Positions 1 through 64,000 of a stretch of 64,000 bases of DNA are shown here, one piece after another. The notes under the pieces are model-generated. The model was not told the DNA's origin and did no database searches. It saw only the letters and a list, made by a program, of their open reading frames with translations. Position 1 is the stretch's first letter, and every line of letters begins with the position of its first letter. The DNA lies in NCBI GenBank assembly GCA_030683995.1, contig JAUXPH010000013.1, forward strand, positions 1-64,000. The letters are read 5' to 3'. Both the position numbers and the translations under genes were made by a program. The DNA comes from Lutibacter sp. GTDB taxonomy: Bacteria > Bacteroidota > Bacteroidia > Flavobacteriales > Flavobacteriaceae.

Positions 1-74
1 GGAAGTTCCTTTTCTTCTCGTATGTGTCTTAACTTTTCGCCTATTGTTTCTGTTGACATAACTTCTATTGACAT
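1..74 (-). CDS. XRE-family helix-turn-helix regulator, N-terminal fragment
   Basis: Only the first 24 codons are in the window; the gene runs off the left edge. The reading from 74 gives MSIEVMSTETIGEKLRHIRE and continues EKELP, which is the usual opening of a Cro/C1-type HTH protein (helix 1 with IGEKLRxIREEK). A second in-frame ATG lies at 59, because the direct repeat TTGACATAA in the DNA duplicates the M-S-x-E start; ATG 59 may be the true start, since the -7 box overlaps the first ATG. It is the first gene of the third cassette of the island. Small XRE proteins next to restriction genes are often controller (C) proteins, but the neighbour gene is outside the window, so that role is inference. 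Confidence 0.7.
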   Translation of the reverse strand, partial: MSIEVMSTETIGEKLRHIREEKEL

Positions 75-89
75 AATGTGTCAAAATTA
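69..89 (-). promoter_or_regulatory. Promoter -7 box and operator-like inverted repeat of the XRE gene
   Basis: On the minus strand TAATTTTG (89-82) matches the Bacteroidota -7 consensus TAnnTTTG. It overlaps the inverted repeat TGACA-n5-TGTCA (69-83), and the half-site TGACATAA recurs at 55-61 inside the coding start. An inverted repeat lying over the -7 box and start codon is the arrangement expected for autorepression by an XRE protein. No -33 element was found at normal spacing. Confidence 0.5.
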
Positions 90-158
90 GAAAAAGATTT
101 TTGATTTGTTTCCATTTATTTCAAATTATTTTCAACATTCTTGTCGAGCGTTGGGAAA

Positions 159-218
159 TTGGCTCTTTTGCAAAACTTGGGTCGTGTGTCGGCTTGTGCG
201 GTTTTGCAAATGTGCCAA
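159..218. repeat. Structured hairpin repeat, copy 1 (cassette 3 leader)
   Basis: Left arm TTGGCTCTTTTGCAAAAC (159-176) pairs with right arm GTTTTGCAAATGTGCCAA (201-218), leaving a 3x3 internal mismatch TCT/TGT and a 24-base GT-rich loop. Copies at 7241-7302 and 667-723 keep the TCT/TGT mismatch but have different, still complementary arms. The GTGCGGTGGG motif follows at 220-229 and 250-259. It lies upstream of the XRE gene between the cassette start and the promoter. Confidence 0.75.
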
Positions 219-392
219 TGTGCGGTGGGCTAAAATTATTTTTTAAAATGTGCGGTGGGAAAATTTTTTAAAACAATCGGGTCGGTCTGTGTGTCGCCAA
301 AGTCAGTTCGTTAGTTCTTGTCAAGATGTCAAAGTTCGTTTTTCAGATGTCTGCTTTTTCGGAGTACGGTCGTTCTCTAGGCTTGCTTACAA

Positions 393-519
393 CGGTTTGC
401 AGCTACAAGAAGTTGGCGATTTTCACTACTAAACTTCATACGAAGCACTAATGTTTGTTTAACCACAAAACTGTCATACGAAGCACTGAACCGCCAATTT
501 CTTGTAGGTGCTGTTAGGT
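393..519 (-). other. attC-like recombination site A (end of defence cassette / start of cassette 3)
   Basis: On the plus strand AAC (391-393) and GTTAGGT (513-519) bracket two arms, CTACAAGAAGTTGGCG (403-418) and CGCCAATTTCTTGTAG (492-507). The arms pair over 16 positions with one G-T. Inside is a 14-bp direct repeat TCATACGAAGCACT (436-449 and 474-487). Read on the minus strand the site runs ACCTAAC-AGC...arms...GCAAACC-GTT, the same outline as site B at 7504-7635. GTTAGGT fits the integron core GTTRRRY. The outer flank GTTAGGTGC, then GCGT after two bases, repeats the beginning of the defence cassette at 7510-7497. That is the signature of R''/R' complementarity in a circular cassette. Confidence 0.7.
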
Positions 520-666
520 GCTGGCGTTCTGTCCACCGTGCTTGTAAACCATTGTCGTTATTGAGTTTTTGTGTCATTGAGTGTCGGCTGTGCATTGCGT
601 ATTTTTAATTTTTTTAAAGCGTTGGAATTTTTTTAATTCAATTTTTCTTTTGCGTTGGAAAGGTGA

Positions 667-723
667 AAGCTCTTTTGCAATTTTTGGTCTGTGCGTTGGC
701 TCGTGCGAATTGCAAATGTGCTT
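667..723. repeat. Structured hairpin repeat, copy 3 (behind mcrC)
   Basis: Arms AAGCTCTTTTGCAATT (667-682) and AATTGCAAATGTGCTT (708-723) pair with the same TCT/TGT internal mismatch as copies 1 and 2. The right arm overlaps the mcrC stop codon (724-722), so the last residues of McrC (AIAQV) are written in repeat-like sequence. The 198 bases between this element and site A contain only GCGTTGG-type short repeats and no credible gene. Confidence 0.7.
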
Positions 724-1783
724 ACACCTGTGCGATGGCTTTTTTGTCCACCTCAATTATTTCTTTTAAACGTGATGATATATTTCTCCAATTGGAATTT
801 AAGTTAATTGTTCTGATTTGTATTTTATGTTCATTGTATTTGAAATTTAAATTATAGTCTGTTTCAATTGTCGGATAAAGCAAAATGCCTGTTGCATTAT
901 GTGTTTTTAAGTTTGTGTCTTGTTGGTTGAGCAGGTAACTGAATAACTGATATAAGTTCGCTGATTTTATGCGTTCCTTATCGTAATTCAAAGTCATTGT
1001 CTCACGGTAAAACTTTGCATCAATTATTATTTTTTCTTCGTCATTTTCTAAAGTTATATCGGTTTCCATTTGCGGTAAATATTGGTAACTATCTTTGTCT
1101 GTGTTATCAAATTGCCACTTAATAGTTTCCTTTTTTACTGTCTTGTATTTCTGTTGTTCGATTTTATAGAAGTTTCTAATAAACGATTCAAACAATTGAT
1201 TCATTTTTTTATCATCCCTTGTGAAGTCGGAGAACTTATATTTTCCTTGTTCCTCAGATGGCAAAGTGCTTTCATAAATAATTTGACAAACATTCATTAC
1301 AAATCCATAGAAACGGTTGTTTCTATTCAGTTTTACCTGCTTAAAAAGTGAATTTGTAATTTCAATTTGTTCAATGTCTGATAACATTCTTTGTAAACTA
1401 ACCAATTCATTTTTTAGCTGCTTGTCAAGTCCTTTGGTTCTCGTAAGTCTATAAATGGTTGAAACCAAAATACGGTTTGAAATTATGTTGGCGGAGAAAT
1501 CGTCAAATGTGCAAATGGTTCTTTGCTTAAAAAGTAAATTGCTTTTCAATGTCTGACTAATTTGAACTTTGCCTTTTACGCCTGCTAGTTCTTCTGTGTA
1601 GTCAATATAATTTTTATCAATGCCTCTTTTCAAAAGCATTTTTGAAGCATTAATTAAAATCTTTGCAAAAAGGTCAAGAAGTTCTGTCTTATCGTCTATC
1701 GAAACATTTACACGTTCTTTCTCATCTAGCTTGTTCCAAGCATAGCAGAGTAAGTAGTAAATATTTTCAATAGGTATTTGCAT
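722..1783 (-). CDS. mcrC: McrC-like nuclease subunit of an McrBC modification-dependent restriction system
   Basis: This 353-residue protein fits the McrC family (5-methylcytosine-specific restriction component, PD-(D/E)XK fold). It starts with the family's IPIENIYYLLCYAWN opening and contains GVKGKV near residue 69, the second typical McrC motif. The catalytic core is visible as M-E-T-D242, then IIIDAKFY with D255-A-K257, followed by QLFSYL (about 279-284). McrC binds the McrB motor and cuts DNA. It is the last gene of a three-gene unit, starting 3 bases after mcrB stops, so it must be co-translated with it. The C-terminus runs into a hairpin repeat, so the final few residues may not be original. 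Core residues are intact, so it is probably active. Confidence 0.92.
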   Translation of the reverse strand: MQIPIENIYYLLCYAWNKLDEKERVNVSIDDKTELLDLFAKILINASKMLLKRGIDKNYIDYTEELAGVKGKVQISQTLKSNLLFKQRTICTFDDFSANIISNRILVSTIYRLTRTKGLDKQLKNELVSLQRMLSDIEQIEITNSLFKQVKLNRNNRFYGFVMNVCQIIYESTLPSEEQGKYKFSDFTRDDKKMNQLFESFIRNFYKIEQQKYKTVKKETIKWQFDNTDKDSYQYLPQMETDITLENDEEKIIIDAKFYRETMTLNYDKERIKSANLYQLFSYLLNQQDTNLKTHNATGILLYPTIETDYNLNFKYNEHKIQIRTINLNSNWRNISSRLKEIIEVDKKAIAQV

Positions 1784-1786
1784 TAC

Positions 1787-4408
1787 TTATCTTGACAGTT
1801 GTTTTAAAACTTCTGAAACTATTGTTGAATCATCAAACCATATTTCTTCAAGCAGAGGCTTCAATTCAAAACTTAAAATTTCATTCCACCATTTATTTTC
1901 ATCTTCATTCGTAGTAAAAGTGCAGAAATAACTGTGTCCTATTTGAAACCCTTCACCAAGATTAATATCCTCTTTTATTTTGCTGTTAACTTTTGTAACT
2001 GCTGAACAAATATGTTCAACCATTCCAGCAGATAAACCTTTTGAAGCAAGGAATGAACGGAAATTATTACCATAATCAGGTTGAAGTGTAATAAAAGCAA
2101 ATCGTCTTCTTAAAGCATAATCAACAATGGCTAATGAACGGTCTGCCGTGTTCATAGTTCCAATGATGTATAAATTTGAAGGAACATAAAAGCGGTCTTC
2201 TTCGTCTTCTGCGTAAGTTAATTTTAGTGCAAATTTTTCTTCTCTTTTATCTGCTTCAATTAGCATCATCAATTCTCCGAATATTTTACTCAGATTTCCT
2301 CTGTTTATTTCATCTATAATAAAAAAGAAAGGTCTGTCGGGATGTGCCAATGCTCTTTGACAGAATGAATAAAAAATTCCGTCTCTTAAATCAAAACCGC
2401 CTTTTTGTGTTGGTCTTAGTCCTTGAATAAAATCTTCGTAGCTGTATGATTGGTGAAACTGCACCATTTCAATGTTTGCATCTTTAACTTCTTGCATTAT
2501 TTCATAAGCCAATTTTCTGGCTATGAAAGTTTTCCCAACTCCCGGAGGACCTTGTAAAATAATATTCTTCTTTCTTTTTAATAGAGCAACGGTTTGTAAA
2601 AAATCGGATTCACTTATAAATGGTTTGTCGATGTCGTCAGTAAACTTGTATTTTTTAATGTTACTGCTTTGAAGTAGTTTTTCGGTAATGATATTTTTGT
2701 TATCAATTATCTCACGAATGATGTCGTATTCTTCTTCTGTAAGTTTGAATAAACTTCCCTGATTGTTAATGAACACTTCGCAATGCTGCAACGCTGCATT
2801 GTTTTTCAAGTCGTTCCAATGAACAGGGATTTCCAACTTCTCAACCAATTCAAATTCTATTTCTTCACCGTTGGCTGTGTTGTGAATTCCTTTCGTTACT
2901 TCATAAATTGCTTTAATTTGTTTGGTTGGCGTGCTTTCGTAACCAATAATTAAATCGCCTTCTTTAGCTGCTTCAAAGTATTTATAGATTCTTCTTTTGT
3001 TTCCTTTTTCGTTATGTGTTGTATAGGTTTGCCTTTGTCCTTCTGTATGATTGCTAATGCTCCAAATTTTAGGATTAGCATTCAGCCACCAAAAATTCAA
3101 AGGCTCTGTTTCTTCAATTACTTCATCTATTTCTACTAGTGGCTCTGAAACGATAGGAGTAGTTCCTATTTTTTCTGCTGTGAATTTTAAATTATTTGCT
3201 GCAAAAATCGAAGCTAGTTCAGGATAAAGTCTTACATACTCATTCAATATAAACTCATATACTATTGTCGGACTAAATGTATCAGGTCTGAAAAGGTTTT
3301 TGTAATTCTTTAAATTGTTTGATTTGTATTGATAAACTTTATCTGTTATCCATTTTACTTTTCGCCTGTGATTAAAGTTGTCCCAAATGCCGTCAAAAAA
3401 GTAACTACCTTCAATTATACCAATTCCTAAGCAGGTATTCACTCCTTTGGTTGCAAAAACTACATCACCAATATTTGCGGTTTTAAAAAGCCAAAGATTC
3501 CAAGTTTTATTTGATTTATCATCGTCTTTAAGTCCGATTTCTTTATTCATTTCTTCTCTTGATTCAAACTTGTTTAAATCATCGAAGCTGAAATCTATTG
3601 CAATAATATTTTCGTTATGAAACCTTTCCCATTCAGATGCCTGACTGCCTGGTGCAAACTTGAAATAATTTCGACTTTCCTTATTTAGTTTTGTTATTTC
3701 AGGCTTTAATTTTTGTAATAAATTATAGGCATCATCGTAAGTTGCGATAGGTTTTAGATTATTTGGTTTGGGTTCTTTTACTGACCAACCTGCAATTTGA
3801 CCTGCTTCTGGTGAAGCATCAAAGCGAACAAAAAATTGATAACTGTCTTTGTGAGATTCTTTGGTTATAGGATATAAAGCTATCCAACAAAAGTCGCTGC
3901 CAAAATTAGTTGCTCCTTGAAAGTCAACTTTATGAAAAATGTAATCCTTTAATTCTAATTTGGCTAATAAATCTTTTGCTATTTGTTCAAGATAGTTTAA
4001 TACTGTTTCTCTTATTGTGCCTCTATAAAAGTAGCTGTGAAAAATGCTCCAAGGGTTTTGCCAATTGGCGAATAGGTCTCTTTTAAATAATTCGTATTCT
4101 TGAATCTGCTTTAAGAAGTCTTCTTTATAATGATTGAAATAGTCAACGTTTTTAGCTCTGATATTATCCTTTATTTCATTTACCAGTGCTTCGCTTGCAG
4201 ATTCGCCTTGCAAAATTCTACGGGCAATTTCTGCTCGTAATAAATTTACTGGTTTAAAATCACGGTCAGGGTCGCCATATTCCTTATAAATTTCTTCAAC
4301 AATATTTTTAGGCAAACTATTAATTGCGGCATATAACGAAATCGGATTTTCGGTATATCCTCGATACTGCTTTGCTAAGTCAGTTATATATTGAAATTGT
4401 GTTTGCAT
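1787..4408 (-). CDS. mcrB: McrB-type AAA+ GTPase with EVE/PUA reader domains
   Basis: The 873 residues have an unusual layout. Residues 1-260 form a helical N-terminal region of unknown function. About 265-355 resembles the PUA-like module of McrB relatives (W305 region, then GDVVFATKG and GIGIIEGSYFF). About 440-560 is an EVE domain (NPKIWSI start, GDLIIGY, IYEVTKG). The McrB AAA+ motor follows, with Walker A GPPGVGKT (620-627), Walker B FFFIIDEINRG (694-704) and the McrB signature TMNTADRS (751-758). EVE domains bind modified bases, so this protein should recognise modified DNA and drive McrC. It begins 9 bases after the MmeI-like gene stops. Two reader modules in one subunit are uncommon. 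Confidence 0.92.
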   Translation of the reverse strand: MQTQFQYITDLAKQYRGYTENPISLYAAINSLPKNIVEEIYKEYGDPDRDFKPVNLLRAEIARRILQGESASEALVNEIKDNIRAKNVDYFNHYKEDFLKQIQEYELFKRDLFANWQNPWSIFHSYFYRGTIRETVLNYLEQIAKDLLAKLELKDYIFHKVDFQGATNFGSDFCWIALYPITKESHKDSYQFFVRFDASPEAGQIAGWSVKEPKPNNLKPIATYDDAYNLLQKLKPEITKLNKESRNYFKFAPGSQASEWERFHNENIIAIDFSFDDLNKFESREEMNKEIGLKDDDKSNKTWNLWLFKTANIGDVVFATKGVNTCLGIGIIEGSYFFDGIWDNFNHRRKVKWITDKVYQYKSNNLKNYKNLFRPDTFSPTIVYEFILNEYVRLYPELASIFAANNLKFTAEKIGTTPIVSEPLVEIDEVIEETEPLNFWWLNANPKIWSISNHTEGQRQTYTTHNEKGNKRRIYKYFEAAKEGDLIIGYESTPTKQIKAIYEVTKGIHNTANGEEIEFELVEKLEIPVHWNDLKNNAALQHCEVFINNQGSLFKLTEEEYDIIREIIDNKNIITEKLLQSSNIKKYKFTDDIDKPFISESDFLQTVALLKRKKNIILQGPPGVGKTFIARKLAYEIMQEVKDANIEMVQFHQSYSYEDFIQGLRPTQKGGFDLRDGIFYSFCQRALAHPDRPFFFIIDEINRGNLSKIFGELMMLIEADKREEKFALKLTYAEDEEDRFYVPSNLYIIGTMNTADRSLAIVDYALRRRFAFITLQPDYGNNFRSFLASKGLSAGMVEHICSAVTKVNSKIKEDINLGEGFQIGHSYFCTFTTNEDENKWWNEILSFELKPLLEEIWFDDSTIVSEVLKQLSR

Positions 4409-4417
4409 AATATTTTA

Positions 4418-7174
4418 TTAAGATTCTTTTTTCTTATTGGGTTTCTTCGGTTTTTCTTTTGTAAAAAGGTCTGCCGTGTATTTTTCGTATAGTTCAAATA
4501 AAAATTCCATTCGTTTAGCTTCACTGGTAAACGATTGAGGTCTGTAAGCTAAGTCAACTGCTTTATCTAACTCGTTATGTGCTTTTACCAATACTGGTGG
4601 CATAGATGATTGGTCGTATAATTCCGCAAGTGAGTTTGAATTATATTCGCTTCTAATATCTATAATTTTTTGAGCCTTTTCTTCTATTCCCTTTATTTGT
4701 TTGTCAGTTGGACTTTCGGGAAATGGAAAATTATTGTAACCTAAAGTATTTGAGTATCTAATTCTACCTTCTAATTTTCCGCAAATGTTCTGTGTCCAAA
4801 TATTGTGCATTAAAGAAGAAATTATACCGAATTCAAATATAGTTGCGTTGGGTAAAATAAAAGAAGAATAATTTGCAATAATGTCTTTGGTTAAAAAGCC
4901 AATTGGAATATATTTTCTTAACTCTGAAGATACAACTGGTATCATTAAATAGTCGGTATTGGGTTGCCTATCTTCCATAAATAAAGTAGGAGTTTCTGCC
5001 CATTTTCTTGTTGCAGTTTTTGGACTGCTTTCTCTAAAAATTCTAACACCTTCAACTCTTGATTTTATTTCCGAATTATTTTTAATATCATTTGGCTTGG
5101 CATCCTTTAACCATAAACAATACCTATGATAATTGTTTATAAGTTCGTCTGAGCCAATAAATTTTCTAATTAAATATGCTTGTTCAGGATATTTTGTTTT
5201 AAACTCTTGTGCTTCTAATTCCGTATTCAATATAAAGTTTCCATCGTCTATAGCCGCATTTCCTTTCATCATTGATGAGCGGTTGTTTAATGGTTTTGTT
5301 CTCGGAAGAATAAAAATGTCCTTAGCTTCCAATAAATATGGATTTATATGAGATACAATTCTTTCTGTTGGATTACTTTTAATATTTTCGTATTCAAACA
5401 ATAGTTTTTTTGGAATGTCAAATTTTGCAAAACCAATAATTACACAATAAACTGCTGCATTTCCTTTGGCTTCGTTACTCCAACTAAAAGTTTGATGAGC
5501 AAAATGAATATGTATTTTTTCTGTGTTTATTAATAATTGCCAAAGTGTTGGAACTTGAATACCTTGACAAATTGAATTAGTTGAAACAAAAGCAACCTTA
5601 ATATTCGTGTTTTCTATAAATTTTGATGCCTTGTAATACCAACAAGCAACATAATCTAAAACACCACTATTTATTTTGTCTTGAAATACTAAAAGCGTAT
5701 CCTCTTTTTGCTCTTTAGTTTGATTTCTTGAACCATAGAATGGCGGATTTCCAAGAATAAAAGAAAGGTCGTTTTTGGAAACTACATTTTCCCAGTCCGT
5801 TTGCAATGCGTTACCGTGAACAATTTTTGCAGATTTTTTCAAAGGCAAGCGAACAAAGTATTGTCCAAACTCATTACTTATTTGCATATTCATTTGGTGG
5901 TCGATAAGCCACATTGCCACTTCGGCAATTCGTGCAGGAAATTCTTCATATTCAATTCCACACATCATATCAACGTCAAGCCAAATAATTTCTCTAACGT
6001 CAAATACTCTTTGTCCTGTTTTATTTGATGCTCTTAAAATTTCCAATTCAAGTAAACGCAATTCTCGGTAAGTAATAACAAGAAAGTTTCCGCAACCGCA
6101 AGCAGGGTCAAGGAATTTAAGTGTGCTTAATTTTTTATGAAATTCGGGAAGTTTGTTTTTATTGTCTTTGATACTTTCAAATTCTTTCCAAAGGTCGTCC
6201 AAGAAAAGCGGTTTGATAAGTTTTAAAATGTTGGTTTCACTTGTGTAATGTGCTCCCAAGTTTCTGCGTTCTTTCGGGTTCATTACGCTTTGAAACATTG
6301 AACCAAATATCGCTGGCGATATTTTGCTCCAGTCAATGTAACAGCAGTCAAGCAAGGCTTGACGCATTTTTGTGTCGAAACTTGCCGTAGGCAAGTTTTC
6401 TTCAAAAAGTTTTCCGTTTACATAAGGAAAGTCGGCAAGTTGCTCGTCAAGATTTTTAAAGCGATTTTCTTTCGGTGTATTTAATACTTGAAACAATTCT
6501 TGCAGTTTTGATGCAAGGTCGCTTCCGTCTTCTGCTGTCCGCTGTTCTAAATATTCTTGAAATTGTTGCTTGTTGAAAATTGTTGTGTCTTCGGCAAACA
6601 ATAAAAATAAAATACGAACCAAGTAAACTTCTAACGGATGTCCTGTATATCCAATTTCTTCAAGTCTGTCGTGAAGTTTACCCATTAACTCTGCTGCTTT
6701 AATGTTTGCAGGGTCTTGTTCTTTGTAAACCTTTTTTTGATAACCTAAAATGTAACCGAAATGCTGAACATTATTTACAAGGTCGTTGAGTTTAAATTCA
6801 ATGTGTTTATCTTCTTCAAGGTCGTAAAGTCGAAAGTTTTCAAAGTCGGAAACGAGAATGTATTTTGGTAATTCGTGTTGTTTTAAACCGTGTGTATAGT
6901 CAATCGCTTGTTGATATGCTTTGTCAAGGTTTTTACCAAGACTTTTCATTTCAATTAAAATTGTCCCTTTCCAAAGCAAGTCAATGTAACCGTCTTTGTC
7001 GTCCAATTTTTTTACTCTATGTTCAAAGGTCGAAACACGTTTACTGCTAATACCAAACACGTTAAAAAACTCAACTAAAAATGGTTTTGCGTCTGCTTCT
7101 TCGTTTGAAGTGTCTGCCCATTCCTTTGAGAAATTTAATGCTCTATCTTTTATTTCGTTCCAGCTTAATGCCAT
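4418..7174 (-). CDS. MmeI-like (type IIL) fused restriction endonuclease and adenine methyltransferase
   Basis: This single 918-residue chain carries cutting, methylation and target recognition, as in MmeI-family type IIL enzymes. The N-terminal PD-(D/E)XK nuclease shows GYID65 and E75-M-K77 inside IDLLWKGTILIEMKS. A helical spacer follows. The methyltransferase has motif X GAHYTSETNILKLI (308-321), motif I FLDPACGCGNF (354-364) and motif IV GNPPF (475-479), which indicates N6-adenine methylation. The region from about 600 to 800 is the likely target-recognition domain, and the tail is lysine-rich. All key residues are present, so it is probably an active restriction-modification enzyme. It is the first gene of the defence cassette. 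The unit behind it (McrB, McrC) attacks modified DNA, so the cassette covers both unmodified and modified invaders. Confidence 0.92.
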   Translation of the reverse strand: MALSWNEIKDRALNFSKEWADTSNEEADAKPFLVEFFNVFGISSKRVSTFEHRVKKLDDKDGYIDLLWKGTILIEMKSLGKNLDKAYQQAIDYTHGLKQHELPKYILVSDFENFRLYDLEEDKHIEFKLNDLVNNVQHFGYILGYQKKVYKEQDPANIKAAELMGKLHDRLEEIGYTGHPLEVYLVRILFLLFAEDTTIFNKQQFQEYLEQRTAEDGSDLASKLQELFQVLNTPKENRFKNLDEQLADFPYVNGKLFEENLPTASFDTKMRQALLDCCYIDWSKISPAIFGSMFQSVMNPKERRNLGAHYTSETNILKLIKPLFLDDLWKEFESIKDNKNKLPEFHKKLSTLKFLDPACGCGNFLVITYRELRLLELEILRASNKTGQRVFDVREIIWLDVDMMCGIEYEEFPARIAEVAMWLIDHQMNMQISNEFGQYFVRLPLKKSAKIVHGNALQTDWENVVSKNDLSFILGNPPFYGSRNQTKEQKEDTLLVFQDKINSGVLDYVACWYYKASKFIENTNIKVAFVSTNSICQGIQVPTLWQLLINTEKIHIHFAHQTFSWSNEAKGNAAVYCVIIGFAKFDIPKKLLFEYENIKSNPTERIVSHINPYLLEAKDIFILPRTKPLNNRSSMMKGNAAIDDGNFILNTELEAQEFKTKYPEQAYLIRKFIGSDELINNYHRYCLWLKDAKPNDIKNNSEIKSRVEGVRIFRESSPKTATRKWAETPTLFMEDRQPNTDYLMIPVVSSELRKYIPIGFLTKDIIANYSSFILPNATIFEFGIISSLMHNIWTQNICGKLEGRIRYSNTLGYNNFPFPESPTDKQIKGIEEKAQKIIDIRSEYNSNSLAELYDQSSMPPVLVKAHNELDKAVDLAYRPQSFTSEAKRMEFLFELYEKYTADLFTKEKPKKPNKKKES

Positions 7175-7192
7175 TCTTAAATTGTCAGGTTG

Positions 7193-7223
7193 CTAAGGTA
7201 ATTATTTAAAGTCCTAATGTCAA
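7193..7223 (-). promoter_or_regulatory. Promoter of the defence cassette
   Basis: On the minus strand a -33-like TTGACA (7223-7218) is followed after 20 bases by TACCTTAG (7200-7193), one base off TAnnTTTG. The ATG at 7174 lies about 18 bases further on, so the 5' leader is short. The hairpin repeat at 7241-7302 lies upstream of this promoter, not in the transcript it would produce. Confidence 0.5.
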
Positions 7224-7240
7224 TCTGTGCGTTGGCAAAA

Positions 7241-7302
7241 AATGGCTCTTTTGGTTTTGCGAAGGGTCGGCTTGTGTGTCGGGCAAAACCAAATGTGCCA
7301 TT
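7241..7302. repeat. Structured hairpin repeat, copy 2 (defence cassette leader)
   Basis: Arms AATGGCTCTTTTGGTTTTGC (7241-7260) and GCAAAACCAAATGTGCCATT (7283-7302) pair fully except for the fixed TCT/TGT internal mismatch. The loop GAAGGGTCGGCTTGTGTG shares GTCGGCTTGTG with copy 1. Short repeats GTGCGTTGGC (7227-7236), GTGCGGCTGGC (7304-7314) and GTGCGGTGGG (7335-7344) flank it. The arm sequence differs from copies 1 and 3 while pairing is preserved. No credible gene lies in 7350-7500. Confidence 0.75.
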
Positions 7303-7503
7303 TGTGCGGCTGGCTAAAATTGAATTAAAAAAAAGTGCGGTGGGAAAAAATAAAAAATACAGAAGGGTCGGCAAGTAGTGTCGGCTTACTCGTTGTCCGT
7401 TTATGATATGGTCTGTATGTTGGTCACTTGTCAAAATGGTTTACTTTTTCTGTTAAATTGTTGTTCTCCTGTCGATGATTGTTTTGTCGTCCTTTACGCT
7501 TGC

Positions 7504-7635
7504 ACCTAACGGTTTGCCGCTTTGCGAAGGCGGGGTTTTTCAGCACTAAACCTCACTAGATGCACAAATCTTGAATTTAGCACTTCACTGTCAAAGAAGC
7601 ACGAAACCCCCGCTTTTGCAAAACGGCTGTTAGCG
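7504..7635 (-). other. attC-like recombination site B (end of transglutaminase cassette / start of defence cassette)
   Basis: On the plus strand ACCTAAC (7504-7510, matching RYYYAAC) and GTTAGCG (7629-7635) bracket long arms at 7516-7541 and 7603-7627. The arms share GCCG-n-TTTGC-n-AA-n-GCGGGG in complementary form, with G-T wobbles. The centre (ACTAAACCTCA ... CACTGTCA ... GAAGCAC) aligns with the centre of site A although the arms are different sequences. On the minus strand it has the same outline as site A: CTAACAGC...GCAAACC-GTT. Its outer flank GTTAGCGGT, then GGCT, repeats the first bases of the transglutaminase cassette at 8838-8822. GTTAGCG itself departs from GTTRRRY at the last two positions. 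Confidence 0.7.
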
Positions 7636-7645
7636 GTTCGGGCTT

Positions 7646-8779
7646 TTATTCGGGTTTTGTCCAAAATAGATTTGGGTTGTTAGTTTTGTAATAAATAAAT
7701 TTCACACCTGTTGAGTTATTTGTTTCTTCTTTCTTTAGTGGTGTTTGTTCAATGCCGTCTAATGGTAAAAGTTCAACATAAGTTACTTCTTTTCCACTTT
7801 TCCACGTTTCAGTATCATATTCACTATTTAATGGTGTTTCTAAACGATATAAGTTTTTAGCCATATAGTTTTCAAGATAATCTTCTTTTGTCTGCAAATT
7901 TTCTCTATTCCAATTTGCATCAGCGTTGAGAACCAAAGGTTGTCCTTTTACAAGTCGTTCTCTAACTTCTTGGATACCTAATAAACCACCTTTTTCGTCC
8001 ATTACATAAGCGTCAAAAGTTGGATCAATCCAAATCCATTTTTCTAATTCCTTGCTGTAAACCATATTTATTACGTGGCAGTCGTCAAATTCAGTTTCTT
8101 TGGGCATACAAGTAATATATCGTGATTTTATTCCCATTGAAAGGTAGCATTCATTTAAAATTGTAGCCAACATTCTACAATTCACACCTCTGCTCTCAAC
8201 CCTACAAGTATTTATTAAATCAATTGCATTTTTTAAAGTCGGATTATTTGAACTTCCATCGTGTTTAACAAGATTATGAACCCAATGTAATAAATTGAAA
8301 ATTTGTGAAAGTTCACTTCCTTTTCCTGCAATTGAATCTAATTTCAAGTCTTTTTTAATTTTTTGTAAATTCGGATTGTCTGCGGATTGATAGGTGAATT
8401 TTGGAACATACCGATTGTCAGAATAATTATATTTACCAGCACCTTTTAATATTTCTAATCTTGAAGGTTCGTATTTTATCTGTGTTCGTGCAGAATCTTT
8501 ACCGTTTAGTAAAATAATAAAATCGTATTGTTTTATAGGGTCAATTTTAAAAGAAATAGAGTCAATGTCTGTATAAAAAGTAACCTTTTTTGCAGAAGTT
8601 GTATAAACGTCTAATTTTTCTTCTGGTACAATTGTCCAGGCATTTTTTCTTAATTGATTGTCATCCTTAATGTCAACACTTGGAGAATTTGCGTTGATAA
8701 TTGGTAATTTCTTTTGAGCAAGAACTGTTTGTCCAATAAGAATTACAAATAGTAATGTAAAAAGTTTTGTCTGTTTCAT
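7646..8779 (-). CDS. Secreted transglutaminase-like (papain-fold) protein
   Basis: The first 21 of 377 residues form a signal peptide (MKQTKLFTLLFVILIGQTVLAQ), placing the protein in the periplasm or outside. The second half carries a transglutaminase-like core with C201 (RGVNCRMLATIL), H235 (DDCHVINMVY) and D252 (WIWIDPTFD), the Cys-His-Asp triad. Members of this fold act as transglutaminases or proteases; the substrate cannot be read from sequence. The gene is alone in its cassette. Only 58 bases separate the predicted recombination point (8838) from the ATG, and no TAnnTTTG box is seen there. It may therefore depend on transcription entering from the recombinase side. Its stop lies 11 bases from site B, the tight packing usual for cassette genes. 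Confidence 0.85.
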   Translation of the reverse strand: MKQTKLFTLLFVILIGQTVLAQKKLPIINANSPSVDIKDDNQLRKNAWTIVPEEKLDVYTTSAKKVTFYTDIDSISFKIDPIKQYDFIILLNGKDSARTQIKYEPSRLEILKGAGKYNYSDNRYVPKFTYQSADNPNLQKIKKDLKLDSIAGKGSELSQIFNLLHWVHNLVKHDGSSNNPTLKNAIDLINTCRVESRGVNCRMLATILNECYLSMGIKSRYITCMPKETEFDDCHVINMVYSKELEKWIWIDPTFDAYVMDEKGGLLGIQEVRERLVKGQPLVLNADANWNRENLQTKEDYLENYMAKNLYRLETPLNSEYDTETWKSGKEVTYVELLPLDGIEQTPLKKEETNNSTGVKFIYYKTNNPNLFWTKPE

Positions 8780-8831
8780 TTTTCTCTATTTCGTTTAATT
8801 TATTTTGTACGATTCTGTTTTTTAGCCTGAC

Positions 8832-8907
8832 CGCTAACTTGTTTATACCAGCCACAAAATGGCTACAATCCACTCATATCGAGTTGGCTTTGTGCCATAA
8901 AATGGCT
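8832..8907 (-). other. attI-like primary recombination site beside the recombinase
   Basis: Between the recombinase stop (8941) and the first cassette gene, the minus strand reads GTTAGCG at 8838-8832. This is identical to the outer core of the first cassette's own attC-like site (7629-7635). Two direct repeats of GCCAyAAAATGGCT lie at 8851-8864 and 8894-8907, each an inverted repeat (GCCA/TGGC). A further TTGGC-TTTGT-GCCA lies at 8885-8897. Integron attI sites likewise combine one crossover core with direct-repeat integrase sites and lack the attC fold. No such hairpin-arm structure is seen here. Confidence 0.6.
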
Positions 8908-8940
8908 TCTTTTTGTTAATGCTAATATACTCTTTGTTTA

Positions 8941-9984
8941 TTACAAATCATCAAATGGACTTTTAATTTGCTGTAAACTTTTGGTGCTTACGTGCGTATA
9001 TATTTCAGTTGTTTTACTGCTGCTGTGCCCCAGTAATTCTTGTATATACCTTAAATCTGTACCGCTTTCAAGCAAATGTGTGGCGTAAGAGTGACGTAAC
9101 CAATGCAAACTTACGGGTTTGTTTATTTTTGTTTTTGCCAATGCTTGTTTAAGTACATTTGACAAACTGCGCTCATCATATTTTACATTTTCTGCTTGTC
9201 CTTCAAATAACCAAGTTTTTGGTTTATAGGCAGTATAATAATCTCTTAGCATTGCTAATATTTTTGTTGATAAAGGAGCAATTCTGTCTTTTTTGCCTTT
9301 ACTCTGTCTAATAATTACAATGCCCCTTTTTGAATCAATGTCTGAAGGTTGTAAATTTAATAGTTCACTTCGGCGTAAACCACAACTGTATATAAGACTT
9401 AACATTGTTTTGTGCTTGATGTTGCTATGGGCGTTTAAAATCAATTTAATTTCTTCTTTACTCAATACATTGGGTAATATTTTTGCTCGCTTGGGGCGAT
9501 GTATCTTTTCTATTTCAATTTTCGTTTCCAGAATAGTTTTAAAAAATAATTTAATAGCATTTACGATCTGGTTTTGATAAGATGCCGATAAATTATTTTT
9601 TAAAATATATTCGTTGTTGTAAACTATCACATCATAATTGGTAATTTCTTGAATTGGTTTTTCACGGTAAAAAACCAAAAACGATTTTAGCGCGTCACCA
9701 TAAGTTTTTATGGTATTTGGACTGTATCTTTTGGAGGCCAGCCATTGTTTGAATCGTTCGAGTTGTTTTTTTCCTTCGGCCGATGGCAAGGAATTGGAGT
9801 GAGGCGCTAAGTTAAATCGTAGCCTGTTTTCTTCAGTGTCGGGAATGTGCCAAACGCGTTTGGATTGGCTCCATCTTGCGCCATCAATTTTTTTAATTTG
9901 TGAAATTAATTCCGCATTTTTTTCAAAATAAATGGCAATTCTGTTTTCACCCAAGTGTTTAATTAACTGTACTTTCCAACTCAT
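8941..9984 (-). CDS. Tyrosine recombinase, XerC/D-like with integrase-type ending; probable cassette recombinase
   Basis: The 347-residue protein has three parts. Residues 1-60 carry an extra module (IAIYF, then AELISQIKKIDGARWS and VWHIP). About 70-160 is a SAM-like core-binding domain (LASKRYSPNTIKTY). About 170-345 is the catalytic domain with R204 (GLRRSE), K229 (SKGKKDR), H294-x-x-R297 (HWLRHSYATHLLESG), H320 (LLGHSS) and nucleophile Y329 (EIYTHV). All catalytic residues are intact. The closing SPFDDL resembles the SPLD ending of integron integrases. The R204-to-H294 spacing is about 90 residues, like XerD; IntI proteins have a longer interval because of an inserted helix. It is co-oriented with the cassettes, unlike most integrons. 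Context (attI-like site and two attC-like sites downstream) suggests cassette integration and excision. Confidence 0.88.
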   Translation of the reverse strand: MSWKVQLIKHLGENRIAIYFEKNAELISQIKKIDGARWSQSKRVWHIPDTEENRLRFNLAPHSNSLPSAEGKKQLERFKQWLASKRYSPNTIKTYGDALKSFLVFYREKPIQEITNYDVIVYNNEYILKNNLSASYQNQIVNAIKLFFKTILETKIEIEKIHRPKRAKILPNVLSKEEIKLILNAHSNIKHKTMLSLIYSCGLRRSELLNLQPSDIDSKRGIVIIRQSKGKKDRIAPLSTKILAMLRDYYTAYKPKTWLFEGQAENVKYDERSLSNVLKQALAKTKINKPVSLHWLRHSYATHLLESGTDLRYIQELLGHSSSKTTEIYTHVSTKSLQQIKSPFDDL

Positions 9985-10002
9985 AGCATTTTTTAGAATA
10001 GT

Positions 10003-10034
10003 TAAAGATAGAAAATTGAAATGAAAAAACGCAA
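10003..10034 (-). promoter_or_regulatory. Candidate promoter of the recombinase
   Basis: On the minus strand TTG (10034-10032) and TATCTTTA (10010-10003) are 21 bases apart, close to the Bacteroidota pattern (last base A instead of G). The start codon at 9984 follows after 18 bases. The rest of the 226-base gap to the next gene shows nothing recognisable. Confidence 0.4.
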
Positions 10035-10210
10035 CCTATAACAAAATGAATAAAAAACAAGAAATCATTTAAGCACAGTTTCCAAAATTTAAACCCATCA
10101 TAATTTGGTTACATAAAATAGAATTACAATTTACTATATTTATAAAAAAATCAGAAATAACGTTTATGATTATTTTATTTACCCATGCTAACTAAAAAAC
10201 CACAACCAAA

Positions 10211-12256
10211 ATGCCCGAACATAAATTCACCAACAGCCTTGTAAATGAAACGAGTCCGTACTTGCTGCAACACGCAAACAATCCCGTAAACTGGTTCGCT
10301 TGGAATAATGAAACGTTGGCGCTTGCCAAAAAGGAAAACAAATTGCTGTTAATTTCCGTAGGTTATTCTTCCTGTCATTGGTGCCATGTGATGGAACACG
10401 AAAGTTTTGAAAATGAAGAAGTGGCGGCGGTAATGAACAAGCATTTTATCAATATAAAAGTCGACCGGGAAGAGCGTCCCGATGTAGATCAGGTTTATAT
10501 GAACGCCGTACAATTAATTACCGGCCGCGGCGGCTGGCCTTTAAACTGCGTGGCTTTGCCCGATGGAAGACCCATTTGGGGCGGCACGTATTTTCCAAAA
10601 GACAATTGGATTAGCGCACTGGAACAATTGGCGAATTTATATGACGAAACTCCGGAAAAAGCCATTGAATATGCCGAAAGATTAACCGATGGCGTAAGAA
10701 ATTCGGATTTGGTTTCATTAAATGAAAATCAGGTTGCGTTTTCCAAAGCAGATTTGGAAAGATCCGTGCGCGAATGGAAACAAAATATGGATCTGGATTT
10801 GGGCGGAAGAAAAGGTGCGCCTAAATTTCCGATGCCAAATAATTATCAGTATTTGCTGATATACGCTGTTCGTTCGGGTGATAATGAAATATTGGATTAT
10901 GTAAATACTTCCCTCACTAAAATGGCTTATGGCGGAATTTACGATCAAATTGGCGGCGGATTTTCTCGGTATTCTGTTGATGCAAAATGGCACGTGCCGC
11001 ATTTTGAGAAAATGTTGTATGATAACGGACAATTGGTAAGTTTGTATGTGGAAGCCTACCAAGCAACTAAAAATGAATTGTATAAAAAAACAGTTTACCA
11101 TACACTCGAATTTATTGAACGCGAACTTACCACCCAAGAAGGTGCTTTTTACTCTTCATTGGATGCCGACAGCATAAATACCGAAGGAAAATTGGAAGAA
11201 GGCGCTTTTTATGTTTGGACCCAAAATGAACTGAAAACCATTTTAGGAAATGATTACAATTTGTTTGCGGACTATTATAGCGTTAATTATTACGGACTTT
11301 GGGAGCACGAAAATTATGTGTTGATCCGTAAAAACAGTGATGTCGAAATTGCCAAAAAATACGCAATTTCAATTGCGAAACTCGAAAACAAAGTGGTTTT
11401 CTGGCAAAAAACACTGCTGAAAGAACGTGCAAAAAAAGAACGTCCAAGGCTCGATGATAAATCGCTAACTTCCTGGAACGCCTTGATGTTGAAAGGTTAT
11501 GTGAATGCTTATGCCGTTTTTAATGAACAGCGATTTCTTGATGCTGCCATAAAAAACGCGACCTTTATTTATACCAAACAAATTCAGGAAGACGGTAACT
11601 TAAACCACAGTTATAAAAATGGAAAAAGTACCATAAACGCTTATTTGGAAGATTATGCAACCGTAATTGATGCCTATATTTCTTTATATGAAGTCACTTT
11701 TAACGAAACTTGGCTCAGCGCCGCCAAGCAATTGGCAGATTATGCTTTCGATCATTTTTTTGATGTGGATCGCGTTATGTTTTATTTCACTTCAAATCAG
11801 GATGCCGATTTAATTGCGCGAAAAATGGAAATTGAAGACAATGTAATGCCGGCTTCAAACTCCATAATGGCGAATAATTTGTTTAAATTGGGCCATTATT
11901 ATTCCAACAGTTATTACCTAAAAGTGAGCGAACAAATGTTGCGGAATGTGATAGAAAATGCCCAAAAATATGGCTCGGGATATTCCAATTGGCTGCAATT
12001 GCTTTCAAATTTTGTTGGGGAATATTATGAAATTGCCATTTCGGGAAAAGATGCTTTGCATCAGCTTAAAGAAATTAACCAGCATTACATTCCAAACAAA
12101 TTAATTGCGGGTAGCACAAAAAAAAGCAATATTCCTTTATTGAAAGATCGTTTTAATGAAGCTGAAACCCTTGTGTATGTTTGCATAAATTCGGCTTGTC
12201 AGTTGCCCGAAAAGGAAGTTAAAAAAGCGTTGGAACAGCTAAAAATCAACTACTAA
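10211..12256 (+). CDS. DUF255 thioredoxin-domain protein (YyaL/SPATA20 family)
   Basis: The 681-residue protein starts with the family hallmark NSLVNETSPYLLQHANNPVN, followed by a thioredoxin-like domain with the C55-H-W-C58 pair (GYSSCHWCHVMEHESF) and KVDREERPDVD. The remaining residues form an (alpha/alpha)6-type glycosidase-like domain (PHFEKMLYDNGQ, then ALMLKGYVNAY). Homologues occur from bacteria to humans. The biochemical role is not settled; a redox or carbohydrate-related function is only inferred. There is no signal peptide, so it should be cytosolic. It begins just outside the cassette island and is the first plus-strand gene. A DUF1304 gene follows 1 base after its stop, so the two are probably co-transcribed. 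Confidence 0.9.
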   Translation: MPEHKFTNSLVNETSPYLLQHANNPVNWFAWNNETLALAKKENKLLLISVGYSSCHWCHVMEHESFENEEVAAVMNKHFINIKVDREERPDVDQVYMNAVQLITGRGGWPLNCVALPDGRPIWGGTYFPKDNWISALEQLANLYDETPEKAIEYAERLTDGVRNSDLVSLNENQVAFSKADLERSVREWKQNMDLDLGGRKGAPKFPMPNNYQYLLIYAVRSGDNEILDYVNTSLTKMAYGGIYDQIGGGFSRYSVDAKWHVPHFEKMLYDNGQLVSLYVEAYQATKNELYKKTVYHTLEFIERELTTQEGAFYSSLDADSINTEGKLEEGAFYVWTQNELKTILGNDYNLFADYYSVNYYGLWEHENYVLIRKNSDVEIAKKYAISIAKLENKVVFWQKTLLKERAKKERPRLDDKSLTSWNALMLKGYVNAYAVFNEQRFLDAAIKNATFIYTKQIQEDGNLNHSYKNGKSTINAYLEDYATVIDAYISLYEVTFNETWLSAAKQLADYAFDHFFDVDRVMFYFTSNQDADLIARKMEIEDNVMPASNSIMANNLFKLGHYYSNSYYLKVSEQMLRNVIENAQKYGSGYSNWLQLLSNFVGEYYEIAISGKDALHQLKEINQHYIPNKLIAGSTKKSNIPLLKDRFNEAETLVYVCINSACQLPEKEVKKALEQLKINY

Positions 12257-12257
12257 A

Positions 12258-12614
12258 ATGAAGGTCGTTCAAATTTTCTTTGTTGCCTTGGTGGCGTTTG
12301 AGCACATTTATTTTATGATTTTGGAAATGTTTTATTGGGACAAACCAAAAGGGTTAAAAGCATTCGGACAAACATTAGAAGCCGCAAAAAGCTCAAAAAC
12401 CTTGGCCAAGAATCAGGGTTTGTACAATGGTTTTTTGGCGGCCGGACTTATTTGGGCCATTGTAAATAAAGATAATTTTGAAGCTTTGGCCATTTTCTTT
12501 TTTAGCTGTGTGGTAATTGCAGGTATTTTTGGAGCGTACACCACAAAAAATAAAAAACTTTTTTATGTGCAGGCATTACCTGCAATTATAGGATTAATAT
12601 TACTTTTGATTTAA
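12258..12614 (+). CDS. DUF1304 small integral membrane protein
   Basis: This 118-residue protein has four hydrophobic segments. The family motif EHIYFMILEMFYWDKPKGLK (17-36) is clear, followed by KNQGLYNGFLAAGLIW. DUF1304 proteins are small inner-membrane proteins without known activity. Its ATG follows the DUF255 stop by one base, implying an operon. Length is typical for the family. Confidence 0.85.
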   Translation: MKVVQIFFVALVAFEHIYFMILEMFYWDKPKGLKAFGQTLEAAKSSKTLAKNQGLYNGFLAAGLIWAIVNKDNFEALAIFFFSCVVIAGIFGAYTTKNKKLFYVQALPAIIGLILLLI

Positions 12615-12687
12615 TCTGATTTAATCGCAATAAAAAAAATATTGCTAAAGACAAAAACGTTTGGCAAATAATTTAAATACACCATCT

Positions 12688-13368
12688 ATGAAACCACAAC
12701 TTAACAATTACGCAATTGCTTTTATGCTTTTCTTTAGCATTTCAGGATATTGTCAAAAGACAGATAGTGAGCAAACTTTGGTGGACAGAACAAGCATAAC
12801 CACGTTCGACCTTCGATCAAAAGAATTGGTGGGAAGCATTTATATTAATGAGGCCTTTCTTCCAGCAAAACTTTCTTACAGTCAAGATCAATATTTAATA
12901 AGATATAACGCATATCAGGATGAGATGGAAATCGAAAAAAATGGAAATCCCTATCATTTATCAAAAAATTTGAGCTATTCCATATATTTTGAAGGGATAA
13001 ATAAAACATATCAAGTTTATAATTATTTAAACAACAAAGAAACAGTTCCCGGTTTTTTTGTTGTTCTTTTTAATGGCGATAATATTTCTTTGCTTATTAA
13101 AGAAAAAATCAAATTTTATGATGAAGTTAAAGCCAAAAATGGATACGACAAATATAAACCACCAACCCTAAAACGTGTTGCGGATGAATTTTACATTGGT
13201 TATAAAAACAAATCTGCTAAAGAGTTTCCTAATAAGAAAAAAGATATTTTAGCATTATTTGCGAGTAAAGCCGAAGAAATTGGGACTTATATGAATGCTA
13301 ACAAATTGGGATTTAAGAACCAAGAAGATTTACTTCAAATATTTAGGTATTACGATACATTAAAATAA
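12688..13368 (+). CDS. Secreted protein of unknown function
   Basis: I chose the ATG at 12688 rather than an upstream TTG at 12661, because it places a good signal peptide at the start (MKPQLNNYAIAFMLFF, then SISGYCQ), giving 226 residues. The mature part is lysine- and tyrosine-rich and has no motif I recognise. The pattern ELVGSIYINEAFLPAKLSY suggests a beta-rich N-terminal half; the second half looks helical (KRVADEFYIGYKNKSAKEF). Similar secreted proteins of unknown role are common in Flavobacteriaceae. It stands alone between DUF1304 and the convergent glutaminase gene. Confidence 0.65.
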   Translation: MKPQLNNYAIAFMLFFSISGYCQKTDSEQTLVDRTSITTFDLRSKELVGSIYINEAFLPAKLSYSQDQYLIRYNAYQDEMEIEKNGNPYHLSKNLSYSIYFEGINKTYQVYNYLNNKETVPGFFVVLFNGDNISLLIKEKIKFYDEVKAKNGYDKYKPPTLKRVADEFYIGYKNKSAKEFPNKKKDILALFASKAEEIGTYMNANKLGFKNQEDLLQIFRYYDTLK

Positions 13369-13476
13369 TTAGCAACCTCTTAAACACTCGTTATAATATT
13401 GTTTACTAGTATTTTAAGTATTGTTAGTTTTAAGTTGAGAATTGATTTTTGATGCCAAAAATCCAATAATCCAAAT

Positions 13477-14391
13477 TTAAAAAATGGAAATTTCAGTTTC
13501 CGTAGTAAACAATTCCAAAAATTTTATTCCTTTGCTTGAATTCCCCTTCTTATTCAATTTCGGACTCCAAACGGCGATACTGTATTTATGCGGTAAAATG
13601 GCTACAATACCGCCGCCAACACCACTTTTCCCAGGCAAACCCACTTTAAATGAAAATTCTCCTGCTTCATCATAAAATCCGCACGTTTGCATAATGGCAT
13701 TCACACGTTTAGACTTGCTGATGCTAATCACTCTTTCATTTGTAAACGGATTAACGCCATAAGCCGCCAAAAAAAGAAAAGTGCCGGAAAGTTCTTTACA
13801 AGTCATTTCAATAGAACATAAATTGAAATAAAAATCGAGCACCAGTTCAATATCATTTTTTATGTTTCCGAAGGACTTCATCAAATTGATTAAAGCTGCG
13901 TTTCTGTGACCCGTTAATTTCTCCGATTCTGCAATTCTCGGACAATAATTTATTTCGGGATTTCCAGAAATGTTTCTGACAAATTCAATAAAATCATCTT
14001 TCGGATTTTTCAGATGGCTTACCAAAATATCGGAAATTACCAAAGCGCCGGAATTTATAAGTGGATTTCTTGGAATTCCCTTGTTAAACTCAAGCTGAAA
14101 CAGCGAATTAAATGAAGTTCCTGAAGGTTCTACACCTACCCTTTCCCATAATTTTTCCCCTTCCTGTTTGTACGCCAATACCAAGGCCAAAACTTTGGCA
14201 ATGCTTTGAATGGAAAATTTTTCCTCAGCGTCGCCAAACTGGTAATGCTGATGATTGATGGTGGTTAAATGAACGCCAAATTTTGCGGGATCCACATTGC
14301 CCAATTCTGGAATATACGTTGCCACTTCACCAAAATCCTCGGTTTTATTTAACTGCCTGATTATTTTTAAAAATATTTTATGATAGTTCAT
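13477..14391 (-). CDS. glsA: Glutaminase A
   Basis: The enzyme hydrolyses glutamine to glutamate and ammonia. The serine-dependent beta-lactamase-like fold shows S63-I-A-K66 (FSIQSIAKVLAL), FNSLFQLEFNKGIPRNPLIN with the substrate-binding NSGA nearby, and VGLPGKSGVGGGI near the C-terminus. At 304 residues it has the normal length for bacterial glutaminases with no extra domain and no signal peptide. It is a single-gene unit; the next gene downstream (12688-13368) points towards it. Confidence 0.93.
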   Translation of the reverse strand: MNYHKIFLKIIRQLNKTEDFGEVATYIPELGNVDPAKFGVHLTTINHQHYQFGDAEEKFSIQSIAKVLALVLAYKQEGEKLWERVGVEPSGTSFNSLFQLEFNKGIPRNPLINSGALVISDILVSHLKNPKDDFIEFVRNISGNPEINYCPRIAESEKLTGHRNAALINLMKSFGNIKNDIELVLDFYFNLCSIEMTCKELSGTFLFLAAYGVNPFTNERVISISKSKRVNAIMQTCGFYDEAGEFSFKVGLPGKSGVGGGIVAILPHKYSIAVWSPKLNKKGNSSKGIKFLELFTTETEISIF

Positions 14392-14442
14392 TTTTTATGT
14401 TGAAAGCTGTAAAGTTAAAAAGCGGGACAACCAGAGGTAACC

Positions 14443-14556
14443 CTAATTTTTGATTATTGTCAAAGCTGCAAGTGCTAAAATTAAAAGCAAAAGAAGCAAA
14501 TAAATTGCAAAGTTCACAAAAAAAGATTCCTGGATAATTAAATTTTTCTTTAACAT
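14443..14556 (-). CDS. Possible 37-residue single-span membrane peptide
   Basis: An open frame from ATG 14556 to TAG 14443 reads MLKKNLIIQESFFVNFAIYL and continues with a leucine-rich stretch ending ALTIIKN. It has a charged start, one hydrophobic helix of about 20 residues and a lysine end: the composition of a small membrane peptide rather than random sequence. No promoter box is obvious and no family is recognised. It lies in the 450-base gap upstream of glutaminase, which holds nothing else convincing. Confidence 0.35.
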   Translation of the reverse strand: MLKKNLIIQESFFVNFAIYLLLLLLILALAALTIIKN

Positions 14557-14843
14557 ATAACTGCTTTTATTGTTTTCCGTTCATTATTACTTCAAAGAAA
14601 AAATACCGCCAGCTTCCAATTCGAAGCCTGACAGTCATTATAAAAAGTTAAATCTTGGATTTTCTATTTCCGTTTTACAATTTCCTGCTTCTGTTTCACC
14701 TGTTTGCAATGGTTATCATTTAACAATTATCAAGGAAACTGCTTATTCTTCCAACCTTTTTGTTTTCAAAAACAAAGATGACAAATGTTATGATTTAACC
14801 AAATAATAAAAGGTAAGTTTGTCTGATATTAAATCGTAAAATT

Positions 14844-15023
14844 ATGAGTCAAGATAAAGCATGTTTAGTTTGTAAAAAACCTTCAACGGAAGTTCCGGTA
14901 ACAAAATTTTATTACCAGGAAAGTGAATTTTATATTTGTCCGCAACACATCCCTATTTTAATACATAATCCACAAGAATTAAACGGATTATTGGCTGGTG
15001 CTGATAAACTGACAGGAGGGTAA
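14844..15023 (+). CDS. Small zinc-ribbon-like protein (59 residues)
   Basis: ATG 14844 to TAA 15021-15023 encodes MSQDKACLVCKKPSTEVPVT and a C-terminal half containing FYYQESEFYICPQHIPILIH. The C7-x2-C10 pair and the C-P-Q-H group about 25 residues later can form one zinc site (Cys3His). The tail ELNGLLAGADKLTGG is typical of a folded small protein end. The function is unknown. The frame is free of stops through a balanced amino-acid composition, which favours a real gene. It stands alone, with a palindromic element directly behind it. Confidence 0.65.
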   Translation: MSQDKACLVCKKPSTEVPVTKFYYQESEFYICPQHIPILIHNPQELNGLLAGADKLTGG

Positions 15024-15038
15024 TATTTTATTGAAAAA

Positions 15039-15216
15039 AAGCTGTCTGAAAGTAAAAATTTAGTCAACCTGAACTTGTTTACTCATAAATTCAATATTTA
15101 TTTAATAATGTATTCGTGAATCTTCGATTTCAGGTTCTCATAATGATAAGTAACCAATATGATGAGATTCTGAAACAAGTTCAGAATGACGGTTTTTAAT
15201 TCTTTTCAGACAGCTT
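15039..15216. repeat. Palindromic intergenic element with nested inverted repeats
   Basis: The outer arms AAGCTGTCTGAAA (15039-15051) and TTTTCAGACAGCTT (15203-15216) are complementary. Inside, CTGAACTTGTTT (15069-15080) pairs with AAACAAGTTCAG (15173-15184). The 178-base element has the shape of a MITE or a large intergenic palindrome, without a coding frame. It sits between the zinc-ribbon gene and the 3' end of P5C dehydrogenase and could also act as a two-way terminator. Confidence 0.6.
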
Positions 15217-15232
15217 CTATTTATTTCAGATT

Positions 15233-16954
15233 TTATTGCTTTTTGAATTTCTCCGATAGATCTTTGCCAAATACTTTCAGTTTTTCAATAGCAGTTTCCA
15301 TTTCTTTTTCAACAGTTTCAATAGTGCTTTCTTTCAAAAACGGATATCTGTAATCTGTTGGCGGCACAAAAGTTTCTTTAATGGTACGGGTATTTACCCA
15401 ACGCAATAAATTCCAAACAGAACCTGCTTTGTCGTTTGTTCCCGAACCGCGGGCCCCGCCAAAAGGTTGTTGCCCAACAACGGCTCCAGTTGGCTTGTCG
15501 TTGATATAAAAGTTTCCTGCGGCATTTTCCAATTTGTTGGTTGCAATGTCAATCACATAACGGTCTCCGCTAAAAATAGCGCCCGTTAAAGCATATTCAC
15601 TTGTTGAGTCGATTAAATCAAGGGTTTCTTCCCATTTCTCGTCCTCGTAAACAAAAATGGTCATAATTGGCCCAAACAACTCATTGCACATTGTTTTGTA
15701 TTTTGGGTTGGTGGTCAAAATGATGGTTGGTTCAATAAAATAGCCAACTTCATCGCTGTAACCGCCGCCAATAATAATTTCGGCATCAGCATCTGCTTTC
15801 GCTTCTTCAATATAACCCGATAATTTTTTGAAGGCTCTGTTGTCGATTACCGCATTTATAAAGTTTGTAGGATCTTCAGGAGATCCCATTTTAAACGATT
15901 TTAAATCTTTTTCCAAAGAAGTTTTAATGGCGCCCCACAAGCTTTTTGGCAAATAAGCGCGAGAAGCTGCAGAACATTTTTGTCCTTGGTATTCAAAAGC
16001 TCCTCTTGCAATTGCCGTGGCAACTTCTTGGGCATTTGATGTTGGATGCGCCCAGATAAAATCTTTTCCGCCAGTTTCTCCTACAATGCGAGGATATGAT
16101 TTATAATTGCCCACATTTTTGCCAATAGTTTCCCAGAAACTGTTAAATACCGGTGTAGAACCTGTAAAGTGAACACCTGCAAAATCGCGGCTGTTCAATA
16201 AAACATCAGTAATCATCGCCGAATTTCCTGTTACCATATTGATAACGCCATCAGGCAAACCTGCAGCTTTAAACAATTCCATAATTACCTGCGCAGAATA
16301 AATTTGGGAACTTGCCGGTTTCCAAATAACCACATTTCCCATCAAAGCCGGCGCCGAAGGCAAATTCCCAGCTATTGCGGTAAAGTTAAAAGGCGTAATG
16401 GCATATACAAATCCTTCAAGTGCACGGTATTCCATACGGTTCCAAATTCCTGCAGAAGATGCCGGCTGATTGTTGTAAATCTCCGTCATAAATTGCACGT
16501 TAAAGCGCAAAAAGTCGATCAATTCACAAGCAGAATCAATTTCGGCCTGAAATGCATTTTTTGATTGTGCAATCATGGTGGCCGCATTCATTTTGTAACG
16601 AAACGGTCCTGAAAGCAAATCGGCAGCTTTTAAGAAAATCGCCGCCCGGTGTTCCCAGCTGGTTGCTGCCCACTTAACGCGTGCTTCCGCTGCCTTTTTA
16701 ACAGCCAGTTCAATATGTTCTTTATCTGCAACGTGGTATTTTCCCACACAGTGTTTATGGTCGTGTGGCGGATGAATGTCAACCGTATTTCCTGTTCTGC
16801 ATTCCTTGCCGCCAATATAAAATGGAATGTCAATTTGCTCGTTGAACATTTTTTTATAGGTGTCTAATAACGCTTTGCGTTCTGGAGTTCCTGGAGCATA
16901 AGAATTTATAGGTTCATTAATTGCTTTTGGTACATTATAAAATCCTGAAGCCAT
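15233..16954 (-). CDS. pruA: L-glutamate gamma-semialdehyde (1-pyrroline-5-carboxylate) dehydrogenase
   Basis: This enzyme oxidises glutamate semialdehyde to glutamate with NAD+, the second step of proline breakdown. The aldehyde dehydrogenase core shows FTGST (263-267), the general base E293 (VGETGGKDF), catalytic C327 (QGQKCSAASRAY) and NDKPTGAVVGQQPFGGARGS in the C-terminal half. These motifs and the N-terminal NEPINSYAPGTPER stretch distinguish the P5C dehydrogenase branch. At 573 residues it carries a C-terminal charged extension after the usual RYPFL region. No proline dehydrogenase gene is adjacent. The gene has a good -7 box at 16996-17003. Confidence 0.93.
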   Translation of the reverse strand: MASGFYNVPKAINEPINSYAPGTPERKALLDTYKKMFNEQIDIPFYIGGKECRTGNTVDIHPPHDHKHCVGKYHVADKEHIELAVKKAAEARVKWAATSWEHRAAIFLKAADLLSGPFRYKMNAATMIAQSKNAFQAEIDSACELIDFLRFNVQFMTEIYNNQPASSAGIWNRMEYRALEGFVYAITPFNFTAIAGNLPSAPALMGNVVIWKPASSQIYSAQVIMELFKAAGLPDGVINMVTGNSAMITDVLLNSRDFAGVHFTGSTPVFNSFWETIGKNVGNYKSYPRIVGETGGKDFIWAHPTSNAQEVATAIARGAFEYQGQKCSAASRAYLPKSLWGAIKTSLEKDLKSFKMGSPEDPTNFINAVIDNRAFKKLSGYIEEAKADADAEIIIGGGYSDEVGYFIEPTIILTTNPKYKTMCNELFGPIMTIFVYEDEKWEETLDLIDSTSEYALTGAIFSGDRYVIDIATNKLENAAGNFYINDKPTGAVVGQQPFGGARGSGTNDKAGSVWNLLRWVNTRTIKETFVPPTDYRYPFLKESTIETVEKEMETAIEKLKVFGKDLSEKFKKQ

Positions 16955-16995
16955 CGTGTATATTTTTTAAGGTTTTTTAATATAAATTTGTTTTG

Positions 16996-17003
16996 CAAAG
17001 TTA
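16996..17003 (-). promoter_or_regulatory. -7 box of the P5C dehydrogenase gene
   Basis: TAACTTTG on the minus strand matches the Bacteroidota TAnnTTTG box exactly. It lies 41 bases before the ATG at 16954. No TTG was found at the usual -33 distance. Confidence 0.5.
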
Positions 17004-17062
17004 CAAAATTGAATTTACTTTAAATATTTAGGCCTAATACTCAATAATCAAATTTTAATACA

Positions 17063-17773
17063 ATGTGCACCGTTACTTTTTTGCCTTTATCAAACACCGA
17101 TTTCATCCTGACATCCAATCGCGATGAACAGCGGCAAAGAGAAACATTGCCACCGAAAATTTATGAGGAAGATGGCCTTGAAATGCTTTTTCCGAAGGAT
17201 AAAGTTGCCGGAGGAACGTGGATTGGCGTAAGTTCAAAAAAAAGATTGGTTTGCGTATTGAACGGCGGTTTCATTAAACACAAAAGAAAGGAGAATTACA
17301 GCAAAAGCAGGGGTTTGATTACCACAGAAATCTTGAAAGAAAATGACTTTCTGCCTTATCTTGAAAATCTAGATTTATTGGACGTTGAACCTTTTACGAT
17401 GATTATAGTTGACTGGAATAATAATAAATTGAATTTGGTTGAATTGGTTTGGGACGAAAATCAAAAACACCTCACAAAACACAAAATCGAACCTAAAATT
17501 TGGTCTTCATCAACCTTGTACACGAATGAAATAAAGGAACTGCGCAACATCTGGTTTCAACAATGGCTAAATGAAAATGAATTCACTTCCGAAGCGATTT
17601 TGAAATTTCACCATCAGAAAACCGATGATAAAGAACAATCCATTTTAATGAAACGCAACTATGTTGAAACCGTAAGCATCACATCAATAAAAAAAATTGA
17701 AAACACTGTAGAAATGATTTATGAAGATGTTGTTCACAACAAAAAAACCGTCGTTAATTTTAAGCGCTCATAA
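17063..17773 (+). CDS. NRDE/TANGO2-family protein
   Basis: The N-terminus MCTVTFLP starts with the Met-Cys pair typical of the family (possible N-terminal nucleophile after Met removal). It is followed by the name-giving N-R-D-E motif in LTSNRDEQRQRE (about 20-31) and GGTWIGVS. The family is known from human TANGO2; the enzymatic role in bacteria is unclear. At 236 residues it has normal length and is cytosolic. Its 3' end overlaps the convergent DUF3667 gene by 14 bases, so both must tolerate antisense overlap at their stops. Confidence 0.85.
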   Translation: MCTVTFLPLSNTDFILTSNRDEQRQRETLPPKIYEEDGLEMLFPKDKVAGGTWIGVSSKKRLVCVLNGGFIKHKRKENYSKSRGLITTEILKENDFLPYLENLDLLDVEPFTMIIVDWNNNKLNLVELVWDENQKHLTKHKIEPKIWSSSTLYTNEIKELRNIWFQQWLNENEFTSEAILKFHHQKTDDKEQSILMKRNYVETVSITSIKKIENTVEMIYEDVVHNKKTVVNFKRS

Positions 17774-18920
17774 AAGAAATAACTGCCACAATCCCAACTC
17801 CAACAATCGCCAAAAAAGTATAAAAACTGTTCAGTAAAATAAAATTTACGATGGTTACAAAACGTTTCTGTCCGTAAAAATTGCGCAATGCTTTGTAAAA
17901 ATAAACAAAAAATAGGAGCACAAATATCCAAGTTACGTTTTCCATTTTAAAGACCAAATTCAGCAAATAGAAAATGATAAACAACAGAAAAAAGACGGTT
18001 TGGGTATTAAAAACAAATACCAAATGTTCCATATACGTGAAGTCTTTTCTGATGTATAACAATTTCAAAAAAAGTGTGAAAACCGGCAGAAAAACGAACA
18101 AGGAAATGGAAATATAGGAAGTGAATTTTTTGATTAAATTTTTGACGCCTGCTTCGGTATTTAATTGCGCCCAATTTGCTTCTGCCTTTTTAACCTGCTG
18201 GTAATAAAAAGTGTTCCAAAATGTTTTTTGATAACCCAAACTGTCCAATGCCTGCTCATTGGTGTAAGCAGGGAATTTTCTGCGGAAGTTAAAAAAGTCA
18301 CCAATTTTATAAAAAAAACCGATGTTGGCTTCCTGCTTGGTTTTTATGGCATATTCACGTGGTGTTTTTGTGGAATCTGTATTCTTATCATACAGGCTAA
18401 ATGCATTTTCCAGATCAGCAATTACTTTGGCGTTGGCGGAATCTTTTTGTTTGGCTTCCTCTAAACTGCTTTTTAAGCTTGTTTTTATGGAATCAAGTTT
18501 TTGCGGATCTAATTTAGACAGGGAATCTAGATTTATTGTGGTTGTTGCAATGTCTTTTATCGGATTTTTGGCGCTGTCAATTTGGTTTGAAATCCCCAAT
18601 ATCAAAAAGAAAATGATGGAAACATGCAGGTATAACTGAAAAGGATTTACGTATTTGGCGCGTTTTCCTAAAATATACTCTTTGGCAACTTTTCCCGGTT
18701 TTATGAGCAATGGAATAAAAGTGGTCCAAAATTGGGAATCGTAAGAAAAAAATCCAGAAACCAACTTATTCACATAATTTCCGATACTTAATTTACTTGT
18801 GGTGTTTTTTTGTCCGCAATACGAGCAAAAATTTTCATTCCGCAACAATGGCATTCCGCAATTTAAACACTCCAACCCTTTGGTTTGTTTAAAATGAAAC
18901 CGCTGAAGCCTAAGTTTCAT
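17760..18920 (-). CDS. DUF3667 membrane protein with N-terminal zinc ribbon
   Basis: This 386-residue protein begins with a four-cysteine ribbon (C18-x2-C21 and C32-x2-C35 in ECLNCGMPL and NFCSYCGQK). After FWTTFIPLLIKPGKVAKEYI, typical of the family, comes a hydrophobic segment near 105-120, a long soluble loop, and four more hydrophobic segments from about 265 onward. DUF3667 is confined mostly to Bacteroidota and has no assigned activity. It starts 4 bases after the ApaG stop, so the two are co-transcribed. Confidence 0.88.
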   Translation of the reverse strand: MKLRLQRFHFKQTKGLECLNCGMPLLRNENFCSYCGQKNTTSKLSIGNYVNKLVSGFFSYDSQFWTTFIPLLIKPGKVAKEYILGKRAKYVNPFQLYLHVSIIFFLILGISNQIDSAKNPIKDIATTTINLDSLSKLDPQKLDSIKTSLKSSLEEAKQKDSANAKVIADLENAFSLYDKNTDSTKTPREYAIKTKQEANIGFFYKIGDFFNFRRKFPAYTNEQALDSLGYQKTFWNTFYYQQVKKAEANWAQLNTEAGVKNLIKKFTSYISISLFVFLPVFTLFLKLLYIRKDFTYMEHLVFVFNTQTVFFLLFIIFYLLNLVFKMENVTWIFVLLFFVYFYKALRNFYGQKRFVTIVNFILLNSFYTFLAIVGVGIVAVISFMSA

Positions 18921-18924
18921 TTTG

Positions 18925-19311
18925 TCAGTTATGAATACTGGAAACCATCAATTGAAATGTGGGGATGTAAACTTTAAAAGTTCCTGAATTTGTGAAGTTT
19001 ACCATACTGTAAAAGCCTTTCATTGCACCGATTGGCGAAGTTAAAAAGCAATTCGATTTATAGGTGTATTTATCGGCTGGTTTTAAAGTCGGTTTTTGGC
19101 CTACAACCCCAGATCCTTCAACATATTCAGTGTTGTTTAAAGAATCAAAAATGGTCCATTGCCGCTCTAAAAGCTGCACGGTATCGTTGCTTTGGTTTTC
19201 GATGGTAACTTCATAGCTAAAAGCAAAATACAGCCTGAAATTTCGATAGCTTGTGCCTTCGAAATTAGAAGTTACTGAAATTTTAATGCCATTTGTTACT
19301 TGTTGTACCAT
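18925..19311 (-). CDS. apaG: ApaG-family beta-sandwich protein
   Basis: This 128-residue single-domain protein shows the ApaG signature: an N-terminal strand TNGIKISVTSNFEGT, FAFSYEVTIENQSNDTVQLL, RQWTIFDSLN, then VVGQKPTLKPADKYTYKSNC and GAMKGFYSM. ApaG is a fibronectin-III-like protein linked to cobalt/magnesium tolerance; its exact function is uncertain. It is the first gene of a pair with the DUF3667 protein. Length and motif order are normal. Confidence 0.92.
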   Translation of the reverse strand: MVQQVTNGIKISVTSNFEGTSYRNFRLYFAFSYEVTIENQSNDTVQLLERQWTIFDSLNNTEYVEGSGVVGQKPTLKPADKYTYKSNCFLTSPIGAMKGFYSMVNFTNSGTFKVYIPTFQLMVSSIHN

Positions 19312-19366
19312 AGAGACTTACTTGTTTTTTAATGTGTAAAGATACTAAATATTTTAAACAAAAATA

Positions 19367-20614
19367 TTAGTTATTTATTTTTTCGGAGTTGCCATAACCA
19401 ACGCCAATCACTTTTGTGTATCGGCTTCCAAACTTTTTATAATACACCAAAACGGTGTAATCATTCTCTGTTTGGTAAAAAGAGCCATCAATATCGTGCG
19501 TGCTAACGGTGCCATTGCTTGCTTTGGTGACATATTGGTAATTGTAAAATCCCTGTTTCAAAAGTAGTTTGGCTTCATACAAACCCAAAGTTTCATTGTA
19601 AGTTAGTTTATTTGTGTTGTTTAGCTGCCAATTGTTGAAATTTCCGCTCACAAAAACGTCTTTTCCAACAAGATTTTGCGAAGTTTTTAGCGAAAAATAC
19701 ACCCAGCTGTAATCTGCATCCGTATTGTTGTTCTCGCCCGTTAATGTTCTGATCACAAAATTTCCGTTTACATCGGGCGATAAAGTATAAGGCTGATCTC
19801 TCCTTTCTTCGTTGGTAAATAAATAGGTGTGATACAAATCTTCGCCCAATGCAACACTGGCTATGTTTAAGGAAGAGTTTCTGATGGATTTGGAATCGAA
19901 ATACAAAAATTCATTTCCGCCCCAAAAACTTGTTTCCTTATTGTATTTGTAAAGCAATTGGTTGCCTCTAAAAAATTGCGGTTTTAATCCCGTAATGGCA
20001 TTTTGCCAATTGTTATTTTGAAGAATTACGGGGAAAATTTCATCGCTCGGATTGTTGATAAGTAAATTTGGCGTATTGATGGTAAACTCAACCGATTGTT
20101 TGGTGTTGATGTAGGAAATATCCCTGCTTTTAAAAACAGCAACGCCAACGTTAACAGAGGGTTCATAAACCACAAATCGGCGTTTAAAAACCACTTCATC
20201 ATCTTCATTTAAAACAGAAATTAAATAGTTTCCCGAAATTTTAAGTTTTGTGGTTTCATTTGGAATGGTTACACTGTAATTTGTATAAGGTTGCAATGTA
20301 TTGAATGAATTTTCATAATCACGAATTCTGTCTTCGGCAAAACCGTTTATAAATTCAGATTCAGACAAATTGGACTTCTGCCAATCCATCTCGCAATGTT
20401 CAATTTTATAGGAATACGTATGTTCATCGGCATTTAAGTCATCAAATGTCAATAGTATTTTTTCTCCAAGCTGCACTATGGGCACATATGAATTTATGGC
20501 CATCGGTTTTAATATAATGGTTTTAATATGCTCGGCATCTATGCCCTCTGTTTGGGAAAATCCAAATTGAAAAGCACCTAAAAAACAAAAAAATATCAAG
20601 CCTTTTTTTATCAT
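19367..20614 (-). CDS. Type IX secretion system plug protein (DUF5103)
   Basis: I place the start at the ATG near 20614 (seven codons inside a longer TTG-initiated frame), because it gives a clean signal peptide: MIKKGLIFFCFLGAFQFGFS. The mature protein has the features of the T9SS plug family: IKTIILKP at the start, YSYKIEHCEMDW with LSESEFINGF, RDYENSFNTLQPYTNY, and a C-terminal VFVSGNFNNWQLN domain. In gliding Flavobacteria the plug protein occludes the SprA translocon pore in the outer membrane. Its presence shows that the organism has a type IX secretion system. It is a single-gene unit facing away from the nqr operon. Confidence 0.85.
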   Translation of the reverse strand: MIKKGLIFFCFLGAFQFGFSQTEGIDAEHIKTIILKPMAINSYVPIVQLGEKILLTFDDLNADEHTYSYKIEHCEMDWQKSNLSESEFINGFAEDRIRDYENSFNTLQPYTNYSVTIPNETTKLKISGNYLISVLNEDDEVVFKRRFVVYEPSVNVGVAVFKSRDISYINTKQSVEFTINTPNLLINNPSDEIFPVILQNNNWQNAITGLKPQFFRGNQLLYKYNKETSFWGGNEFLYFDSKSIRNSSLNIASVALGEDLYHTYLFTNEERRDQPYTLSPDVNGNFVIRTLTGENNNTDADYSWVYFSLKTSQNLVGKDVFVSGNFNNWQLNNTNKLTYNETLGLYEAKLLLKQGFYNYQYVTKASNGTVSTHDIDGSFYQTENDYTVLVYYKKFGSRYTKVIGVGYGNSEKINN

Positions 20615-20757
20615 AATATATAATTTTAACACCAAGGTTTAAATTAATTTCTCAAGTAAATATATGGCTAAAAGTACGAAAACTATACCACAGTAACCAT
20701 GAACAAATATTTATGTGAAAATATGATAAAAAACATAGAATACTAATGGATAAATTG

Positions 20758-20765
20758 TATTTTTG
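20758..20765 (+). promoter_or_regulatory. -7 box of the nqr operon
   Basis: TATTTTTG matches TAnnTTTG exactly, 38 bases before the nqrA ATG. A -33 element is not evident. It is the only such box seen in the 168-base gap between the divergent plug and nqrA genes. Confidence 0.45.
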
Positions 20766-20803
20766 CTCCGTTTTTTATAGACTATTAAATAAACTTAAGA
20801 TAT

Positions 20804-22153
20804 ATGTCAAAGGACATTCATATTAAAAAAGGTCTAGATATTAAGCTAAAAGGTGAAGCCGAAAAACTTACCGAAAATGCAATACCTAGTGATGTTTACA
20901 CATTGATACCTGAAGATTTCCACAGTATAATTCCTAAATTATCCGTAAAAATTGGCACGCAGTTAAAAGCTGGAGAAGCCGTATTTTATAATAAAACCAA
21001 GGAGGAAATGAAATTTCCGTCTCCGGTTAGTGGTGAAGTTTGTGACATTGTGCGCGGTGAAAAAAGAAAAATATTGGCCATTAAAATTAAAGCCGATTCT
21101 CAACAACAATTTGTCGATTTTGGTGCGAAAGATCCAAAAGCAATGAATGCTGATGAGATTAAAAGCCATTTATTGGCATCGGGTTGTTGGCCGTTTATCA
21201 AACAAAGGCCTTATGATGTGATTGCAAATACGGCAAATACACCAAAAGCGATTTTTGTTTCTGCTTATGCCAGCGCGCCTTTGGCCGCCGATTACGATTA
21301 TGTTTTGGCAGGAAAAGAAAAAGAATTACAGGCGGCAGTTACCGCTTTAAGCAAGTTAACCACCGGAGAAGTTCATGTTTCCGTTGGGAAAAATTCAAAT
21401 TCACCTTTGGCTGGTTTAGACAATGTGATTTTGCATAAAGTTTCAGGCCCACATCCTTCAGGAAATGTAGGCACGCAAATAAATAAAATTAGCCCTGTAA
21501 ATAAGGGTGAAACCGTTTGGACTATCAATCCGCAGGATTTGGTAATTATTGGCGAATTGCTGTTAACAGGAAAATTTAATGCCGAACGTATTGTTGCTTT
21601 GGCAGGTTCTTCTGTTGAAGCACCTAAATATTACAAAACAAAAATTGGTTCTACCATCACTTCTATAGTTCACGGGAAATTAAAAGGAAACAACAACAGA
21701 ATTATCAGCGGCAATGTTTTAACGGGAAAAGCAAAAAATTTAAAAGAAAATTTAGGGTATTATGACAATATTATCAGTGTGATCCCCGAAGGAAATGATT
21801 ATGAATTTTTTGGATGGACTATGCCGGTATTCAATAAAATTTCCACCACAAGATCTTTAACTTTTTCATGGTTATTGCCTAATAAAAAATTCGATTTAAA
21901 CACCAATACAAACGGGGAACACAGAGCATTTGTGGTAACAGGCTTATACGAAGAAGTTTTTCCTTTAGACATTTTTCCGATGCAAATTTTAAAATCCTGT
22001 ATGTATCAGGATTTAGATGAAATGGAGCAATTGGGGATGTATGAAGTGGCACCTGAAGATTTCGCGCTCACCGAATTTGTTTGTATTTCTAAGCAACCAC
22101 ATCAAGAAATTATTAGAAAAGGGTTAGACTTAATGTTAAAAGAAATAGGATAA
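20804..22153 (+). CDS. nqrA: Na+-translocating NADH:quinone reductase subunit A
   Basis: This 449-residue peripheral subunit is the quinone-site partner of the sodium pump. It opens with KDIHIKKGLDIKLKGEAE and has the biotin-lipoyl-like N-terminal part (FPSPVSGEVCDIVRGEKRKI) seen in NqrA and RnfC. Further motifs are SGPHPSGNVGTQI and NPQDLVIIGELLLTG. It is the first gene of a six-gene operon in the canonical A-F order, separated from nqrB by 4 bases. Confidence 0.96.
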   Translation: MSKDIHIKKGLDIKLKGEAEKLTENAIPSDVYTLIPEDFHSIIPKLSVKIGTQLKAGEAVFYNKTKEEMKFPSPVSGEVCDIVRGEKRKILAIKIKADSQQQFVDFGAKDPKAMNADEIKSHLLASGCWPFIKQRPYDVIANTANTPKAIFVSAYASAPLAADYDYVLAGKEKELQAAVTALSKLTTGEVHVSVGKNSNSPLAGLDNVILHKVSGPHPSGNVGTQINKISPVNKGETVWTINPQDLVIIGELLLTGKFNAERIVALAGSSVEAPKYYKTKIGSTITSIVHGKLKGNNNRIISGNVLTGKAKNLKENLGYYDNIISVIPEGNDYEFFGWTMPVFNKISTTRSLTFSWLLPNKKFDLNTNTNGEHRAFVVTGLYEEVFPLDIFPMQILKSCMYQDLDEMEQLGMYEVAPEDFALTEFVCISKQPHQEIIRKGLDLMLKEIG

Positions 22154-22157
22154 GGTT

Positions 22158-23357
22158 ATGGGATTAAAAGAAAAATTACATACTATAAAAGAAAAAGGCA
22201 AGGGGAAAAAATGGTTACCCGCTTTTGCCGCTTTTCATACTTTTTTATACACTCCTAACGAAACTACACATTCAGGCGGACATATAAAAGGAGCCGATGA
22301 TTTAAAAAGAACCATGAATATGGTTGTTTTGGCATTAATTCCTTGTTTGCTTTTTGGAATGTTCAATACCGGTTTTCAACACTTTATAGCTATTGGCGAA
22401 CCTGTAGCTTTTTTATCTTGGGAGGCGCTATCTCTTGGGTTGCTTAAAGTGCTCCCTTTGGTGGTTGTTTCTTATGTGGTTGGATTAGGGGTTGAATTTA
22501 TTTTCGCCATTATTAAAGGAACCGAAGTGGAAGAAGGTTATTTGGTGACCGGAATGTTGGTGCCATTAATTGTTCCTGTAGACATACCACTTTGGATGCT
22601 TTCCGTAGCCGTTATTTTTGGGGTGGTTATAGGAAAAGAAGTTTTTGGAGGAACCGGAATGAATATATTAAATCCGGCCTTAACCATCCGTGCATTTTTA
22701 TTCTTCGCCTATCCAACTTGGATGAGCGGCGATAAAGTTTGGGTGCAAGGCGCTGTGGAAAGAGCCAATGAAATGGCAGCTGGCGCAGATGTTGCCGCCA
22801 TATCTGGCGAAACCATTTTAGGAAGTCTGGCACAAGGCAAAGAATTGGCTTATTCCATTTACGATATGTTTTTCGGGTTTATTCCCGGTTCAGTGGGAGA
22901 AACATCAACTTTCCTCATTTTATTAGCAGGTATTTTCTTAATTTTTACAAAAATAGCAAGCTGGAGAATTATGGTATCGGCTGTGCTTGGCGCTTTGGTA
23001 ATGGGACTTTTGTTCAACGGCGTTGTTAACGCAGGCTGGATTACAGAAAGCAGCAAGTTTTATAGTTTAATGAGTACGGTATTTTGGCATCATTTATTAC
23101 TTGGTGGATTTGCATTTGGGGTGGTATTTATGGCAACAGATCCGGTAACCGGTTCGCAAACATCTAAAGGAAAATGGATTTACGGATTTCTGATCGGGTT
23201 TATTTCAATTTTGATTAGGGTATTTAATCCTGCATATCCCGAAGGCGTAATGTTGGCAATTTTATTAATGAACGTATTCGCACCAACCATTGACCATTAT
23301 GTAGTGCAGGGCAATGTTAAAGGAAGATTAAAACGTTTAAAAGCAAAAACAGCATAA
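22158..23357 (+). CDS. nqrB: Na+-translocating NADH:quinone reductase subunit B
   Basis: This 399-residue polytopic membrane subunit carries covalent FMN and riboflavin and forms part of the Na+ channel. Recognisable stretches are the HSGGHIKGADDLKRTMN entry, GTGMNILNPALTIRAFLFFA and the C-terminal GFIPGSVGETST and MATDPVTGSQTSKGKW. The expected flavinylation threonine lies in AAISGETILG (T219). Most family members have SGAT there, so the A-to-E change is noteworthy although the acceptor threonine is kept. It overlaps nothing and is followed 2 bases later by nqrC. Confidence 0.96.
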   Translation: MGLKEKLHTIKEKGKGKKWLPAFAAFHTFLYTPNETTHSGGHIKGADDLKRTMNMVVLALIPCLLFGMFNTGFQHFIAIGEPVAFLSWEALSLGLLKVLPLVVVSYVVGLGVEFIFAIIKGTEVEEGYLVTGMLVPLIVPVDIPLWMLSVAVIFGVVIGKEVFGGTGMNILNPALTIRAFLFFAYPTWMSGDKVWVQGAVERANEMAAGADVAAISGETILGSLAQGKELAYSIYDMFFGFIPGSVGETSTFLILLAGIFLIFTKIASWRIMVSAVLGALVMGLLFNGVVNAGWITESSKFYSLMSTVFWHHLLLGGFAFGVVFMATDPVTGSQTSKGKWIYGFLIGFISILIRVFNPAYPEGVMLAILLMNVFAPTIDHYVVQGNVKGRLKRLKAKTA

Positions 23358-23359
23358 CA

Positions 23360-24106
23360 ATGGCAAAGAATACTGATAGTAACTTATATACAGTCCTTTT
23401 TGCATCAGGAATGGTGCTTATTGTAGGAACCTTACTCGCTTTTGTGGCTTCATCACTAAAAGAGAAAATTACTGAAAATAAACGTATTGAAAAACAACAA
23501 AATATTTTATACGCTATGGGCGTAAATGAAAACGATGAAACCAGCGTCGAATTTGTTTCAAAAAGTGTTGTGGCAGCTGAATTTTCAAAGTACATCACCA
23601 AACAATTAGTCATTACAGGAACCGAAGCTGTTGAAGATCCAAATGCTTACCTAATTGATATTAAGAAAGAAGCGGCAGACGCTAAAAATCCTAACTATCA
23701 AAGAAGGTTGCCTTTGTTTATTGGCGAAAAAGATGGCGTAACGTTGTATATCGTTCCTGTAAGAGGGAAAGGTTTGTGGGATGCCATTTGGGGATATATA
23801 GCATTAGATGACCAATTGGTTGTGCAAGGCGTTTATTTTGATCACCAAGGTGAAACCCCAGGTTTGGGATCTAACATTAAAGAACGTTTTTTTATGGACG
23901 ATTTTAAAGGAGAGCAAATTTTAGACGGCGACACTTTTAAAGGAATTACCGCAGCAAAAGGAAATGCAGATCCTAAAAATATGAATAAAACCGATTTCCA
24001 GGTAGATGCAATTGCCGGAGCAACAATTACTGGTGATGGCTTGTCGGCAATGCTTAAAAAAGATTTGAAGATGTATGTGCCTTACTTAAAAACATTAAAG
24101 CAATAA
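23360..24106 (+). CDS. nqrC: Na+-translocating NADH:quinone reductase subunit C
   Basis: The 248-residue subunit has one N-terminal membrane helix (YTVLFASGMVLIVGTLLAFV) and a periplasmic FMN-binding domain. The covalent FMN acceptor is in VDAIAGATITGDG, with T222 in the D-x-I-x-G-A-T consensus recognised by ApbE. GLGSNIKERFF and PVRGKGLWDAIWGYI are also family motifs. An apbE gene lies about 4 kb downstream at 28392-29378. Confidence 0.96.
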   Translation: MAKNTDSNLYTVLFASGMVLIVGTLLAFVASSLKEKITENKRIEKQQNILYAMGVNENDETSVEFVSKSVVAAEFSKYITKQLVITGTEAVEDPNAYLIDIKKEAADAKNPNYQRRLPLFIGEKDGVTLYIVPVRGKGLWDAIWGYIALDDQLVVQGVYFDHQGETPGLGSNIKERFFMDDFKGEQILDGDTFKGITAAKGNADPKNMNKTDFQVDAIAGATITGDGLSAMLKKDLKMYVPYLKTLKQ

Positions 24107-24109
24107 TTT

Positions 24110-24757
24110 ATGGGACTTTTATCAAAAAAAGATGCAAAATTAATAACTGATCCATTGGCGGATAACAACCCTATTACCATTCAGGTTTTAGGTATTTGTT
24201 CGGCTTTGGCAATTACAGCCGAGCTAAAAGCATCTATTGTAATGGCAATATCGGTAATATTTGTATTAGCGTTGGGAAATGTTGTCATTTCTTTAATCAG
24301 AAATATCATTCCTTCAAAAATTAGAATTATTGTACAGTTGGTAATTGCAGCTGCATTGGTAATTATTGTAGATCAAATTTTAAAGGCTTTTGCTTATGAA
24401 TTAAGCAAAACTTTATCTGTATTTGTTGGATTAATTATTACCAACTGTATTATTATGGGTCGTTTTGAAGCCTTTGCTTTGGCAAACGGACCTTGGAAAT
24501 CATTTTTAGATGGTATTGGAAACTCTGCCGGATATGGAATAATATTAATAATTGTAGGTTTTTTCAGAGAATTATTGGGATCAGGAACCTTATTGGGCAT
24601 TAAAGTTTTAGGAGATGCCATTGAGAAAACAGGCGTTTATGCTTATGGTTATGAAAATAACGGATTTATGTTATTGGCGCCAATGGCATTAATTACCATA
24701 GGAATTATCATTTGGGTGCAACGCTCAAGAAATACAGCATTAATCGAACACAATTAA
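24110..24757 (+). CDS. nqrD: Na+-translocating NADH:quinone reductase subunit D
   Basis: This 215-residue protein has six predicted membrane spans. With NqrE it forms the inverted pair that carries the membrane iron centre in this complex. Clear motifs are [38 protein letters not shown] and [12 protein letters not shown]. The cysteines in GICSAL and TNCIIM are those expected for the metal site. Length is typical. A 91-base gap with a palindrome separates it from nqrE. Confidence 0.96.
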
Positions 24758-24814
24758 AATTAGTTGACAGCAATCAAATCAATGTAATTATAAATTACTG
24801 AGGCTGAAAACTGA

Positions 24815-24832
24815 TCCCGATAGCTATCGGGA
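24815..24832. repeat. Perfect 18-bp palindrome inside the nqr operon
   Basis: TCCCGATAGCTATCGGGA is a perfect palindrome in the only sizeable gap of the operon, between nqrD and nqrE. It has no T-run and so is not a standard terminator. Short GC-rich palindromes of this type are dispersed in Bacteroidota genomes. As RNA it would form a hairpin that could stabilise or divide the transcript. Confidence 0.7.
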
Positions 24833-24848
24833 CTAAAAACTGAAAAAT

Positions 24849-25571
24849 ATGGAACATATAGAATTATTTTTTAAGGCAATATTTATAGATAATATGGTGT
24901 TTGCTACATTCCTGGGAATGTGCTCTTATTTGGCCGTATCTAAAAAAGTGGCGACCGCTGTTGGATTAGGAGCGGCCGTTATATTTGTAATGGCAATAAC
25001 GGTTCCTTTAAACTGGTTATTGGACGTTTACCTATTAAAAGATGGTGCGTTGGCATGGTTAGGGCCAGAATATGCACAATACGATTTAAGTTTTTTATCT
25101 TTTATTATGTTTATTGCAACCATTGCGACCATGGTACAATTGGTTGAAATCATTGTTGAGAAATTTTCTCCTGCATTGTACAATTCCTTGGGCATATTTT
25201 TGCCTTTAATAGCGGTAAACTGTGCTATTTTAGGAGGCTCTTTGTTTATGCAATCTCGTGAAATCCAAACTTTGGGATTGGCTTTTAACTATGGCGTAAG
25301 CTCTGGTATTGGTTGGTTTTTAGCCATTTTGGCAATCGCAGCAATTCGAGAAAAAATTAGATATTCAAATGTTCCGCCACCATTAAGGGGATTGGGAATT
25401 ACTTTTATCATTACAGGTTTAATGGCCATAGGTTTTATGAGCTTTGGAGGAATGCTTACGGGCGGCGATGAAGAGGAAGTGCCTACAAAGCAAACAGCTA
25501 TTGTTAAGCAGGTTGAAATAAAAAAAGAAGCTATTGACATAGCCAACAACGAAAAAGAAATCACAGAATAA
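24849..25571 (+). CDS. nqrE: Na+-translocating NADH:quinone reductase subunit E
   Basis: This integral membrane subunit pairs with NqrD; motifs include [31 protein letters not shown] and [20 protein letters not shown]. The cysteines in GMCSY and VNCAI correspond to the metal ligands. At 240 residues it is longer than the roughly 200 usual for the family. The extra part is a charged cytosolic tail (about 205-240, starting [11 protein letters not shown] and rich in Lys and Glu). The last base of its stop is the first base of the nqrF start codon. Confidence 0.96.
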
Positions 25572-26884
25572 TGATCATATTAGCAACAAATACAGTCGGC
25601 ACAATTTTAGCAACAGTAGTGGCTTTTTTAGTAATAACACTATTATTGGTTGCGGTATTATTGTTTGTAAAACAAAAATTATCACCTTCAGGCCCCGTAA
25701 AAATTAAAATTAACGGAGGAAAGGAAATTGAAGTTTCTTCAGGAGCATCATTATTGACAACCTTGGGAAATGAGAAAATTTTTCTGCCTTCTGCCTGCGG
25801 TGGAGGCGGAACTTGCCTTCAATGCGAATGCCACGTGCATTCGGGCGGAGGAGAAGCTTTGCCAACAGAAACACCTCATTTTAGCCGAAAAGAATTAAAA
25901 GAAGGCATTCGCTTGGCTTGTCAGGTAAAGGTGAAACAAAATATGGACATCAGCATTCCTGAAGAAGTATTTGGGATCAAAAAATTTAACGGTACCGTTG
26001 TAAGAAATTATAATGTGGCATCTTTCATCAAGGAATTTGTTGTAGAAATCCCAGAAGATATGGGTTACAAAGCAGGTGGTTATATTCAAATTGAAATTCC
26101 TCCCTGTGAAGTCAATTTTTCTGATATTGATATTACAGCGCATCCTGAAGAACACGAAACTCCTGATAAATTTAAAGAAGAATGGGATAAATTTGCTTTA
26201 TGGCCATTAAAAATGGTGAATAAGGAAACCGTTGAACGCGCCTACTCTATGGCTTCTTATCCGGCTGAAGGAAAAGAAATTATGTTGAATGTACGTATCG
26301 CCACTCCGCCTTTTGACAGGGCTAAAAATGGCTGGATGAATGTAAACCCTGGGGTTGCTTCCTCTTATATTTTCTCGCGAAAAGCTGGTGACAAAGTAAT
26401 TATTTCCGGTCCTTATGGTGAATTTTTCATCAATGAATCTGATGCTGAAATGTTATACGTGGGCGGTGGTGCAGGAATGGCTCCAATGCGTTCACACTTA
26501 TATCACCTATTCAAAACCTTAAAAACAGGCAGAAAAGTGACTTATTGGTATGGAGGCAGATCAAAACGCGAATTATTTTATACAGATCACTTCCGTAAAC
26601 TTGAGAAGGAATTTCCTAATTTTAAGTTTTTCTTGGTGCTTTCTGAACCTTTACCAATTGACAATTGGGTTAACAAAAAAGACATAAATGACCCTGAAGG
26701 AGATGGATTTACTGGTTTTGTGCATAATGCCGTAATCAATGAATACTTATCAAAACACGAATCGCCTGAAGATCTTGAACTGTATTTTTGCGGACCACCG
26801 TTGATGAACCAGGCAGTTCAAAAAATGGGAGAAGATTTTGGTTTGGCTGATGAAAATATTAGATTTGACGACTTTGGCGGATAA
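25571..26884 (+). CDS. nqrF: Na+-translocating NADH:quinone reductase subunit F
   Basis: This is the electron-input subunit of 437 residues. It has an N-terminal membrane anchor (10-34) and a 2Fe-2S ferredoxin domain with C76, C82, C85 and C117 (SACGGGGTCLQCECH ... RLACQV). The FAD-binding R-x-Y-S motif is in ERAYSMASYP, and the NADH-binding motif is YVGGGAGMAPMRSH. The C-terminal LYFCGPPLMNQAV and final FDDFGG are classic. It closes the operon, with a terminator hairpin 26 bases behind it. Confidence 0.97.
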   Translation: MIILATNTVGTILATVVAFLVITLLLVAVLLFVKQKLSPSGPVKIKINGGKEIEVSSGASLLTTLGNEKIFLPSACGGGGTCLQCECHVHSGGGEALPTETPHFSRKELKEGIRLACQVKVKQNMDISIPEEVFGIKKFNGTVVRNYNVASFIKEFVVEIPEDMGYKAGGYIQIEIPPCEVNFSDIDITAHPEEHETPDKFKEEWDKFALWPLKMVNKETVERAYSMASYPAEGKEIMLNVRIATPPFDRAKNGWMNVNPGVASSYIFSRKAGDKVIISGPYGEFFINESDAEMLYVGGGAGMAPMRSHLYHLFKTLKTGRKVTYWYGGRSKRELFYTDHFRKLEKEFPNFKFFLVLSEPLPIDNWVNKKDINDPEGDGFTGFVHNAVINEYLSKHESPEDLELYFCGPPLMNQAVQKMGEDFGLADENIRFDDFGG

Positions 26885-26909
26885 TCAACAGCATTAAAAA
26901 TAATAAACT

Positions 26910-26936
26910 AATCCGATACCTTTGTGTCGGATTTTT
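26910..26936 (+). terminator. nqr operon terminator, with a -7 box in its loop
   Basis: AATCCGA (26910-26916) and TCGGATT (26927-26933) form a stem followed by a T-run. The loop contains TACCTTTG (26917-26924), an exact TAnnTTTG box about 30 bases before the next ATG. The same short segment may therefore end nqr transcription and start the next gene. Confidence 0.6.
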
Positions 26937-26954
26937 TATATATACCTTTTAAAA

Positions 26955-27332
26955 ATGAGCAGACCGCTTACAAAACAAGAATTGCATAATTTGGCGATGA
27001 ACATCGTAGGCAAAGATTTAGAAGCAAAAGGCTATGAATTTATTGCCATTAACAGCCAATTAAAAAAGAACCCGCAATTTGTTTGTGTCGATAAAAACAA
27101 CGTTCGCTATTTTGTGGTGGTAAAAGTGGTTGGCATTTCTGAATACCACATTCCTTATGATGTTATTTGGATGGAAACCATCAAACTTCACGCCCAAAAA
27201 AACACAGCCAAAGTACTGTTTGCAAATGTGGGATTGGGCAATGCTTCCAATAAGGATTTGGTGCCTTATCTAGATGAAGAATATTTGTTGCAATATGAAG
27301 GTTTGCAGCTTTTGGATGTGGAACTAAACTAA
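26955..27332 (+). CDS. Small protein associated with the nqr operon, often annotated as an NqrF-related subunit
   Basis: The ATG at 26955 is preferred over an in-frame start at 26922, because the latter lies inside the terminator hairpin. The 125-residue protein (MSRPLTKQELHNLAMNIVGK, then FVCVDKNNVRYFVVVKV and WMETIKLHAQKNTAKVLFAN) has no iron-sulfur or flavin motif and no membrane segment. Its mixed alpha/beta pattern with VDKNNVRYFVVVKV looks like a restriction-endonuclease-like or small regulatory fold, but this is only an impression. Its place behind nqrF is the basis for the common database name; an enzymatic role in Nqr is not supported by its sequence. Confidence 0.7.
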   Translation: MSRPLTKQELHNLAMNIVGKDLEAKGYEFIAINSQLKKNPQFVCVDKNNVRYFVVVKVVGISEYHIPYDVIWMETIKLHAQKNTAKVLFANVGLGNASNKDLVPYLDEEYLLQYEGLQLLDVELN

Positions 27333-27354
27333 ATCACGTCCATCATATCCAAAC

Positions 27355-27383
27355 AAAAAAAGCACGCCATAGGCGTGCTTTTT
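27355..27383. terminator. Bidirectional terminator
   Basis: AGCACGCC-ATA-GGCGTGCT (27361-27379) is preceded by an A-run and followed by a T-run, so it can end transcription from both convergent genes (small nqr-associated protein on plus, OmpA lipoprotein on minus). Confidence 0.85.
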
Positions 27384-27405
27384 ACAACAAATCATCATAT
27401 TTTAA

Positions 27406-28245
27406 TTATTCAACTTTACTTTCCAGTAATTTGAAAAACTGATCTAATTTAGGCATTAAAACAATGCGTGTTCTTCTGTTTCTTGCTCTTCCCTCAACTG
27501 TTTCGTTACTTTGCAATGGCATATATTCACTTCTTCCGGCTGCAATTAAACGGCTTGGCTGTATATTAAAGTCGTTTTGTAAAACCCTGATTACAGAAGT
27601 GGAACGTTTCACGCTTAAATCCCAGTTGTCTTTCATATCTGAAGTGCTGATAGGTTTGTTATCAGTATAACCTTCCACCATAACTTCCAAATCAGGCTGC
27701 GCGGCAATAACATCGGCAACTTTTTTCAATACGCGTTTCGCGTCGTTAGAAATTACATGGCTTCCGCTTTTAAATAATAATTTATCGGCTATTGAAATGT
27801 AAACCACTGTTTTTTCAACGTCAATTTGAATATCTTCATCAGTAAAACCATCTTTTAGCACGCTTTTTAATTTAAAGCCTAATGCTAAATTCATAGAATC
27901 TCTTTTGGTGATTGCTTTCTGAATGTACTGAATATACTGGTCTTTTTTTCCCATTTGGGTTAAAGTTTCCTTAATATTGTCTGAAGCTGACTTAGATAAA
28001 ACGGTAAGGTTTTCAACATATTCCAATGTTTTTTCCTTGTCTTTTCTCAAATCAGCAACTTGTTGGTTCAATGCATTCAATCTGCTTTCACTTTCAATTC
28101 TGCATTTCATTAATTCGGCTTTTGTGTCAACCAATTCCGAACTTGTTTTGTTGTAGTTTTTTTCCAGTTCTGTGTATTTCTTTTGCGAAACACAAGAGCT
28201 TAAAAAAAGAGATGCCATAAGCATCAAAATCCCAATTTTCTTCAT
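27406..28245 (-). CDS. OmpA-family lipoprotein
   Basis: The 279-residue protein has a lipoprotein signal (MKKIGILMLMASLFLSSC, lipidated Cys18). A coiled-coil stretch follows at about 25-100 (EKNYNKTSSELVDTKAEL). The C-terminal OmpA peptidoglycan-binding domain (about 145-265) shows KLLFKSGSHVIS, MVEGYTDNKPI, NWDLSVKRSTSVIRVL and EGRARNRRTRI. It should be anchored in the outer membrane and bind cell-wall peptidoglycan. It is a single-gene unit with a TAnnTTTG box at 28271-28278. Confidence 0.92.
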   Translation of the reverse strand: MKKIGILMLMASLFLSSCVSQKKYTELEKNYNKTSSELVDTKAELMKCRIESESRLNALNQQVADLRKDKEKTLEYVENLTVLSKSASDNIKETLTQMGKKDQYIQYIQKAITKRDSMNLALGFKLKSVLKDGFTDEDIQIDVEKTVVYISIADKLLFKSGSHVISNDAKRVLKKVADVIAAQPDLEVMVEGYTDNKPISTSDMKDNWDLSVKRSTSVIRVLQNDFNIQPSRLIAAGRSEYMPLQSNETVEGRARNRRTRIVLMPKLDQFFKLLESKVE

Positions 28246-28270
28246 AATTTATCCTGTTTTTAGTGAACAA

Positions 28271-28278
28271 CAAAAATA
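28271..28278 (-). promoter_or_regulatory. -7 box of the OmpA lipoprotein gene
   Basis: TATTTTTG on the minus strand matches TAnnTTTG, 25 bases before the ATG at 28245. No -33 match was found at usual spacing. Confidence 0.45.
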
Positions 28279-28391
28279 GTTAAAACAACGTTTATTTTCT
28301 TAAATTTTAATAATTTTATGATATTTTTAAGATAATTTAAACTTTATATTTACCCTTTAATTCTATTACTAATTTAATAACAATTAAAACA

Positions 28392-29378
28392 ATGAAAAAT
28401 TGTCTGTTTGTAATACTAATAATGTTGTTTTTGTCTTGCAAAAACGCTAAAAACAACTTAAACATCATTGAAGGGAACGCCATAGGCACCACATTTACAG
28501 TTCGTTATATAGATTTTGGCAGCAATAATTACGAAGTTAAAATAGACAGTTTAATCGCCGCAATTAACAAATCTGCTTCCACTTATATTTCAACTTCAGA
28601 TCTTTCAAAAATAAATAAAGGAGACACCTCTGTTTTCGCTGATGCCAATTTACAGGAGGTTTTTATAAAATCAGAAAGAATTTACAGAGAAACCGATGGT
28701 GCTTTCGACCCAACTGTTGGTATTTTGGTGAATGCTTGGGGATTTGGACCGGAAAAACCAATTGAAAATATGGATTCCCTAAAAGTTACCGAACTTTTAA
28801 AATTTGTGGGTTATGATAAAGTTAAACTTGAAAACGGAAAAATAAAAAAATTATATCCTGAGATTTATTTGGATTTTAATGCCATTGCAAAAGGCTATTT
28901 GGTTGATATGGTGAGCCGCATGTTCGAAAAAAATGGCGTTGCAAATTATATGGTTGAAATTGGCGGCGAAATTAGGGCAAGAGGCCAAAACGAAAAAGGA
29001 CTGCCCTGGAAAATCGCCATTGAAAATCCGAATACAGATGGAACCCGTTCTTTTGCAACGGTAATTGAACTTAAAGATGAATCCATCGCAACTTCCGGGA
29101 ATTACCGCAAATTCAAGGTGAAGGAAGACGGCACAAAATATGTGCACACAATAAATCCGAAAACTGGCTTTGCCAAAGAAAGCAATTTATTGAGCGCCTC
29201 AGTGATTTCAAAATCGGATTGTGCAGATGTTGACGGTTATGCCACGGCTTTTATGGAAATGGGATTTGAGAAATCAACAGCATTTTTAAAAAACCATCCC
29301 GAATTAAAAGCGTTTCTGATTTATGTTGATGAAAAAGGAGAAATGCAGACTTATAAATCGGACAATTTCGATAAGTAA
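28392..29378 (+). CDS. apbE: FAD:protein FMN transferase
   Basis: The enzyme attaches FMN through a phosphoester bond to threonine in NqrB and NqrC, using FAD as donor. The 328-residue chain starts with a lipoprotein signal ending LFLSC (Cys16), so it acts on the periplasmic side where NqrC's flavin domain sits. Motifs are GNAIGTTFTVRY, DGAFDPTVGILVNAWGFG, LDFNAIAKGYLVD, MVEIGGEIRARG, SIATSGNYRKF and YVHTINPKTG. The nqr operon ends 1.5 kb upstream, and the two substrates lie in it, so the pairing is well supported. Confidence 0.95.
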   Translation: MKNCLFVILIMLFLSCKNAKNNLNIIEGNAIGTTFTVRYIDFGSNNYEVKIDSLIAAINKSASTYISTSDLSKINKGDTSVFADANLQEVFIKSERIYRETDGAFDPTVGILVNAWGFGPEKPIENMDSLKVTELLKFVGYDKVKLENGKIKKLYPEIYLDFNAIAKGYLVDMVSRMFEKNGVANYMVEIGGEIRARGQNEKGLPWKIAIENPNTDGTRSFATVIELKDESIATSGNYRKFKVKEDGTKYVHTINPKTGFAKESNLLSASVISKSDCADVDGYATAFMEMGFEKSTAFLKNHPELKAFLIYVDEKGEMQTYKSDNFDK

Positions 29379-29473
29379 TTCATTTTGTTCAAAATAGATT
29401 TAATGAAAAATGGAAAACATCATTGAATCTTGAAATAAAAACAGGTTTTTCCAAAAATTTCATAGACATTCAA

Positions 29474-29562
29474 CTTTGTGGGGCTTTGCGTATTTTCCCA
29501 GTGTTTCTTAGTGTAATTTCTGTTGCACAAAGTTTCACGGAGAATCAATGAGTTACACAAAG
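29474..29562. repeat. Degenerate CTTTGTG/CACAAAG palindromic segment
   Basis: CTTTGTG (29474-29480) with CTTTGCG shortly after, and CACAAAG with a second CACAAAG ending at 29562, make a loose palindrome in the 233-base gap between apbE and the methyltransferase gene. It resembles the CACAAAG-type intergenic repeats frequent in Bacteroidota. Nothing else is seen in this gap. Confidence 0.4.
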
Positions 29563-29611
29563 AAAAACTGTTTCCGTATTAAATTTTTTCTTAAAATAAA
29601 TTCAGAATCTT

Positions 29612-30376
29612 TTATTTTGTGCAAACAGGCAAAATTTCACCTTTCGTTAAACAGTATTTTTCAATGAGTTCAGCAGCAATTTTTTCTGAATAATCAACTT
29701 CTTCAACTTTAAAACCAACTGCCCTTAAACGGTCGAAATAATCTTTCCCGTATACACGAACATGGTCGTATTGCCCAAAATGTTTGGTGCGTTCTTCAGG
29801 GTTGGTTATTGAAAAGTCTTCATAGGTTTTTCCCCTGCTTAAATCCTGCGGAATTTGAAAAATTCCCATTCCTCCAAGTTTTAATACCCTGTATAATTCA
29901 CTCATTGCTTTTTTGTCATCTTCAATATGCTCCAATACGTGATTGCAAAAAACAATATCGAAAGTGTTTTCTTCAAAAGGTAAATTTGTGATATCCGCTT
30001 TTACGTCGGCAATTGGCGAGTATAAATCGGCTGTCAAATAATCAAGGTTTTTCAGATTTTTAAACCTTTTTAAAAAGCATTGTTCGGGCGCAATGTGCAA
30101 TACTTTTTTGGGAGCCGTAAAAAAATCGGTTTCATTTTTTAAATACAGCCAAAGCAATCGGTGGCGTTCCAAAGAAAGCGTGCCAGGAGCAAGAGCGTTT
30201 TTTCGCTGATTTCCGTAGCCGTAAGGCAAAAATTTGCTGAAACTTTTATGGTCGATTGGATCTGTAAATCGCGTTCCTTTTAAGTAGATTGCCAAGAACG
30301 GACTCACCCAATAACTCGCTTTTATGAGTATGGGACGCGGTATTTTATTGAGTATGAATTTGAATAATTTTTCCAC
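29612..30376 (-). CDS. Class I SAM-dependent methyltransferase
   Basis: This 254-residue protein has a Rossmann-type methyltransferase domain in its second half: KVLHIAPEQCFL (motif I variant), LDYLTADLY, NTFDIVFCNHVLEHIEDD (motif IV) and ELYRVLKLGGMGIFQIP. The N-terminal part (PRPILIKASYWVSPFLAIYL) is hydrophobic and may touch the membrane. The substrate is not evident. The gene starts directly behind the cupin gene (30377), in one unit with methionine aminopeptidase. Confidence 0.85.
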   Translation of the reverse strand: MEKLFKFILNKIPRPILIKASYWVSPFLAIYLKGTRFTDPIDHKSFSKFLPYGYGNQRKNALAPGTLSLERHRLLWLYLKNETDFFTAPKKVLHIAPEQCFLKRFKNLKNLDYLTADLYSPIADVKADITNLPFEENTFDIVFCNHVLEHIEDDKKAMSELYRVLKLGGMGIFQIPQDLSRGKTYEDFSITNPEERTKHFGQYDHVRVYGKDYFDRLRAVGFKVEEVDYSEKIAAELIEKYCLTKGEILPVCTK

Positions 30377-30694
30377 TTATTTATAGTCTTCCCTTGTTGG
30401 AGAAAACACGTCTGTTACTTTGCAATTTGTCAATGCCTTTCCGCTATGGATCACATTTGAAGGAATATTGGCAATCATTCCGGGTTCTAAAACTGTAGAA
30501 ACACCGTCAATCACCAATTGCAATTTTCCTTCAATCACTTGGGTGGACTGTTCGTGAATATGAGAATGCTCAGGCAAAATTGCACCTTCTTCAATTTCCC
30601 AAAAAGTAATGGTGAAACTATTTGTGTGAAAAAAGCGTCCGTTAAAACCTTTTATGATTTCTTTTTGTTCAATGTTAGAAATTTCCTGAATCAT
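30377..30694 (-). CDS. Single-domain cupin protein
   Basis: The 105 residues form one cupin barrel. Motif 1 shows metal-type histidines in ILPEHSHIHEQSTQVIEGKL, and motif 2 is PGMIANIPSNVIHSGKAL. Such small cupins bind metal and are enzymes or sensors; the role is not specified by sequence. Its stop abuts the methyltransferase start, and it begins 11 bases behind methionine aminopeptidase. Confidence 0.85.
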   Translation of the reverse strand: MIQEISNIEQKEIIKGFNGRFFHTNSFTITFWEIEEGAILPEHSHIHEQSTQVIEGKLQLVIDGVSTVLEPGMIANIPSNVIHSGKALTNCKVTDVFSPTREDYK

Positions 30695-30705
30695 CTTTTT
30701 ATTGT

Positions 30706-31509
30706 TTATTGTCTGAACTCTTTTTCTTCATCACTTTCAATGCCTAAAGCCTTATAAATATAGCTAAATGTTGAAAGCAACTCTGGTTTTCCGTTTATAA
30801 TGGCAACATCGTGCTCAAAATGCGCGCTTGGTTTGCCGTCTTTTGTTAAAATGGTCCAACCATCTTTCAATTGGTTAATTTGATGCGTTCCCAAATTCAC
30901 CATAGGTTCAATAGCAACCACCATTCCTTCCGTAAATTTCTTTCCCCTTCCCCTAAAACCATAATTTGGCATTTCAGGATCTTCGTGCATTGATTTACCC
31001 AATCCGTGGCCTACCAATTCACGAACAATTCCATATCCGTGTTTTTCACAATAAGATTGAATTGCATAACCCACATCACCCACTCTGTTGCCAGCTTTAA
31101 ACTCCCTAATTCCCATATACAAGCTTTCTTTGGTGATTTTCAGTAATTTTTTGGTTTCCTCAGCAACTTCACCAACTTCAAAAGTATAGGCGTGATCACC
31201 GTAAAAACCGTTTTTTAAGGCACCGCAATCTATAGAAATAATATCGCCTTCCAGCAAAGGTTTATCGTTTGGGATGCCGTGAACAATTTGCGCGTTTGGA
31301 CTCATACACAAGGTGTTGGGAAAACCATACATTCCCAAAAAACCCGGAATTGCGCCTTGGTCTCTTATAAACTCCTCAGCCAATTTATCTAAATATAACG
31401 TGGTAACGCCCGGTTTTACTTCTTTCGCCAAAATCCCCAATGTTTTTGAGACTATCAGGGCGCTTTCACGCATCAGTTCAATTTCCGCTCTCGTTTTTAG
31501 TTTAATCAT
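30706..31509 (-). CDS. map: Methionine aminopeptidase, type I
   Basis: The enzyme removes the initiator methionine from nascent proteins. In 267 residues the pita-bread fold is clear. Metal ligands lie in DIISIDCGALKNGFYGDHAYTF (two Asp), ELVGHGLGKSMHEDPEMPN (His) and MVVAIEPMVNLG and FEHDVAI (two Glu). It lacks the N-terminal zinc finger, as type Ia should. It is the first gene of a three-gene unit with the cupin and methyltransferase, and has an exact -7 box in front. Confidence 0.95.
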   Translation of the reverse strand: MIKLKTRAEIELMRESALIVSKTLGILAKEVKPGVTTLYLDKLAEEFIRDQGAIPGFLGMYGFPNTLCMSPNAQIVHGIPNDKPLLEGDIISIDCGALKNGFYGDHAYTFEVGEVAEETKKLLKITKESLYMGIREFKAGNRVGDVGYAIQSYCEKHGYGIVRELVGHGLGKSMHEDPEMPNYGFRGRGKKFTEGMVVAIEPMVNLGTHQINQLKDGWTILTKDGKPSAHFEHDVAIINGKPELLSTFSYIYKALGIESDEEKEFRQ

Positions 31510-31529
31510 TCTATCATAAATTTATGGTG

Positions 31530-31537
31530 CAAAGGTA
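31530..31537 (-). promoter_or_regulatory. -7 box of the map operon
   Basis: TACCTTTG on the minus strand matches TAnnTTTG, 20 bases before the ATG at 31509. The -33 region shows only T-runs. Confidence 0.5.
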
Positions 31538-31672
31538 CTTCAAAAAAATAATTTTCAGGCTTGGTTTTTCTGAAAATACCCTGCATCAAAAAATAGTCCA
31601 AAAACTGATTTAAAACAGTTTTTTTGCCTAAAAATCATGGTACATTTGGCGAAAATTATTCGACGTATGTTT

Positions 31673-32944
31673 ATGTATAAAGCCGTTAGCGCAGCAGAAG
31701 CTGTAAAAGTAATAAAATCACACGACCGTGTATATATTCAAGCGGCAGCTGCAGCGCCACAAGAATTGATAAACGCTATGTCTGCCCGACACGAAGAACT
31801 TCGCGGCGTAGAAGTTTGTCACTTACATACCGAAGGAGAAGCTCCTTATGCCGACCCAAAATACAGAGAAAGTTTTCACGTTAATTCACTTTTTATCGGT
31901 GCAAATGTTCGTCATACCCTTAAAGCCGGAAACGGTTCTTATACGCCAGTATTTTTAAGCGAGGTTCCCAATTTATTCAAACGAAATATTCTTCCTGTTG
32001 ATGTAGCCCTGATACAGGTTTCACCACCAGATAAACACGGATATTGTTCTCTTGGAGTTTCTTTGGAAGCCATTTTGGCGGTTATTGACAATGCAAAACA
32101 CGTAATTGCACAAATAAACGAGCAAATGCCGCGCGTTCACGGCGAAGGTATTATACATATTTCCGAACTGGATACTTTTGTTGAAGTGAATTTACCCATT
32201 CATCAGCATTCTTTGGCAGAACCAACGCCTATTGAAGATAAAATAGGCGGATTTATTGCTGAATTGATTGAGGACAGAAGCACTTTGCAAATGGGCATAG
32301 GAAGCATTCCAAATGCGGTTTTGCACAAATTGGGAAATCACAAGGATTTAGGTTTGCATACCGAAATGTTTTCCGATGGCGTGATTGATTTGATTTTAAA
32401 AGATGTCATTAACGGAAATTATAAAGGCGTAAATGCAGGAAGGGCTTTGGCCACATTTTTAATGGGTTCTAAACGTTTGTACGATTATGTTGATGACAAT
32501 CCGTTTGTTGAATTGCGGTCTTGCAATTATGTGAATGATGTTTCCGTGATTAGGCAAAACCCTAAAATGATCTCGATTAATTCAGCAATTCAGGTTGATT
32601 TAACCGGACAAGTTTGCGCCGATTCTATTGGAACAAGACTGTATTCGGGCGTTGGCGGACAAATGGATTTTATTAGAGGCGCAAGTTTAAGCGATGGCGG
32701 AAAAGCCATTATTGCCATACCTTCAATGACAGAAAAAGGCATTAGCAGAATTGTTCCTTTTCTGAATAAAGGTGCCGGAGTGGTAACCACCCGAGCTCAT
32801 GTTCAATATATTGTTACCGAATATGGCGTTGCCAATTTATACGGAAAAACCATTAAACAAAGGGTAAAAGAGTTAGTGAAAATAGCGCATCCTGATCACA
32901 GGGAAGCTGTAGAAAAAGAATTTTTTGAAACTACCGGAATGTAA
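31673..32944 (+). CDS. Acetyl-CoA hydrolase/transferase family protein
   Basis: The start at ATG 31673 (MYKAVSAAEAVKVIKSHDRV) is preferred to in-frame starts at 31637 and 31667, since family members begin here; this gives 423 residues. The CoA-transferase fold shows VCHLHTEGEAPYADP, GANVRHTLKAGNGSYTPVFL and the catalytic Glu in LGLHTEMFSDGVIDL. QVDLTGQVCADSIGTRLYSGVGGQ and TEYGVANLYGKT follow. Relatives are 4-hydroxybutyrate or acetate CoA-transferases and acetyl-CoA hydrolases; the acyl group cannot be told. It is a single-gene unit closed by a terminator. Confidence 0.88.
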   Translation: MYKAVSAAEAVKVIKSHDRVYIQAAAAAPQELINAMSARHEELRGVEVCHLHTEGEAPYADPKYRESFHVNSLFIGANVRHTLKAGNGSYTPVFLSEVPNLFKRNILPVDVALIQVSPPDKHGYCSLGVSLEAILAVIDNAKHVIAQINEQMPRVHGEGIIHISELDTFVEVNLPIHQHSLAEPTPIEDKIGGFIAELIEDRSTLQMGIGSIPNAVLHKLGNHKDLGLHTEMFSDGVIDLILKDVINGNYKGVNAGRALATFLMGSKRLYDYVDDNPFVELRSCNYVNDVSVIRQNPKMISINSAIQVDLTGQVCADSIGTRLYSGVGGQMDFIRGASLSDGGKAIIAIPSMTEKGISRIVPFLNKGAGVVTTRAHVQYIVTEYGVANLYGKTIKQRVKELVKIAHPDHREAVEKEFFETTGM

Positions 32945-32961
32945 AAAATAACCCAAAGACG

Positions 32962-33003
32962 AAAAAAGTCGGGATTTCAATTATTGAAATTCCGGCTTTT
33001 TTT
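32962..33003. terminator. Bidirectional terminator
   Basis: A long hairpin AAAAGTCGGGATTTCAA / TTGAAATTCCGGCTTTT flanked by A- and T-runs lies between the convergent CoA-transferase and RemB genes. One base is bulged on each side. Confidence 0.8.
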
Positions 33004-33026
33004 ATGTGCTTTTTGGATAATTTAAG

Positions 33027-35096
33027 TTAAAAATCGAAATGCCAGTTAAACACATCGGTTTTTAATCCGAAGGAAATCCAAGTGGAATTTGATGCTGAAA
33101 ATCCTTTTGCCGGCGCTGCAGGGTCAAATTTTCTGTATATTACACCACCAAATAATTTTAAATTAGTGGCAGGATTCACCAAATAACCCATTTGCAAATC
33201 GCCTATAAAAACATTGGCTACATTGCCTTGTCCAATCATATTCCCATAATCTGAAACCCGGTCATCATTATCGGCAAAAACATCGCCGCCGTAACTTTTT
33301 GTATCTGTTCCGTCGGCATAATCAAAGCCTTTTTTCCCAACAACAACTTTTGCGTTTGCAAACCATCGGTTTTTGGTATAATTCATAATCCCAACGGCTT
33401 CCCTAAAATTAGCGCCCCACAAATGCGCCAGCGGTTGGTTGTTATGACCAAAATTAAGGTTTAACTCATCGTGAGAATAGGTATAAGGTCGCACCGCATT
33501 AAATTCGGCCTGTAAAAATAAATTTTCCACATTAAAGGCATTGTAATATTTTGCGCCAAACTGTACCCCAAATTTATTGGCCCACCAGCCGTTGCCGCTG
33601 GTCATTTCACCTACTCGAAAATCATCTAACAACAATTGGGAATAAAGTGTAACTGCTTTCAATTTATATTTTAAACTAAGTCCGAGCGTTGTATTTCCGG
33701 CTCTTGAACCTGTGGCAAACTCCACCGCAGAATAAAAAATGAGCGGATTTACATAATTAACGTCAAAACCTCTGTTGTTTGCATCGTCCCAAATAACGGT
33801 TTCAAACAATCCGATATTGAATTTTTTTGTAACATTCCAGTCCAAGTAATGCATTGCCATATATTTTTGCTTATATGCGCCATCAACCGTCAATTCAGGT
33901 CTCACATCCTGCATCCACATAAAAATATTGGTGTATTTTATTTTCCAAAAATTGGTGGAAATTTTAAAATACGGATAAGGAGAAGCCACATCCGATAAAA
34001 ATAAAGAACGATAACCATCACCTATAAAGTTTTTTCCACGACCGAACTGGAAGTTAAAATGACTGCTTGGCGTAAAGGAAATATAGGCTTCAGCCACAGG
34101 ATAATCAAACGCATCTTCCTGAAAAGGTTTGGCAATGCCGCGTCCGGGAATGATGGCCGGATTTCCGCCTGCAGGTTTTATGGATTCGGCATACTCATTT
34201 ACATAATTGGCAAATCGGCCCTGACTTTCATAAAAACTGGTGGAAAAACCAAGCGTTTTGCCAATGGCGCCATTTACCTGAATGGCGCGCGTATTGTTGT
34301 AGGTTTTAACACCCTCACTGTCTTTTCCCAATTGCAAATCGACCATCGGGTTGATGGTGAACCAAAAGTCTTTTCCCTGAACATAAGCCATATGTTCGTT
34401 GAACAACTTCCTGTAAAACCAGGTTGATTTTGGCGTAATTAGTTTATTTTTCAACGCATCTAAATCCACATATTCGCGCACTTCATTGTACAAATAAGGT
34501 TTAACCGCTGTGTGTGAATTGCCGGCATTGTTTAAATATGCGTCGTATGCATTGTAAGTTGCGTGCGTGAAAGGAATGTGTAACTCACTTTTGTGCTCAG
34601 GAAATAAAGTGGTTTTTGGAGCGGTCAACGTTAATTCTTCCTGTTTCTTCGGAAGCGCTTCTGCCACCACAATTTCATTTTTGGTAATTATTTCTTCAAC
34701 ATTATCTTCCAAAGGAATTTTTAAAGGAAACACAAACTGCATTTCAATCGCGTGATTGTTGTATTTGGCCGGAATAATTGTTGGCAGTGTTGCAAAAACG
34801 CGTTCAACTTCGGCTTTTAATTCTTTGTAGGGAGAATTAACATAAATCACTTTAAAATTTCCAAATGCGTCAACCAAAAAAACAATATTGGTGGTTGCTT
34901 TATATCCATCTTTTTTTAAGTTTTCTGGAATTTTGAATTCCGCAATCACTGCTTTTTTAATTTCATTTCTGAAGCAAAACTCCAATTCAGAAATAACAGC
35001 GGAATCACAAGCTGCAAAAACCGGATATTTTTCCATTTGAGAAAATACTGAAATGGTTGAAAAAAGTAGCAGAAAACTTAAAAATAGCTTGTTCAT
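33027..35096 (-). CDS. remB: RemB-like gliding motility protein: TonB-C-like domain plus outer-membrane beta-barrel
   Basis: The 689-residue protein has a signal peptide (MNKLFLSFLLLFSTISVFSQ). About 25-130 is a TonB C-terminal-like domain (KYPVFAACD ... LEFCFRNEIKKAV ... IVFLVDAFGNFKVI ... VFATLPTIIPAKYNN). A low-complexity linker follows to about 190, then a beta-barrel-type region to the end with YYRGD-like strands, FNFQFGRGKNFIGDGYRSLFLS and many aromatic strand ends (FGLKTDVFNWHFDF). This layout matches RemB of Flavobacterium johnsoniae, a surface protein linked to gliding. The assignment rests on layout and length. It is followed upstream by a sugar acetyltransferase 9 bases away. Confidence 0.72.
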   Translation of the reverse strand: MNKLFLSFLLLFSTISVFSQMEKYPVFAACDSAVISELEFCFRNEIKKAVIAEFKIPENLKKDGYKATTNIVFLVDAFGNFKVIYVNSPYKELKAEVERVFATLPTIIPAKYNNHAIEMQFVFPLKIPLEDNVEEIITKNEIVVAEALPKKQEELTLTAPKTTLFPEHKSELHIPFTHATYNAYDAYLNNAGNSHTAVKPYLYNEVREYVDLDALKNKLITPKSTWFYRKLFNEHMAYVQGKDFWFTINPMVDLQLGKDSEGVKTYNNTRAIQVNGAIGKTLGFSTSFYESQGRFANYVNEYAESIKPAGGNPAIIPGRGIAKPFQEDAFDYPVAEAYISFTPSSHFNFQFGRGKNFIGDGYRSLFLSDVASPYPYFKISTNFWKIKYTNIFMWMQDVRPELTVDGAYKQKYMAMHYLDWNVTKKFNIGLFETVIWDDANNRGFDVNYVNPLIFYSAVEFATGSRAGNTTLGLSLKYKLKAVTLYSQLLLDDFRVGEMTSGNGWWANKFGVQFGAKYYNAFNVENLFLQAEFNAVRPYTYSHDELNLNFGHNNQPLAHLWGANFREAVGIMNYTKNRWFANAKVVVGKKGFDYADGTDTKSYGGDVFADNDDRVSDYGNMIGQGNVANVFIGDLQMGYLVNPATNLKLFGGVIYRKFDPAAPAKGFSASNSTWISFGLKTDVFNWHFDF

Positions 35097-35105
35097 TGTA
35101 GATTA

Positions 35106-35684
35106 TTACGAGATTTTTAGCACTTTATTGTCTTTTAATTGATACTTATCGCCACTTTCAACACAGGTTGCGAATCCGTTTTCATCAAAGTTTAAACGAT
35201 GGCCGTATTCGCTGATCCAGCCAATTTGTTTTGAAGGATTTCCAACAACCAAAGCGTACGGCAACACCGGTTTTGTAACTACGGCTCCAGCGCCGATTAA
35301 CGCATATTCGCCAATTTCGTTGCCGCAAATAATGGTGGCATTTGCGCCAATGCTCGCTCCTTTTTTCACCAAAGTTTCCTGATATTCATCTTTGCGAATG
35401 ATGGCGCTTCTGGGATTTATAACATTGGTAAACACCATACTTGGTCCCAAAAAAACATCATCTTCACAAATAACGCCCGAATAAATGGAAACATTGTTTT
35501 GAACTTTTACGTTTTTGCCTAAAACCACGCGCGGTGAAACCACCACATTTTGACCAATATTGCAATTTTCGCCAATTTTTGAATTGGACATAATATGGCT
35601 GAAATGCCATATTTTAGTTCCTTTTCCTATACTACAACCTTCATCTATAACGGATGTTTCGTGTGCGAAATAGTGATTATCCAT
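35106..35684 (-). CDS. Left-handed beta-helix N-acetyltransferase (WbpD/WlbB-like)
   Basis: The 192 residues contain the hexapeptide repeat pattern ([LIV]-G-x4) throughout: SIGKGTKIWHFSHI, KIGENCNIGQNVVVSP, KVQNNVSIYSGVICEDDVFLG, SIGANATIICGNEIGEYALI and GAGAVVTKPVLPYALVVGNP. GVICEDDVFLGPSMVFTNV matches UDP-2-acetamido-3-amino-glucuronate acetyltransferases, which build surface sugars. Acetyl-CoA is the expected donor. It lies 9 bases ahead of the RemB gene on the same strand. Confidence 0.85.
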   Translation of the reverse strand: MDNHYFAHETSVIDEGCSIGKGTKIWHFSHIMSNSKIGENCNIGQNVVVSPRVVLGKNVKVQNNVSIYSGVICEDDVFLGPSMVFTNVINPRSAIIRKDEYQETLVKKGASIGANATIICGNEIGEYALIGAGAVVTKPVLPYALVVGNPSKQIGWISEYGHRLNFDENGFATCVESGDKYQLKDNKVLKIS

Positions 35685-35754
35685 TAAATAATAATTATTT
35701 TTTAGTTTTTTAAAGCCTTTTATTTTATACTAAAGCGAGCCAAATATTTATATT

Positions 35755-36615
35755 TTAAATCTCCGTTGGATGCCAAGTTGTTTTAACTTCTTGTGTTTTC
35801 TCAATAAAATAAGGCGATTCACAAGAGTCGCTTGACCAATCATTTTTTTTGTAAAAAGTGGTTCTTTTAACGTTATTGCTTGCCAATTCGCTAATGGATA
35901 ATATTAACTGCTCGTCGGTACCGCAATATATGATTGAATTTAAATCCATATGAGACGCAAATTGATTCACCAATTCCTCTTTTTTCCCTGTTAAAATATT
36001 TACGACACCGCCTGGTACATCGGAAGAATTTAAAACTTCAGCAAAAGAAATGGCCGACAATGGTTTTGATTCAGAAGCCAGAACAATTACCGTATTTCCG
36101 CCAACAATTGCCGGGGCAATTACAGAAATCAACCCCAATAAAGATTGTTTTTCGGGGGCGATTACGGCAACTACGCCAACAGGCTCGAGTACCGAAAAAT
36201 TAAAATGAGCGCTTGAAACCGGATTTATGCAGCTAAAGAATTGTTGGTATTTGTCGCTCCAGCCTGCAAAATAGACCAACCTGTCAATAGCAAGAAGCAC
36301 CTCATTTTTCGCATTTTCGGCGGTTTCTCCCTGGGCAATTAATTCGGCAATAAATTGTTCTTTTCTTCCCTCGAGCATTTCTGCAATGCGATATAAAATT
36401 TGGCCTTTATTGAGCGCGGATGAATTTGCCCAAGAACTTTGCGCATTTCTGGCAATAACAACGGCGTTTCTGAAATCTTTTCGAGAGGCCAAACACATAT
36501 TGGCAATTAAATTTCCTTTGGAGTCATTAATTGCGTAAAATCTTCCCGACTCAGATCTGGGAAATTTACCGCCTATATATAATTTGTACGTTTTTTGTAT
36601 AGCTAATCTACTCAT
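35755..36615 (-). CDS. Truncated aldehyde-dehydrogenase-like protein lacking the catalytic domain
   Basis: This 286-residue protein aligns with the N-terminal half of aldehyde dehydrogenases. YKLYIGGKFPRSESGRFY, ILYRIAEMLEGRKEQF and VYFAGWSDKYQQ are followed by the NAD-domain stretch VLEPVGVVAVIAPEKQSLLG and GGNTVIVLASES. It stops before the catalytic region, so both the general base ELGG-K motif and the catalytic cysteine are absent. In the usual IAPWNFP segment the sequence is IAPEKQS. It starts 18 bases behind a full-length paralogue whose partner gene is deoC. A regulatory or structural partner of the active enzyme is the likely role; this is inference. Confidence 0.82.
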   Translation of the reverse strand: MSRLAIQKTYKLYIGGKFPRSESGRFYAINDSKGNLIANMCLASRKDFRNAVVIARNAQSSWANSSALNKGQILYRIAEMLEGRKEQFIAELIAQGETAENAKNEVLLAIDRLVYFAGWSDKYQQFFSCINPVSSAHFNFSVLEPVGVVAVIAPEKQSLLGLISVIAPAIVGGNTVIVLASESKPLSAISFAEVLNSSDVPGGVVNILTGKKEELVNQFASHMDLNSIIYCGTDEQLILSISELASNNVKRTTFYKKNDWSSDSCESPYFIEKTQEVKTTWHPTEI

Positions 36616-36633
36616 AATCTTTCTAAAAAATAA

Positions 36634-38100
36634 TTAATCAAATTTTACATAAGGTTTTAAACCGTGTAAACCACCTTCTCTGCCAAATCCGCTTTCATTG
36701 GTGCCTCCAAAAGGGGAAGTTGGGTCAAATTTGTTAAAAGTATTTGCCCAAACAACACCTGCCTTTAATTTTTGGGTTAAATGGAATATTTTAGCGCCAT
36801 TTTGGGTCCAAACGCCTGCCGATAATCCGTAAGGGGTGTTGTTGGCTTTTTCAATCACCTCATCAATGGTCCTAAATGTTTGAATGGCCAATACCGGCCC
36901 AAATATTTCTTCCTGCACAATGCGATGCGATTGTGACACGTTTAAAAACAAGGTTGGCGCACACCAATTTCCTTTGGCGGGCAATTTACAGTCTGCTTGG
37001 TAAATTTCGCTGCCTTCATTCAAACCGATTTTTATATAATTTTCTATGGTTTGTAACTGTTTTTTTGAATTTATGGCGCCAATATCCGTATTTTTATCCA
37101 GCGGATTTCCCACAATTAAAGTTTCCATTCTGATTTTTAACTTGTCTATTACCAATTTTGCAACGGATTCCTGGACAAACAAACGTGATCCTGCACAACA
37201 AACGTGGCCTTGGTTAAAAAATATTGCATTAATGATTCCTTCTACCGCCTGATCTATTGCGGCATCTTCAAAAATAATGTTGGCGCCTTTTCCGCCCAAT
37301 TCCAAAGTTAATTTTTTGTGGGTGCCCGCAATTGCTTTCTGAATGTATTTGCCAACATTTGTTGAGCCTGTAAAAGCAATTTTATCGACATTTGGGTGAT
37401 TTACAATGGCGGCTCCGGTTTCCCCGGCTCCTGTAACAATATTCACCACGCCTTTTGGCAAACCGCTTTCATGAATAATTTCGGCAAGTTTTAAGGCGGT
37501 TAAAGGTGTTGTTTCAGCGGGTTTTAACACAATGGTGTTTCCTGTTGCCAATGCTGGCGCAAGTTTCCAGGCAGCCATTAAAAGCGGAAAATTCCAAGGA
37601 ATAATTTGTCCCACCACGCCAATCGGTTTGGGCGACCTGTTGGGAAAAGCATAAGCCAATTTATCAGCCCAGCCGGCATAATAAAAAAAGTGATTGGCGG
37701 CCAAAGGAATGTCAATATCTCTTGATTCCCTGATTGGTTTCCCGCCGTCCAAACTCTCAATCACCGCAAATTCACGCGCGCGTTCCTGAATGAGTCTTGC
37801 AATTCTAAAGATATATTTTCCGCGTTCTTTTCCTGACAATTTAGACCAGCCGACAAATGCTTTTTTTGCTGCTTCAACAGCCTTGTCTATATCTTCGGAA
37901 GTTGCTTCTGCAACGCTTGCAATTTTTTCGTTGGTTGATGGATCAATGGTATCAAAATATTGGCCTTTTACGGGTTTTGTGAATTTACCGTCAATATACA
38001 AATCATATTGCTTTTTAAGTTGGATATGATTGGTGCTTTCTGGAGCTTCATCATAAGCCCAAGAAGCTTTAAACATCTTATTTTCTGCTTTTTTTTGCAT
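36634..38100 (-). CDS. Aldehyde dehydrogenase (NAD+-dependent)
   Basis: The 488-residue enzyme has the complete motif set: PWNFPLLMAAWKLAPALATG, KPAETTPLTALKLAE, IAFTGSTNVGKYIQ, general base LELGGKGANIIF, catalytic Cys in NQGHVCCAGSRLF, EEIFGPVLAI and the C-terminal FGGTNESGFGREGG. The substrate is probably acetaldehyde, since the gene lies 2 bases behind deoC, whose reaction yields acetaldehyde and glyceraldehyde 3-phosphate. The truncated paralogue follows. No signal peptide. Confidence 0.92.
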   Translation of the reverse strand: MQKKAENKMFKASWAYDEAPESTNHIQLKKQYDLYIDGKFTKPVKGQYFDTIDPSTNEKIASVAEATSEDIDKAVEAAKKAFVGWSKLSGKERGKYIFRIARLIQERAREFAVIESLDGGKPIRESRDIDIPLAANHFFYYAGWADKLAYAFPNRSPKPIGVVGQIIPWNFPLLMAAWKLAPALATGNTIVLKPAETTPLTALKLAEIIHESGLPKGVVNIVTGAGETGAAIVNHPNVDKIAFTGSTNVGKYIQKAIAGTHKKLTLELGGKGANIIFEDAAIDQAVEGIINAIFFNQGHVCCAGSRLFVQESVAKLVIDKLKIRMETLIVGNPLDKNTDIGAINSKKQLQTIENYIKIGLNEGSEIYQADCKLPAKGNWCAPTLFLNVSQSHRIVQEEIFGPVLAIQTFRTIDEVIEKANNTPYGLSAGVWTQNGAKIFHLTQKLKAGVVWANTFNKFDPTSPFGGTNESGFGREGGLHGLKPYVKFD

Positions 38101-38102
38101 AA

Positions 38103-38999
38103 TTAATCTTTTGAAAAATAATTACTGGATTGATAGTTACCTGTTTCCGCTTTAACCAATTGCATTAAAATGTCATTGACTAAACTGCTTGCCCCAAATC
38201 GGAAATAATTTTTGTTCATCCATTTTTCCCCTAAAACTTCATTGAGCATCACCAAATATTGCAATGCAATTTTAGAAGTTGAAATTCCGCCGGCAGGTTT
38301 CATTCCTATCATTTTTCCGGTTTTGATATAATAATCTTTTATGGCATCCAACATAACATAAGTGACTTGCATAGTGGCCGCAGGCTGAATTTTTCCTGTA
38401 GACGTTTTAATGAAATCGGCTCCGGCGTAAATAGCCAATTCACTGGCTTTTCTCACATTATCTAACGTATCTAATTCACCGGTTTCCAAAATAACTTTTA
38501 AATGGGCTTGTCCGCAAACTTTTTTTACGGCAACAATTTCATCAAAAACATATTGATAATTGCCTGCAAGAAATTGACCTCTGGAAATAACCATATCAAT
38601 TTCATTTGCTCCCTGATCCACAGCAAATTTTGTGTCGAGCAATTTTACTTCTAAACTAGATTGTCCGCTTGGAAATGCCGTTGCCACAGACGCAACTTGA
38701 ATACCGCTGCCTTTTAAAGCATTTACGGCATTGGCAACCTGTGCCGGATAAACGCAAACTGCGGCAACAGTGGGGATATTTTTTAACGAGTCGTGGGGAT
38801 GCATTGCCTTATAGCAAATTTGCTTCACTTTTCCAGTTGTGTCTTTCCCTTCCAAAGTGGTTAAGTCAACCATACTTAAAGCAAGCCTCAGTCCTTCAAG
38901 TTTTGAGTTCGATTTGATGCTTCGAGAGCAAAAACGCGCGATGCGTTCATTTACCCCAGCGGTATCATAAACCGGTAAATTATCTAAATTCGGAATCAT
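38103..38999 (-). CDS. deoC: Deoxyribose-phosphate aldolase
   Basis: This class I aldolase cleaves 2-deoxyribose 5-phosphate to acetaldehyde and glyceraldehyde 3-phosphate. The Schiff-base lysine is in ADFIKTSTGKIQP, with KVILETGEL and GMKPAGGIS as supporting motifs. PTVAAVCVYPAQV marks the N-terminal part. At 298 residues it is the long form, longer than the roughly 220-250 of E. coli-like enzymes. It is the first gene of an operon with an aldehyde dehydrogenase and a pseudo-dehydrogenase, which suggests use of nucleoside deoxyribose as a carbon source. Confidence 0.95.
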   Translation of the reverse strand: MIPNLDNLPVYDTAGVNERIARFCSRSIKSNSKLEGLRLALSMVDLTTLEGKDTTGKVKQICYKAMHPHDSLKNIPTVAAVCVYPAQVANAVNALKGSGIQVASVATAFPSGQSSLEVKLLDTKFAVDQGANEIDMVISRGQFLAGNYQYVFDEIVAVKKVCGQAHLKVILETGELDTLDNVRKASELAIYAGADFIKTSTGKIQPAATMQVTYVMLDAIKDYYIKTGKMIGMKPAGGISTSKIALQYLVMLNEVLGEKWMNKNYFRFGASSLVNDILMQLVKAETGNYQSSNYFSKD

Positions 39000-39065
39000 T
39001 TATTTCTTTATTTTCTAAATTTCAAATTAAATATTTGCCCTTAAAATAAGTTCTTATCTGTTTTT

Positions 39066-39073
39066 CAAATGTA
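39066..39073 (-). promoter_or_regulatory. -7 box of the deoC operon
   Basis: TACATTTG on the minus strand matches TAnnTTTG, 66 bases before the deoC ATG. The rest of the 377-base gap to the tonB gene holds only AT-rich sequence and the terminator at 39340-39357. Confidence 0.45.
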
Positions 39074-39336
39074 CAAAAATAAGGTTAATAACCGATAAAA
39101 CGACCCTCCTCATAATAAGTTGAATTATGGCTTTAAAATTTCAATGCCAAAAGATATCAATAAATCATAATTAAAAATTGCAGCCTTTGCGAAATTGGCT
39201 ATTTTCTATACCAATCCGTTTTGATTTCGAAGAAAATTTTAGTCGTTCCAAATTGAATAATTGACAGAAAAATTAAAAATGAATAATTGAGTGGCCATAA
39301 ACCAATTAACTTCATAACCCAGATAATTACACACAA

Positions 39337-39361
39337 AAAATCCCGCAATTGCGGGATTTTT
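39337..39361. terminator. Terminator of the tonB-like gene or the deoC leader side
   Basis: The perfect palindrome ATCCCGCAATTGCGGGAT (39340-39357) has an A-run before and a T-run after it. It lies just behind the tonB stop and so most likely ends that minus-strand transcript. Confidence 0.85.
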
Positions 39362-39376
39362 AATATCTAGATATCT

Positions 39377-40108
39377 TTATTCAACCTTAAAAACAATTGG
39401 CAATCCATATTTTACGCCAACAGGCTTGCCACGTTGCATTCCCGGCGTCATTTTTGGCAATAAATTAATCACTCTTATCGCTTCTTCCTGCAATTTTTTA
39501 TGAGGTGCTCTTGCATTGATATCGGTAATATAACCGTTTTTATCGATTTTAAAAACCACGAAAATTTTTTGGATACTTCCCGGTGTCAATCCCAATTCGG
39601 AAGCCAGTTCTGCATTGAATTTTTCCGCAACAAACTTCGTAATTTGGTCAGAAAAACAAGCCCTAAGTTCACTATTATTTCCTTTACATCCTGGATAAAT
39701 AGGCACATTTTCAATCACCACAAACGCAACATCCTCCACCACTTCTTCTTCTTCTTTAACCGTAACCATTTCTTTCGGCGCCGTAACTTTAACCGCGTCA
39801 AGTTGACTTGTTTCGGTAGATTCTATCACTGTTTCTTTAATATCAACATCATCTTCCACCTTTAATATTTTTTCTGGAAGCGCCACTTTGGTTTCAGGCT
39901 GTACCTCAACCTCTATCGGCTTCACTTCAATCAGTTTTTCATTGTCGTCAATATTTATAAGTGTTCCAATTATTTCTTGGACATCTCGGGGATAAGATTT
40001 CAATGTTAAAAATTCATAAACGAGGAATAATGAAAACACAAAACTCAATTGTATTAAAATTTTAGTGTAATTTTCTAATTTTGCGCTGGGATATTTTTTG
40101 ACTTGCAT
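39377..40108 (-). CDS. TonB-family energy transducer
   Basis: The 243-residue protein has an N-terminal membrane anchor (about 14-33, LIQLSFVFSLFLVYEF), an acidic, valine-glutamate-rich periplasmic linker (about 50-125), and a TonB C-terminal domain. That domain has VPIYPGCKGNNSELRACF, VVFKIDKNGYITDI, EAIRVINLLPKMTPGMQRGK and GLPIVFKVE. It would pass energy from an ExbBD pair to outer-membrane receptors. No exbB/exbD are adjacent. The two cysteines around the YPGCKG and RACF segments are typical of Bacteroidota TonB domains. Confidence 0.9.
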   Translation of the reverse strand: MQVKKYPSAKLENYTKILIQLSFVFSLFLVYEFLTLKSYPRDVQEIIGTLINIDDNEKLIEVKPIEVEVQPETKVALPEKILKVEDDVDIKETVIESTETSQLDAVKVTAPKEMVTVKEEEEVVEDVAFVVIENVPIYPGCKGNNSELRACFSDQITKFVAEKFNAELASELGLTPGSIQKIFVVFKIDKNGYITDINARAPHKKLQEEAIRVINLLPKMTPGMQRGKPVGVKYGLPIVFKVE

Positions 40109-40318
40109 GAGAACATTGTTAAATGTTAAACAAGAATAATTCTAAAAAAAACTGTTTAAACAGTGTAATTTATAATGCAAGAAATTCATACACAAGAAAA
40201 CTTTATAGCAGCAATATCTTGCAAGGTATTTATCACATTAAAGTTACAAAAATTTTAACTTAGTTACAACGTTTTGCAATTAAAAAATAAGTTCAAAAAA
40301 TAAAATTGTTAAAAGTAT

Positions 40319-40436
40319 TTTGGGCGTTCCCCGCCAGCTGACGGGCCTGCCCGCCAACTGGCGGGTCGTGCTTTCTGTTACAATCTTTTATTGCAAAATG
40401 GCAATAAAAGTATTTCCACTGCAATCACTAACGCAG
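40319..40436. repeat. Structured intergenic repeat, copy 1 (two variable hairpins in a conserved frame)
   Basis: Conserved frame: TTTGGGCGTTCCCCGCCAG, then TGGCGGGTCG, GTTACAATCTTTT, AAAAGTATTTCCACTGCAA and CTAACGCAG. Hairpin 1 pairs CCCGCCAG with CTGGCGGG. Hairpin 2 pairs TTTTATTGC with GCAATAAAA. A second copy lies at 57045-57165 with different hairpin fillings. It fills the divergent 417-base gap between the tonB-like gene and the TatD gene. It has no coding frame. Confidence 0.75.
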
Positions 40437-40513
40437 CTCGAATAAAAAATGAAAAGTCGGGCCCATTTGAAAACCATTCACAAAACTAAATTTCTCATCT
40501 TTCAAACTTTGTT

Positions 40514-40521
40514 TACTTTTG
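40514..40521 (+). promoter_or_regulatory. -7 box of the tatD-ogt unit
   Basis: TACTTTTG matches TAnnTTTG and lies only 4 bases before the ATG at 40526, so the transcript would be leaderless or nearly so. Confidence 0.45.
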
Positions 40522-40525
40522 CAAT

Positions 40526-41293
40526 ATGATAATTACAGACACACATACGCATTTGTACAGTGAACAATTTGATGCCGACAGAAATGAGATGATTCATCGC
40601 GCTTTAGATAAAGGCGTATCGCGTTTTTTTGTTCCTGCCATTGATTCAACCTATTTAAATGCAATGTTAGATTTAGAGCAAACTTTTCCTGAAAATATCT
40701 TTTTAATGATGGGTTTACATCCAACACACACAAAAGAAAATTTTGAAGAAGAACTGGTTTTTGTAAAAAATTGGCTGGACAAGCGAAATTTTTATGCCGT
40801 TGGCGAAATTGGGATCGATTTATTTTGGGACAAATCTTTGCTGAAACAGCAACAAATTGCTTTTAAAACCCAAATTTTATGGGCAAAAGAAAAAAACTTG
40901 CCCATCGTAATTCATTGCAGGGATGCTTTTGATGAAATTTTTGAGGTTTTGGAGGATGTGAAAGACGACCAACTTTTTGGTATTTTTCATTGTTTTACCG
41001 GAAATCTGGAACAGGCGAAAAAAGCCATTTCCTATAATATGAAATTGGGAATTGGCGGCGTGGTTACTTTTAAAAACGGAAAAATAGACCAGTTTCTTGA
41101 ACAAATTCCTTTGGAACATCTTGTTCTGGAGACCGATTCTCCTTATTTGGCGCCAACACCTTTCCGCGGAAAAAGAAATGAAAGCAGTTATATTTTACAA
41201 GTATTAAATAAATTGGCTGAAATTTATAAATTAAATCCGCAAGAAATTGCTGAAATAACCACTCAAAACTCAAAAAACGTTTTTGGAATCTAA
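40526..41293 (+). CDS. tatD: TatD-family metal-dependent hydrolase
   Basis: This 255-residue TIM-barrel nuclease of the TatD DNase family shows metal ligands in DTHTHLYSEQF, GLHPTH, GEIGIDLFW, IVIHCRDAF, GIFHCFTG and LETDSPYLAPTP. TatD proteins act on DNA in repair or quality control; YcfH-type paralogues are alike, so the exact subfamily is open. Its last 11 bases overlap the start of the Ogt-type gene, pointing to translational coupling. Confidence 0.93.
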   Translation: MIITDTHTHLYSEQFDADRNEMIHRALDKGVSRFFVPAIDSTYLNAMLDLEQTFPENIFLMMGLHPTHTKENFEEELVFVKNWLDKRNFYAVGEIGIDLFWDKSLLKQQQIAFKTQILWAKEKNLPIVIHCRDAFDEIFEVLEDVKDDQLFGIFHCFTGNLEQAKKAISYNMKLGIGGVVTFKNGKIDQFLEQIPLEHLVLETDSPYLAPTPFRGKRNESSYILQVLNKLAEIYKLNPQEIAEITTQNSKNVFGI

Positions 41294-41765
41294 TCAAACC
41301 GCATATTACAAAACACCCATCGGTACCGCAAAAATTGTGGGTGATGAAAACGGCATCAACGCTGTTACGGTAATTGACGATGACTTGGAAACATCAGCAG
41401 AAATTCCTGAAATTTTAAGGGATTGCGTGCTACAATTAACCGAATATTTTAACGGTTCCCGATCAAGATTTGATTTAAAGTTAAATCCCCAAGGAACTGA
41501 TTTTCAAAAGAAAGTTTGGAATGCATTACTGAATGTTCCCTTCGGAAAAACCAGAACTTATTTAGAACAAACCAAACAATTGGGCGATGTGAAAGCCATC
41601 AGGGCTGTGGCTTCGGCAAATGGCAAAAATCCGATTTGGATTATTATTCCCTGCCACAGGATTATTGGAAGCAACGGATCGCTAACTGGTTATGCTGTAG
41701 GGATTTGGCGTAAAAAATGGTTGTTGGAATACGAAAATACTTCAAAGCAACAGTCATTATTTTGA
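41283..41765 (+). CDS. ogt: Methylated-DNA-[protein]-cysteine S-methyltransferase
   Basis: The protein repairs O6-methylguanine by moving the alkyl group to its own cysteine. The active site is IIPCHRIIG near residue 124, and the DNA-binding helix region is FGKTRTYLEQTKQLGDVKAI. At 160 residues it is the single-domain form. The likely start is the TTG at 41283, overlapping the tatD stop, since no ATG occurs before the conserved YYKTPIGTAKI region. It is co-transcribed with tatD. Confidence 0.93.
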   Translation: MESNQTAYYKTPIGTAKIVGDENGINAVTVIDDDLETSAEIPEILRDCVLQLTEYFNGSRSRFDLKLNPQGTDFQKKVWNALLNVPFGKTRTYLEQTKQLGDVKAIRAVASANGKNPIWIIIPCHRIIGSNGSLTGYAVGIWRKKWLLEYENTSKQQSLF

Positions 41766-41796
41766 AATTTTAGTGATTTATTTTAATTTTTGATAT

Positions 41797-41804
41797 TATA
41801 TTTG
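41797..41804 (+). promoter_or_regulatory. -7 box of the outer-membrane protein gene
   Basis: TATATTTG matches TAnnTTTG exactly and lies 23 bases before the GTG start at 41828. Confidence 0.45.
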
Positions 41805-41827
41805 ATCTTGAATTTAAAATCTAACCT

Positions 41828-42364
41828 GTGAAAAAAATTACTTTATCAGCACTTATATTTATTGTAGGCATCTCTCTTTTTGCGCAAGAAAGTGAAATAA
41901 AAAGAAATGAATTGAAAATCAATATGTCCAATTTAATTGGTTTTAAATGGTTTGATGTGAGCTATGAACGCCTCTTAAATGAAGAATCTTCGATTGGGGT
42001 TGGGACACTTTTTAGTTTAGACAACGAAAGTGAAGGTTTGGATGAATACAGAACTTTCTCCATCACACCTTATTACCGACAGTTTTTTTCAAGTAAATAT
42101 GCAGAAGGCTTTTTTGTGGAAGCTTTTACGATGCTTCATTCGGGAACAAACTACGATTACATTTATGACCCATATGTAAATCAAGATGAAACCGAAAGTA
42201 AATACACCGATTTCGCTGTTGGAATTTCAGTTGGCGGAAAATGGGTTACCAAAAGAGGTTTTGTGGCTGAAGTTTATGCCGGAATTGGACGGGATTTGTT
42301 AAACCAAAGTGATATTGAAGTTGTGGGACGCGGCGGTGTTTCTATCGGTTATCGATTTCAATAA
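41828..42364 (+). CDS. Small outer-membrane beta-barrel protein (DUF3575-like)
   Basis: From a GTG start the 178-residue protein begins with a signal peptide (VKKITLSALIFIVGISLFAQ) and continues with alternating strands ending in aromatic residues. NLIGFKWFDVSYERLL, FSITPYYRQFF, GFFVEAFTMLH and the closing GGVSIGYRFQ are typical of small 8-stranded outer-membrane barrels. The function is unknown. It is a single-gene unit with its own promoter box and a strong terminator. Confidence 0.75.
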   Translation: MKKITLSALIFIVGISLFAQESEIKRNELKINMSNLIGFKWFDVSYERLLNEESSIGVGTLFSLDNESEGLDEYRTFSITPYYRQFFSSKYAEGFFVEAFTMLHSGTNYDYIYDPYVNQDETESKYTDFAVGISVGGKWVTKRGFVAEVYAGIGRDLLNQSDIEVVGRGGVSIGYRFQ

Positions 42365-42380
42365 TCTTCAATAAAAATAA

Positions 42381-42417
42381 AAAACGCCATAACTATAAAA
42401 ATTATGGCGTTTTTTTA
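42381..42417. terminator. Bidirectional terminator
   Basis: AACGCCATAA (42383-42392) and TTATGGCGTT (42402-42411) with A- and T-runs outside end both convergent genes: the outer-membrane protein and glycyl-tRNA synthetase. Confidence 0.9.
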
Positions 42418-42435
42418 TGTCTTAATTTTATAAGG

Positions 42436-43977
42436 TTACATATTCATCAGCCATTTTTTAACATCGACTTCTTCTTTTATAATGTCGCGAAGTTCCGAGA
42501 TTTTTACGCGATTTTGTGCCATCGTATCTCTGTAGCGAATGGTTACGGTATCATCGGTTAAGGTTTCGTGGTCGACCGTAATGCAAAATGGCGTTCCAAC
42601 GGCATCTTGCCTTCTGTATCTTCGGCCCACGGCATCTTTTTCATCATAATCTACGCTAAAATCCCATTTTAAATCCTCCATAATCTTGCGTGCAACTTCA
42701 GGCAAACCATCTTTTTTTACCAATGGCAAAATGGCTGCTTTTGTTGGTGCCAAAACTGCCGGCAATCTTAATACTGTTCTCGTAGTGCCGTTTTCCAAAT
42801 CTTCTTCCTGCAAAGAATTTGAGAAAACTGCCAAAAACATACGATCCAATCCAACCGATGTTTCCACCACATAAGGAACGTAATGTTCATTCAATTCCGG
42901 ATCAAAATACTGCAATTTTTTTCCTGAAAATTTTTCGTGGCTCGATAAATCAAAATCGGTTCGCGAATGAATTCCTTCCAATTCTTTGAATCCGAAAGGA
43001 AATTTAAACTCAATATCCGCAGCGGCATCGGCATAATGCGCTAATTTGTCGTGGTCGTGAAAACGGTAATTTTCCTTGCCCAATCCCAAAGACAAATGCC
43101 ATTTTAAACGGGTTTGTTTCCACTCCTCGTACCATTCTTTTTGGGTTCCCGGACGTACAAAAAATTGCATTTCCATTTGTTCAAATTCACGCATACGGAA
43201 AATAAACTGGCGCGCCACAATTTCATTTCTGAAGGCTTTCCCAGTTTGTGCAATTCCGAAAGGAATTTTCATCCTGCCCGATTTTTGCACATTAGAAAAA
43301 TTCACAAAAATTCCCTGGGCGGTTTCCGGACGTAAATATAAATCCATTGAAGCATCAGCAGAAGCGCCTATTTTGGTACCAAACATTAAGTTGAATTGCT
43401 TAACTTCTGTCCAGTTTTTTGAACCTGACAGCGGACAAACGATTTCCAATTCTTCAATAAGAGATTTTACATCAGCCAAATTTTCTTCGGCCAAAGATTT
43501 TCCCATTCGTTTTAAAATGGTTTCGCCTTTTTCTTTATAACCTAAAACCCTTTCATTAGTAGCTAAAAATTGTTCCTTATCAAAAGAATCTCCAAAACGT
43601 TTTGCCGCTTTTTCAACTTCTTTTTCAATTTTATCATCCAATTTGGCGACATAATCTTCAATTAAAACGTCGGCTCTGTATCTTTTTTTGGAATCTTTAT
43701 TGTCGATTAACGGATCGTTAAAAGCATCAACGTGGCCAGAAGCTTTCCAAGTGGTTGGGTGCATAAAAATTGCGGCGTCCAAGCCAACAATATTTTCGTG
43801 CATTTGCACCATAGCTTTCCACCAATATTCCCTGATATTTTTCTTTAATTCTACGCCGTTTTGAGCATAATCATAAACTGCGCTCAAACCATCATAAATT
43901 TCACTGGATTGAAATACAAAACCGTATTCCTTCGCGTGTGAAACTACTTTTTTAAATTGATCATCTTGATTTGCCAT
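42436..43977 (-). CDS. glyS: Glycine--tRNA ligase (single-chain alpha2 type)
   Basis: This class II synthetase of 513 residues has the domain order of the eukaryote/archaeal-like dimeric enzyme. It starts with KVVSHAKEYGFVFQSSEIYDGL, then LYLRPETAQGIFVNFSNV (motif region before motif 2), AFRNEIVARQFIFRMREFEQ (motif 2) and ETSVGLDRMFLAVFSN (motif 3). The C-terminal anticodon-binding domain begins near LPAVLAPTKAAILPL. It is not the tetrameric glyQ/glyS type. It is a single-gene unit with a -7 box 4 bases before the ATG. Confidence 0.96.
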   Translation of the reverse strand: MANQDDQFKKVVSHAKEYGFVFQSSEIYDGLSAVYDYAQNGVELKKNIREYWWKAMVQMHENIVGLDAAIFMHPTTWKASGHVDAFNDPLIDNKDSKKRYRADVLIEDYVAKLDDKIEKEVEKAAKRFGDSFDKEQFLATNERVLGYKEKGETILKRMGKSLAEENLADVKSLIEELEIVCPLSGSKNWTEVKQFNLMFGTKIGASADASMDLYLRPETAQGIFVNFSNVQKSGRMKIPFGIAQTGKAFRNEIVARQFIFRMREFEQMEMQFFVRPGTQKEWYEEWKQTRLKWHLSLGLGKENYRFHDHDKLAHYADAAADIEFKFPFGFKELEGIHSRTDFDLSSHEKFSGKKLQYFDPELNEHYVPYVVETSVGLDRMFLAVFSNSLQEEDLENGTTRTVLRLPAVLAPTKAAILPLVKKDGLPEVARKIMEDLKWDFSVDYDEKDAVGRRYRRQDAVGTPFCITVDHETLTDDTVTIRYRDTMAQNRVKISELRDIIKEEVDVKKWLMNM

Positions 43978-43981
43978 TGTG

Positions 43982-43989
43982 CAAAAATA
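43982..43989 (-). promoter_or_regulatory. -7 box of the glycyl-tRNA synthetase gene
   Basis: TATTTTTG on the minus strand matches TAnnTTTG and ends 5 bases before the start codon at 43977, suggesting a leaderless transcript. Confidence 0.45.
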
Positions 43990-44084
43990 GTAAAGCTTTT
44001 AACACTAAAAAATAAAAAAGTGGAAATAGCCCAAACTATTTCCACCAATAAAATATTAAATATTCTTAATTAGGAGTTATCTTT

Positions 44085-44969
44085 TTACTTCAACGAAATT
44101 TTAGTTGCTCCAACAAATTTATTTTCAATATAAATATTCACCGTATAAACACCCGTTTTCATAAGGTCTCTTTTCACTTCAACCAATGAAATTAAATCAA
44201 TGGCTTCATTCATATAATTTACAATAGAAAGATCGCTATAGTTTACCTGCGTGTTGTCATAAAGCGTAACAGTTCCTTTTTGTGAAACTGTTTTTCCTTG
44301 CGCATCCACAATTTGGATATAAACCTGACGGTCGCCTTTTTCGGCAATATCATTTTTTACAATGGTCAAATTAATTCTTAAAGCATCTGTATTGTTTGCG
44401 CGTGGAGTTTCCACTAATTTTCCGTTACTGCGTTCTTTCATTGCAAGAACTTTAATTGTGCTTATCTTCAGCTCAGAACCAATGGCCACTTTTTGGGCCA
44501 ACGTTAAATTTTGCGTAGTTAACGTGTCGTTTTTGGCTAGTTGTCTTGTGATTACAACTTTGGCACTGTCTAAATTGGTGGTTAATAAGCGATTTGAGCT
44601 TGTTAACGACTCATTTAATAAAAATAATTTTTTATTGGATTCTTCCAATTTAGAAATTTCACCCTTATAACGGCGCAACATACTGTAATTGACAACTTTC
44701 AAATCCTTAATTGAATCTCTTAGCGCAATAATTCTGTCTCTTTCAATAATCAAGTCACCAGACACTGATGTTTTTTCGGCAATAGCATCTTCGTATCTAA
44801 CAATCATGCTATCCAAATTTTGCTCAATTTCAAGTTTTTCGACTTCAATTTCATCTGTTAACTTTTTATGTTCCGAGCTCGTATAAAAAGTATAAGCTAA
44901 CGCAACCAATAATAAAACTGCTAATGCTATGATTATCAGATTGGTGTTTGATTTTTTATTTTCTTCCAT
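44085..44969 (-). CDS. Membrane-anchored coiled-coil protein of unknown function
   Basis: The 294-residue protein has a cytosolic start (MEENKKSN), one membrane span (about 11-29, LIIIALAVLLLVALAYTFYT), a long coiled coil (about 35-165, heptads rich in Leu, Glu and Lys), and a C-terminal beta-rich domain (about 180-294). That domain (KVLAMKERSNGKL, then VYIQIVDAQGKTVSQKGTV and GVYTVNIYIENKFVGATKIS) looks like an Ig-type fold. It is probably periplasmic. Similar proteins are found in other Flavobacteriaceae but I know no function. It is a single-gene unit. Confidence 0.75.
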   Translation of the reverse strand: MEENKKSNTNLIIIALAVLLLVALAYTFYTSSEHKKLTDEIEVEKLEIEQNLDSMIVRYEDAIAEKTSVSGDLIIERDRIIALRDSIKDLKVVNYSMLRRYKGEISKLEESNKKLFLLNESLTSSNRLLTTNLDSAKVVITRQLAKNDTLTTQNLTLAQKVAIGSELKISTIKVLAMKERSNGKLVETPRANNTDALRINLTIVKNDIAEKGDRQVYIQIVDAQGKTVSQKGTVTLYDNTQVNYSDLSIVNYMNEAIDLISLVEVKRDLMKTGVYTVNIYIENKFVGATKISLK

Positions 44970-45000
44970 CTTTTAAATGTTTAATTATTTGATATAAACG

Positions 45001-45008
45001 CAAAATTA
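45001..45008 (-). promoter_or_regulatory. -7 box of the coiled-coil protein gene
   Basis: TAATTTTG on the minus strand matches TAnnTTTG, 31 bases before the ATG at 44969. Confidence 0.45.
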
Positions 45009-45153
45009 CAAATTAAATTATGCTTAAATGGCTTTTTTTGAATGTATTAGTGTTGCTGATATCCTAAAATTCTCCTTAAACAAGTGGTTTCACGTACTTT
45101 TTTTCATCTAAATTTATTTGAATTAAAACTGTACTTTTAAAAAAAGAACCGCT

Positions 45154-45840
45154 ATGAAAATTTTAAAAGATGTTTTTGCAATTTTTTTTCCTGAAGTTTG
45201 TTTGGGCTGCAGTGAATATTTGACAAATAACGAGGCAGTTATTTGTTTAACCTGCCGGCACGATTTGCCTTTAACCAATTTCAGTTTTGAAGAAAACAAT
45301 TTAATTGAAAAATCATTTTACGGAAGAATTCCTCTCGAAAATGCCACTTCCTTGTTTTACTTCTTCAAAAAAGGGAACGTACAGCATTTAATTCATGAAC
45401 TTAAATACAAGAAACAACAACAAGTAGGCACTTTTATTGGAGATTGGCTTGGCGAGCAAATTTCTGAAAGTCCTCGTTTTAAAACCATAGATTGCATTAT
45501 ACCCGTACCGCTTCATCCCAAAAAATTTAAAAAACGCGGCTACAACCAGGTGACAACTTTTGGAGAAAGTCTGGCTAAAAAACTGGAGATTCCTTATTAT
45601 TCAACTATTTTAACCCGAGTTTCTTCAACAAAAACACAAACCAAAAAAATGCGTTTGGAACGTTGGAAAAATGTGCAGGAATTATTTCACGTCCAAAACA
45701 ATGCGGCCTTAGAAAACAAACACATCCTTTTAATTGATGATGTTATTACAACCGGCGCAACACTTGAAGCTTGTTATGATGCGCTGCGCCAAACAAAAAA
45801 TCTAAAAATAAGCATCGCGTGCATGGCTTACACAAAATAA
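45154..45840 (+). CDS. comF: ComF-family phosphoribosyltransferase-like protein
   Basis: The 228-residue protein starts with a zinc-ribbon-like part (CLGCSEY ... CLTCRHDLP, about 17-40) and continues with a type I phosphoribosyltransferase fold. CIIPVPLHPKKFKKRGYNQ is the ComF signature, and ILLIDDVITTGATLEAC the PRPP loop. In competent bacteria ComF helps DNA uptake or processing after import. No other competence genes are nearby. Length is normal and there is no signal peptide. Confidence 0.93.
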   Translation: MKILKDVFAIFFPEVCLGCSEYLTNNEAVICLTCRHDLPLTNFSFEENNLIEKSFYGRIPLENATSLFYFFKKGNVQHLIHELKYKKQQQVGTFIGDWLGEQISESPRFKTIDCIIPVPLHPKKFKKRGYNQVTTFGESLAKKLEIPYYSTILTRVSSTKTQTKKMRLERWKNVQELFHVQNNAALENKHILLIDDVITTGATLEACYDALRQTKNLKISIACMAYTK

Positions 45841-45924
45841 ATTAGTCAATATGAAACAGTCGCTTATTTTAATGCGTTTTTTTAATAAAATAATTGTTAT
45901 TTTGTATTTTTTAATAAAACAAGT

Positions 45925-47535
45925 ATGAGGATTTCTTTAGTTAAGTTTTTATTGATTTTAATGATAGCGAGTGCGTTTTTTGATTGCGCCAGAAGAGGTA
46001 CGCCAACAGGCGGGTCAAAAGACACAATTCCACCTGTATTAATAAAGGCAATTCCTGCCATGGAAACTGTTAATTTTAAGGAAAAACAAATAAAAATATA
46101 TTTCGACGAATACATCAAACTAAAAGACGTCAGTCAAAAACTGGTGATTTCGCCTCCTCAAAAAAACGATCCAATTCTTACCCCGGTTGGAACGGCAAGC
46201 AAATTCATCACCATAAAAATACTGGATACTTTAGATGCAAATACCACTTATTCTTTTAATTTTGGGAACAGTATTGTTGACAATAATGAAGAAAATAAAC
46301 TGGAAAACTTTAAATATGTTTTTTCAACAGGAACTTATATCGATTCCCTTAATTTGGCTGGTGAAGTAACTGATCCTATGGAAAAAAAATTGGTAAAAGG
46401 CATTGACGTGATGCTTTACGAATACAATGCTTCCTATACCGATTCTGTTATTTACAAACAAAAACCACGCTATATTGGCAATACTTTAGACAGCACCTTG
46501 TTTGATTTAACCAATTTACGTGCCGGCAAATATTTACTTATTGCACTAAAAGACGGCAATAACAACAAAATTTATAATCCGCAAGTTGATAAAATCGGAT
46601 TTATAAAAGACACCATCACAATTCCGACCGATCAAAAATACAATTTCACTATTTTTAAAGAAGTTCCTAAATTAAAGGTATTTAGACCCAAAGAAGTCAG
46701 CAAGGGTCGTATTCATTTTGGATTTGAAGGCAATGCGAATGATTTAAATATTGAACTTTTATCGCAAAAACCTGCCGATTTTAAATCTCAAATTGTTTTT
46801 GAAAAAGGCAAAGACACACTCAATTATTGGTACACCCCTTTTGAAGCGGACTCATTAAGCTTTTTGGTTACAAAAAATGACTATGCAGAAAAGTTTACAA
46901 TAAGGCCAAGAATTTCAAAAATTGATTCCCTTAAAATGACCCAAAACGCAACAGGAATCTTGCATTTAATTGATACTTTCTCCATCACCACCAATACCCC
47001 GATGGTGAGTTTTGACAGGTCGAAGATTAACATCATTAACATCACAGGAAAAGATACAACGGCTGTTGATTTTACGGAAATATTGTCAGTATCCAAAACC
47101 AAGTTAACGCTGAATTTCGAGAAGAAACACAATACAGATTACAATTTTGAGTTAAAGTCTAAAGCAATTACAGATATTTTTAGCTTGTCGAATGATTCAA
47201 TCGTTTATAAATTAAAAACCAAAGCACCTGAAGATTACGGCATCATCAATGTAGATTTGACGAGTGTAAAAAACACTGCTTTAATCGTTGAATTATTAAA
47301 TGAAAAAGATGTTTTAATTAGGTTGATAAAACTTGACAAGCCCCAAAAAGTGAGCTTTAATTTGTTGTCTCCCGGAAATTATGGCGTAAGGGTTACCATA
47401 GATGAAAATAACAATGGTGTTTGGGATACGGGAAGTTTTTTGGACAAACGGCAACCTGAGGTTGTGAAATATTTTGACAAAAAAATTGAATTGAGGGCCA
47501 ATTGGGATGTAAATGAATCGTTTATTTTGGATTAA
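45925..47535 (+). CDS. Lipoprotein with N-terminal SbsA-like Ig domain
   Basis: This 536-residue protein begins with a lipoprotein-type signal (LLILMIASAFFDC, lipidated Cys near 20) and the family opening RRGTPTGGSKDTIPPVLIKA. The Ig-like domain has KEKQIKIYFDEYIKLKDVSQ and NTTYSFNFGNSIVDNNEEN. The rest is beta-rich, ending with ENNNGVWDTGSFLDKRQPE, a segment typical of Bacteroidota surface lipoproteins. The function is unknown. It is followed by another outer-membrane-type protein gene with its own promoter. Confidence 0.85.
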   Translation: MRISLVKFLLILMIASAFFDCARRGTPTGGSKDTIPPVLIKAIPAMETVNFKEKQIKIYFDEYIKLKDVSQKLVISPPQKNDPILTPVGTASKFITIKILDTLDANTTYSFNFGNSIVDNNEENKLENFKYVFSTGTYIDSLNLAGEVTDPMEKKLVKGIDVMLYEYNASYTDSVIYKQKPRYIGNTLDSTLFDLTNLRAGKYLLIALKDGNNNKIYNPQVDKIGFIKDTITIPTDQKYNFTIFKEVPKLKVFRPKEVSKGRIHFGFEGNANDLNIELLSQKPADFKSQIVFEKGKDTLNYWYTPFEADSLSFLVTKNDYAEKFTIRPRISKIDSLKMTQNATGILHLIDTFSITTNTPMVSFDRSKINIINITGKDTTAVDFTEILSVSKTKLTLNFEKKHNTDYNFELKSKAITDIFSLSNDSIVYKLKTKAPEDYGIINVDLTSVKNTALIVELLNEKDVLIRLIKLDKPQKVSFNLLSPGNYGVRVTIDENNNGVWDTGSFLDKRQPEVVKYFDKKIELRANWDVNESFILD

Positions 47536-47547
47536 ATTTATTGAATA

Positions 47548-47577
47548 TTGTGATTACTTAAGTTTTTATTACATTTG
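47548..47577 (+). promoter_or_regulatory. Complete Bacteroidota-type promoter
   Basis: TTG (47548-47550) and TACATTTG (47570-47577) are exactly 19 bases apart, the canonical -33/-7 arrangement. The ATG at 47594 follows after 16 bases. It is the best-formed promoter in the window. Confidence 0.65.
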
Positions 47578-47593
47578 AAACAACTAAATTTTT

Positions 47594-48403
47594 ATGTTTT
47601 TGAATAAATTTATAAAAATAGCAACCCCAATACTTTTTTTAATTGTGTCATTTGGAATGCAAGCCCAAAGTGAAAAGAGCCATGAAATTGGTTTTATTGC
47701 AGGTTCCGCATCATTTACCACCGATTATGGCCAAAGAAATAATTTTAAGGCCAATGTTGGCGGAAATGTAGGTGTGGGTATTGGCGTAATTTACTATTTA
47801 AATTTTACCGATTACCGTTACCGATGGAATCTGCGCACCGGTTATTTCGCAGAGCATTTTCGTGTTCGGGCAGAAGCATCTTATATGTCAGCCGAATTAG
47901 AGCATTTTGGTGAATATGCAGAAAAACCAGGAGAATGGGGCGACCGATTGCGTGCGCATACCGGCAAAACATATTTGTTAAATTTAGGCGCCCAAATGGA
48001 ATTTCATTGGGTTGATATTGTTGATTTCGGTTCCAGAAGAATTCCTGATTTACATTGGTCACCTTACATAAGTGCCGGAGCCTTTGTCGATTATTATAAC
48101 CCTTCCATTACTTCAACTTACGGAACCGGTGATTGGAGAGATCCTGGTGTTTTATTTCCAAAATGGGATAACAGCCTAAATCCCGGTGCTTCAAAAGATG
48201 AAGCAGGCATTACCATGTCTGCAACTTTTGGCGTTGGAACACGTTATAAATTGGGAGAATATTCAGATTTACTGATAGAATCCCGATGGCAATATTTCTT
48301 TTCCAATTATGTAGATGGCTTGCATGCCAAAAATGACCCAGCCAATAAATACAATGATTGGCTTTTATGGGTTCATATTGGTTATGTTTATTACCTAAAC
48401 TAA
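47594..48403 (+). CDS. THC0290_0291-family outer-membrane protein
   Basis: The 269-residue protein has a signal peptide (ending SFGMQAQ, about residue 24), then HEIGFIAGSASFTTDYGQR and strands of an outer-membrane barrel (GVGIGVIYYLNFTDYRYRW, FGVGTRYKLGEYSDLLIESR, closing WVHIGYVYYLN). The family is restricted to Flavobacteria and has no assigned function. Its last 9 bases overlap the convergent cystathionine gamma-synthase gene. Confidence 0.8.
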   Translation: MFLNKFIKIATPILFLIVSFGMQAQSEKSHEIGFIAGSASFTTDYGQRNNFKANVGGNVGVGIGVIYYLNFTDYRYRWNLRTGYFAEHFRVRAEASYMSAELEHFGEYAEKPGEWGDRLRAHTGKTYLLNLGAQMEFHWVDIVDFGSRRIPDLHWSPYISAGAFVDYYNPSITSTYGTGDWRDPGVLFPKWDNSLNPGASKDEAGITMSATFGVGTRYKLGEYSDLLIESRWQYFFSNYVDGLHAKNDPANKYNDWLLWVHIGYVYYLN

Positions 48404-49540
48404 ACTTAATGCCTGGTCTAAATCGGCCAATAAATCATCTATATCTTCAATTCCAACGCTTAATCGAATTAATGAATCCACCACGCCTGTTTTTTCGCGT
48501 TCGGCTTTTGGGATAGAAGCGTGTGTCATACTTGCAGGATGGCCAGACAAAGATTCCACGCCGCCCAATGATTCGGCCAAAGTGAACAGTTTTAAGTTTT
48601 CCAGTATTTTAAAAGCATCTTTGATGTTGTTTCCTTTGGTGACAAAAGACACCATTCCGCCAAAATCCGTCATTTGTTTTTTTGCGATTTCGTGGTTAGG
48701 ATGGCTTTCAAAACCGGGCCAATAAACTTTTTCAATTTTTGGATGTTTTGCCAAATATTCAGCCACCGCTTTACCGTTTTCACAATGGCGTTGCATACGC
48801 ACGTGTAAAGTTTTTATGCCCCGCAACACCAAAAAACTATCCATGGGTCCGCAAACGGCGCCACAAGCATTTTGAATAAAATACAGCTTATCGGCAAGCG
48901 ATTTATCATTTACAATCAAAGCGCCCATCACTACATCAGAGTGTCCGCCCAAATATTTTGTGGCCGAATGCATCACAATATCAGCGCCCAAATCCAACGG
49001 GTTTTGCAAATAAGGCGTTGCGAAAGTATTGTCCACCGCCAATAAAATTTGATGTTTTTTGGCGACTGCAGAAACTGCCACAATATCAATGATGTTCATC
49101 ATCGGATTGGTAGGCGTTTCAACCCAAATTAATTTTGTTTTTTCAGAAATATAATTTTCAATATGTTCTGCATTTTCCATTCCGATAAAATGAAATTTGA
49201 TGCCGTAATTTTCAAATATTTTTGTGAATATTCTGTACGATCCTCCATACAAATCGTTGGTGGAAATAACCTCATCACCAGGACTCAATAATTTCATCAC
49301 GCAATCAATGGCTGCCAATCCCGAACCAAATGCGAGTCCGAATTCCCCGTTTTCAATGCTGGCAAAAGCATTTTCAACTGCGGTTCGTGTTGGATTCGCA
49401 GTTCTTGAATATTCGTAACCTTTATGAACGCCAGGTGAAGTTTGCGCGTAGGTTGAAGTTTGGTATATTGGTGGCATTACCGCTCCGGTTGAAGGATCGT
49501 GCGCTTGATTTCCGTGGATGGTTTTTGTATTAAATTTCAT
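48395..49540 (-). CDS. metB: Cystathionine gamma-synthase (PLP enzyme)
   Basis: This trans-sulfuration enzyme joins an activated homoserine with cysteine to form cystathionine. The 381 residues show PPIYQTSTYAQTSPG, YSRTANPTRTAVE, FGSGLAAIDCVMKLLSPGDE, WVETPTNPMM, VDNTFATPYLQNPL and the PLP lysine in SATKYLGGHSDV. SLGGVESLSGHPASMTH closes the active site. Cystathionine gamma-lyase is a close relative and cannot be excluded from sequence alone. It is a single-gene unit. Confidence 0.88.
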   Translation of the reverse strand: MKFNTKTIHGNQAHDPSTGAVMPPIYQTSTYAQTSPGVHKGYEYSRTANPTRTAVENAFASIENGEFGLAFGSGLAAIDCVMKLLSPGDEVISTNDLYGGSYRIFTKIFENYGIKFHFIGMENAEHIENYISEKTKLIWVETPTNPMMNIIDIVAVSAVAKKHQILLAVDNTFATPYLQNPLDLGADIVMHSATKYLGGHSDVVMGALIVNDKSLADKLYFIQNACGAVCGPMDSFLVLRGIKTLHVRMQRHCENGKAVAEYLAKHPKIEKVYWPGFESHPNHEIAKKQMTDFGGMVSFVTKGNNIKDAFKILENLKLFTLAESLGGVESLSGHPASMTHASIPKAEREKTGVVDSLIRLSVGIEDIDDLLADLDQALSLV

Positions 49541-49544
49541 TTTA

Positions 49545-49552
49545 CAAAAGTA
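49545..49552 (-). promoter_or_regulatory. -7 box of the cystathionine gamma-synthase gene
   Basis: TACTTTTG on the minus strand matches TAnnTTTG and ends 4 bases before the ATG at 49540. Confidence 0.45.
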
Positions 49553-49625
49553 TAATAATTAGAGCCACTTTCAGCAAAAAGGGTGAAATTCTTTGATTTT
49601 GGTTTGATTTAACCATAAAAAAAAA

Positions 49626-50081
49626 TTAAACAAATTTCATCAATTGCAGCATAATTCCGAGGTGAATTCCCTCGTGATAAGTATTGAACACAATGCCGTC
49701 TTCAACAGTATTTAATGTAATGTCAACACTGGTTAAGTATTCATTATAATTTTTGAAAATCCCCTTGTTGTAATCATCTTCCAATTGCAACGGAAGCTGT
49801 AAAAACTGCAACTTTAAGGCTTCAAATTCTTCTTTGGAAATAGGATGATTTGGTGCGGTTCCTTTTTGAAATTTGGCAATCATTTCTTCGGAAACCAAAC
49901 AATTCAATCCCGATAATTTGTAGCACAAAAGCTGTTGCGTTACTGTTAAATGGGCAATATTCCAGGCGATGTTGTTTTTAAATCCCTGCGGAATTTTATT
50001 CAACTGTTCCATCGATAGGTTTTCGGTTATATTTAAAATAAGCTGTCTTGTTTTAATGAGGATGTCAAAGTTTTTTTGCAT
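49626..50081 (-). CDS. DinB-family four-helix-bundle protein
   Basis: This 151-residue protein fits the DinB/YfiT-like fold: LTENLSMEQLNKIPQGFKNN with IAWNIAHLTVTQQLLCYKL in the first part, and VFNTYHEGIHLGIMLQL near the end. The histidines in IAHL and EGIHLG are the usual metal-binding positions. Relatives include metal-dependent thiol S-transferases. The substrate is unknown. It stands alone, divergent from the ArsC-like gene. Confidence 0.8.
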   Translation of the reverse strand: MQKNFDILIKTRQLILNITENLSMEQLNKIPQGFKNNIAWNIAHLTVTQQLLCYKLSGLNCLVSEEMIAKFQKGTAPNHPISKEEFEALKLQFLQLPLQLEDDYNKGIFKNYNEYLTSVDITLNTVEDGIVFNTYHEGIHLGIMLQLMKFV

Positions 50082-50158
50082 TCGATTGTTTTTTTGTTAA
50101 TAGTTTTCAAATTTAAAGTAAAAACGCATTAATTTTACGGATTAACATCATTTAAAAA

Positions 50159-50491
50159 ATGAAAAAAATATACCACCTAAAAACCTGCGATACCTGTAGA
50201 AGAATTTTAAAAGAAATGGATACTGCCGGCTATATTTTGCAGGAAATTAAAACCGAACCCATTACCGTAAAACAGTTGGACGAATTGTTTGCGCTTACAA
50301 AAAGTTATGAAGTTTTGTTTAGCCGAAGCGCAAAAAAGTATAAGGAAATGGACTTAAAAAGTCAGCAATTAACAGAAAAAGACTACCGACAATTGATTTT
50401 GGACGAATACACTTTTTTAAAGCGTCCCGTAATTGTTAACGGCAATGAAGTTTATGTGGGAAATACTAAAAAAAGAGTTGATATTTATTAA
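50159..50491 (+). CDS. ArsC/Spx-family thioredoxin-fold protein
   Basis: The 110 residues open with MKKIYHLKTCDTCRRILKEM, with the C10-D-T-C13 pair in the position of the ArsC/Spx redox centre, and contain LFSRSAKKYKEM and RPVIVNGNEVYVGNTKKRVD. The family includes arsenate reductases and Spx-like regulators. The second cysteine of the CxxC pair favours a redox switch over a classic arsenate reductase, but this is not certain. It is a single-gene unit. Confidence 0.82.
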   Translation: MKKIYHLKTCDTCRRILKEMDTAGYILQEIKTEPITVKQLDELFALTKSYEVLFSRSAKKYKEMDLKSQQLTEKDYRQLILDEYTFLKRPVIVNGNEVYVGNTKKRVDIY

Positions 50492-50506
50492 AAGTAAGAC
50501 AAAAAA

Positions 50507-51544
50507 TCAATCCTTGTTTTCTGAAATCATTTGATTTTTTAGGTAAGATTCTACACGTAAAACTGCATTTTCCCTAATGTCTTCCCAAAATAAATTGATG
50601 TCGCCTGCATGGTAACCCTTTTTTCCTAACACCAATAAGCGATATGGAAAATGTGGCACGCTAATCCACAAAATACCATCTTTTACATAAACTTCCAATG
50701 CCTGTTTATATATTTTATTATTGGTAAATAAAAATCCTTTATGGTCTGATTGCTCAGATTCATTGCTATTGTCCCAATCAATAGGATTAGAGACTTCTTT
50801 GCCCTTAAACCATTCCTCATATTTTTTGGGATAATAATTCTTTTTAAAGGTGTTCCAGCTTACAAATCCGCCAATTTCCGTTGGATTTGTCATCATTTGA
50901 ATGGATTTGAACTCGTTTTTTTTGATGGCAATTCCGGGCAAATAAGCTGCAACCAATTGATTTTGCAACAATTTTCCGTCGAAAAATTCTTTTAAAAGCC
51001 GAATTGCGTGGGTGGTTCCCTGACTGTGAGATGCTATGATGATTGGCCTGCCATGATTGTACTTTTCCAAATAAACTTTAAAAGCTTCTTTAACGTCACT
51101 GTAAGCCAAATTTAACGCTTCTTTGCCTCCGTTTTCAAAACTGGCATAAGACCTTAAATGCGCTTGCCGGTAATAAGGAACATACAATTTTCCGGCGTTT
51201 AAAAATGCGGATGCCTGAAAGTAAACCGCCTTGTCGATCACTTTCACATTTTGAATGGAATCATTAACCGGAACATTCCACCTTAAATCCTTTTTTTCAA
51301 TATTTAAAGTCGGATAAATGTAAAAAATATCCGCCTCTAAACCAGTTGTATTGGTTTGCCATTGTTTTAAATTTTCAGGATAAGAATCGGGTAAAATGGC
51401 CCAAGTTGCGCTATTCTCATAATTTGGAACCTCAGGTTGTTGTTGCGCAGAAAAAGTTGGAACAACCACAGTTTTACAGCTGCCTAAAATGAGGAAAACT
51501 GCAACTATAAAAGCGAATTTATAACTTTTTAAAAACCTTCTCAT
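50507..51544 (-). CDS. DUF3089 alpha/beta-hydrolase-like lipoprotein
   Basis: I set the start at ATG 51544, giving 345 residues and a lipoprotein signal (FAFIVAVFLILGSC). The frame is open further upstream, but that part is derived from the palindromic repeat. The hydrolase nucleophile elbow is IIASHSQGTTHAIRLL. DVKEAFKVYLEKYNHGRP, IYPTLNIEKKDLRWNVPVND and AVYFQASAFLNAGKLYVPYY are typical of DUF3089, an esterase-like family. HFPYRLLVLGKKGYHAGDIN near the end probably supplies the catalytic His. The substrate is unknown. Confidence 0.85.
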   Translation of the reverse strand: MRRFLKSYKFAFIVAVFLILGSCKTVVVPTFSAQQQPEVPNYENSATWAILPDSYPENLKQWQTNTTGLEADIFYIYPTLNIEKKDLRWNVPVNDSIQNVKVIDKAVYFQASAFLNAGKLYVPYYRQAHLRSYASFENGGKEALNLAYSDVKEAFKVYLEKYNHGRPIIIASHSQGTTHAIRLLKEFFDGKLLQNQLVAAYLPGIAIKKNEFKSIQMMTNPTEIGGFVSWNTFKKNYYPKKYEEWFKGKEVSNPIDWDNSNESEQSDHKGFLFTNNKIYKQALEVYVKDGILWISVPHFPYRLLVLGKKGYHAGDINLFWEDIRENAVLRVESYLKNQMISENKD

Positions 51545-51590
51545 TCTGATTTTTAATATTTTGATTTTTTGTTTTTTTAAATTTTTCAAA

Positions 51591-51745
51591 ACAAACAGGT
51601 CGCCCCGCTGGGGCTTTAAACCTGACTTTTCACAATATTCTACAAACATTTCGCTCCTACGGAGCTGTTTTTAGTCCCATAGGGACGACCTGTTTGTAGA
51701 AATAGATTTTCGTTATAAATAAGCCCCATTGGGCGACCTGTTTGT
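51591..51745. repeat. Palindromic intergenic repeat (AAACAGGTCG/CGACCTGTTT)
   Basis: The ends ACAAACAGGTCGCCC-n4-GGGGCTT (51591-51616) and AAGCCCC-n4-GGGCGACCTGTTTGT (51721-51745) are inverted copies. Inside, a second pair of units carries GGAGCT and AGTCCCATAGGGACGACCTG. It has the shape of a composite intergenic palindrome and encodes nothing. It lies between the DUF3089 and glycosyltransferase genes. Confidence 0.75.
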
Positions 51746-51863
51746 CAAGTCAAATTTAGATTAAGGTTGATTAGTTGTAATGAATTTTTATCGGACAGCT
51801 ATGATTTTGATTAACTGCCTTTTTTATTAAATCCGTTCAATATCAAATCGTTATCATAAAAAT

Positions 51864-52607
51864 TTACTTCCAATAATCTGCAACCCAAGGAGCGGCTCTT
51901 ACGTAACGATACCATTTTCCCCGGCCGCCCAAAATCGCTTTATGCGGATTTATTTCACCATGAAAAATAATTATTTTTGAACCTTTGGGTATTGTCGGTT
52001 TTTTCCAAAATGCCAAAGGAAACCTTGAAATACAGTCATACTTAAAACTTGGACACCATTCTTTAGGCCAATATTGCAGTTTCCCTTTATCATTAATGGC
52101 GTGGGTTAAATACTCTTGTTCGTTTCTGTGCTGTTTTATTACTGCATCAAAATTGGCGATAAAATCATCAAAAACATAACCATGTTTGCCAATATCAAAT
52201 CTATAAACTGAAGAATTTCCTGTTATTCTCCAAGATCTCCAACTATGGTCTTTAATAATTCTAAATTCACCTTCAATATCAAAAAAACAATCAATATTAT
52301 CAACAATTACAATATCTAAATCCAGAAATAAAGCGCGTCCTTTTAATCCGTACAAATCTTCCTTTAGCGTGGTCAATTTCTTCCACATCCGCTCAGGCAG
52401 TTTTGAATCCAAATTGATTTCAGGAATTGGAAAACACTGAACTTCTTCAGTAATTCCAGTTTCATCATCAGTAAAACAAACCATCTTAAAATCGTAGGTT
52501 AAATTTTTCTTAACCATTGAATACAATCTGTTTACGTAGTCGGCTCCATATAAAGTTCCCCACTTCATACAGAAAATATAATTTGCGTTTTCTTCTTTTT
52601 TATTCAT
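51864..52607 (-). CDS. Glycosyltransferase-like protein
   Basis: This 247-residue protein shows a nucleotide-sugar fold: FCMKWGTLYGADYVNRLYSM at the start, CFTDDETGI, and the D-x-D metal motif in RALFLDLDIVIVDNID. The C-terminal IIIFHGEINPHKAI with RYVRAAPWVADYWK resembles enzymes that modify surface sugars. The donor and acceptor are unknown. Its first 8 bases overlap the end of the adenine methyltransferase gene, so both are read in one unit. Confidence 0.78.
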   Translation of the reverse strand: MNKKEENANYIFCMKWGTLYGADYVNRLYSMVKKNLTYDFKMVCFTDDETGITEEVQCFPIPEINLDSKLPERMWKKLTTLKEDLYGLKGRALFLDLDIVIVDNIDCFFDIEGEFRIIKDHSWRSWRITGNSSVYRFDIGKHGYVFDDFIANFDAVIKQHRNEQEYLTHAINDKGKLQYWPKEWCPSFKYDCISRFPLAFWKKPTIPKGSKIIIFHGEINPHKAILGGRGKWYRYVRAAPWVADYWK

Positions 52608-53601
52608 TTTTTTCTAAAATATGTAAATATTCAACTGTTGAAGTTGCTGTGTGATTTCTGTTTTCAGTTTTATCGGCTTTAAAACGCTGATAATCGGTGG
52701 TTTTTAAGCTGTATTTTCCGTAAGCGGACATAATGCTTTTTACGTCATCTTCCGTCATTAAACCTTCATTGTTATAACTTAAGAAAATATATTTGAAGTT
52801 AGCGTTTTTTATCAATTCCCCGAAAGAATTTTTGACTTCGTTTTTTTTGCAATAGGAAGATCGGTAATAGGTTCTCAAACCCGTTTTCCCTTGAGGCTCA
52901 AATGAATCGTATTTTGCAATGGTATTCAATAAATGATAATTTGATCCGTATTGCCGCTCGTTATAAGGCGGATCCAAATATAAAATATCGCCTTTTATTT
53001 CTTTTATTAAGGCATTGCTGTCGGCATTAAAAACCTTATGTTTATTACTGTTTAGCGTAAATAACGCAGGTTTTAAAATTAGTTCTTTTTGGGCCGATTT
53101 TTTGATTTTTTTTAAATACGCGCCATAAACCGATGCCGTGTTTGCCACTTTATCGGCACTTTCAATTAAGGAAGCCAATAAAAAATAGTAGTCATCATCG
53201 GTGATTTCATCAGCATTTTTCCAACTTTCAATTTGTTGCCGAATCGCATCAATTTTTTTTCCGTTTTCAGCAGAAAAATACAATCGTCCTTCGGTCCCTT
53301 TTTCACTGTAATTGTGAAACACAAACCCTTCCGACGCTGTTAAATTATTTAATAAACTGATGCGTTCTTCATAAACCAAAGTTTCATGGTTTCCTATGTA
53401 ATTTCGGTTCAGCACATAGCTGTAAAATTCAACATCATTGGCAATAACCTGTTTCACGATTGGCTTAAAAGTTCTGCCAACACTTCCTGTTCCCGCGAAC
53501 AAATCACAAAACACCAAATCCGATAAATCCTTCCCAACCGTGTCTGTGATGGCGTCTTTTAAAAATGAAGAAAGCTTGTGTTTAGAACCTATATAATTCA
53601 T
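52600..53601 (-). CDS. D12-class DNA adenine (N6) methyltransferase
   Basis: This 333-residue enzyme has motif X MNYIGSKHKLSSFL at the N-terminus, the SAM-binding motif I FCDLFAGTGSVGRTF, and the catalytic motif IV ILYLDPPYNERQYGSNYH, as in Dam and D12 methyltransferases. The DPPY tetrad means adenine N6 methylation. An endonuclease candidate lies 55 bases upstream on the same strand (53657-54292), which suggests a type II restriction pair instead of an orphan Dam. The glycosyltransferase behind it overlaps by 8 bases and may be an accidental passenger. Confidence 0.9.
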   Translation of the reverse strand: MNYIGSKHKLSSFLKDAITDTVGKDLSDLVFCDLFAGTGSVGRTFKPIVKQVIANDVEFYSYVLNRNYIGNHETLVYEERISLLNNLTASEGFVFHNYSEKGTEGRLYFSAENGKKIDAIRQQIESWKNADEITDDDYYFLLASLIESADKVANTASVYGAYLKKIKKSAQKELILKPALFTLNSNKHKVFNADSNALIKEIKGDILYLDPPYNERQYGSNYHLLNTIAKYDSFEPQGKTGLRTYYRSSYCKKNEVKNSFGELIKNANFKYIFLSYNNEGLMTEDDVKSIMSAYGKYSLKTTDYQRFKADKTENRNHTATSTVEYLHILEKNE

Positions 53602-53614
53602 AATTTTGATTTAC

Positions 53615-53640
53615 GCCCTTCGACTGCGCTCAGGGTGACG
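53615..53640. repeat. Short dispersed repeat remnant
   Basis: CCCTTCGACTGCGCTCAGGG is a GC-rich imperfect palindrome between the methyltransferase and the endonuclease candidate, foreign in composition to its AT-rich surroundings. A related type with TTCACTGAGCGG ... GAAGTGAA lies at 61445-61469. Confidence 0.6.
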
Positions 53641-53656
53641 TTTTTAAATTTTAAAT

Positions 53657-54292
53657 TCATTTTATTGCCCAAATAATATCGGCTTTTACAATTTCATTTT
53701 CAAAAATAAAACTTTGAAGCTTTGCCTGGTCAAAATTAAGCAAATAAGCCGAAACTATTTCTTTGAGCCAGCCAATTTCCGATTTTAATTTCCAATGTGC
53801 GTCTTCTTCCTGATAATTTACCAAAACAATAAAAAGTCGGTTTTTGTGATGTTTTCTTTGTTGCTGGCTCTGATTTTTATACAGCCACGCAATTAATTCG
53901 CTTTTGTGCTGAATTGCATAAGGAACCGATTTCCCAAACCCTTTTGGAAAAACGGTGGTTTTATGGTCGAACGGAATGTTTTGGATATAAAAATCGGTGA
54001 ATTTGTTATAAGAATCCAGATGCGGTTTTACGTTTTCGTGTTCGCAAAAAATGCTTTCAACAGCTTTTGCCGACCAAAAATTGAACCATCTGTTTAAGGC
54101 GTAATTCTTTAAATCATCATATTGGGAATTGATTTTGAAGGCATAATCAATGGTTGCCAAAAGCAGCTCAAATGATGAAATCTTATAAATAAATTTGGTC
54201 TGTTTGTCAAATTCATCATCCTGCTTTCTGCCCCAAAAATAATTGAATTTTGTTCTTTTTTTAAGTTCCTCTTCCAGCAAAAGATAATTCAT
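53657..54292 (-). CDS. Candidate restriction endonuclease (PD-(D/E)XK-like) beside an adenine methyltransferase
   Basis: I do not recognise a named family. The 211-residue protein shows a pattern compatible with a PD-(D/E)XK nuclease: a helix with E79 (KAVESIFCE), then D100 and the D109-H-K111 triplet in TDFYIQNIPFDHKTTVF, followed by PKGFGKSVPYAI. A strand-rich stretch RLFIVLVNY and an alpha-helical end follow. It lies 55 bases ahead of a D12 adenine methyltransferase on the same strand, as in many type II systems. The role is inference; conserved lysine and acidic residues need comparison with homologues. Confidence 0.55.
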   Translation of the reverse strand: MNYLLLEEELKKRTKFNYFWGRKQDDEFDKQTKFIYKISSFELLLATIDYAFKINSQYDDLKNYALNRWFNFWSAKAVESIFCEHENVKPHLDSYNKFTDFYIQNIPFDHKTTVFPKGFGKSVPYAIQHKSELIAWLYKNQSQQQRKHHKNRLFIVLVNYQEEDAHWKLKSEIGWLKEIVSAYLLNFDQAKLQSFIFENEIVKADIIWAIK

Positions 54293-54339
54293 AGCGTACG
54301 ATTATAAAAACAGGTAACAGCACTAAGCTCGCAAGGCAA

Positions 54340-55137
54340 TTACAAAAATTTACGCTCAATCAATTGAATTAACCGTTGTTCAAACTCTTCTTTGGCGCTC
54401 CAGTCGTAATCTGGTTTCACAAATTCCTCAATGAAATTTTTGGCTTCTTGTTCTGTTTTAAAAGAATTTAATTGAGAAACAACCCTGTTAAAATCCTGTT
54501 GGCTTCCGTCGAATAGTTGGTTAACAAAAGCAATCCGGTCATTTAAGCCAACCTGAATGTTGTTTTTAAACAAAGCGTCGTTTAAAGAGCGTTGTTTAAT
54601 CTCATGTTTTTCTACAGTTTTTTCTATAATAATCGGATTTTCTTTGGTTGCTCTTTCAAATAAATTTGTAGCAATATCAGATGAAATGGCATCTTTAAAC
54701 TCGTCTTCCAAAGAGATTTGTAACGAATAACTTTTTTTTGCGGTTTCTTTAACAATGGTATCACCCTCATTAAACAATTCCTCTATTTTGGTCTCCAAAA
54801 AAGCTTCTTTTACCACTTCTCCTTCGCTAAGGTCAAAAACCATTTTACTTTCAAATTCAGCCTCTTTTGCCGCTTCTCCTTCGTTAAGGTCAAAAGACAT
54901 TTTACTTTCAAATGCTTCCTCTTCAACCCATTCCTGTTGAATCGCATTCATAGTTTCTTCTTCCGTATCAGAAAGGTTGGGTGTTTTTTCAACATAATCT
55001 TCCACAAATCGAAGCACCGTCAGTTTTTCATAAATCTCCCGTGCTTTTTTATGCAATGCATTTACATCATCCCTGTTTTTCATTTGCAAAATGCTGTTTG
55101 CCAGACTTACCAATTCGGCTTCTAATTTTTTGTGCAT
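54340..55137 (-). CDS. Unknown acidic protein with three tandem ~20-residue repeats
   Basis: The 265-residue protein is predicted cytosolic and helical. Its centre holds three diverged tandem units: EAFESKMSFDLNEGEAAKEA, EFESKMVFDLSEGEVVKEA and FLETKIEELFNEGDTIVKET (about 73-131). The C-terminal domain (about 180-265) has a conserved look: KQRSLNDALFKNNIQVGLND, RIAFVNQLFDGSQQDFNRVV and FIEEFVKPDYDWSAKEEF. Proteins with this ending are widespread in Flavobacteriaceae but without function. The unit repeats are also visible as near-identical DNA between 54780 and 54935. Confidence 0.75.
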   Translation of the reverse strand: MHKKLEAELVSLANSILQMKNRDDVNALHKKAREIYEKLTVLRFVEDYVEKTPNLSDTEEETMNAIQQEWVEEEAFESKMSFDLNEGEAAKEAEFESKMVFDLSEGEVVKEAFLETKIEELFNEGDTIVKETAKKSYSLQISLEDEFKDAISSDIATNLFERATKENPIIIEKTVEKHEIKQRSLNDALFKNNIQVGLNDRIAFVNQLFDGSQQDFNRVVSQLNSFKTEQEAKNFIEEFVKPDYDWSAKEEFEQRLIQLIERKFL

Positions 55138-55298
55138 AAGTTGACGTGTTTAATGAGTGTTGCTGTTTAATTTTTAATAAATTTGTATCAAATCAAAAAA
55201 CGATGATTTTACAAAAACGAATGTAAAAAATATAACAATATTTTCATTGCATTTATTTTAAAAAAAATACAATAACCTTTCAAGCGTGAAATTACAAA

Positions 55299-55913
55299 AT
55301 GTTTCTTGAAAATACAGTAAATCATAACGAACAATTTGGCTGGATTGAAGTAATTTGCGGCTCTATGTTTTCCGGAAAAACGGAAGAACTGATTCGCAGG
55401 CTAAAACGCGCCCAATTTGCAAAACAAAAAGTGGAGATTTTTAAACCTGCCATTGATGTGCGGTATGATGTGGAAAAAGTAGTTTCTCACGATGCCAACG
55501 AAATTAGATCCACGCCGGTTCCTTCATCGGCAAATATCCGACTTTTAGCCAGCGATGTTGATGTTGTTGGAATTGATGAAGCCCAGTTTTTTGATGAGGA
55601 AATTGTGGCCGTTTGCAACGATTTGGCAAACAGGGGCGTTCGCGTGATTGTTGCGGGTTTGGATATGGATTTTAAAGGAAATCCCTTTGGCCCTATGCCG
55701 GCACTTATGGCCACGGCGGAATATGTGACCAAAGTTCACGCAGTTTGCACAAGAACGGGAAATTTGGCGCATTACAGTCATAGAACCGCCGCCAGTGACG
55801 AAATTGTTTTGCTGGGCGAAACCCAAGAATACGAGCCATTAAGTAGGTCTGCTTACTTTAAAGCTATGGCGGAAGAAAAACTCAAAAAAGCCGAAGAAAA
55901 AAATGGAAAATAG
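55299..55913 (+). CDS. tdk: Thymidine kinase
   Basis: The salvage kinase phosphorylates thymidine using ATP. The 204-residue protein has the P-loop [15 protein letters not shown], the catalytic Glu region [13 protein letters not shown], and [19 protein letters not shown]. The lasso segment is [16 protein letters not shown], where the zinc-binding Cys pairs found in most class II thymidine kinases are missing (only one Cys remains), as in several Bacteroidota. The last 11 bases overlap the alanine racemase start. Confidence 0.95.
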
Positions 55914-57006
55914 CCACGTTACGGTGCTTGAAATAGATTTGAATGCCATAGACCACAATTTAAATGTTTTTAAATCGAAAATACATCCCGAAACAAAAGT
56001 GTTGGCTGTGGTGAAAGCATTTGGTTACGGCAGCAGTTCTGTTGAAATTGCAAAGTTTCTGGAGCCAAAAGTCGCTTATTTTGCCGTGGCCTATTTGGAC
56101 GAAGGCGTTGCGTTGCGGGAAGCCGGAGTTAAAACGCCTATTTTGGTGCTGCATCCCCAGAAATTAAATTTAGATCAAATTATAAAATTCAATCTGGAAC
56201 CCAACGTTTATTCCATTACTTTATTAAAAGATTTTATTGAAGAAGCGAAAAATCTAAACGTTCAAAATTATCCTATTCACATTAAATTCAACACGGGTTT
56301 AAACCGATTGGGGTTCATAAAAAAGGATATTCCTGAAATTTTATCGTTGGTTAAAAATCAGCAAGAAATCAGGGTTGCATCGGTTTTTTCGCATATCGCC
56401 GCAAGTGAAGATTTAAGCGAAAAGGCATTTACGTTGCAGCAAATCAACACGTTTAAAGAAATATCTAACCAATTTATTCCACAACTTCCCAACAAGCCTT
56501 TTAGGCATATGTTAAACACTTCGGGCATTGTTAATTACGCTGAAGAAGCACAATTTGATATGGTTCGTTTGGGAATTGGGTTGTACGGATTTGCAAACGA
56601 TGATAAAGAAACTGCCAAGCTGAAAAATGTAATTACCTTAAAATCGGTCATTTCTCAAATTCAAACTGTTGAAAAAGGGGAAACTGTAGGTTATAATCGC
56701 GCTTTTAAAGCTGCTGAAACCGTTAAAACTGCCACCATTCCTATTGGCCACGCCGACGGAATTTCGCGACAATTTGGCAATGGCGTTGGCTATGTGTACA
56801 TCAACCACCAAAAAGCGCCCATTGTTGGCAATGTTTGTATGGATATGTTGATGGTTAACGTCACCAATATCGACTGCCAAGAAGGCGATGAAGTGCTTGT
56901 TTTTAAAGACCAAATTCATATTGAAGATTTGGCAAAACGCGCAAAAACCATTCCTTACGAGCTGCTTACCGCCATTTCACAGCGCATAAAAAGAGTGGTG
57001 AAATAG
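55903..57006 (+). CDS. alr: Alanine racemase
   Basis: This PLP enzyme converts L- to D-alanine for peptidoglycan. The 367-residue chain shows the PLP lysine in [50 protein letters not shown] and VGYNRAFKA, and the second catalytic tyrosine in the [13 protein letters not shown] region. It overlaps tdk by 11 bases and is therefore translationally coupled to it. A structured repeat follows 39 bases behind the stop. Confidence 0.96.
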
Positions 57007-57044
57007 CCGTTTCAACACATCAAAAATCGCATTTCACCTAATAA

Positions 57045-57165
57045 TTTGGGCATTTCCCGCCAGCCTGCCTGCCGTCAGGCAGGCTGGCGGGTCGGGTTTT
57101 TCGTTGCAATCTTTTTTTCGGCGAAAAACCTCAAAAAAGTATTTCCACTGCAACCCCTAATGCAG
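57045..57165. repeat. Structured intergenic repeat, copy 2
   Basis: It shares with copy 1 (40319-40436) the frame TTTGGGC-n-TTTCCCGCCAG, TGGCGGGTCGGG, GTTGCAATCTTTTTT, AAAAAGTATTTCCACTGCAA and CTAATGCAG. Hairpin 1 is a 14-bp stem CCCGCCAGCCTGCC/GGCAGGCTGGCGGG. Hairpin 2 pairs a TTTTTTT/AAAAAA arm around TCGGCGAAAAACC. Both copies have the same orientation. It lies between alr and mscL. Confidence 0.75.
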
Positions 57166-57266
57166 ATTTACTAGTGAATTAATGTCTTCAACTTTTAAAT
57201 TTGAAACACATAGGCAACATTAATTTTTTTATTATATTAGCTACACTAATCATTAATTACATAAAT

Positions 57267-57677
57267 ATGGGAATGTTAAAAGAATTCAAGGAATTTGCAA
57301 TGAAGGGAAACCTTGTTGACATTGCAGTTGGTTTTGTTATGGGAGCCGCTTTCAACAAAATTGTGTCTTCATTTACCGGAGGAATTGTTTCTCCTTTGGT
57401 TGGATTGATTTTTCAATCGGACTTCAAAGGCCTGAAATGGGTTATTAATGAAGGCGTTGCCAATGAAACAGGAGAAGTTGTTGGCGAAGTTGCCGTGCTT
57501 TACGGGGATTTTTTAACAAACCTTGTCGATTTTATTATTGTTGCTGCTGTGATGTTTATGATGATCAAAGCAATTAACCGCATGAAAAGGAAAGAAGTTC
57601 CAGCGCCTGAAGCGCCAAAAGGTCCGTCTCAAGAAGAGTTATTGATTCAAATAAGGGATTTGCTGGCAAAAAAATAA
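57267..57677 (+). CDS. mscL: Large-conductance mechanosensitive channel
   Basis: The start at ATG 57267 is chosen over an in-frame ATG at 57201, since family members begin with the MLKEFKEFAMKGN helix. The resulting 136 residues carry two membrane helices (VDIAVGFVMGAAFNKIVSSF and LVDFIIVAAVMFMMIKAI) and a C-terminal acidic helix (QEELLIQIRDLLAKK), as in E. coli MscL (136 residues). It opens under membrane tension to prevent lysis on hypo-osmotic shock. It is a single-gene unit. Confidence 0.95.
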   Translation: MGMLKEFKEFAMKGNLVDIAVGFVMGAAFNKIVSSFTGGIVSPLVGLIFQSDFKGLKWVINEGVANETGEVVGEVAVLYGDFLTNLVDFIIVAAVMFMMIKAINRMKRKEVPAPEAPKGPSQEELLIQIRDLLAKK

Positions 57678-57699
57678 ACAAAGTTTTTTTCGATTAATT

Positions 57700-57800
57700 A
57701 GTGCCTAAAGTGCCTAGAGTTTGGAGTGCCTAGAGTTGTTTTGTTTCTTGGTTCAATTAAAGTACTTTTAACTTTAGGCACTTTAAGTACTTTAGGCACT
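57700..57800. repeat. Inverted repeat element (AGTGCCTAAAG ... CTTTAGGCACT)
   Basis: AGTGCCTAAAGTGCC (57700-57714) with further TGCCTAGAG units, and CTTTAGGCACTTTAAGTACT / TTTAGGCACT (57772-57800), form a multi-unit palindrome behind mscL. Two-way termination is possible for mscL and the convergent MOSC gene. Confidence 0.65.
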
Positions 57801-57805
57801 CATTT

Positions 57806-58354
57806 TTAGTAGTTTTTTTTCGTGTCGTATACTTCGGCGATTGTTGGTGAATTTTCAGCTTTATGAACAAGAATCAATTCATCGCCAACGCTTACCTTTC
57901 CGGTTTGAAGCACTTTAAAATAAATGCCGCTTTTGGTGGAATTCCAAAATTGTTTTACTATTTCCTGAGTGTCAAAACGAATTCCAAGTTTATAACAAGG
58001 TTCTCTTGGCTTGGTGACCTCCAACAAAACTTCGCCCAATTTATAGGTATTTCCAATGTGTATTTCGGTTTCTTCCAAATTTGAGATCGTTAAATTTTCC
58101 CCGAACATCCCATAATTCCATTCTAAATTTGGATACAATTCTTTCCAATAGGCATAATGATTTTGGGAATATCCATATACCGCTTTCTCAATTCCTCCAT
58201 GATATTTTCGGTCGATGACGGCATCGTTTTCAACATCTTCCTTTCCTAAAAATATTGGTTGATTTACGGGATACTTAAAAATGCCGGTTTCAACAATTTT
58301 TCCTTTGTAATTCAACACTTTTCGCTCGCCAATATTCACCGAAATTACCTTCAT
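57806..58354 (-). CDS. MOSC-domain protein
   Basis: The 182 residues form one MOSC domain: ISVNIGERKVLNYKG at the start, DRKYHGGIEKAVYGYSQNHY, GMFGENLTISNLEETEIHIG and TKPREPCYKLGIRF, where Cys is the expected sulfur/molybdenum-handling residue. Free-standing MOSC proteins (YiiM-type) reduce hydroxylated bases with molybdenum cofactor; this is family knowledge and not visible here. Its ATG overlaps the GH3 gene stop by 4 bases, so the two are coupled. Confidence 0.88.
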   Translation of the reverse strand: MKVISVNIGERKVLNYKGKIVETGIFKYPVNQPIFLGKEDVENDAVIDRKYHGGIEKAVYGYSQNHYAYWKELYPNLEWNYGMFGENLTISNLEETEIHIGNTYKLGEVLLEVTKPREPCYKLGIRFDTQEIVKQFWNSTKSGIYFKVLQTGKVSVGDELILVHKAENSPTIAEVYDTKKNY

Positions 58355-59850
58355 TTTTCTTCAAATTTTATAAGTTCGTCCGCAATTTTTCGATCATTTG
58401 ACAAACGCGGTACTTTATTTTGTCCGCCCAATTTACCAATTGATTTCATATATTTATTAAACCCGCCTTTTTCAATCAAAGTAATTTTTAAAGGCCTCAA
58501 TATTTTTCCGTTGATTAAATCGAAATAATAACTGTTTTGCTGTTGTAAAGCTGCATCCACTTTCCCTGCAAAATCATCCAAATCTTCAGGCTTATTGTCG
58601 AATTCAATAAACCATTCGTGATAAGGCAATCCGCTTTGCGGCGTAATTTGCGGCGCCACCGTAAACTCATTAATGGCAATTGCTGTTCCCGTAGTTTGGC
58701 TATTGATGGCGTTTTCCACTTCGCTGCCAATCACGTGTTCCCCAAATGCGGATATAAAATGTTTGATGCGGCCGGTAACTTTAATCCGTGGCGGATTTAT
58801 GGAAACAAATTCAATGGTATCGCCAATATCGTAAGCCCAAAGTCCGGCGTTGGTATTTAAAATAAGCACGTAGTTTACGCCAATTTTAACATCAGCCAAA
58901 GAAATTCTGGTCGGATTTTCCTCAAAAAATTCTTCGGAAGGAATAAATTCATAAAACATCCCATTGTCAACCAGCAACAACATTCCTTTTTCATTTTGGG
59001 AATCCTGATAGGCGAAAAAACCTTCAGAAGCGGGAAACAACTCAATGGTATCCACTTTTCTTCCAATTAAATCTTCAAATTTGTTGCGGTAAGGTTCAAA
59101 ATTTACGCCGCCATAAACAAACAGGTTAAAGTTTGGGAAAATATCGCCCACTTTTTTTCCGCTGCGTTCCACCAATTTTTCAAAATACATTTGTACCCAG
59201 GAAGGAATTCCGCTAATTACAGTCATATTTTCATGGATGGTTTCATCAACAATGGCTTCAATTTTGGTTTCCCAATCTTCAATGCAATTGGTTTCCCAGC
59301 TTGGCAATCGGTTTTTTAATAAATATTTAGGAATATAATGGGCCGCAATTCCCGAAAGCCGTCCGGTTTTGATGCCGTTTTTCTCTTTCAATTCCGGACT
59401 TCCCTGCAAAAAAATCATTTTTCCATTGACAAAATCGGCTTTTTTGGTTTCAGCAATATACATTAACAAAGCATTTCGAGCGGCGCTGATGTGCATGGGC
59501 ATCGATTCTTTGGTTAGCGGAATGTATTTTACGCCCGATGTTGTGCCGGAAGTTTTTGCAAAATACAGCGGTTTTCCTTTCCACAAAACATCCGATTCTC
59601 CTGCAACAACCTTTTCAATATATGGTTTTAACGCTTCGTAATCCCGAACGGGAACCTGCTTTTTAAAATCTTCATACGACTTAATTTTACTGAAATTATG
59701 GTCCTTGCCAAAAGTGGTATTTTGCGCTTGGGCAATCAAATTTTCAAAAACTTTTTGCTGAACTTTTACGGCATTTTTGCTTTGTTTATATATTCTTGCG
59801 GCTATTCGTTTTGCAAATGGTTTTGCTAAAATTGACTTTATGTTCATCAT
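58351..59850 (-). CDS. GH3-family acyl-adenylating (amido synthetase-like) protein
   Basis: The 499-residue protein belongs to the ANL adenylation superfamily. FAKTSGTTSGVKYIPLTKES is the phosphate-binding loop, YGGVNFEPYRNKF and FPASEGFFAYQDSQ the middle motifs, and WAYDIGDTIEFV the nucleotide-binding segment. FISAFGEHVIGSEVENAI lies near the end. Plant GH3 proteins conjugate hormones with amino acids; bacterial substrates are unknown. It overlaps the M23 gene behind it and the MOSC gene in front by 4 bases each, forming a tight unit. Confidence 0.88.
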   Translation of the reverse strand: MMNIKSILAKPFAKRIAARIYKQSKNAVKVQQKVFENLIAQAQNTTFGKDHNFSKIKSYEDFKKQVPVRDYEALKPYIEKVVAGESDVLWKGKPLYFAKTSGTTSGVKYIPLTKESMPMHISAARNALLMYIAETKKADFVNGKMIFLQGSPELKEKNGIKTGRLSGIAAHYIPKYLLKNRLPSWETNCIEDWETKIEAIVDETIHENMTVISGIPSWVQMYFEKLVERSGKKVGDIFPNFNLFVYGGVNFEPYRNKFEDLIGRKVDTIELFPASEGFFAYQDSQNEKGMLLLVDNGMFYEFIPSEEFFEENPTRISLADVKIGVNYVLILNTNAGLWAYDIGDTIEFVSINPPRIKVTGRIKHFISAFGEHVIGSEVENAINSQTTGTAIAINEFTVAPQITPQSGLPYHEWFIEFDNKPEDLDDFAGKVDAALQQQNSYYFDLINGKILRPLKITLIEKGGFNKYMKSIGKLGGQNKVPRLSNDRKIADELIKFEEK

Positions 59851-60719
59851 TGTTCAAAATCTATATAATTAACCGGATTTACCGGATAGCCTTCGTTCCA
59901 CAGCTCAAAATGCAAATGCGGCCCCGTGCTTAACTCGCCCATATCTCCTGCAGAAGCAATCACTTCCCCCGATTTCACCATGTCACCTTGATGCTTATTT
60001 AAGGCAATATTGTGTTTGTAAACAGAAATAAATCCTTTACTGTGTTTAATAATAACTACGTAACCGGTTTCTATGGTCCAATCGGCAAAAATAACGGTTC
60101 CATCGGCAACTGATTTTACGGGCGTTCCTTTTTTAACGGCAATATCAATGGCAAAATGTTTGTTTTTAAGGCTGTAACCGTCGGTCACAATTCCTTTAAC
60201 CGGTGAAAAAAACACAATATCGGCACTTTTAGTTGCTTCGTTAAAAATACTGAATCTGTCGGTGCTTTCAACATCGAGCCTAAATTCCAAATCGGCATCT
60301 GATGGCCCGAAGTTCATGGAATCTTTGTTAAATTTCATGGCACTTAAAACAGAATCTTTGTCGAATAAAACTTCAGAAATTTCACCTGTTAAAAGCTCCC
60401 TCACTTTTTGAATGTATAAATTGTTAACTTCCAATACCTGATTTAAGGAATCAACTTTATACACCAATTGTGTGGCTTCTCTTTTTAATTTTGTGGAAGA
60501 ATATCCCGGAATATATTCCCTTAAAGAGGTAAATGCAATTAAATAAATAGTGCCCACAATTAACATCACAGAAATTAGCGTTCCAAAAACAAATACATTC
60601 AGCCGGGTTAATTTAAATGATAATTTTTCTTCAAAAGTATCTTCATTTAAAACGACCAAACGGTATTTATTGATTAATTTCTGTCTGAATTTGACCCTTT
60701 TTTTAGGATTTTTAGCCAT
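59847..60719 (-). CDS. M23-family metallopeptidase-like, membrane-anchored
   Basis: The 290-residue protein has a basic cytosolic start, one membrane helix (about 37-58, VFGTLISVMLIVGTIYLIAF), a coiled-coil region (about 75-115), and an M23 (LytM) domain. In that domain HFAIDIAVKKGTPVKSVADG and GPHLHFELWNEG are visible with the zinc His-x-His. It may trim peptidoglycan or serve as an envelope regulator. It begins a run MOSC-GH3-M23 on the minus strand, with 4-base overlaps. Confidence 0.9.
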   Translation of the reverse strand: MAKNPKKRVKFRQKLINKYRLVVLNEDTFEEKLSFKLTRLNVFVFGTLISVMLIVGTIYLIAFTSLREYIPGYSSTKLKREATQLVYKVDSLNQVLEVNNLYIQKVRELLTGEISEVLFDKDSVLSAMKFNKDSMNFGPSDADLEFRLDVESTDRFSIFNEATKSADIVFFSPVKGIVTDGYSLKNKHFAIDIAVKKGTPVKSVADGTVIFADWTIETGYVVIIKHSKGFISVYKHNIALNKHQGDMVKSGEVIASAGDMGELSTGPHLHFELWNEGYPVNPVNYIDFEQ

Positions 60720-60803
60720 AATAATGCTTCAAAATAAAATAAAAGCGAATTTTATATAAATAATTTTAAACTCCTTGTTTAGTTGTGTTAAATCTTTTAT
60801 AAT

Positions 60804-61385
60804 TTACTGTTTATAAAAGTTCATTTCATCTATATATTTCCATACAGTGGATGGCAACATCATGCTAATGTCTTTTTTGTCCTTTATTGCTTTCCTTATA
60901 AATGTTGATGAAATTTCAACAATTGGCGCATTAACCCTATGAATTTTAGGGTGGTTTAAAAATTGCGAATCAATATTTTCTTTGGAAATTCTTGGATAAA
61001 CGTACAATTCATAATTTTTTAAAATGGTTTCATAATTTTTCCATTTCTGAAATCCCTTCAAATTATCTTCGCCCAACAACAAACAAAATTGGTGTTTTGG
61101 GAATTTTTCTTCAATATGAATCAACGTATTGATGGTGAAATTTGGCTCGGGAAGGTTGAATTCTATGTCGTATGTTTTTAATTTCGGGTAATTTTCAACG
61201 GCAATAGCTGCCATGGCCAATCTGTGGTGATTGGGTAACAAAGTTTCTTTTAGTTTAAACGGACTTCTTGGCGTGATCACAAACCAAACCTCATCCAAAT
61301 CGGAAAATTCTGTCATATAATTGGCAATGATCATGTGCCCAATGTGAATTGGGTTAAAAGTGCCAAAAAATAATCCGATTTTCAT
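60804..61385 (-). CDS. nadD: Nicotinate-nucleotide adenylyltransferase
   Basis: This enzyme attaches AMP to nicotinate mononucleotide in NAD synthesis. The 193-residue protein opens with GLFFGTFNPIHIGHMIIANY, with the H-x-G-H nucleotidyltransferase motif. It has the SSTFIRKAIK signature near the C-terminus and FCLLLGEDNLKGFQKW in the middle. The length is normal. It precedes gmk on the minus strand with 95 bases between, holding one repeat. Confidence 0.96.
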   Translation of the reverse strand: MKIGLFFGTFNPIHIGHMIIANYMTEFSDLDEVWFVITPRSPFKLKETLLPNHHRLAMAAIAVENYPKLKTYDIEFNLPEPNFTINTLIHIEEKFPKHQFCLLLGEDNLKGFQKWKNYETILKNYELYVYPRISKENIDSQFLNHPKIHRVNAPIVEISSTFIRKAIKDKKDISMMLPSTVWKYIDEMNFYKQ

Positions 61386-61444
61386 TATAGTTAAAAATTT
61401 AATGTAAGTTCAGGTTGCGACCTGTCCTTACTGAAATCTGAAAA

Positions 61445-61469
61445 GTTCACTGAGCGGAGCCGAAGTGAA
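61445..61469. repeat. Short dispersed repeat remnant
   Basis: TTCACTGAGCGGAGCCGAAG followed by TGAA is a GC-rich imperfect palindrome between nadD and gmk, of the same general type as the unit at 53615-53640. Confidence 0.6.
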
Positions 61470-61480
61470 AAATCATAAAT

Positions 61481-62053
61481 CTACCCAACAAACGCTTTTA
61501 CCAAATTATAGGCTTCTTCTTGTGCTTTTCCCAAATCATCATTCACCAAAATAACATCAAAATCTTTGGCAAATTTTAGTTCTTTTCCAGCTTTTTTTAC
61601 ACGTTCTTTTATTTTTTCTTCGCAATCGGTATTCCGATGTCTGAGGCGGCGTTCCATTTCGTCAATTGACGGACTTTTAACAAAAATAGCCAGCGTTTGC
61701 TCAGGAAATATGTTTTTTATGCTCAAGCCACCAACCACATCAATATCAAAAATGACATTTTTTCCCGATGCCCAAATTCGTTCAACTTCCTTTTTTAAGG
61801 TACCGTAATAATTGTTTTCATAAACTTCTTCCCATTCAATAAAATCACTTTTTTTAACGTGTTTTTGAAATTCTTCCAGAGAAATAAAATAATAATCTTT
61901 TTCGTCAATTTCCTTTCCTCTTTTTGGTCGCGATGTTGCCGAAATAGAAAAATCTAAATTTAATTCGGGTTTTCTTAATAAATGATGTACAATAGTTGTT
62001 TTACCAGAGCCTGAAGGTGCCGAAAAAACAATGAGTTTCCCCTCTTTTTTCAC
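61481..62053 (-). CDS. gmk: Guanylate kinase
   Basis: The kinase makes GDP from GMP and ATP. The 190-residue chain has the P-loop FSAPSGSGKTTIVHHLL, the GMP-binding motif SATSRPKRGKEIDEKDYYF and the lid region RRLRHRNTDCEEKIKER. Length and domain order are typical. It lies directly behind the YicC gene, as in many bacteria where the two genes are neighbours. Confidence 0.97.
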   Translation of the reverse strand: MKKEGKLIVFSAPSGSGKTTIVHHLLRKPELNLDFSISATSRPKRGKEIDEKDYYFISLEEFQKHVKKSDFIEWEEVYENNYYGTLKKEVERIWASGKNVIFDIDVVGGLSIKNIFPEQTLAIFVKSPSIDEMERRLRHRNTDCEEKIKERVKKAGKELKFAKDFDVILVNDDLGKAQEEAYNLVKAFVG

Positions 62054-62091
62054 TGATTTTAGGTTTTATAAATGGTTGATTTCCTGTTTAT

Positions 62092-62949
62092 TTACAAGAC
62101 GTTTAAGTTTTGTTCCTTAATTTTTTCAAGTTCATCTTTCATTTGCACCACCAATTTTTGCATATTCGCCAAATTGGATTTTGAGCCGATGGTGTTAATT
62201 TCTCTGCCAATTTCCTGGGTGATAAACGCCAATTTTTTGCCGTTGGAAACATCTTCATTCAATTCTTTGATAAAATATTCCAAATGATTTTTTAAACGCA
62301 CTTTTTCCTCGGTAATGTCTAGTTTTTCAATATAATAAATAAGTTCCTGCTCAAATCGGCTTTCGTCAATTTTTGTTTCCAGCTCAGCAATGGACTTTCT
62401 AAGCTTGTCCTTCACCTGCTCAATGCGCAACGGATCCATCTCAACAACTCTTTCTAACAAAATTTCAATAATAGAAATGCGCAACACAAAATCGGCATGC
62501 AATACTTTTCCTTCATCAATCCGGTATTCATTAATTTTTTCTATGGTTTCTAAAATGCCATTCTCAATCTGTTTCCATTCCTGCTCGTCGAGTTCCTCTC
62601 TTTGCGATTTAAAAGCATCTGGCAATCGTATGGCCATTTTTAGCAATTCAACTTCATCAGAATCCACAATATTCCTCAATTGGTTCATATATTCCTTCAC
62701 CATATTTTCGTTAATTTTAGATGAATATTCCCCGCCATTGTCTTCAATATAAATGGAAAAATCAATTTTTCCCCTAACCAGTTCCGTTGCCAGTTGTTTG
62801 CGAATATCCAGTTCTTTTTCTCTGTAATATCCAGGAACCCGAACGTTTAAATCTAAATTTTTGCTGTTTAACGATTTTATCTCAATCGTGATTTTTTTGG
62901 TTGGAAGCTGTAGTACGGTTTTTCCGTAGCCGGTCATTGAATGTATCAT
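62092..62949 (-). CDS. YicC-family endoribonuclease
   Basis: The 285-residue protein starts with the YicC hallmark IHSMTGYGKTVLQL and ends in GREINTIGSKSNLANMQKLV and MKDELEKIKEQNLNVL, with the IEIKSLNSKNLDLNVRVP segment in between. E. coli YicC is a ribonuclease. The length is normal. It is the first gene of a unit with gmk (38-base gap) and probably nadD. Confidence 0.92.
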   Translation of the reverse strand: MIHSMTGYGKTVLQLPTKKITIEIKSLNSKNLDLNVRVPGYYREKELDIRKQLATELVRGKIDFSIYIEDNGGEYSSKINENMVKEYMNQLRNIVDSDEVELLKMAIRLPDAFKSQREELDEQEWKQIENGILETIEKINEYRIDEGKVLHADFVLRISIIEILLERVVEMDPLRIEQVKDKLRKSIAELETKIDESRFEQELIYYIEKLDITEEKVRLKNHLEYFIKELNEDVSNGKKLAFITQEIGREINTIGSKSNLANMQKLVVQMKDELEKIKEQNLNVL

Positions 62950-62967
62950 TTAATCTAAAAATTTAAA

Positions 62968-62994
62968 CAAATTTACGCATTTTATTTTTTGCAA
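62968..62994 (-). promoter_or_regulatory. Promoter of the yicC-gmk unit
   Basis: On the minus strand TTG (62994-62992) is followed after 16 bases by TAAATTTG (62975-62968), an exact -7 box with a slightly short spacer. The ATG at 62949 lies 18 bases further. Confidence 0.55.
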
Positions 62995-63068
62995 TATTTA
63001 TTTTTAAAACTATTGATTCTTTTATTGAAAATATCCCAAAACTTCCCTAATTTATAATTAATAAATCT

Positions 63069-63076
63069 TATTTTTG
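63069..63076 (+). promoter_or_regulatory. -7 box of the upp gene
   Basis: TATTTTTG matches TAnnTTTG and lies 16 bases before the ATG at 63093. Confidence 0.45.
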
Positions 63077-63092
63077 TAGCAAATATCCTCCT

Positions 63093-63743
63093 ATGATTGT
63101 CAACGTTCTAGACCAAAAAAAATCAATATTAAATAAATTTATTTCAGAAATCAGAGATACCGAAATTCAGAAAGACAGCATGCGATTTCGAAGAAATATT
63201 GAACGAATTGGTGAAATTATAGCTTATGAAATAAGCCAAACGTTAGATTTTCAAAACAAAGTAGTTTCTACGCCTTTAGGCACCAAAATAGTTGCCGTTC
63301 CGCAAAAAGATATTGTGGTATGTTCTATTTTAAGAGCTGGTTTGCCTTTACATAGCGGACTTTTAAACTTTTTTGACGATGCGGAAAATGCGTTTATTTC
63401 CGCCTACCGAAAACACATTACAGAAACCGAATTTGAAATTAAAGTGGAATATTTTGCTTCTCCAAATTTAGACGGCAAAACGTTGATTTTAGCCGACCCC
63501 ATGTTGGCAACCGGACAATCTTTGGCAACCGTTTTTGAAGGATTGAAAAAACACGGAACGCCAAAGGAAATTCATTTGGCTTGCGTTGTTGGCGCTAAAC
63601 CAGGAATAGCATACATTAAAAATCATTTTCCTGAAAACACCAAATTGTGGATTGCCACCGTTGATGAACATTTAAACGAAAAAGGGTACATTGTTCCCGG
63701 TTTGGGCGATGCAGGCGATTTATCTTTTGGAATTAAATTATAA
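63093..63743 (+). CDS. upp: Uracil phosphoribosyltransferase
   Basis: This salvage enzyme makes UMP from uracil and PRPP. The 216-residue protein has ILNKFISEIRDTEIQKD at the start, VVCSILRAGLPLHSGLL, the PRPP loop LILADPMLATGQSLATV and the uracil-binding end YIVPGLGDAGDLSFG. Its 3' end overlaps the convergent membrane-protein gene by 6 bases. Confidence 0.95.
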   Translation: MIVNVLDQKKSILNKFISEIRDTEIQKDSMRFRRNIERIGEIIAYEISQTLDFQNKVVSTPLGTKIVAVPQKDIVVCSILRAGLPLHSGLLNFFDDAENAFISAYRKHITETEFEIKVEYFASPNLDGKTLILADPMLATGQSLATVFEGLKKHGTPKEIHLACVVGAKPGIAYIKNHFPENTKLWIATVDEHLNEKGYIVPGLGDAGDLSFGIKL

Positions 63744-64000
63744 AAAATAGACTGAAAACGATACCAGCAAAAAGGCATATAAAATCATATTTCTAATAAT
63801 TTTTGATTTAATATGATGCATTAAATTTGCAACAATCACTGCGGAAGGAAAAATTACAAAAAACAACTCAGAACCATTTTTTGTTGGTGCCAAAACAACA
63901 ATGGTTATCGAAATTAAAAAATGGTTGATCAATACATCCCAAGAAAATTTGAAATTATTTCTTACAGTCAGAACTTTTGGGGTCACTTTTAAAAGGCTCC
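63738..64000 (-). CDS. C-terminal part of a polytopic membrane protein (possibly DUF6427)
   Basis: The frame is open from the right edge of the window to the stop at 63738, giving the last 87 residues of a longer gene. A GTG at 63986 could be mistaken for its start, but the upstream codons continue in frame without a stop. The sequence has two to three hydrophobic segments (LISITIVVLA, FFVIFPSAVIVANLMHHI and LYAFLLVSFSVYFL). It resembles the end of the DUF6427 membrane proteins that lie next to upp in Flavobacteria; this naming is tentative. Confidence 0.6.
   Translation of the reverse strand, partial: SLLKVTPKVLTVRNNFKFSWDVLINHFLISITIVVLAPTKNGSELFFVIFPSAVIVANLMHHIKSKIIRNMILYAFLLVSFSVYFL

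What the first reader, a model, noticed from the sequence alone, without database searches (positions are those of the whole stretch)
393..9984. Integron-like cassette system built around a XerC/D-type recombinase
Seen: a tyrosine recombinase at 9984-8941, a putative attI-like site at 8907-8832 next to it, and two folded attC-like sites (7635-7504 and 519-393). Each site closes a block of genes read away from the recombinase. The recombinase has XerD-like R-to-H spacing (about 90 residues) and so seems to lack the IntI-specific insertion, but ends SPFDDL like integron integrases. It is co-oriented with the cassettes. Known: canonical integrons use IntI, attI and attC, with short promoterless cassettes. 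Inference: this is an analogous system in Flavobacteriaceae that captures ordinary and very large (7.1 kb) cassettes.
Basis: partly seen in the sequence, partly recalled or inferred. Interest (0 to 1): 0.93.

Follow-up and report, generated by a model that had tools for sequence, protein, structure and literature searches.

The report
Integrons without the classic integron integrase
In this bacterium and in many other Bacteroidota, a recombinase that lacks the extra domain of every integron integrase checked here stands beside an insertion site and a row of gene cassettes, so it likely captures and shuffles genes as integrons do, without the part that is thought to make this possible.

Summary
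The window holds a tyrosine recombinase (9984-8941), an attI-like site (8910-8838) and two complete cassettes, each closed by an attC-like hairpin. A covariance model built from 76 sites of other genomes finds both window sites at 107.5 and 104.8 bits. In 80 loci around recombinase relatives, 163 counted sites lie downstream and 2 upstream. Cassette ends are complementary over 6 nt in 93 of 109 consecutive pairs (shuffle maximum 7). One 1.4-kb cassette, 93-94% identical, sits in three different bacteria with homology starting and ending at G|TT. The nearest relative shares the locus up to the attI GTT and differs after it. The recombinase has 90 residues between the catalytic Arg and His; 31 of 31 canonical IntI have 131. 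It lacks the IntI-specific (I2) domain and forms a separate lineage. Such sites occur in 106 of 198 genomes of the phylum and go with this recombinase (59 of 65), not with IntI (24 of 57). Function is inferred: no recombination was observed. Ten searches of open papers found no description.

The parts
8941..9984 (-). Tyrosine recombinase (integrase) gene, 347 aa; Phage_int_SAM_4 + Phage_integrase; extra N-terminal ~65 aa; no I2 insertion
8922..8955 (-). Putative promoter reading into the cassettes: TTTG (8955-8952, inside the SPFDDL codons), 22 nt, TATATTAG (8929-8922)
   Evidence: TAnnTTTG starts within 45 nt after the stop in 43 of 78 loci, shuffled mean 2.1, max 6; the window has one mismatch. 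The promoter consensus is recalled
8838..8910 (-). attI-like site; inferred crossover between G8838 and T8837
7510..8837 (-). Cassette 1 (1328 bp), ORF 8779-7646 with a transglutaminase-like core domain
7503..7636 (-). attC-like site 1; inferred crossover G7510|T7509
   Evidence: 107.5 bits
393..7509 (-). Cassette 2 (7117 bp): MmeI-like type IIG restriction-modification gene (7174-4418), McrB-like gene (4408-1787), McrC gene (1783-722)
386..520 (-). attC-like site 2; inferred crossover G393|T392
   Evidence: 104.8 bits
1..392 (-). Start of cassette 3, cut by the contig end

Best explanation
Window 1-9984 holds an integron-type platform: a tyrosine recombinase gene without the IntI-specific I2 domain, an attI-like site and gene cassettes ended by attC-like hairpin sites, in which the recombinase likely inserts and excises cassettes between the G and the TT of GTTR boxes. 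Inferred mechanism: a circular cassette carries one attC-like site whose R'' (..YAAC) and R' (GTTR..) boxes are complementary. Its bottom strand would fold into a hairpin with a 1/5-nt asymmetric central spacer and an L stem, and the recombinase would join it to double-stranded attI after the G. The newest cassette would thus sit next to attI, under a promoter at the 3' end of the recombinase gene. Shown: anatomy, covariation, complementarity of cassette ends, the same cassette as an exact unit in different genomes, and association with this recombinase. Inferred: catalysis, strand choice, promoter activity.
For: Sites: 18 of 18 predicted pairs keep pairing through changes on both sides among 76 sites; the model finds the window sites it was not built from. 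Position: 163 counted sites downstream (323 kb), 2 upstream (684 kb), in 46 of 80 loci. Cassette logic: 6-nt complementarity of R'(k) and R''(k+1) in 93 of 109 pairs (500 shuffles: mean 2.4, max 7), attI with the first found site in 38 of 45 (1000 shuffles: mean 1.3, max 5). Mobility: one cassette in Flavobacterium denitrificans (next to attI), Pelobium and a Bacteroidia MAG, homology bounded at G|TT on both sides; nearest relative diverges at the attI GTTA. Orientation: longest ORF reads away from attI in 146 of the 154 cassettes that have an ORF, of 169. Association: 59 of 65 genomes with the recombinase have sites, against 47 of 133 without, p 3e-14; IntI shows no positive link (24 of 57 against 82 of 141). 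Promoter-like motif. Bottom-strand stems are more stable in 64 of 76 sites.
Against: No recombination, circular cassette or strand-specific binding was observed. 47 of 133 genomes without a recombinase at E<=1e-55 still have sites, and 6 of 65 with it have none at the threshold, so sites can stand alone or be served by remoter enzymes. 34 of 80 loci have no counted downstream site, some because the contig ends. In 16 of 109 pairs the six end bases are not all complementary. In G302 the site lies upstream of the recombinase, and in G185, G340 and G166 the listed sites read the opposite way. Whole-site folding favours the bottom strand less clearly (49 of 76).
Confidence: 0.92

Rival explanations
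1. A canonical integron whose IntI merely lost or diverged in the I2 domain.
For: Same overall design; IntI4 (2A3V) is among the nearest solved relatives; NCBI names some members 'site-specific tyrosine recombinase/integron integrase'; PMC8138268 (passage) says the insertion is not fully conserved in its integron-like subgroup; IntI plus the new family as one clade is not rejected (p-AU 0.371).
Against: R-to-H distance 89-90 in 136 of 138 new-family proteins and 131 in 31 of 31 IntI. IntI is a separate clade (100/100) and the new family does not nest in it. Score 206.7 against the TIGR02249 cut-off of 265.
Confidence: 0.05
2. The sites are moved in trans by another enzyme (host XerCD or a distant IntI), and the neighbouring recombinase is a bystander.
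For: Sites also occur in genomes without a close recombinase (47 of 133); own contig C10 has an attI-like site with only a remnant of the recombinase gene.
Against: Strong genome-level association with this recombinase and none with IntI; the attI-like block follows the recombinase gene in most loci read (71 of 76 rows hold the motif); no IntI match at E<=1e-72 in the own genome.
Confidence: 0.05
3. A phage or ICE integrase with its own att site; the hairpins are unrelated repeats.
For: Some flavobacterial phages carry integrases 34-40% identical, and a tree with three of them places them within the Bacteroidota group.
Against: Serial cassettes with complementary ends, many sites per locus, diverse cargo, no phage gene found next to it.
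Confidence: 0.02

Closest known systems
Canonical integrons (IntI, attI, attC)
   Same: Integrase gene, adjacent attI, arrays of mostly one-gene cassettes in one orientation, hairpin sites with complementary R''/R' boxes, G|TT boundaries, AAC-G on the bottom strand, promoter-like motif in front of the array.
   Different: Integrase lacks the IntI-specific domain; it is co-oriented with the cassettes in nearly all the 80 loci with sites (opposite in three wider-family genomes); central spacer is 1/5 nt; an A opposite a C (T.G on the bottom strand) at one place of the L stem in 72 of 76 sites; the sites are mostly 124-129 nt long.
XerA/XerC/XerD recombinases
   Same: Spacing without insertion (91-96 residues in five Xer proteins); XerA is the best solved match; the protein just passes the NCBIfam XerA-type model NF040815 (220.6 against 220 bits).
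   Different: On another branch than XerC, XerD and two archaeal XerA (100/98); the host has its own XerD and a further XerC/D-like gene.
CTXphi-type integration by host XerCD (IMEX)
   Same: A Xer-type enzyme without I2 acting on a folded single strand (PMC4792948 and PMC7790495, passages read).
   Different: Here the platform has its own recombinase, an attI and serial cassettes.

Membership tests
Canonical integron | IntI with the IntI-specific additional (I2) domain | tested here: not met
   R-to-H 90 in the window protein and in 101 of 104 clade members; IntI 131 in 31 of 31; between the aligned blocks 2A3V has 61 residues where the query has 19; TIGR02249 206.7 against 265 bits
Canonical integron | attI next to the integrase, variable DNA from TTR on | tested here: met
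Canonical integron | attC: R''/R' boxes, central spacer, L stem, terminal structure | tested here: met
   with an altered spacer
Canonical integron | Extrahelical bases in the L stem | tested here: inconclusive
   A opposite C in 72 of 76 sites, no clear single extruded base
Canonical integron | Cassettes occur as units bounded at G|TT in different arrays | tested here: met
Canonical integron | Recombination activity, bottom-strand specificity | not testable with these tools
   only a folding-energy bias
Canonical integron | SOS/LexA control of the integrase | not tested
   -
XerC/XerD chromosome-dimer resolvase | Falls in the XerC or XerD clade and passes the family cut-off | tested here: not met
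   (190.7 against 329.6 and 181.6 against 335.15 bits)
XerA-type family NF040815 ('site-specific tyrosine recombinase/integron integrase') | Passes the family cut-off | tested here: met
   220.6 against 220 bits; the tree nevertheless sets two archaeal XerA apart
Phage integrase | Phage genes around, single att site | tested here: not met
   only the nearest four upstream ORFs were scanned

The most novel reading that the evidence does not exclude
A second, Bacteroidota-wide branch of integrons that recombines folded attC sites without an I2 domain. It would be either the surviving pre-I2 stage of integron evolution or an independent invention of the integron, and it would show that I2 is not required for cassette capture.
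Probability: 0.75. Interest if true: 0.95.

Novelty: new variant of a known kind. Interest (0 to 1): 0.92.

Why it matters
[quoted passage not shown] PMC9668308 (passages) says that IntegronFinder requires a profile of this domain. A widespread integron-type system without I2 would be missed by such searches and would make the open question of how integrons arose directly testable. It also points to a large, apparently overlooked route of gene exchange in Bacteroidota: sites in 106 of 198 genomes sampled, with restriction-modification, mercury-transport and other cargo.

Tried and rejected
Rejected: chance hairpins; Rfam families, with only two sub-threshold rows in window 1-14000, both outside the sites; phage integrase; canonical IntI. 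The short motifs alone do not exceed chance convincingly. A search for window cassette 1 in 198 relatives found only a partial 68% match in one other genome, so exchange was shown on another cassette. A regular-expression measure of R-to-H distance missed most proteins and the script ended in an error; it was replaced by an alignment. First counts of attI with first site were 26 of 47 and 26 of 31, both with a faulty way of finding AAC; one search repeats it by model position: 38 of 45, one of 46 loci without the motif. Two readings of the tree remain open: IntI plus the new family as one clade is not rejected (p-AU 0.371), IntI plus the wider set without the clade is at p-AU 0.049, and the IS91-neighbouring recombinases lie next to IntI with weak support (89/59). 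The structure model is moderate (pLDDT 81.9, pTM 0.52) and only says XerA/IntI-like; its N-terminal 65 residues were not assigned. In five canonical IntI loci model R1 gave ten weak rows at E<=1, at most 27.1 bits, in three loci and seven of them in one, perhaps canonical attC. Viral and metagenome collections were not scanned. Ten paper searches cover open PubMed Central papers only, no preprints.

Full report
1. Observation. The 347-aa recombinase at 9984-8941 (-) is a tyrosine recombinase (Phage_int_SAM_4 and Phage_integrase) with R204, H294, R297, H320 and Y329. Read on the minus strand it is followed by an attI-like block, cassette 1 (transglutaminase-like protein), attC-like site 1, cassette 2 (MmeI-like type IIG enzyme, McrB-like and McrC proteins) and attC-like site 2. 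The window starts at a contig end (G000:C15:1), so the array is cut there. The nearest genome is G001 (same genus; recombinase 94% identical); its stretch L124 is the exact reverse complement of L036, a record titled Lutibacter sp., so the host is probably a Lutibacter.

2. The sites are real and structured. A hairpin scan of the loci then held gave 107 candidates. 76 of the 86 best sites from relatives (window left out) were aligned: TAAC and CGTT are the invariant columns. All 18 predicted pairs show sequences in which both sides changed and pairing is kept. The covariance model R1 finds the two window sites at 107.5 and 104.8 bits. Over the 80 loci (the best 80 of 554 confirmed relatives) it gives 177 rows at E<=0.1. 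I used 165 of these; the 12 dropped are listed under Tried and rejected. 163 lie downstream of the recombinase in 323 kb and 2 upstream in 684 kb; with the dropped rows, 4 lie upstream. 46 of 80 loci have at least one downstream site; many loci end shortly after the recombinase.

3. Cassette logic. In integrons the first bases of a cassette (R') pair with the bases at its own end (R''). In 93 of 109 consecutive site pairs the six bases after GTT are fully complementary to the six before AAC of the next site (9 more have five of six; 11 of the 165 sites without AAC and GTT in place were left out). 500 shuffles of the pairing gave a mean of 2.4 and a maximum of 7. The attI boundary pairs over six bases with the first found site in 38 of 45 loci (1000 shuffles: mean 1.3, maximum 5); six of the other seven differ by one or two bases. 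Complementarity is interrupted at the eighth base, which is A in 99% of 151 sites, and then resumes. 169 cassettes have a median of 925 bp and a maximum of 7117 bp, the window's cassette 2. The longest ORF reads away from attI in 146, the other way in 8, and none was found in 15.

4. Cassettes occur as units in different places. A cassette whose two ORFs match ArsR-type regulators and MerT plus HMA (L076 copy) is 93-94% identical in L043 (Flavobacterium denitrificans, next to attI), L076 (Pelobium manganitolerans) and L096 (a Bacteroidia MAG). Homology begins and ends at G|TT, give or take five bases, and the flanks differ. At the window's own locus the nearest relative is 93-95% identical over 8835-10032 and 10126-12337, and homology stops at the A of the attI GTTA. 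L126 (G016) stops there too and L125 (G003) five bases later; L127 (G034) ends too early to tell. A Chryseobacterium plasmid carries a 68.6% recombinase and five sites. One single-contig chromosome (G204) has 21 co-oriented sites in about 37 kb beside its recombinase.

5. attI and promoter. In 71 of 76 rows an AGTT[AG] motif lies 80-220 nt into the stretch read, mostly about 100 nt after the stop; at least one (L093) looks spurious. TAnnTTTG, the Bacteroidota -7 element as I recall it, starts within 45 nt after the stop in 43 of 78 loci (shuffled mean 2.1, maximum 6), most often at +11 and most often with TTTG 22 nt before it, in the window inside the SPFDDL codons. The window has TATATTAG there.

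6. The enzyme is not IntI. Arg-to-His spacing is 90 in 101 of 104 clade proteins, 89 or 90 in 33 of 34 of a wider set, 91-96 in five Xer proteins and 131 in 31 of 31 IntI. In the alignment with IntI4 (2A3V) 19 query residues face 61 in the chain. TIGR02249 gives 206.7 bits against a cut-off of 265, while NF040815 (XerA type) is just passed, 220.6 against 220. Trees put IntI in one clade (100), XerC and XerD apart, and the new recombinases in their own group (89, where three flavobacterial phage integrases fall inside; 81/88). IntI, IS91-neighbouring recombinases and the new group share a node apart from Xer (98, 100/98). Their order is not resolved; IntI plus the new group as one clade is not rejected (p-AU 0.371).

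7. Distribution. In 198 genomes of the phylum, R1 sites occur in 106, IntI over its cut-off in 57 and the recombinase at E<=1e-55 in 65. Sites are present in 59 of 65 genomes with the recombinase and 47 of 133 without (p 3e-14), but in 24 of 57 with IntI and 82 of 141 without (p 0.04, the other way). Five canonical IntI loci gave R1 matches of at most 27.1 bits. Three genomes with wider-family recombinases have co-oriented downstream sites related to R1 (7 in G011, 2 in G058, 2 weak in G077).

8. Strand. 72 of 76 sites have an A opposite a C at one place in the L stem (T.G on the bottom strand), 73 have the single A spacer and 76 the C before GTT, which is AAC-G on the bottom strand. PMC2727003 (passages read) reports a G after AAC of R' in most canonical attC. 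Stem-only folding favours the bottom strand in 64 of 76 (p 2e-11), whole-site folding in 49 of 76. Use of the bottom strand is therefore an inference.

9. Literature. Nine papers were seen as passages only. PMC9668308 and PMC7790495 treat the additional domain as the mark of IntI; PMC9024848 reports complete integrons in Bacteroidetes as a recent and rare find, PMC8618304 and PMC2426708 list the phylum among integron carriers; PMC4792948 and PMC7790495 discuss I2 as the innovation that allowed folded sites; PMC8138268 says that the insertion is not fully conserved in its integron-like subgroup; PMC2727003 describes attC; PMC9892861 held nothing on this. Ten searches found no description of this system, within open papers only.

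10. Verdict. It works like an integron by every genomic criterion tested except the enzyme's I2 domain, which defines canonical integrons. I therefore call it a new variant: an I2-less integron-type system widespread in Bacteroidota. Catalysis by this recombinase is inferred.

Noticed in passing
G000:C10 about 9011-9168 (-) (locus L121): A second attI-like site in the same genome, preceded only by the 3' end of a recombinase gene, followed by a cassette of about 3.9 kb with at least five ORFs (Ala_racemase_N, MarR, GGACT and DUF2024 matches, one without) closed by a site at 5111-5244.
   Followed up: partly
G000:C55:972-1823 and L237 about 1925-2550: A second recombinase of the wider family with an attI-like GTTGCTAAA and, about 490 nt on, the complementary TTTAGCAAC followed by what looks like a different hairpin site: probably a second integron-type system in one genome.
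   Followed up: partly
G000:C6:24433-24585 (+): A lone site (62 bits) right behind an AAA_14/DUF4143 ATPase gene; no recombinase ORF was noticed in the 11 kb read.
   Followed up: no
G185:C33, G340:C7, G166:C33: Recombinase and listed sites in opposite orientation, as in canonical integrons.
   Followed up: no
window 9984-9790: N-terminal 65 residues with a predicted beta-alpha fold, outside the matched Pfam domains (weak DUF5710 hit, E 0.016); several wider-family members have shorter frames that would leave no room for it.
   Followed up: no
L129 (plasmid NZ_CP041688.1): IS110 transposase and group II intron genes lie among the cassettes of the plasmid array.
   Followed up: no
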